A stretch of 21,215 nt of DNA, taken from positions 1 through 21,215 of the IMG/VR virus record IMGVR_UViG_3300032516_000233; one strand, written 5' to 3'. Below the pieces are notes generated by a model that saw nothing but the letters and a program-made list of their open reading frames with translations, had not been told where the DNA came from and ran no database searches. This document shows positions 1 to 21,215 of the stretch, in pieces; the first letter of the stretch is position 1; the number at the start of each line of letters is the position of its first letter. The position numbers and the translations under genes are program-made. The DNA comes from a virus.

Positions 1-2
1 GG

Positions 3-689
3 CGCAAGGGTCAATCGACGTGGCATCCCGACGATCTGGCACACGAGCCCTGCTTCGCCGGGATCGATCTCGCCTCCAAGCTCGACCTGTGCTGTTGCTC
101 GCTCGTGTTTCCGCCGGCTCCTGGCCGCGCGACGTGGCGACTCTGGCAGCACATCTGGACGCCGGCCGACACGCTCGCCGATCGCGCGCATCGGGACCGG
201 GCGCCCTACGAAACGTGGCGGGATCAGGGCTGGCTCAACGCCACACCGGGGACGCAGATCGATCACCAGCTCATTCGAGCCGTGCTGAAGGACGCGCGGA
301 CGAAGTATGACATCCAGGTCATCGGCTTCGACCCGTGGCATGCCGACACGTTGATTTCGCAGCTCATCAACGAGGACGGCTTTCCCGAGACGCAGGTGCT
401 CGCCGTGCCGCAGACCTACGCGGGGATGAGTAGCGCGTGTCTGAAGATGCAGGCTGAAATTCTCGGCGGGAACGTGGACGCGCGCGGGTGCCCGGTCACG
501 GCCTGGTCGGTGTCCAATGTGGTCCCGAACATCGACGGGAAGGCAAATTTGATGTTTGCGAAAGGCAAGAGCCGCGGCCGGATTGACCCGGTGGTTGCGG
601 CGACGATTGGGATGGCGCTGCAGCTTCGGATGCCGACGCCCGCGAAGTCAGTCTACCTTTCCAGGGGCGTGCGCAGGCTCGGTGAATAG
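3..689 (+). CDS. terL: Terminase large subunit, C-terminal part (partial at 5' end)
   Basis: This is the nuclease half of the DNA-packaging motor, which cuts phage concatemers and docks on the portal. The open frame enters from the left edge, so the ATPase domain and the start lie outside the window; 228 residues are visible. The RuvC/RNase H-like nuclease fold is recognised by three spaced acidic motifs: GIDLAS (Asp about 22 of the visible part), GFDPW (Asp about 110) and GRIDPV (Asp about 195), the usual order for HK97/lambdoid-type terminases. The internal ATG at 105 would remove the first catalytic Asp, so I read the frame through it. The gene ends with TAG four bases before the next ATG. 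The position upstream of the portal is the normal one. Confidence 0.93.
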   Translation, partial: RKGQSTWHPDDLAHEPCFAGIDLASKLDLCCCSLVFPPAPGRATWRLWQHIWTPADTLADRAHRDRAPYETWRDQGWLNATPGTQIDHQLIRAVLKDARTKYDIQVIGFDPWHADTLISQLINEDGFPETQVLAVPQTYAGMSSACLKMQAEILGGNVDARGCPVTAWSVSNVVPNIDGKANLMFAKGKSRGRIDPVVAATIGMALQLRMPTPAKSVYLSRGVRRLGE

Positions 690-693
690 GCCC

Positions 694-936
694 ATGACGC
701 CCCACCAGATCATCGAGTATGCCCGGCACGAGGAACAGGTCGTCGAGCGCGTGCTGAAGATCGCCCAGGTGGCCCGCATGGCGAACGTCAGCGAGCGGAC
801 GGTCTGGCGGGACATCAAGGCTGGGCGGCTCGTGGTGCTCTATCCCTTCCCGCGCCGGCCCCGCGTACCCCTTCAAGGCGCGAGACGATACGCGGCGCGA
901 TGTGACATCGCGCGACAATTGGCGACAGCCCCCTAG
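694..936 (+). CDS. Small helix-turn-helix protein
   Basis: An 80-residue protein beginning at an ATG four bases after the terminase stop. Residues of about 22-46 (KIAQVARMANVSERTVWRDIKAG in two parts: IAQVARMANVSERT and VWRDIKAG) form a clear helix-turn-helix of the excisionase/MerR-like type, in which the second helix reads the DNA major groove. The tail is Arg/Pro-rich and basic. It may be a regulator, or a terminase-associated DNA-binding protein given its neighbour; the sequence does not decide. The same frame is open further upstream (to 556), but that part overlaps the terminase and is read as a shadow. There is no strong ribosome binding site, so translation is probably coupled to the terminase. 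Confidence 0.72.
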   Translation: MTPHQIIEYARHEEQVVERVLKIAQVARMANVSERTVWRDIKAGRLVVLYPFPRRPRVPLQGARRYAARCDIARQLATAP

Positions 937-969
937 TAATAGCCCCCGACACCGTGCATTCTACCAGCA

Positions 970-1182
970 GTGGTGTTCCGACGAATGCCCGTGGCCTCTC
1001 TGCGCGCCCGCCTGAGCCTTGTCTTTTCCAGCCTGGATCTGTCTGACCTGATCGGCCTCATTGGGTTCGTGTCGCTGCTGTACGGCCTCGCGCAGTGGTC
1101 GCGGCCAGCGGCCTACGTGACGGCTGGCGTGCTCCTGATGGGCCTGGCCGTGGCGCCGTCTCTGCGAAAGGCGAAGCGATGA
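970..1182 (+). CDS. Small two-helix membrane protein
   Basis: A protein of 70 residues from GTG at 970, or 65 from ATG at 985; neither has a good ribosome binding site. It has a basic N-terminus, two hydrophobic segments (residues about 26-42, GLIGFVSLLYGLA, and about 47-63, AYVTAGVLLMGLAVAP) separated by a short polar turn, and a basic end (RKAKR). This suggests a hairpin in the inner membrane. Size and topology would fit a small holin-like or superinfection-exclusion protein, but nothing specific supports either. Its stop overlaps the next ATG as ATGA. Confidence 0.55.
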   Translation: MVFRRMPVASLRARLSLVFSSLDLSDLIGLIGFVSLLYGLAQWSRPAAYVTAGVLLMGLAVAPSLRKAKR

Positions 1183-1265
1183 GCAAGACTCTCAATCTTT
1201 CCGGGATTTGCGCCAGCGAGATCGCGCTGGTGCTTTGCGCCCTTCACTTTATGGGGTTGTGGTGA
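1179..1265 (+). CDS. 28-residue hydrophobic peptide
   Basis: A 28-codon frame whose ATG overlaps the stop of the upstream membrane protein (ATGA at 1179-1182) and which ends seven bases before the portal start. The C-terminal half (IALVLCALHFMGLW) is hydrophobic enough to enter a membrane. The ATGA coupling and the exact fit between two genes argue that it is translated. Function is unknown. It could also be only a spacer that carries ribosomes to the portal start. Confidence 0.45.
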   Translation: MSKTLNLSGICASEIALVLCALHFMGLW

Positions 1266-1272
1266 GGGAGCG

Positions 1273-3048
1273 ATGAGCCTACTCGGGCGGCTTCTTTCTG
1301 GCGATTCCCTTCGCGCGCAAACCTGGGCGCCAGACGATGACCGATGGTATCAACCAGTCGGCACGATGACATCTTCTGGAATGCGCGTGGACGAATCGGG
1401 CGCGCAGAAGGTGTCCGCCTGGTATCGCGGCCGGGACATTCTGGCAACGGTGCTCGCCATGTTGCCATTGCCCATATACGAGCGGCTGTCCAATGACGGC
1501 GGCGCCGTGCCGGCCAAGGCCCATCCTCTCTACGACGTACTCCACGACAAGCCAAACGAGTGGCAGGATTCCTTCCAGTGGCGCCGGCAGAAAATGTATC
1601 ACCTGGTCGACTATGGGAACGGCTACGACTTCATCGTTCCGGGGGGCCGCGGCTTCGTCGATCAACTCCACCCGATCCATCCGACACTCGTGACCCCGAC
1701 GCAGTTGGACTCCGGACGAGTCGTGTACCGCGTGAGGAATCCGAAAACGGCGCAAAGCGTGACCTATACCCAGGATGAAATCTTCCACCTCCGGGGCGCG
1801 TCTGATGATGGCGTGGTGGGGAAGGGCATCCTCGAGGTGGCCCGGACGAGCTTAGGAACAGCGATCGCGACTGAGAGTTACGCGGCGGGAATCTTCGGCA
1901 AAGGCACGCTCAACGGCGGCGTGATCACCGTGCCTGGCCTCCTCGACGAGGAAGCCTCGAAGCGCATGGCAAAGTCCTGGGTGACGGCGGTGGGCGACTG
2001 GCATCTGCCAAAGATTCTCGAGGAGGGGTCGAAGTGGGTTGAATCGAAGATGACGCCCGAGGACGCCCAGATGCTCCTCAGCCGGAAGTTCAGCGTCGAT
2101 GACATGGCGCGGTGGCTCGGCGTGTCGCGGATGATGTTGGAGAACAACGATCCGAGCTTCGGGAATGCGGAGCAGTTCGACCAGAACTTCATCACCTACA
2201 CGATGGGGCCGTGGCTGTCGCTCTTTGAGTTTGCGATCGGGGACCAGCTCATTCTGAATCCGAGTCGGTTCTACGTGCAGTTCACGCGCGAGGCGATCGT
2301 GCGTGGGGCCTTGGCGGTGCGGTGGAATGCGCACGTCCAGGCCGTCAACGCGGGGATCAAGACGGTGGACGAAGTCCGGGCGGTGGAGAACCTGAACAAG
2401 CGGGGAGGGAAAGCTGACGAGCTCAGGGATCCCAAGAACATCACCGGCAATTCAGCGGCCGACCCGTCCGCATCAGGCGAACCGCCAGCCGATCAACCGG
2501 CGGACGATCCACCGCCGCCGCCCACGAAAAAGGCTCCGCCGGCCGCAGCCTCCAGTGACGCGCGCGTGCGTGCCATCGTGACGGCATCGGCCGCCCGTCT
2601 CCTGAGAAAAGAGCAGTTCGCGTCCGAGAAAGCGGCGCTGAAATATGCCGGCGACTCGGCGGGGTTTGCGGGATGGGCGACGGCGTTCTACGCCAGCCAT
2701 CAGCCCACCGTGGCGCAAGCGATGCAGATTTCCGCGCTCGAGGCGGAGCTCTACTGCGACAGCCAGCGTGATGACCTGATTGCGCATGGGCTCATCGCGG
2801 CCGAGACGTGGAACACGGACTACTTGGTGGGCCTCTCGCTCGATGCCCCGCGTCCCGATCCGGCGACCGTGGCCCTGTTGGCGCTGGCGAGCAAGCCGGA
2901 AGCGCGCGTGACGATTGAGTCCGGCGCGGTGCAGGTGCATCCCTCCTCCGTGACAGTGCATCAGCCACCCGCGAAGCCGACGAAGAAGAAGATCACCTTT
3001 CAGAAACGCGATGGAGAGCCGACCGGGGCCACCATCGAGGAGACGTAG
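1273..3048 (+). CDS. Phage portal protein (HK97 family) with C-terminal extension
   Basis: The portal forms the dodecameric ring at one capsid vertex through which terminase drives DNA. The start is ATG 1273, preceded by GAGGGAG. At 591 residues it is clearly longer than the roughly 400-450 usual for HK97-type portals. Residues of about 1-385 match the portal core: an N-terminal AWYRGRDILATVLAMLPLPIYE segment (parts), the HPLYDVLHDKPN motif, the GNGY region, the IFHLRG motif, and the later SVDDMARWLGV and FITYTMGPWL segments that form the clip/stem region. A Pro-rich linker follows (about 393-425, with PPPPP), then a mostly helical domain (about 429-530) and a Lys-rich tail (KPTKKKITF). The extra domain is unassigned. 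The next gene starts two bases after the stop. Confidence 0.94.
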   Translation: MSLLGRLLSGDSLRAQTWAPDDDRWYQPVGTMTSSGMRVDESGAQKVSAWYRGRDILATVLAMLPLPIYERLSNDGGAVPAKAHPLYDVLHDKPNEWQDSFQWRRQKMYHLVDYGNGYDFIVPGGRGFVDQLHPIHPTLVTPTQLDSGRVVYRVRNPKTAQSVTYTQDEIFHLRGASDDGVVGKGILEVARTSLGTAIATESYAAGIFGKGTLNGGVITVPGLLDEEASKRMAKSWVTAVGDWHLPKILEEGSKWVESKMTPEDAQMLLSRKFSVDDMARWLGVSRMMLENNDPSFGNAEQFDQNFITYTMGPWLSLFEFAIGDQLILNPSRFYVQFTREAIVRGALAVRWNAHVQAVNAGIKTVDEVRAVENLNKRGGKADELRDPKNITGNSAADPSASGEPPADQPADDPPPPPTKKAPPAAASSDARVRAIVTASAARLLRKEQFASEKAALKYAGDSAGFAGWATAFYASHQPTVAQAMQISALEAELYCDSQRDDLIAHGLIAAETWNTDYLVGLSLDAPRPDPATVALLALASKPEARVTIESGAVQVHPSSVTVHQPPAKPTKKKITFQKRDGEPTGATIEET

Positions 3049-3050
3049 GT

Positions 3051-3482
3051 ATGGCGATCACTGCCGCAATCTGTCTTTCGTTTAAGTCCGACATCCTGAT
3101 GCCGGCCGCTGGCGTCCACCTCTCCGGCGACGTGTACAAGATCGCGCTCTACACGCCATCGGCCACGCTCTCGAAGGCGACAACGGCCTATTCCGTCACG
3201 GACGAAGTCGGCAACAGTGGGACGTATGCGGCCGGCGGGCTGATCATGGTTGGCTTTACCGTGGCCTTCGATGGCGATACGTACTACGTCGACTGGACGA
3301 CTGATCCGCTGTGGACCGGAGCGACCATCGCCTCAGCGGGCGCCTTGATCTACAACAGCTCGAAGACGAACAAGGCGGTCGCCGTCTTGAGTTTTGGCGG
3401 CACCATCACGAGCACAAACGGCAACTTCCTCGTCACGCTTCCCGTCGCGGCCGCATCGACGGCCACAGTGAGGATCACGTAA
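3051..3482 (+). CDS. Virion protein of unknown function, phage family
   Basis: A 143-residue protein starting at ATG 3051, with GAGGAG lying just before the portal stop. It opens with AICLSFKSDIL and VYKIALYTPSATLSK, followed by TTAYSVTDEVGNSGTYAAGG. This is a combination I recognise from many uncharacterised small proteins of phage structural clusters (short Ser/Thr/Gly-rich beta strands, no catalytic motif). The rest is beta-rich (DTYYVDWTTDPLWTG and LIYNSSKTNKAV). A virion surface or fibre-associated role is inferred from composition and from its place in a block of similar genes between portal and protease. No enzymatic function is suggested. Confidence 0.72.
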   Translation: MAITAAICLSFKSDILMPAAGVHLSGDVYKIALYTPSATLSKATTAYSVTDEVGNSGTYAAGGLIMVGFTVAFDGDTYYVDWTTDPLWTGATIASAGALIYNSSKTNKAVAVLSFGGTITSTNGNFLVTLPVAAASTATVRIT

Positions 3483-3483
3483 C

Positions 3484-4017
3484 ATGGCGCGCCAATATTT
3501 TCAGGATGGACCCTTCCTCGATCCTCCCGTGGCGTCAGGGACGCCGCTCGTCTCGACGAGCATTGAGCCGCTCTGGGTGGCGCTGACGTACACCCCTATC
3601 TACCCAAACGACGCGAAGGCGGGGAAGATTTACTGCGTGCGCGCTGGCGGCATCATGTCGACTGGCGCGTCAGGCACTTTGATCATCACGCCGCTGTTGA
3701 CGGCGACTGCGTTGGGCGTCTCTCAGACCGTGACGGTGCCGATCAACATGACGGCCGTGCCCTGGTTTCTTGAGTTCGATCTCGTCTGGCGGACGATTGG
3801 CGGAGCGGGCGCCAGCTCAACCTGCATCGGCACTGGCTACTTTGCGACGGCTCCGTTTACCTCAGCGCCCGCGGCCGGGATCGCATGCGTGATTCCGTTC
3901 GGCGGGACGCTGGCGACGGTGGATGCGACGATCATTGAGGCCATCGGAATCTCAAAGACCTTGAGCGTGGCCGGGTCGATGACGCTCCAATATGTCTACT
4001 GCTTCTCACGGAACTGA
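3484..4017 (+). CDS. Beta-rich virion protein, copy A of tandem pair
   Basis: A 177-residue protein beginning two bases after the previous stop, with GTGAGGA upstream as a likely ribosome site. It is a clear paralog of the next gene: both have FxDGPxxDPxV-like N-termini, then IEPLWVALTYTPIYP, DAKAGK(I/V)YCVRAGGI, TLIITPLLTATALGVS, FDLV and RTI, TCIGTG, and finally IIEAIGISKTL near the C-terminus. The pattern of short Thr/Ala/Gly-rich strands is typical of phage head-decoration or fibre proteins. I recognise the family from phage genomes, but its function is not assigned. Isolated cysteines (YCVRAGG, TCIGTG) are conserved in both copies. Confidence 0.75.
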   Translation: MARQYFQDGPFLDPPVASGTPLVSTSIEPLWVALTYTPIYPNDAKAGKIYCVRAGGIMSTGASGTLIITPLLTATALGVSQTVTVPINMTAVPWFLEFDLVWRTIGGAGASSTCIGTGYFATAPFTSAPAAGIACVIPFGGTLATVDATIIEAIGISKTLSVAGSMTLQYVYCFSRN

Positions 4018-4019
4018 GT

Positions 4020-4553
4020 ATGCGATCACTTTACGGAGACGGGCCGTACGTCGATCCACAGGTCGGTGATTACGGGCCGCTGACCGCGCTCACCATCGAG
4101 CCCTTGTGGGTCGCCTTGACGTACACGCCGATCTATCCAGCCGATGCGAAGGCCGGAAAGGTGTACTGCGTTCGGGCCGGCGGCATCATCACGACGTCTG
4201 CGTCGGCCTCGACCCTGATCATCACACCGCTGTTGACGGCCACCGCGCTCGGGGTGTCGCTCACCCATACGCTTCCGGTCAGTTTGTCCAACGTGGCCTG
4301 GCGACTCAAGTTTGACCTCGTGATCCGGACCATCGCGGCCGGTGCGGCGTCGACCTGTATTGGAACGGGGATCTTCGTGACCGCGCCGAAAGCGAGTGCG
4401 CCCACGGCTGGCCAGGGCCAAGTCCTCACGTTCGGTGGGACGTCGGCCACGGTGGACTTCACGATCATCGAGGCCATCGGGATCAGTAAAACCTTGGCCG
4501 GCAACGCGGGGTCGGTGACGACCCAGTATTGCTACATGTTCGCGCGGAACTAG
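4020..4553 (+). CDS. Beta-rich virion protein, copy B of tandem pair
   Basis: Exactly the same length (177 residues) as the preceding gene and alignable with it nearly end to end, so the two arose by tandem duplication. Shared blocks include IEPLWVALTYTPIYP, AGKVYCVRAGGI, TLIITPLLTATALGVS and FGGTSATVDFTIIEAIGISKTL. It starts at ATG 4020, two bases after the upstream stop, with only a weak ribosome site, so reinitiation is likely. The two copies differ most in the N-terminal 25 residues and around 95-140. A role as a virion surface protein is inferred. Whether both are incorporated or one is an assembly variant cannot be read from sequence. Confidence 0.75.
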   Translation: MRSLYGDGPYVDPQVGDYGPLTALTIEPLWVALTYTPIYPADAKAGKVYCVRAGGIITTSASASTLIITPLLTATALGVSLTHTLPVSLSNVAWRLKFDLVIRTIAAGAASTCIGTGIFVTAPKASAPTAGQGQVLTFGGTSATVDFTIIEAIGISKTLAGNAGSVTTQYCYMFARN

Positions 4554-4557
4554 ACCG

Positions 4558-4902
4558 ATGCCAGGACGACCCGGACGTGGACAGGTGCAGCCGTCGCCCT
4601 GGGCGAATAGCCCCACGGGGCCGAAATCGACCGTCTCACAGGACGGGTACAATCCCTATGTCGACGTGTCCTATCACCTGGGCGACATCACAAAAGACGC
4701 GGCAGGGACCGTGCTTCCTGGGGCCACCGTGCGACTGTTCCGAACAGACGATAACGTGCTTCAACAAGTCGTCGTGTCCGACGCGAATGGGGCGTACTCG
4801 TTCAACGTGCCACCGGGTGTGTCGTTCTTCGTCGTGGCCTACAAAGCGGGCGGTACGGATGTGGCTGGAACATCGGTCAACACCCTAACGGGAGCCGTGT
4901 GA
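4558..4902 (+). CDS. Carboxypeptidase-regulatory-like beta-sandwich protein
   Basis: A 114-residue protein. The first 45 residues are Pro/Gly-rich and polar. Residues of about 48-112 match the carboxypeptidase regulatory-like fold, a seven-strand Ig-type sandwich: a GTVLPGATVRLF strand pair, then VVVSDANGAYSFNVPPG (the typical D-x-x-G-x-Y/F motif), then FFVVAYKAGGTDVAGTS. This domain is common on virion surfaces and bacterial exoproteins, where it acts as a binding or stabilising module rather than an enzyme. It sits in the block between portal and protease, and its stop overlaps the next start (GTGA). A surface decoration role is inferred. Confidence 0.75.
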   Translation: MPGRPGRGQVQPSPWANSPTGPKSTVSQDGYNPYVDVSYHLGDITKDAAGTVLPGATVRLFRTDDNVLQQVVVSDANGAYSFNVPPGVSFFVVAYKAGGTDVAGTSVNTLTGAV

Positions 4903-5747
4903 GCACGTTCCTGTATCCCGGCGAATCGAATCCGGCCACGGTGAAGCTGTCGGACCCAACCGTCCTGCGCGGCGGCGGTGTCAACGCTGAGGCAACGCCA
5001 GCTGGGGTCTCGGCTGCACTTGCGGTTGGTTCGGCGGTAAGCACAGGCGGGGCCGCCATCGAGCCGGTCGGCGTCTCGGCTGGTGCGGATGTCGGCACGC
5101 CGGGAGCGTCTGGTGCCGCCCAGGTATCCCCAGTGGGCGTCGAAGTCGTGAGCGCCGTCGGGACGGTAGACGCGACCGCGGCCGCCGTCGTCGAGCCCTC
5201 CGGTGTGGCTGCCGTGGCCTCCGTGGGCGATCCGGCAGCGACCGGCGGCGCGCGCGCGCTCCCTGATGGCGTCTCGATGGTCGCTGCGATCGGCGTGGCG
5301 GTCGCGACCGGCGATACCGGAACGGGTGACGCCACCGCCTATCCGGCCGGCGTTGAAGCGACCGTGGCGGTTGGGGCGGCCGCGGCGACGGGCGATGCTC
5401 TGGCCGAACCGCATGGCGTCGAATTGGTCTCTGCCGTAGGGACGGCCGTCGCCTCCACAGACGCGGTGGTCGTCGCTCCGCCCGTCGCGGTATCTGGCGG
5501 GTACGGTGGCGGCAGCATTCGCATCGGACCCGTCAAGGCAAAGAAACGTCTCGTCCGGGTGGACGCGACCGCCTACCCCCGCGGCGTCGAGATGCTGGTG
5601 GCCGTGGGGCAGGCGGTGGCGAGCGGCAGCGCCAACGTCTCACCGCGCGCCCCGAGTGCGCTGTCGGTCAGCGTGAGCCGCGCACAGGCGCGTGACACGC
5701 GCAACCTCACCTGGGAACAAATTGCGGTTCTCGCAGAGGCAGCATGA
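4899..5747 (+). CDS. Ala/Val/Gly-rich repeat protein (virion fibre or decoration)
   Basis: A 282-residue protein starting at GTG 4899 in a GTGA overlap with the upstream stop. Residues of about 28-190 consist of seven degenerate units of roughly 20-26 residues with the pattern P-x-G-V-x(4-5)-V/A-V/I-G-x(6-8)-A, for example PAGVSAALAVG, PVGVEVVSAVG and PHGVELVSAVG. An eighth unit (PRGVEMLVAVG) follows a spacer of about 45 residues that includes a Gly-rich stretch and a basic stretch (VKAKKR). The C-terminus changes to a helical segment (LTWEQIAVLAEAA). Repeats of this P-x-G-V type are seen in phage structural proteins, where they probably stack as beta units. No catalytic motif is present. Copy number and binding partner are unknown. 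Confidence 0.72.
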   Translation: MSTFLYPGESNPATVKLSDPTVLRGGGVNAEATPAGVSAALAVGSAVSTGGAAIEPVGVSAGADVGTPGASGAAQVSPVGVEVVSAVGTVDATAAAVVEPSGVAAVASVGDPAATGGARALPDGVSMVAAIGVAVATGDTGTGDATAYPAGVEATVAVGAAAATGDALAEPHGVELVSAVGTAVASTDAVVVAPPVAVSGGYGGGSIRIGPVKAKKRLVRVDATAYPRGVEMLVAVGQAVASGSANVSPRAPSALSVSVSRAQARDTRNLTWEQIAVLAEAA

Positions 5748-6028
5748 GCAACAACGGAGAGAAGTCGCCGATCCCGTTTGCGCGGCCGCCGGCGGCTCCT
5801 GGCGTGCCTATTGTCGGGCAGCCCTTCGCGCTGGTGAGGGTGTCGACTCCCGTCAATGCGACGCTGACCTGCAATTGTGGGGGCGCGGAGACGCTGGTGA
5901 CGGTTGTGGCCAGCATCCCGGCCGCCTGCCCGAGCTGTCGGAAGGTCTACTCGGTCGCGTTCAATCCATGCACGGGCCAGCTGCAGATCCAGATTGGCCT
6001 GCCGCAACCCGAACAGGTGGTCCAATGA
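5744..6028 (+). CDS. Small zinc-ribbon-like protein
   Basis: A 94-residue protein joined to the upstream gene by an ATGA overlap and to the protease by another. Cysteines in the order CNC (43, 45), CPSC (62, 65) and a further Cys at 76 suggest a zinc ribbon in the middle of the protein; the strands around it (TLVTVVASIP, VYSVAFNPC) fit that fold. The N-terminus is Pro-rich and disordered. Small proteins of this kind recur in phage head modules, but their job is not known to me. Metal binding is an inference from the Cys spacing. Confidence 0.7.
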   Translation: MSNNGEKSPIPFARPPAAPGVPIVGQPFALVRVSTPVNATLTCNCGGAETLVTVVASIPAACPSCRKVYSVAFNPCTGQLQIQIGLPQPEQVVQ

Positions 6029-7032
6029 AAGCCAAATACACGCACATCGCGGCCTACGTCGCCAACACGCTCTGGGCGATCCATCCGGCGAAGTTGGCCG
6101 AACTGGTGTCGGTCCTGGCCTTCCGCGCCGCCGGTCACGAGTTCACGCCAGAGGAGATCCGGGCACGCATCGGGGATGGTGCAGAGTCGACTGGCCCCTC
6201 GAAGCGCGGCGGCGTGGCTGTCATTCCGATCCGTGGCGTGATCGCCAATCGCATGAGCGGGATGGAGGAGTCGAGCGGCGGCGTGTCGGCGGAAATCATT
6301 GGCGCCATGATCGCGCAGGTGGCGGCAGACCCCGGCATCGGCACGATTGTCTACGACGTGGACTCTCCCGGGGGAACGGTGCCAGGCATCCAGGAGCTCG
6401 CCGCGCAGATGTTCGCGCTTCGCGGGCAGAAGAAGCAGATCGCGCAGGTCAACGATCTGGCGGCGAGTGCGGCCTACTGGCTGGCCAGCCAGGCCGACGA
6501 GATCGTGAGCATCCCCAGCGGGACGGCCGGCTCGATTGGCGTCTTCACCGCGCACTCGGACCTCTCGAAGGCGCTGGAGAACGAAGGGGTCGACGTCACG
6601 TTGATCTCGGCTGGCAAGTACAAGCTCGAAGGCAATCCGTTTGAGCCGCTGTCGGACGAGGCGAAGGTGTTTCTCCAGGCACGGGTCGACGACGCCTACG
6701 CGCAGTTCGTCAAGGACGTGGCCCGGGGCCGCGGGGTGACGCCGGCGGCGGTGCGGAACGGGTTTGGCGAAGGCCGTGCGCTCCCAGCCAAGGACGCGAA
6801 GGCGGCCGGGCTGATCGATCGGATCGACACAATGGACAACACCCTAGTGCGGCTGGTCGGTCGGAAGCAAAGCGGTTCGATGCGAGCCGAAGGGGACGAG
6901 CCGCAGTTGAGCGCAGCCGACGAAGCGGTGATTCATGACGAGGTGGCCGAACACCTCGAAGCGCAAGCCGTCCCAGTCCATGTCGAATCCGGTGAGATTG
7001 ATATTCGCCGTCACAGATTGAACACACGATGA
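6025..7032 (+). CDS. S49 (SppA/ClpP-fold) prohead protease
   Basis: A serine peptidase that processes the prohead, probably removing the N-terminal region of the capsid protein. I choose ATG 6025 (ATGA overlap with the upstream stop), giving 335 residues. The same frame stays open back to 5692, but that part overlaps two other genes. The S49 core is at residues of about 63-270: VAVIPIRGVI, the VYDVDSPGG motif forming the oxyanion side, the nucleophile Ser148 in NDLAASAAYW, the GSIGVF strand, and the general-base Lys in SAGKYKLEG (Lys200 by comparison with SohB/SppA, or Lys198). The C-terminal 55 residues are acidic and may be a flexible tail. The stop overlaps the next ATG. Confidence 0.94.
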   Translation: MKAKYTHIAAYVANTLWAIHPAKLAELVSVLAFRAAGHEFTPEEIRARIGDGAESTGPSKRGGVAVIPIRGVIANRMSGMEESSGGVSAEIIGAMIAQVAADPGIGTIVYDVDSPGGTVPGIQELAAQMFALRGQKKQIAQVNDLAASAAYWLASQADEIVSIPSGTAGSIGVFTAHSDLSKALENEGVDVTLISAGKYKLEGNPFEPLSDEAKVFLQARVDDAYAQFVKDVARGRGVTPAAVRNGFGEGRALPAKDAKAAGLIDRIDTMDNTLVRLVGRKQSGSMRAEGDEPQLSAADEAVIHDEVAEHLEAQAVPVHVESGEIDIRRHRLNTR

Positions 7033-7205
7033 GCCGTCTACTGAGGGCCGAAGCGCCGGCGCTGCCAGTGACCGTTCGGTTATCGCCGGCTGAACAGAAG
7101 CGCGTTGCCGAGGCCGCGAAGGTCAACCACCAATCGCGTAGCGAGTTCGTGCGAGATGCGATTGTTGGGGCTGCCGAGGAATGCCTAGAACAGCCCCAAC
7201 AGTAG
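7029..7205 (+). CDS. Ribbon-helix-helix (CopG/Arc-like) protein
   Basis: A 58-residue protein whose ATG overlaps the protease stop (ATGA). Residues of about 12-48 fit the ribbon-helix-helix fold: a short strand (LPVTVRLS), helix A with a P-x-E-x-x-x-V start (PAEQKRVAEAA), and helix B with the S-R-S-E-F-V-R-D-A-I motif typical of CopG/antitoxin-like DNA-binding dimers. Such proteins repress promoters or act as antitoxins, but no toxin gene is adjacent. Its place between protease and capsid protein is unusual. The 3' end encodes one arm of a perfect 11-bp inverted repeat, so the mRNA end is strongly structured. Confidence 0.75.
   Translation: MSRLLRAEAPALPVTVRLSPAEQKRVAEAAKVNHQSRSEFVRDAIVGAAEECLEQPQQ
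7161..7203 (+). other. Long RNA hairpin at the 3' end of the RHH gene
   Basis: Bases 7163-7173 (TGTTGGGGCTG) are perfectly complementary to 7191-7201 (CAGCCCCAACA). One G-U and one A-U pair extend the stem to 7161/7203, making 13 pairs. Inside the 17-base loop, AGG at 7177-7179 can pair with CCT at 7184-7186. No T-run follows, so this is not a standard intrinsic terminator. It could be an mRNA processing or stabilising element ahead of the capsid gene, an attenuator, or a palindromic binding site for the RHH dimer. Confidence 0.6.
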
Positions 7206-7495
7206 CCTAACCCCACCAAGCCCGACCCGAACCGGCCCGGCCATTACTCGCGTCTCCTCTCCCCGCCTGCCACCCGAGCCACGCCTTGCCCTGCCTAGCC
7301 TGCCGTGAGTTGCCCATCCCCGCTCCGCACTTTAGTCCCGCCGAACTGTCAAGCGTAATACACAATTCGGGCTCGGCCGTAACATCCCTCCTAACGCGAC
7401 TTCCGTTGAAGGCGCGCGTTGACCGCCCGTGGTGCGAGATCGCGTCATGCGGGGCTGGGCCAATGCGCGCCTTTCGTATTCTAAGGAGCACACAG
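7206..7495 (+). other. Non-coding leader ahead of the capsid gene
   Basis: This 290-base stretch has no convincing gene, although the capsid frame stays open in it from 7286. The first 85 bases or so are strikingly C-rich and G-poor on this strand. The end holds the capsid ribosome site AAGGAG at 7483-7488. A TAATAC box at 7356-7361 could be a -10 element, but the -35 region is poor. It is the longest gap in a window where genes otherwise nearly touch, so separate control of the highly expressed capsid protein is plausible. Confidence 0.5.
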
Positions 7496-8818
7496 ATGGC
7501 AGCCAGAATTCACGTCCTGCGACAGCAGGAAGCCGACCTGAAGGTCGAGGCCAAGGCTCTGCTCGACAAGGCCAGCCAGGAGGGCAACCGCAAGCTGACT
7601 GCCGATGAGGCGGCCCGCTGCGACGCCATCGAGGCCGAGCTGAACGCGCTCAAGCCGGAGATCGCCCGCGAGGTGCGCTTCCAGGATGCGGAGCGCGCGG
7701 CCGGCGGCCGGATCGAGATGGGCGTCGACCACGCTTCGGAGCGCCCGTGGGGGCCGAAACTCCCCGAACGGGCGTCGGCGGAAATCCAGACCCAAGCCAG
7801 ACAGGCCGCGCTCGGCGAATTTGCCATCGCGGTCAAGAACGTCGCGACCGGGCGCGGAGCCGATCCGAGACTGTTCGCGGTGGCGACGGGCATGGGGACG
7901 GCCATCCCCTCCGATGGGGCCTTTGCGATTCCGACCGAACTCGCTCCCGGCATCGAGACGTACATGTTCGAGGGCGGCGAGCTTCTGAGCCGGGTCGACT
8001 CCCGGACGATCACCGGCAACAACATGGCCTACGTCGTGATCAACGAGACGGACAAGTCGAGCACGCGGGCCGGCGGAGTGTTGCACTACTGGGTCGATGA
8101 AGGCACGGCGCCGACCGCCTCGAAGCCGACTCTGGCGCGCGTCGAGTTCAAGCTCCGCAAGGTGGGCTGTCTCGGGTACGCGACCGACGAATTGATCGCG
8201 GACGCGGCGGCCCTCGGGGGCGAACTCGAGAAGCACTTCAGCTATGAGCTGACCTTCGGCGTCGAGGACGCGATCACGGAAGGCAACGGCGTGAACAAGC
8301 CGCTCGGCTATCTCGGCGCCCCGTGCCTCGTGACGGTCTCCGCGCAAGGTGGACAGACGGCAGCGACGATTGTCGGCCCGAACATCACGAACATGTGGGC
8401 GCGGCTATCGGCGCGGTCGGCGGCGAATGCCGTCTGGCTGGCCAATCGGGACACGATTCCGCAACTCGCGATCCTCACGACAGCGGTCGGCACGGGCGGA
8501 TTCGCGTATCCCTACGCCAGCGTCAGCAATGGCGCGATCTCGCTGTGGGGCCGCCCGGTCGTGTTCACCGAATACAACGCCACGCTTGGCACGATTGGCG
8601 ATCTCGTGCTGATTGACCTGAGCCAGTACCGCCTCATCCGCAAGGGTGGAGTCGAGCAGGCGAGTTCGATTCACGTCCTGTTCTCCAGCGGGGAGCAGAC
8701 CTTCCGGGCGTTCTATCGGTGCGACGGGGCGATGATGCCGCGCTCGGCGGTGACTCCGTTCAAGGGTGGCTCGACGAAGACGCTGAGCCCGTGCGTGGTA
8801 CTTGCAACTCGTTCGTAA
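7496..8818 (+). CDS. Major capsid protein (HK97 fold)
   Basis: The main shell protein of the icosahedral head. I place the start at ATG 7496 because AAGGAG lies seven bases upstream. ATG 7463 (11 more residues) and an earlier open frame lack such a site. This gives 440 residues. Residues of about 5-65 are charged and helical (LRQQEADLKVEAKALLDKA and the AELNALKPEIAREV helix), which matches the delta/scaffolding domain of HK97-type capsid proteins. The mature fold starts around 125-145 (FAVATGMGTAIPSDGAFAIP) and shows the N-arm/E-loop region, the GYATDELIADA spine helix, and the ITEGNGVNKPLGYLG motif typical of the family. No separate scaffold gene is visible, which agrees with a cleaved internal delta domain and the S49 protease upstream. 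Confidence 0.95.
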   Translation: MAARIHVLRQQEADLKVEAKALLDKASQEGNRKLTADEAARCDAIEAELNALKPEIAREVRFQDAERAAGGRIEMGVDHASERPWGPKLPERASAEIQTQARQAALGEFAIAVKNVATGRGADPRLFAVATGMGTAIPSDGAFAIPTELAPGIETYMFEGGELLSRVDSRTITGNNMAYVVINETDKSSTRAGGVLHYWVDEGTAPTASKPTLARVEFKLRKVGCLGYATDELIADAAALGGELEKHFSYELTFGVEDAITEGNGVNKPLGYLGAPCLVTVSAQGGQTAATIVGPNITNMWARLSARSAANAVWLANRDTIPQLAILTTAVGTGGFAYPYASVSNGAISLWGRPVVFTEYNATLGTIGDLVLIDLSQYRLIRKGGVEQASSIHVLFSSGEQTFRAFYRCDGAMMPRSAVTPFKGGSTKTLSPCVVLATRS

Positions 8819-8830
8819 GGAGCACCAGTC

Positions 8831-9316
8831 ATGAGCAGACTCAGTGAAGAACTGCAAATCGTTCCGATGATCACGCCAGAAGCCTACGGCGGGGCCGGGG
8901 TGGACAGCGATGCGATCGACATGAGCCGGTTTTCGTCCGTGACGTTCGTGTTTCAGTTTGGCGACGTCACGGGCGACTCGACTCTGATCTGTTATCCCGG
9001 CTCCACGAATGCGATCGCAGTGGCGAAGAGCGCCACAGCCATTGCGTTCAAGTACCGGCTTTCGGCCGCGGCCGCGCTCACCACGCTTGGTGACACCTAC
9101 GGCGATCCGGTCGCCGTGGCCTACACCGGCCTGATACTGACGGCGGCGACGTTCGACGACCACACGATGCTGGTCGAGTTTGACTGCGACCAGATGACGA
9201 CGACGAATCGCTTCATCGTCTGGGCGGTGAGCTCGACGGCGAACCCGATGGACCTGGGCTGCGTGGCGATCGGGAAGCCGCGGTGGCCGGGCCACACGGG
9301 CGTGACGGCACTCTAA
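8831..9316 (+). CDS. Capsid-adjacent structural protein of unknown function
   Basis: A 161-residue protein directly after the capsid gene, with a good ribosome site (AAGGAG, overlapping the capsid stop). The N-terminus SEELQIVPMITPEAYGG and the pattern AGVDSDAIDMSRFSSVTFVFQFGDVTGDS (in parts) match a set of small proteins I know from phage head modules that follow the capsid gene. The remainder is beta-rich with many Ala/Thr residues. A head-decoration or capsid-stabilising role is likely from position and probable high expression, but no member I recall has an established function. Confidence 0.75.
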   Translation: MSRLSEELQIVPMITPEAYGGAGVDSDAIDMSRFSSVTFVFQFGDVTGDSTLICYPGSTNAIAVAKSATAIAFKYRLSAAAALTTLGDTYGDPVAVAYTGLILTAATFDDHTMLVEFDCDQMTTTNRFIVWAVSSTANPMDLGCVAIGKPRWPGHTGVTAL

Positions 9317-9331
9317 CCAGGGGAGGGTGAG

Positions 9332-9808
9332 ATGTATTCAGGGCCTACTCCCGGCGCGAGCGTCATCACCGACATCGGCAAGGGATTCCGGGCGACTCGG
9401 GCGACGGACACCTTGCCGCAGACCGCCGAGGAAGCGATCTTCACGGTCTCCGGGGGCCGCGTGTTCATCACGCGGTTCTTCGGGGAAGTCACCGATACGA
9501 TCTCGGCCACGGACCCACAACTGAGCATCACGACGGCGCCCACCACTGGAACCGCCGTTGTGTTGGCCTCGACTGTGGATAGCAAGAGCGCGGAGATCGG
9601 CGGGTTCCTGTCGGTCGAGGGCGACGGGTCCGCGCTGGTCCTGTCGCTGGCGGGGGCGATCCTCGGGACGGCGGTGCCCTGCAACTGCATCGTGGCAGTG
9701 GGCAGCATTGTCCTCAAGTCGCTGGCCAGCCAGACGGGTTCGATGAAGTGGTTCCTGACGTATTTCCCGCTCGATCTCGGCGCGGCCGTGGTCGGGACAT
9801 CCGCGTGA
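9332..9808 (+). CDS. Virion protein, copy A of second tandem pair
   Basis: A 158-residue protein with a strong ribosome site (AGGGGAGG) 5-12 bases upstream. It is a paralog of the following gene. Shared blocks are ATRATDTLPQT/ARATAALPQS, a FTVxGGRVxxTxxFGEVT core, a TPTTGT-like turn, SxEIGGFL, LxxSLAGA and xGxMKWxxxYxPLDxGA near the C-terminus. The last block is typical of a recurrent, uncharacterised phage family encoded near capsid genes. The fold appears to be an all-beta sandwich. A capsid surface role is inferred from position, strand pattern and the strong translation signal. Confidence 0.75.
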   Translation: MYSGPTPGASVITDIGKGFRATRATDTLPQTAEEAIFTVSGGRVFITRFFGEVTDTISATDPQLSITTAPTTGTAVVLASTVDSKSAEIGGFLSVEGDGSALVLSLAGAILGTAVPCNCIVAVGSIVLKSLASQTGSMKWFLTYFPLDLGAAVVGTSA

Positions 9809-9824
9809 GGGGAGTGAGCACACC

Positions 9825-10283
9825 ATGAATGACGACGCCTCACGCGACATGCTCACGACCATGTATCTCGGGTATCACGTCGCCCGAGCCACGGCTGCAT
9901 TGCCACAGTCGACGAATCACGCGCTGTTCACCGTCGCCGGGGGCCGCGTCGAAGTGACGCTGCTCTTTGGCGAGGTGACGACGGCGATCCAGAACAGTGA
10001 CCCGGTGCTGTCGGTCAACTCGACGCCGACGCCCGGCACGGTGCTGGCGCTCGGGGCCACCGTGGACACAACCTCGCTGGAGATCGGCGGATTCCTACGT
10101 GTCGTCGGGGCGGGCAACCTGGTCAAGTCGTTGGCCGGTGCCGCGCTGTCCACGACCTACTGCTCGTTCGTGGTGCCGATCGGCACGATCCGACTCGCCG
10201 GCGGAGCCAGCAAGCAGGGCAACATGAAGTGGGACGTGTTCTACAAACCACTCGACGAGGGCGCGACGGTGACTGCGGCGTAG
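9825..10283 (+). CDS. Virion protein, copy B of second tandem pair
   Basis: A 152-residue paralog of the preceding gene with the same core (LFTVAGGRVEVTLLFGEVT, TLEIGGFL-type strand, NMKWDVFYKPLDEGATV). The main differences are the N-terminal 15 residues and a shorter middle loop. GGGGAG lies upstream of ATG 9825. Both copies keep the complete fold and neither shows a frame break, so both are probably used. Divergence of the N-termini could mean different attachment points on the particle; this is inference. Confidence 0.75.
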   Translation: MNDDASRDMLTTMYLGYHVARATAALPQSTNHALFTVAGGRVEVTLLFGEVTTAIQNSDPVLSVNSTPTPGTVLALGATVDTTSLEIGGFLRVVGAGNLVKSLAGAALSTTYCSFVVPIGTIRLAGGASKQGNMKWDVFYKPLDEGATVTAA

Positions 10284-10309
10284 TGCCGCGTTGAACAGGA
10301 GACAGGCAC

Positions 10310-10957
10310 ATGCCAGCACAGTTTGTTGGTTTGCGGAACGACCCGGACGGCGTGACCGGCAACGATGCCGACCGGACGAGCCGAGACGGCGCCAAGGTCG
10401 TCACGCAGGCGCATGGCAAGTATCTCGAATCGACCACGCGCAGCCGGGTCTATACCGGCATGTCGGCCTCGACCGGAAATGTCTTGACCGTGCCGGCGAC
10501 CACGGGCGGGCACCCCTCGCTGTGGAACCCGTCAGACAGCGGGCGGTACGTCAGCATCATCCGGCTCGTACTCTCCTACGTCAGCGGGACGAATGCGCCA
10601 GGCTCGATTGAGTGGGCGTACACGCTGGCGACGGGCGCAGCTGTGGCAACGGCCGCACCGATCTTGACTTACACCGTCGTGTCGCCCGTTGGGGTACTCG
10701 GCGGGCCGCTCGACAACAAGGCGAAGTGGAGTCCGACCACGAACACGTTTACGGCCGCGCCGGTATTCCTGCGACCGACCGGGTTCTCGCTGGTGACGGG
10801 CGCGGACGCCAGCGCCCTCGCGCCGTTCGTGCTCATCGCCGAATACGACGGCGACTTCGTGCTGGCTCCAGGCACGGCGATTTCGTTGTGCAGCCAGGCT
10901 GCGACGACGACGGCCGGATTCCAGGTGTCGGTGACGTGGGAAGAAGCGCCGAAGTAA
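10310..10957 (+). CDS. Virion protein, copy A of third tandem pair
   Basis: A 215-residue protein with AGGAGA upstream of ATG 10310. It pairs with the next gene over its whole length. Conserved blocks are MPAQ(F/Y), GLRND, DADRT, RDGAKVV, HGKYL, RVYTG, GGHP(S/T)LWNPSDS, SIIRL, IEWA, APILT, NTFTAAPVFLRP, YDGDFVLAPGTA and TWEE. The LWNPSDSG / IIRL motif and the late YDGDFVLAPGTA motif recall small virion proteins that form beta-jelly-roll-like trimers, but this is only resemblance. No enzyme motif is present. It is likely a head surface protein given its location after the capsid gene. Confidence 0.75.
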   Translation: MPAQFVGLRNDPDGVTGNDADRTSRDGAKVVTQAHGKYLESTTRSRVYTGMSASTGNVLTVPATTGGHPSLWNPSDSGRYVSIIRLVLSYVSGTNAPGSIEWAYTLATGAAVATAAPILTYTVVSPVGVLGGPLDNKAKWSPTTNTFTAAPVFLRPTGFSLVTGADASALAPFVLIAEYDGDFVLAPGTAISLCSQAATTTAGFQVSVTWEEAPK

Positions 10958-10970
10958 AGGAGCTGCAGAG

Positions 10971-11615
10971 ATGCCCGCACAGTACATCGGCCTGCGCAAC
11001 GACCAGGACGGATTGAGCACGAGCGATGCCGACCGGACCACGCGCGACGGCGCCAAGGTCGTCACGGATTCGCACGGCAAGTATCTCCAGCAGGCGATCA
11101 ACGGCCGAGTCTATACCGGCGTTGGAGCCTCGACCGGCATCGCCCTGATTGCGCCGGCGGCAGGCGGAGGGCACCCGACGCTCTGGAACCCCAGTGACAG
11201 CGACGTGTATCTCAGCATCATTCGGCTCGAAATGGGGCACCGCACGGGCACGCACAAGCCGGGCGGGATTGAGTGGGCGTCTACGCTGAACACCGGGGCG
11301 TCTGTGGCCACGGGCGCGCCGATCTTGACGTTCACGGTCGTGGCGCCGATCGCGCTCGCCGGTGGGCTCCAGAACAAGGGGCAGTGGTCACCGACCGTGA
11401 ACACCTTCACCGCGGCGCCCGTGTTTCTCCGGCCGGCCGGCATTGGCTGTCTCACGCTCGCGGCGGCCACGGATGCGGCTCCGTACACGATGCGCGTCCA
11501 GTACGACGGCGACTTCGTGCTGGCGCCGGGCACGGCGGTTTCGCTGTGCTTCCAAGCGGCCACGACCACGGCGGTCTTCCAAGTGGCGGTGACGTGGGAA
11601 GAGTTGGCGTACTGA
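10971..11615 (+). CDS. Virion protein, copy B of third tandem pair
   Basis: A 214-residue paralog of the preceding gene, about 60 percent identical by eye and with long shared DNA stretches, so the duplication is recent compared with the other pairs. AAGGAG sits seven bases before ATG 10971. It keeps every conserved block, with one residue deleted around position 132 (LGGPL against AGG-L). The most divergent parts are residues of about 36-65 and 150-175. There is no sign of decay. It is probably a second capsid surface component. Confidence 0.75.
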   Translation: MPAQYIGLRNDQDGLSTSDADRTTRDGAKVVTDSHGKYLQQAINGRVYTGVGASTGIALIAPAAGGGHPTLWNPSDSDVYLSIIRLEMGHRTGTHKPGGIEWASTLNTGASVATGAPILTFTVVAPIALAGGLQNKGQWSPTVNTFTAAPVFLRPAGIGCLTLAAATDAAPYTMRVQYDGDFVLAPGTAVSLCFQAATTTAVFQVAVTWEELAY

Positions 11616-11616
11616 C

Positions 11617-12291
11617 ATGTCGAAGACTCCCGTCAGCGTGACCTGGGACGGCACGAATCTGAACTTCTGTGATCCAGCGGGTGGCGTCCTGGTCAAGACG
11701 CCGCTCGATCAGCGCCAGCTTGCGACGGTTCCCATCGCCGGGTCCGAGACGGTCTCGACGTTGACGCCGGACCAGATGAATCTGCTGGTGGCCCGCATCA
11801 ACTCGCTGCGCACGTATTTGGCCGATGGGATGTTGCAGATCGGCACGATCACCATCTCGGCCACGGCGGAAAAGTTCAAAACCACGACGACGGCGATCTA
11901 CACCATCGGAGGCGCGATCTACGCCAAGGCCGCGACCGACGACCTCGTGTTTTCTGCCGCCAACACGATCAACGCGGCGGCAGCGGCGACAGCTTTCTGG
12001 GGTGCCTGGATCGTGGAAATCGGGGTGGATGGGTCGGTGCATACCAAGCCGGCCGCGTTCACGAGCGCGGCGGACATGTCCTATACGACCGAGGCTCTGG
12101 CGATTGCGGGTCTTCCGTCGCCCACGGCATCGCATGTCCAACTCGGCTACATCACCGCGCAGAACGTGGTCTCCGCCAAGTGGGACGCGAACACCGACAA
12201 CCTGACCGTGGGCGTGGGCGCGACAAACGTGACGGCGCGGGCGTTCTACGATCTGCCGGCGGCGAAGACACTCCCGGCGGCGATTGCGTAA
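11617..12291 (+). CDS. Structural protein of unknown function
   Basis: A 224-residue protein starting one base after the upstream stop, with only a weak ribosome site, so translation is probably coupled. The N-terminus has SVTWDGTNLNFCDPAGG; residues of about 48-70 form a likely helix (TLTPDQMNLLVARINSLR). The long middle is beta-rich (TITISATAEKF, AIYTIGGAIYAKA, WGAWIVEIGVDGSVHTKPAA). The C-terminus is Ala-rich. It has no close copy here. Its position just before the connector suggests a head or neck component. The phrase GAWIVEIGVDGSV is of a type common in uncharacterised phage structural proteins. Confidence 0.65.
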   Translation: MSKTPVSVTWDGTNLNFCDPAGGVLVKTPLDQRQLATVPIAGSETVSTLTPDQMNLLVARINSLRTYLADGMLQIGTITISATAEKFKTTTTAIYTIGGAIYAKAATDDLVFSAANTINAAAAATAFWGAWIVEIGVDGSVHTKPAAFTSAADMSYTTEALAIAGLPSPTASHVQLGYITAQNVVSAKWDANTDNLTVGVGATNVTARAFYDLPAAKTLPAAIA

Positions 12292-12314
12292 ACAAGGGGC
12301 CGAGGTGTGGTCAG

Positions 12315-13250
12315 ATGGCGCTCTCGCTCGTAACGCCTGCCGCGACGGAATGCCTCACCATCTCCGAGGTCAAGCAACATCTCCGTCTCGATACCTCTAA
12401 CGGGGAGCCGGCACCGACCGCTCCCACTGTCGCTCTGGTGGTCATCGCGGGCAATCTCACGGCAGGCGTGCATCGCTGGCTGTGGGTGGCCCGCACCGCG
12501 GACGGCGCCACCGAAGCCGGGGCGGTCTCTGCGCCCCTGACGACCATTCTCGCCACACATGGCAAGGCCACGGTCACGAAGCCGCTCGGCGGGAGCGCAG
12601 TCACCTACATGGACCTGTACCGCACCGCGGCGGGTGGGACCACCTATCTGCTCGTGGCGGCGACGGCGAATGATGGCGCGACCTACACCGACAACATCGC
12701 GGACGGGTCGCTCGGGGCACAAGCGCCGACGACGAACACCACGGCCGATCCTGAACTCACGTCCTGGCTGACGGCCGCGCGGCAGTACTGCGAGACGTTC
12801 ACGCATCGCGCGCTGATTACCCAGACCTGGGATCTGAAGCTCGACGGGTTTCCATGCGGTGAGGCGATCTGGCTGCCGAAGCCGCCCCTGATTTCGATCA
12901 CCACGGCCACCGGGTTGATTGTCACCTACACCGCCACGGCTGGCACGCTCACGACGTGGGCGGAAGCGAACTACACCGTGGATGCTCCTGCCGGGCCTAC
13001 AGCGGCTCCTGGGCGCATTGTTCCGGCGTACGGCGTGGTCTATCCCTCGACCCGCGATGTGCCCAACGCGGTCAACGTGCGCTTCGTGGCGGGCTATGGG
13101 GCCGCGAGTGCGGTGCCGGCGGGGATTAAGGCGGCGATCAAGTTGCTCATCGGGGCCTGGTGGAATCAGAGAGAGGCCGTTGGCGCGGCGAACCTGGCCG
13201 AGACTCCGATGGGTGTCGGGGCGCTCCTTTGGCCTTTTAAGAGTTTTTGA
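12315..13250 (+). CDS. Head-tail connector (gp6-like) with inserted Ig-like module
   Basis: The adaptor ring that sits below the portal in the neck. Start ATG 12315 (GAGGTG upstream) gives 311 residues, far more than the roughly 100-200 of usual gp6-like connectors. The two ends fit the family: residues 13-26 (CLTISEVKQHLRLD), then about 146-311 with SWLTAARQYCETFTHRALITQTW, LPKPPLISI, RIVPAYGVVYP, NAVNVRFVAGYG, IKLLIGAWWNQREA and PMGVGALLWP. Between the first helix and the SWLTAARQYCE helix lies an extra module of about 115 residues (about 29-144), which is not part of the family. It matches a module in the next-but-one gene. The stop overlaps the head-closure start by one base. Confidence 0.9.
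   Translation: MALSLVTPAATECLTISEVKQHLRLDTSNGEPAPTAPTVALVVIAGNLTAGVHRWLWVARTADGATEAGAVSAPLTTILATHGKATVTKPLGGSAVTYMDLYRTAAGGTTYLLVAATANDGATYTDNIADGSLGAQAPTTNTTADPELTSWLTAARQYCETFTHRALITQTWDLKLDGFPCGEAIWLPKPPLISITTATGLIVTYTATAGTLTTWAEANYTVDAPAGPTAAPGRIVPAYGVVYPSTRDVPNAVNVRFVAGYGAASAVPAGIKAAIKLLIGAWWNQREAVGAANLAETPMGVGALLWPFKSF
12399..12746 (+). other. Ig/FN3-like module inserted in the connector gene
   Basis: This codes for residues of about 29-144 of the connector. Key features are an AGNLTAGVHRW strand, a DGATEAGAVS turn, a DLYRTAAGGTTYLLVAATAND strand pair (in parts) and a YTDNIADGSLGAQAP end. The fibre-like gene holds the same order (DDGAHLYKVTF, GETELGTVS, RKIYRTKAG, YFLVVTLANN, DASLGSDD). 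Boundaries are approximate and were set where connector homology stops and resumes. Confidence 0.75.
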
Positions 13251-13627
13251 TGAGCATCGGCAACAAGGTCAAGCGCGTGCGCATCGAGCAGGCCGTCCTC
13301 ACGACGGACGCGCAGGGTGGGCACTCGACGGCCTGGACGCTGCGCTGTGTGGTTTGGGCACACGAACGACCCCTGAGCGGACGTGAGGCGATGCAGGCGG
13401 CGCAACTCACGGCCACCTTGAGCAGCGTCTGGGAAATCCACTACCGCACGGACATCGCGATCACGGATCGGATTCGGGTGGGCACGCGCGTGCTGAGTAT
13501 CGAAGCCATTATTGACCCGACGGATACGCGGAGGGAACTGCACCTCTCGTGTAGTGAGGTGCAGGGCGCCGTGGCCGAAACGATAGTCCCAGTATTGCCT
13601 TGGGTTCAGGCGGGGTGGATGTCGTGA
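13250..13627 (+). CDS. Head-closure / head-tail joining protein
   Basis: A 125-residue protein of the SPP1 gp16 / phage head-tail joining type, which plugs the connector after packaging and forms the platform for the tail. The start is ATG 13250 in a TGATG overlap with the connector stop; an in-frame TTG at 13247 is less likely. Family features are the N-terminal RVRIEQAVLTTDAQGGHSTAW strand pair (in parts), a Trp-Ala stretch (VVWAHERPLSGREAMQAAQL) and a C-terminal beta segment (ITDRIRVGTRVLSIEAIIDPTD), in the normal order and near the usual length. The next start lies inside its last codons (GTGA). Confidence 0.85.
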   Translation: MSIGNKVKRVRIEQAVLTTDAQGGHSTAWTLRCVVWAHERPLSGREAMQAAQLTATLSSVWEIHYRTDIAITDRIRVGTRVLSIEAIIDPTDTRRELHLSCSEVQGAVAETIVPVLPWVQAGWMS

Positions 13628-14970
13628 GCCTGAAGCATCGATTCGAGAGCGAGGCGGTTGATGCGGCTGACACGACGAAGCTGCGCCCGTCAGACTGGGG
13701 CTCGATCTTCACGGACTACGTGGCTAATCCAACGCACGTGTTTAGTGGGGGCGTCGAAGGCTCGTTGCTTTTGTATTCCGTGGCGGCTCCCGACAAGGTG
13801 GCATGGCTGGCGGCTCCTGTGGCGGGGCAAATCCTGGTCTCGAATGGGATCGGCGCCGCACCTATCTGGGGTGGGAATGCGCTTTTTGTGAATCCCACAA
13901 CAGGGGAGGTTGGCATCGGAACGACAAGTCCAGTAAGTGGATCCGCGCTAACTTCTGGTGGGAACCTGGCCTTTCGTTTGGTCATTGCCCCTGGTGCACT
14001 GACAGGCGGCGCGCCGACAGCAGGCGGCGGCGTTGACGATGGGGCGCATCTATATAAGGTGACGTTTGTTACGGCGGTTGGTGAGACTGAACTCGGTACG
14101 GTCTCGTCTGTCGTGACCACGGGCGGCGGCAATAATACCATCCCGCTTAGCGCGATTCCCATCTCATCTGATCCTCGGGTGACGGGTCGGAAGATCTATC
14201 GAACCAAGGCGGGTACGGTTACCTATTTCCTCGTCGTGACTCTCGCGAACAACTCAGTTACGACGTGCATCGATGCGGCCTCTGATGCGAGCCTGGGTTC
14301 TGACGATTGGATCAACCGCAATAACTTGACCGCGGGCGTGATCACGGCCACGGATGTCGCGACCTATCCGATCGGCATTGCCTCAACCAACAACACAGGA
14401 TGGGGCAAGGCCGTACTAAACGCGAACAGGCGGGGGGCGCATCTGGCAGCGTTCGCAGTCTACAGTCTATTAAACAACAGGGATGGGGATAGCAACAGTG
14501 GGTTTGGCGCGAATACGCTCCGGATGAACGTGGATGGGAACTCGAACACGGCCGGGGGGACGGCCGCCCTCTATTCCAACGTCGACGGGAGTGGGAATGC
14601 TGCTTGGGGAGTGAGTGCCGGGACGTTCAATTTGGCTGATGGTGGCACGTTTCTTGGGACCCTCACTGGATTCAGCACCACGACGCAGGGTGGCGGGGTC
14701 TTTGTGGGGTATGGCGCTGGCTACCACGAAACCGCAGCGATGAAGCTGTTCATCGACAATGCCCTTCGGGCGAGCGAAGCCGATGGGCGAGCAAAGGCGC
14801 TGATCTATGGCATCTTCAACGCGGCCACGGCAAGCCAGGTGCTGGCCTTTAACGCGGCGACTATCGGTATGGTGTACCTGCCGACCTATGCAGACGAAGC
14901 CGCAGCGGCGGGCCTAGCGAGCGGGACGCTTTATCGGTCGGCTACGGGCGAACTACGGATCAAGCTGTAA
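13624..14970 (+). CDS. Fibre-like protein with Ig-like module and YadA-head-like repeats
   Basis: I choose GTG 13624 (GTGA overlap with the upstream stop), giving 448 residues; an earlier in-frame TTG at 13600 is possible. The domains in order are: an N-terminal attachment region (1-60), the NPTTGEVGIGTTSP motif (90-103) frequent in phage fibres, an Ig-like module (about 121-228) related to that in the connector, and Asn/Gly-rich units (about 285-365; GDSNSGFGANTL, GNSNTAGGTAAL, GSGNAAWGVSAG) that fit the left-handed beta-roll of YadA-type trimeric heads. The C-terminal LPTYADEAAAAG...GTLYRSATGELRI pattern is common at the ends of phage fibres. Base use is less GC-rich than the neighbours. 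A location in the neck suggests whisker-type or head-tail fibres. Confidence 0.8.
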   Translation: MSLKHRFESEAVDAADTTKLRPSDWGSIFTDYVANPTHVFSGGVEGSLLLYSVAAPDKVAWLAAPVAGQILVSNGIGAAPIWGGNALFVNPTTGEVGIGTTSPVSGSALTSGGNLAFRLVIAPGALTGGAPTAGGGVDDGAHLYKVTFVTAVGETELGTVSSVVTTGGGNNTIPLSAIPISSDPRVTGRKIYRTKAGTVTYFLVVTLANNSVTTCIDAASDASLGSDDWINRNNLTAGVITATDVATYPIGIASTNNTGWGKAVLNANRRGAHLAAFAVYSLLNNRDGDSNSGFGANTLRMNVDGNSNTAGGTAALYSNVDGSGNAAWGVSAGTFNLADGGTFLGTLTGFSTTTQGGGVFVGYGAGYHETAAMKLFIDNALRASEADGRAKALIYGIFNAATASQVLAFNAATIGMVYLPTYADEAAAAGLASGTLYRSATGELRIKL

Positions 14971-15014
14971 GCCCAGTCGGGCAAGGAACCGCGAGACCGG
15001 GAGGATAGAACATT

Positions 15015-15224
15015 ATGGCCACCATCGAACAGCATCTCCGGGTCCTAGCAGGCGATCTCGTGTTGCGCATCGCGGCGTTGCAGTCGGAAAACGATGCCCT
15101 ACTGGAAGAACTCGCGAAGCGGCCCTTGCCGGGCGCACCTCCGCCGTCCGCGCCGGAGATGCCGGGGCAACTCGTACCGAAGCCGCCGAAACCGGGCGCG
15201 TCGAAGAAAGCTATGAATGCCTAG
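15015..15224 (+). CDS. Small coiled-coil and proline-rich protein
   Basis: A 69-residue protein with GGGAGGA upstream. Residues of about 5-36 form an amphipathic helix with coiled-coil spacing (VLRIAALQSENDALLEELA). The rest is Pro/Lys/Ala-rich (PLPGAPPPSAPEMPG, KPPKPGASKK) and probably disordered. It may be an oligomerising accessory protein of the neck. No family is recognised. Its end overlaps a short degenerate frame. Confidence 0.6.
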   Translation: MATIEQHLRVLAGDLVLRIAALQSENDALLEELAKRPLPGAPPPSAPEMPGQLVPKPPKPGASKKAMNA

Positions 15225-15291
15225 TTATTCCAGCCTCTCCGCCGTCTCCACAACGCGCGCGGAGTTGCACGTGTTCTACGGCGAAGGTTAG
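15217..15291 (+). pseudogene. Possible remnant copy of the tail-completion gene start
   Basis: A 24-residue frame from ATG 15217 reading PSYSSLSAVS, close to the start of the tail-completion protein about 165 bases downstream (PSYSALSPVS). It then continues with ELHVFYGEG, close to the internal segment RLHVF. This looks like the two ends of a copy with the middle deleted. The peptide could also be translated as it stands. Similarity rests on short strings, so the call is weak. Confidence 0.3.
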
Positions 15292-15293
15292 CG

Positions 15294-15386
15294 ATGAAAA
15301 CAGGCGGTAAGCATTCACCGGAGACCAAGGAAATCCGCGCGCTTACTGGGTGGCCGCGGAAGACCAAGATAGGGGCTGCCGCGTGA
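15294..15386 (+). CDS. 30-residue basic peptide
   Basis: A short frame from ATG 15294 to TGA 15386, which overlaps the next gene's GTG start as GTGA. The peptide is basic (five Lys, two Arg) with no hydrophobic segment and includes GWPRKTKIG. The overlap suggests that its translation delivers ribosomes to the tail-completion start. Function is unknown. Confidence 0.4.
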   Translation: MKTGGKHSPETKEIRALTGWPRKTKIGAAA

Positions 15387-15814
15387 GCCCCTCATATAGC
15401 GCGTTAAGTCCAGTGAGTGCGGCGATCTTCACCGCGCTGAATGTCGCAGCGTTGACGGCGCTGGCGCCGGGCGGGGTGGGCGATGCGGTTGCACAAGTGA
15501 CGACGTTCCCCTACGTGCTCTACGAAGTCAGCGAGCGCGTGATGGGTGGGCTGGGCAGCAAGCCTGGCACGGGGAAGCGAAGCTTGGAGGTGGATCTTAG
15601 ACTACACGTGTTCAGTACGCATATCGGCTTCAGTGAAGCACAGGCCGTGATGGCGAAGTGCATCGAGCTTCTGAAGGATCCTCCGGCTGTGGCGGGCTAT
15701 GGCAGTTGGGCCATTTTCCACGATGAGACCATCCCGCTCGCGGGTGAGACCGTCGCAGGCGTCCGGGTCAATGAACTGGTCGCCAACATGCGGCTATACG
15801 TGAGCGAGAACTAG
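15383..15814 (+). CDS. Tail completion protein (DUF3168-like)
   Basis: A 143-residue protein from GTG 15383 (GTGA overlap). It matches the DUF3168 / gp17-type tail terminator proteins that cap the tail tube and join it to the head: an N-terminal helix with SAAIFTALNVAALTALAPGG, the TFPYVLYEVS strand, the RSLEVDLRLHVFS central strand, a helix EAQAVMAKCIELLKD and a C-terminal beta region (NELVANMRLYV). Length and place (after head closure, before the tail tube) are as expected. The frame extends upstream to 15350, but the GTGA overlap is the better start. Confidence 0.85.
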   Translation: MSPSYSALSPVSAAIFTALNVAALTALAPGGVGDAVAQVTTFPYVLYEVSERVMGGLGSKPGTGKRSLEVDLRLHVFSTHIGFSEAQAVMAKCIELLKDPPAVAGYGSWAIFHDETIPLAGETVAGVRVNELVANMRLYVSEN

Positions 15815-15827
15815 CGGGAGGCGTGAC

Positions 15828-16079
15828 ATGGGCAGAACCGTTCCATTTGCTGAGCGTCATTGGCCGGCTGAGCCCGGCTCGTTTGAGACCATGACCGGCA
15901 CGTCGCATACCACCATCAAGGTGCCCGGTATCCTCGGGGCTGATGGTCGGCCGGCGCGCCTTCCTCGCCATGCAAATTGTCCGCAGTGTGGGGCCGGCGC
16001 GGACCAGCGTGTGAAGTCCGGCGGGTTCGGAACCCCTCACGAGACGTGCCAGAAATGCGCGTTTGAGTTCCCGGAGTAA
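15828..16079 (+). CDS. Small zinc-ribbon protein
   Basis: An 83-residue protein with GGGAGG ahead of ATG 15828. Two CxxC pairs (CPQC at 51-54, CQKC at 74-77) form a zinc ribbon, with the knuckle C-P-x-C-G followed by a 19-residue loop. The rest is polar. It is encoded directly before the tail tube, three bases upstream of that start. It may be an assembly factor or a virion component; no specific partner can be read. Confidence 0.7.
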   Translation: MGRTVPFAERHWPAEPGSFETMTGTSHTTIKVPGILGADGRPARLPRHANCPQCGAGADQRVKSGGFGTPHETCQKCAFEFPE

Positions 16080-16082
16080 CCC

Positions 16083-17087
16083 ATGGGCAAATATGGTTCG
16101 ACCCAAGTCAGCGTTCTCGTAGATGGCTACAACCTCACGGCCGCGCTGGCCGAGAGCATCACGCGCAGTACCGAGGCGATCACCCAGCAGACCAACCCGT
16201 TCGGGGTTGCGTCTGAGCAACACACGCCCGTGGGGCTGGCCAAGGGCACACTCGTGGTCGGCGGTGGGCTCTTCGATGAAGCGGTTGATGCGCTGCACGC
16301 GGGTATTGCCGGCAGCGGCCTCGGCGTGAGTCGCATTGTCTGCGTCTGCGACCAGGGGCAGACCGCCGGGAAACATTTCTGTGGCTACCAGGGGGCCTAC
16401 TCGCAGAAATACGAAGTACTCGACTCCAATGGCCAGTTGACGAAGGCCAACGTCACCTACCAGGTCTCGGGCAAGGTGGACGAAGCCGCGGTCATCCTCC
16501 ATGAACTCAAAACGAAGACAGCGGACTGGGTCACAACACCATCGCCCTATGACTCGGCGGATGATCCACTCGCGGAGCAGATTCCAATCGCGACATCCAG
16601 TCTTGCCAGCCCCAGCCTCATTACCACCACGGACAATCATGGTCTTGTCTCAGGAGATGTGGTGGCGATCTTTGGGCACACCAGTGTGACGCCGGACATC
16701 AACGACTCGGGGGCTGGGGCCTGGCAGTACATCGGTCATATCGCCACGGTGACCGGGCTGAAGACGTTCACCATCCCCGTCAATGTGTCGAATGATGGCG
16801 TGGGCGGCTACTGCGTCTGCGTGTCGAAAGCGACGGGCGGCGCGGGGTATCTCCAGGTGACGGCCGGCAGCGGATTCACGGGCGCGGTGGCGAGGGTTAT
16901 CCACGCCGTGGATGCATCGACCTGGGCGGATTTGGCGGTGTTCACGGATACAGGTGTGGATTTCAGCACGGCGCAACGTGTAGCGACAGTCACACCGACG
17001 ACGCAGGTGCGTCGGTATCTGGCCTGCCAGTGTCTCTATGCAGGTGCGGGCACTCAAACTGTGTTCGTAGGCTTCACTCGTGGATGA
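16083..17087 (+). CDS. Tail tube protein, long form with extra C-terminal domains
   Basis: The tube subunit polymerises to the conduit for DNA. Residues of about 1-145 are shared with the shorter tube gene downstream (GKYGSTQVSV, the TQQTNPFGVASEQHTPVGLAKG block, FDE/FDD). In this copy two domains follow: residues of about 165-250 carry the ITTTDNHGLVSGDVVAIFGH motif and a KTFTIPVNV strand, a small beta module common in phage proteins; residues of about 252-334 (GYLQVTAGSGFTGAV, RRYLACQCL, VFVGFTRG) look like a further surface domain. These would project from the tail. Its end overlaps the next start by eight bases. Confidence 0.85.
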   Translation: MGKYGSTQVSVLVDGYNLTAALAESITRSTEAITQQTNPFGVASEQHTPVGLAKGTLVVGGGLFDEAVDALHAGIAGSGLGVSRIVCVCDQGQTAGKHFCGYQGAYSQKYEVLDSNGQLTKANVTYQVSGKVDEAAVILHELKTKTADWVTTPSPYDSADDPLAEQIPIATSSLASPSLITTTDNHGLVSGDVVAIFGHTSVTPDINDSGAGAWQYIGHIATVTGLKTFTIPVNVSNDGVGGYCVCVSKATGGAGYLQVTAGSGFTGAVARVIHAVDASTWADLAVFTDTGVDFSTAQRVATVTPTTQVRRYLACQCLYAGAGTQTVFVGFTRG

Positions 17088-17301
17088 TGCCCGTCTATCA
17101 GCGGCGCTGACCTCGGCCGCCGAGACGGAGCGGGCGGTGCGGTTCCATCTGGATCATACGGAGAGTCCGGCGGAACTGGCGCGCGGATGGGACGCCTATC
17201 GCAACGCCGTGGGGTTACGGAAGGCGCTGGAGAAGTGGGTCGAGACGCGAGCGTTTCGCGCCACCCACATAGACGTCGATCGGGAACTCGTCGGTCGTTG
17301 A
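17080..17301 (+). CDS. Small helical protein between the tail tube genes
   Basis: A 73-residue protein starting at GTG 17080, inside the last codons of the tube gene. It is charged and likely all helical (ERAVRFHLDHTESPAELARGW, RNAVGLRKALEKWVETRAF) with no hydrophobic segment and no Cys. It is not the frameshifting chaperone, which is found further downstream. No family is recognised. A role in tube assembly is only suggested by position. Confidence 0.6.
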   Translation: MDDARLSAALTSAAETERAVRFHLDHTESPAELARGWDAYRNAVGLRKALEKWVETRAFRATHIDVDRELVGR

Positions 17302-17308
17302 TAAACAA

Positions 17309-17391
17309 GCCCGCCTCGCTTCACAGCAGTCGCTGTCGCGCGTGGCCGCCTTCATTCACAGACGCTCGCTGCACGCGAGCGGAAGGCGGGC
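17309..17391 (+). other. Structured leader of the short tail tube gene
   Basis: GCCCGCCT at 17309-17316 is complementary to AGGCGGGC at 17384-17391, which contains the likely ribosome site of the gene starting at 17395. Between them lie a 7-bp hairpin (17363-17369 with 17375-17381) and a 5-bp hairpin (17323-17327 with 17332-17336). Folding could hide the ribosome site and so lower expression of this copy. Confidence 0.5.
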
Positions 17392-17394
17392 ATC

Positions 17395-17823
17395 GTGGCC
17401 AAATACGGATCCACCGTCGTCACCGTGACCATCGCGGCGTCCCCCGGGGGGGCCGCGAAGATCATCACACCCTACGTCACCAGCATCTCGGGGCTGGCGA
17501 TTGAGGCGCTGACCCAGCAGACCAACCCCTTCGGCGCGACCTCCGAAGAGCACACTCCGACGGGTCTCGTGAAGACTCCCGACATCGTGCTGTCCGGGTT
17601 CTTCGATGACACGGCAGACGTGGGCTCTTGGACCGTGCTGAAGCAGGTGGCGGGCGACATTGCCACGGCCAGCGTGGGCCGCATCCTGACCATCCTCGCC
17701 GCGACGGGGGCGACGTTCACGGTCACAGTGCACCTGGTCAAGACCGAGATCCTCTGCAAGAACGGGAACTTGACCGAGTACGCGACCACCCTCCGCCAGA
17801 AGTCGGCCGGGGTCTGGTCGTAG
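17395..17823 (+). CDS. Tail tube protein, short form
   Basis: A 142-residue protein from GTG 17395. It aligns with the first 145 residues of the long tube protein: MAKYGST, EALTQQTNPFGATSEEHTPTGLVK and GFFDD, with a 17-base identical DNA stretch (16182-16198 and 17512-17528). It lacks the extra C-terminal domains. A single-domain tube subunit of this length is the more normal form, so this copy may be the main tube protein and the long one a decorated variant, or the reverse. The leader upstream is strongly structured. Confidence 0.8.
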   Translation: MAKYGSTVVTVTIAASPGGAAKIITPYVTSISGLAIEALTQQTNPFGATSEEHTPTGLVKTPDIVLSGFFDDTADVGSWTVLKQVAGDIATASVGRILTILAATGATFTVTVHLVKTEILCKNGNLTEYATTLRQKSAGVWS

Positions 17824-17838
17824 TTCGTTTCGTCTCAC

Positions 17839-17883
17839 GGCGCTGGTCCGGCCGGGGCCTTCCGCTCCGGTCTGCCCGGCGCC
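17839..17883 (+). other. GC-rich stem-loop between tube and chaperone genes
   Basis: A 7-pair stem (17852-17858 with 17864-17870, one G-U) with a 5-base loop sits inside an outer GGCGC/GCGCC pairing (17839-17843 with 17879-17883). No T-run follows, so it is not a standard terminator. Its place between the highly expressed tube gene and the chaperone would fit attenuation or transcript processing. Confidence 0.45.
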
Positions 17884-17899
17884 CTCATAGGAGTGCAGT

Positions 17900-18334
17900 A
17901 TGTTCATCTTCGCCTCTCGCACGATCAAGGTCATCGAGATCCCGTTTGATGTACCGAACACTGTGACCATCCAGCGCTTGGCCGGGCGCCATCTCCAGAA
18001 GGCCCACGACGCCAACCTCCAGGAGTCTGTGGACTCGCTCAAGCGCATGGGCGGGCCGGCGTTCCAGCGTGAGCTGGCGGGGATGGGTGACGCGGCCGAG
18101 CGCGCCAAGCAGGTGGCCGAGCATCAGGCCGATCCGATGAACGGCTATGACCCCTACGTGCTGATGCAGTGCGGGATCAAGGCATGGAGCTACCCCGAGC
18201 CGGTGACGCCCGAGAGCATCGAAGATCTGGATGAAGAGGCGGTCGCATTCCTCTCCCGCGAGATCCTGAAGCTGTCGAAGCCGGGGCTGTTCCAGACGGG
18301 TGAGGAAGCCAAGGCGGAGCAAAAAAACGACTGA
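17900..18334 (+). CDS. Tail assembly chaperone, G-type product
   Basis: A 144-residue protein with AGGAG upstream of ATG 17900. It is the unshifted product of the chaperone pair that keeps the tape measure protein soluble and guides tube subunits, as lambda gpG does. Residues are mostly helical and acidic at the end (SIEDLDEEAVAFLSREILKL). Central QKAHDANLQESVDSLKRMG and DPYVLMQCGIKAW fit the family. The last codons CAA AAA AAC GAC TGA contain the A_AAA_AAC slip site. Position just before the tape measure and the length fit. Confidence 0.85.
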   Translation: MFIFASRTIKVIEIPFDVPNTVTIQRLAGRHLQKAHDANLQESVDSLKRMGGPAFQRELAGMGDAAERAKQVAEHQADPMNGYDPYVLMQCGIKAWSYPEPVTPESIEDLDEEAVAFLSREILKLSKPGLFQTGEEAKAEQKND

Positions 18335-18657
18335 CGGTCCTCGCCAGGTTTCTGGATGACGATGGACCGCAGCCATTCGCGCACTGGCTCGGCAGGATTG
18401 CGGAGGCGTTCACCTGCACGCCCTCGGTGGCGTATCGGGAATGGCTGATCGCGCCGGCTGGGCTCCTCGAGGAAATCATCGAGGCGCGGGCCTTCGAATC
18501 AGCGAAGGGCATCTACGACCGGCTGAGTGACTACGACGAGAAGACGCGGATGAAGCTGATGAGGGACCCGCTGATGCAACTGGTGCGGGAGATTGACTTA
18601 GCCATCGCCGCTGAAGAGATCAAGAAGCGGCGCGGGGAGCAGGGACACGATGCCTGA
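17900..18657 (+). CDS. Tail assembly chaperone, GT-type -1 frameshift fusion
   Basis: Ribosomes slipping one base back at 18322-18328 continue in the next frame, which has no stop from the slip site to TGA 18657. The fusion would be 252 residues: the first 143 of the G product followed by 109 (beginning RLTVLARFLDDDGPQP). The T part is helical, with LLEEIIEARAFESAKGIYDR and a charged end (EEIKKRRGEQGHDA), similar to other T domains that bind the tape measure. A separate start at GTG 18427 would give only 76 residues, lacks a good ribosome site and would cut off the conserved region. Frameshifting is therefore the more likely route. Confidence 0.85.
18322..18328 (+). promoter_or_regulatory. 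-1 ribosomal frameshift slippery heptamer
   Basis: A_AAA_AAC in the zero frame is a canonical X_XXY_YYZ heptamer, two codons before the zero-frame stop (GAC TGA). It lies within a run of seven A in a GC-rich gene, so chance occurrence is unlikely. The downstream frame is open, and the neighbours are those of lambda G/T. Confidence 0.9.
18335..18369 (+). other. Likely frameshift-stimulating hairpin
   Basis: CGGTCC at 18335-18340 can pair with GGACCG at 18364-18369. Inside, CCAG (18344-18347) pairs with CTGG (18352-18355) around GTTT. The stem starts six bases after the slippery heptamer, within the 5-9 base spacing typical for -1 frameshift stimulators. Confidence 0.6.
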
Positions 18658-19081
18658 TGCGATACAGGTGGCTGTCGAGGCTGAGCGTGTGCTCTGGATG
18701 CTCGATCATGCCGCCGTGGATTTTGCGAACCGGCTTCATGCGGCGTGCCTGGAGACGGCGCAAGCCGTCGCCGACGAAGCGCGTAGGCGCATCGCGCGAT
18801 CGGCTGGGCCATGGAACAAATATGACGTTCCAACGTGGACGAAAATCCATTGGGAACGGTCTCGGGATCGTAAGGGGTATGTCGTGATGGCCTACGACAC
18901 GGGCGGGCACGGCAAGGGCGGTCGTACCACACAGCATCACGTTGACCTCTACTTAGAACGGGGAACGATGCTGATGCACGCGCAGCCGTTTCTGGAGCCG
19001 TCCGTGCGCGTGGAAATGGGGCCGCACTATCGACGTCTTGAAGAATCACTCCAGCGCGTCATTGATGAGGTAAATCGCTGA
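18650..19081 (+). CDS. HK97 gp10-like tail/neck protein
   Basis: A 143-residue protein whose ATG lies inside the end of the chaperone T frame (8-base overlap) with GGGGAG upstream. The C-terminal pattern VDLYLERGTMLMHAQPFLEPSV, with the x-x-G-T-x-x-x-x-A-Q-P-F-L core, is the signature of the HK97 gp10 family (tail completion/neck protein). The N-terminal half is helical (LHAACLETAQAVADEARRRIA). Members usually sit between head closure and the tail terminator; here it stands after the chaperone and directly before the tape measure, with which its stop overlaps by one base (TGATG). Confidence 0.78.
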   Translation: MPDAIQVAVEAERVLWMLDHAAVDFANRLHAACLETAQAVADEARRRIARSAGPWNKYDVPTWTKIHWERSRDRKGYVVMAYDTGGHGKGGRTTQHHVDLYLERGTMLMHAQPFLEPSVRVEMGPHYRRLEESLQRVIDEVNR

Positions 19082-21215
19082 TGGCCCTCAGCTCGATGGT
19101 GGTTCGCATTGCTGCCAACACGGAGGAACTGCGGAAGAACCTCCTTGAAGGCCGCAACGCCATCGAAGCCCTTGGCCCATCTGTCGATAAGCTGGCGGCC
19201 AAGTGGACCGCGAACAGCGCCAAGCTCGTGCAGGACGCACGGAACGCCACCGCGGCCGTTGACAAGATCGGCGCCTCTACGCTCACTGCTGGGGACGCCT
19301 CTTCGGCGCTCAAGAAACTTGAAGCGGGCATGGCGCAGCTGGCTCGTGAGAGTAAGCCTATCCCGCCGCTGATGCAGGAAACCGCGGAGAAACTGCGGGC
19401 GGTGGCGGATGCCAGTGGGAAGGCCGACGCTACGAGCAAGGGGTTCTTCAGCACGCTCATGGGCGGCGTGACGGCGGGCAACCTCATCTCGGGTGCCCTC
19501 ACGAAGATCGCTGAAGTCGGGCTGGATGCGTTCATAAAGATGGCCGGGGCGATTCCCTCGCTCATCGACCACACGATCACATTGGGCGGGTCGCTGTACG
19601 ACATGTCGCTCAAGACCGGCGCGTCGGTGGAGAACCTGTCGGCGCTTCGCTATGTGGCGGGGCAGGCCGGGATCGGCTTCTCTTCCTTCAACACCATCCT
19701 TGTGAAGATGGAGCAGACCCTCGGCACGACCGGGCCCAAGGCAGAGGAGCTACAGAAGAAGCTCGCCCTTCTCCATCTCGACCTGAACACGCTCAAAAAC
19801 TCCAAACCCGACGAAGCGTTCATCGCCATCATGACGGCGCTGGAGGCGGTGCCGAACCGTGCGGACCAGGCCGCCATCGGCGTTGCCCTGTTCGGCAAGG
19901 GCTTCAAGGAGATGGCGGGGCTGACCCAAGAGAGCATGACGGCGATGCTCGCCGATGCCAAAGATCTCGGCCTCGTGATGTCCACCGAGACGGCGGCGGC
20001 GGCTGACGCGGCGGGGGATGCCTTCGCGCGGATCCGGATGCAGATCGAAGCGGTCGGGCTGCGGATCGGGGCGGCTTTCCTGCCGGCGATCATCGGGCTG
20101 GCCGACCACCTTTCGACCCTCCTGAAAGGCGCGGTCGACGAGACCAATAAATCACTGGGCGAGATGGGTGGCGGGGGTGGGTTTATCGCGGTAGTGGCGC
20201 GCGCAATGGGCACTGGCAACGAGGCGATCGCGGCGCAGGTCACGCTGTACGAATACCTCCGCGATGCCATGATCCAAGTGGCGCGCTACGGCATCGAACC
20301 GTTGATCACGGCCTTCGGGTTCGTCGCCTCGGAACTGGCGCAAGAGGCGGCTGATTACAACCATCTCCTCCTCGTGGTTGATCGGCTTCGGCAAGGGTAT
20401 GCGTATCTCACGCTTGGGATGCGACAGGTGCAGTCGGTCGGCACAGGCGACCTGTACAAGAAGAGCCTCGAAGAAGCGCGGCAAGCTGTTGACAACGCCA
20501 ACAAGTCCGTTGAGAAGCATCGCGCGGCGATGCTGGCGAACGAGCAGACTGCAAAGGATTGGGCGGGTGCCTCCAAGGCCGCCAACCTAGAGATCGAAGC
20601 CGCGCTGAACAAACTCGGCAAAACACATCTCGACGTTGCAGGGATCATCGCAAAAGGCGCCGCGCAGAGCCGGGCGGCGTACGGCGGGGTGGGCGTGGAA
20701 GTGGACGTGGCCAGCGCGAAAGGCGAGAAGGCCCTAGCTACGCTGACCGCAGAGGCGGCCAAACTCACGACCGCATTCTTGACTCTGCAGGCGCAAGGCG
20801 CCACGGGCGAGCAGATCTTTGCGGCGCTCGGGTCGGGCGCGTCGGGCCTGCGCGCGAAGTTCGCCGAACTCGGGCTGTCGGTGCCGGCTGAGGTCCAGAA
20901 GGTCACGGACGCGATCAAGAAGCTCGGGCAGGCCACGTTCATCAAAGAGGCGATGCAAACACAGGCCGCTGACGTCGCCAAGATCCTGGCGGGCATGGGG
21001 AAGGGGTACGCCGCGCTCCTCGAGAAACAACACGATACGTCAATGAAAGCGGCGACGGGCAACGTGGCGATCGCGGCGAAGGCCGAGAAAGACATCCTCG
21101 CGTTGCAGGACGATTCACTCCAGAAGCGGCTCACCCTCATCCGGTGGGACATGGACGAACGTCGGGCGGCACTGGACAAGAACAGCTCAACTTACGCCGT
21201 GGCCCTTAGGACGAT
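19081..21215 (+). CDS. Tape measure protein (partial, runs off the window)
   Basis: The open frame starts at ATG 19081 (TGATG overlap) and continues to the window end without a stop; 711 residues are visible. The tape measure fills the tail lumen and sets tail length. It shows helical N-terminal coiled-coil regions (residues about 10-120), a hydrophobic Gly-rich stretch (about 121-150, FFSTLMGGVTAGNLISGAL), and a conserved block that is typical of many siphophage tape measures (about 175-300: LYDMSLKTGASVENLSALRYVAGQAG in parts, DEAFIAIMTALEAVPNRADQAA and ALFGKGFKEMAGL). Long Ala-rich heptad-like helices then follow (460-690). Full length cannot be known. Confidence 0.92.
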   Translation, partial: MALSSMVVRIAANTEELRKNLLEGRNAIEALGPSVDKLAAKWTANSAKLVQDARNATAAVDKIGASTLTAGDASSALKKLEAGMAQLARESKPIPPLMQETAEKLRAVADASGKADATSKGFFSTLMGGVTAGNLISGALTKIAEVGLDAFIKMAGAIPSLIDHTITLGGSLYDMSLKTGASVENLSALRYVAGQAGIGFSSFNTILVKMEQTLGTTGPKAEELQKKLALLHLDLNTLKNSKPDEAFIAIMTALEAVPNRADQAAIGVALFGKGFKEMAGLTQESMTAMLADAKDLGLVMSTETAAAADAAGDAFARIRMQIEAVGLRIGAAFLPAIIGLADHLSTLLKGAVDETNKSLGEMGGGGGFIAVVARAMGTGNEAIAAQVTLYEYLRDAMIQVARYGIEPLITAFGFVASELAQEAADYNHLLLVVDRLRQGYAYLTLGMRQVQSVGTGDLYKKSLEEARQAVDNANKSVEKHRAAMLANEQTAKDWAGASKAANLEIEAALNKLGKTHLDVAGIIAKGAAQSRAAYGGVGVEVDVASAKGEKALATLTAEAAKLTTAFLTLQAQGATGEQIFAALGSGASGLRAKFAELGLSVPAEVQKVTDAIKKLGQATFIKEAMQTQAADVAKILAGMGKGYAALLEKQHDTSMKAATGNVAIAAKAEKDILALQDDSLQKRLTLIRWDMDERRAALDKNSSTYAVALRT

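Follow-up and report, generated by a model that had tools for sequence, protein, structure and literature searches.

The window, by which we mean the whole stretch of DNA analysed here, is a contig of 21,215 bases from an uncultivated virus. It encodes a portal protein (PF04860), an HK97-type capsid protein (PF05065, 7286–8818) and, further along from the capsid gene and in this order, a protein of 311 amino acids, the head closure protein Hc1 (PF05521) and a gp17-like tail-completion protein. Portal, capsid, head closure and tail-completion neighbours identify the region as the head–tail region of a tailed phage; in solved phage necks, relatives of Hc1 sit stacked on adaptors. The features that concern us are the following:

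12315–13250, plus strand: head–tail adaptor (connector) gene, 311 aa, a long form with an inserted Ig-like domain (ORF; TIGR02215; phrog_442; fold match to Rcc01688)
12360–12386, plus strand: helix alpha0 of the adaptor, residues 16–24, inside TISEVKQHLR (helix predicted at 16–23; aligns to the short form L024)
12414–12740, plus strand: inserted domain, residues ~34–142, predicted to be an Ig-like beta-sandwich (no counterpart in L024 and other short relatives; a separate all-beta domain in the AlphaFold2 model; matches to SPO1 Gp6.1 and the phi-crAss001 muzzle)
12750–13247, plus strand: adaptor core, comprising helix alpha1 (146–163), the beta attachment region (170–259) and helices 269–284 and 299–308 (AlphaFold2 secondary structure; structural alignments to Rcc01688)
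13247–13627, plus strand: head closure protein Hc1 (PF05521, 5.7e-20; phrog_25, 1.7e-14)
14017–14304, plus strand: second copy of the Ig-like module, residues 140–235 of the protein of ORF 13600–14970 (hhalign probability 99.1%, E 8.9e-19; hmmsearch 89 bits)

The 311-residue protein scores 82.1 bits against the curated adaptor family TIGR02215, for which the cut-off is 39, and matches the head–tail adaptor family phrog_442 (7.8e-17) and, by sequence, Rcc01688 (6TBA; 1.8e-5), the adaptor of the Rhodobacter gene transfer agent, while its PF05135 score of 21.2 falls at the cut-off. Besides passing the family cut-off, it has the fold of the class (alpha0, alpha1, beta attachment region and tube helices) and is encoded beside the head closure gene and downstream of the capsid gene. 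It is thus a head–tail adaptor of the HK97 gp6 / SPP1 gp15 / Rcc01688 class and, by analogy with RcGTA and SPP1, would be expected to form a dodecamer and to bind the portal by a C-terminal hook. The significant adaptor matches are all confined to the part of the protein after about residue 110; the N-terminal helix and a stretch of some 115 residues fall outside them.

It had been suggested in the initial annotation that this is a gp6-like connector split by an inserted module, its first two helices being normally only a few residues apart, and on both points the present analysis agrees. The ORF occupies 12315–13250 and both helices are present, alpha0 (TISEVKQHLRLD) and alpha1 (ELTSWLTAARQYCETF) lying ~120 residues apart. 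Among the fetched loci in which the alpha0 motif was found, most short relatives have a spacing of 8 from this motif to the start of the core, the short form L024 has 13 and nearly all long forms have 122–127. The core of L024 is 77% identical to that of the window protein, with only a dozen residues between alpha0 and alpha1. An insert of ~110 residues is therefore real, although the bounds first proposed (29–144) are better placed at ~34–142. When the same architecture was sought in related phages, the long form was found to be encoded by more than 70 viral contigs, so the insert cannot be put down to chance or to misassembly.

Short forms were also sought among close homologues and were found (L024, L099), which disposes of the idea that every homologue is long. 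That the short forms might be truncated ORFs was considered and rejected, except for L088, which begins at the end of its contig and was excluded from the recount. The L024 gene (L024:705-1310), with its spacing of 13 rather than 8, carries a DPSP tetrapeptide resembling the EPAP with which the insert of long forms begins; judged from this likeness, the tetrapeptide may be the scar left by deletion of a module.

To compare the whole protein with known connectors, we built an AlphaFold2 model with 62 related sequences (pLDDT 91.2, pTM 0.75). The strands of the insert (38–126) form a separate beta domain between alpha0 (16–23) and alpha1 (146–163). By VIA-align, model residues 1–311 align to Rcc01688 over 181/194 residues at 2.9 Å (Z 17.4), the insert being skipped, with 26–30% identity in structural alignments; the length of this alignment leaves no room for the insert, which places alpha0 and the core in their normal arrangement. 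The adaptors of T5 and DT57C match the model at Z ~11. The possibility that the inserted residues are part of the adaptor core fold, raised at the outset, is ruled out by the L024 alignment, by the model and by the structural match to Rcc01688 that passes over the insert.

Taken separately, residues 30–134 of the model match residues 282–399 of SPO1 Gp6.1 (Z 11.2, 2.2 Å, 101 residues) and residues 30–141 match residues 162–291 of the phi-crAss001 muzzle (Z 10.2, 108 residues). On the strength of these two matches, the second of them to the muzzle domain IG1, the modelled insert is an independent all-beta Ig-like sandwich of a known phage Ig-like fold. The module had been described as Ig/FN3-like: the Ig-like half of that description stands, but no Pfam match speaks for FN3: none of the classical Pfam Ig/FN3 families (Big_2, I-set, FN3) was among the matches of either the protein or a 14-member alignment of the insert. 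The module is represented in PHROGs of internal virion, major head and head closure proteins and in no Pfam family, and searches of PDB sequences with a profile of the module gave weak matches only. Alpha-latrotoxin, which appears in the list of structural matches, is another matching beta-sandwich, from which we draw no functional meaning.

The native core used alone recovered only two loci from a scan of viral contigs and a core alignment was used in its place. A second scan, in which the core only was used in order to avoid bias towards the insert, gave 80 loci: 62 short forms, 11 with the Ig module, six with another domain and one that is cut off; the sample is ranked by likeness to the window core and is not a census. 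Among 17 bacterial genome contigs two carry the Ig module, both from betaproteobacterial MAGs, and across 399 genomes of the same order as one of these MAGs the long form occurs only in that Sterolibacterium MAG, in two copies. This makes the betaproteobacteria a plausible host group for phages of this type. Besides its two long-form adaptors, the same MAG (L165 genome G001) has three further ORFs of adaptor-like type (295 aa), located on separate contigs. Among named phages, those recovered by similarity gave core matches only, with no Ig insert, and in the four whose genes were read out the connectors are of 187–221 residues. A tblastn search of named phages with native and consensus sequences of the module gave no match, a result to which the BLAST low-complexity filter may contribute. 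The long form thus occurs in many environmental phages, while every named phage record recovered by similarity lacks it.

On a tree of 158 core sequences, parsimony requires 19 changes for the three insert states and 17 for the Ig state, five of which are forced by strongly supported branches (first run); with the truncated L088 set aside, the Ig state versus its absence requires 16, a figure that is not a count of events because many of the deep branches are weak. Close pairs of long and short forms occur at separate places in the tree: L013/L020 and L099 (78% core identity), the window protein and L024 (77%), L114 and L116 (66%) and L093 and L085 (63%). Read from the core alignments and the tree, these data show that the Ig insert has been repeatedly gained or lost among relatives.

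Repeated gain and loss is what might be seen if the insert were a neutral passenger, a promiscuous module lodged in a tolerant loop with no selected role, and it also fits such a reading that the loop tolerates unrelated domains (see below) and that the module is found in unrelated proteins. Selection and conservation argue otherwise. In each of the 13 long-form pairs tested, the insert has a dN far lower than its dS, much as the core does, and by this measure the Ig-like insert is under strong purifying selection. It is also highly conserved across divergent cores: among long forms the mean pairwise identity is 67% in the insert against 45% in the core, with the insert higher in 98% of pairs, figures to be read with the proviso that the first scan partly chose its loci by insert motifs. 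We therefore disfavour the neutral reading, which we regard as improbable.

The Ig-like module is not the only domain to occupy this loop. In six relatives (L110, L112, L115, L138, L139 and L143) a different beta-rich domain of ~120 residues lies between alpha0 and alpha1, and profile comparison shows no relation between it and the Ig module. The core of L143 is 67% identical to that of the short form L111 and 59% identical to that of the Ig form L035. The alternative insert resembles phrog_5707 (3e-16) and the C-terminal part of the major tail protein family phrog_9522, and stand-alone relatives of it are encoded among the head genes of Klebsiella phage KA2-1 and Synechococcus phage S-CBS1. 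In phage BPP-1 the capsid carries Bbp16 as a cement protein of jellyroll fold (PMC3863775); L115 and its kin score 20.7 bits (E 5e-4) against the Bbp16 family PF21190, under the curated cut-off of 27.1, and a profile of the alternative insert finds the BPP-1 cement protein chain 3j4u_H at E 0.0019, which is suggestive only. An AlphaFold2 model of this form, built from six sequences, reached a pLDDT of 43, and the fold assignment of the alternative insert consequently rests on these weak profile matches. The likeness to Bbp16 (PDB 3J4U) concerns the six relatives and not the Ig module of the window, and Bbp16 is a separate capsid-binding protein rather than an inserted domain.

A broader proposal is that the alpha0–alpha1 loop of gp6-class adaptors serves uncultivated phages quite generally as an anchoring place for swappable beta domains that are unrelated to one another (Ig-like, Bbp16-like and perhaps more), giving twelve-valent neck decorations that would alter host contact or neck stability without change to the assembly machinery. 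We consider this proposal about as likely as not. A different insertion site in the adaptor family is seen in L191–L194, L196, L197 and L199, all from the order of the Sterolibacterium MAG, where ~70 residues separate the last core strand (AGYA) from the helix VPEGIKSWM; this insert is beta-rich in appearance, with the pattern LP.PL..GT.Y...TL..TPGG.AI.LTD.GSGT.

Where would the Ig-like domains lie in the assembled particle? RcGTA adaptors form a dodecamer on the portal, touching the capsid (PMC7296036), and in SPP1 helix alpha0 of gp15 swings by ~145 degrees on assembly to bridge neighbouring alpha1 helices at the periphery of the connector, the alpha0–alpha1 loop being a variable element in which gp15-like proteins differ (PMC9701221). 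The window adaptor would likewise cap the portal as a ring of twelve, as its solved relatives do, each chain carrying its Ig-like domain on two short linkers. Given a peripheral alpha0 and a variable loop, the domains should stand outside the ring, as the initial annotation had expected; by analogy with SPP1, all twelve would lie beside the portal vertex and leave the channel unblocked. Near relatives have no insert, or an unrelated beta domain, at this loop, so the insert is probably not needed for ring assembly.

The position of the insert does invite the thought that it controls assembly, limiting or timing the alpha0 swing needed for connector closure. Repositioning of alpha0 in SPP1 gp15 is essential for closing the connector tunnel (PMC9701221) and the insert falls exactly in that hinge. 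In related phages, however, the same site is occupied by unrelated domains or by a plain short loop, and the model has alpha0 where Rcc01688 has its own. We consider a role of this kind very unlikely, more so even than neutrality.

The explanation that we prefer, and hold with good confidence, is that the adaptor is interrupted in its alpha0–alpha1 loop by an independently folded and selected Ig-like domain, likely present as twelve peripheral accessory copies that are probably dispensable for ring assembly and that would serve either in adhesion, which is slightly favoured, or in reinforcement of the neck. As an accessory surface domain, the module could provide weak adhesion to glycans of the host surface or strengthen the junction of neck and capsid. 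For adhesion there are precedents: phage Douge has Ig-like domains that attach to glycans and to the surface of mycobacteria (PMC13033339), and in the lactococcal 936 phages carbohydrate-binding modules mounted on the neck bind host cells (PMC6669499). By such analogies, binding and decoration by the module, as first suggested, seem reasonable, and adhesion comes slightly ahead of stabilisation, although we do not claim it. The adhesion half is weakened by the roseophage R4C structure, whose authors considered a peripheral adaptor Ig-like domain near the head unlikely to act in adsorption and suggested local stability instead (PMC10276861). Conservation of the insert above that of the core is, moreover, unusual for a host-range adhesin.

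These last points lead to a purely structural alternative in which the insert gives the adaptor ring further contacts, either with the capsid vertex or from one adaptor to the next, and so stabilises the neck with no part in host binding. The R4C domain, for which local stability was proposed, contacts the capsid (PMC10276861), RcGTA adaptors already bind capsid subunits via attachment domains (PMC7296036), the alternative insert at the same loop resembles a capsid cement protein and high conservation of the insert would fit a contact surface. Yet the usual beta attachment region is kept in the core of the window adaptor, so contact with the capsid need not depend on the insert, and near relatives manage without one. 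The Ig module is also present in a second protein of this phage, which is better accommodated by general surface decoration than by a single dedicated contact. We judge this alternative possible and the most serious of the three considered, but on the whole doubtful.

It was initially proposed that no connector of this form had been described. This is too strong, since the R4C adaptor vBDshSR4C_004 has a peripheral Ig-like domain (PMC10276861) and the phi-crAss001 muzzle has an inserted one (PMC10172136), and the R4C precedent means that the general idea of an adaptor with a peripheral Ig-like domain is not new. In R4C, however, the domain is N-terminal (1–106) and is itself the attachment domain, whereas in the window adaptor it is inserted and the attachment region is kept; no sequence relation between the two domains could be detected. 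The muzzle domain (IG1 of gp44, residues 163–292) is similar and also inserted, between propeller blades, but gp44 is a tail-tip protein and not an adaptor, and the closest solved structure to the insert, residues 282–399 of SPO1 Gp6.1 (PDB 9vel), lies within a capsid protein. Of the adaptors themselves, Rcc01688 (g6 of the R. capsulatus gene transfer agent, PDB 6TBA/6TE8) belongs to the same sequence family, matches the window adaptor in fold throughout the core, N-terminal part included, and forms a ring on the portal that binds the stopper (PMC7296036), but unlike the window adaptor it has no domain between alpha0 and alpha1. SPP1 gp15 and HK97 gp6 share alpha0, alpha1 and the helical tube core; both are small, and their loop is short and bears no additional domain.

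The open-access papers searched describe neither a domain, Ig-like or otherwise, set into the alpha0–alpha1 loop of a gp6-class adaptor nor an exchange of unrelated domains in this loop. What appears to be new is therefore the swappable-domain site itself, apparently a recurrent mounting point for surface domains. Capsids, tail tubes and fibres of phages are already known to bear Ig-like domains. In the present case the carrier is an assembly ring of the neck, and the domain occupies one particular loop; this loop is a natural position in which a displayed domain is tolerated by the ring, presumably twelve times over. Because related adaptors exist with the Ig insert, without it or with another domain, such natural pairs make the role of phage Ig-like domains testable.

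The second copy of the module in the window lies in the protein of ORF 13600–14970, encoded between the head closure and tail-completion genes and a candidate neck or tail decoration protein. The module is also found in other proteins of other genomes, including two large ORFs, one in the phage of L004 (G005:C1:34082-35134) and one at G109:C135:13296-15704, whose proteins are of 1041 aa with partial copies and of 5463 aa with two copies. Elsewhere in the window, three tandem pairs of paralogous-looking small genes (3484–4553, 9332–10283 and 10310–11615) are candidates for head decoration proteins; one member of each pair was scanned and had no Pfam or PHROG family match. A small protein with a carboxypeptidase regulatory-like domain (PF13620) is encoded at 4558–4902, and the next gene (4899–5747) encodes a repeat-rich protein with recurring P.GV units.
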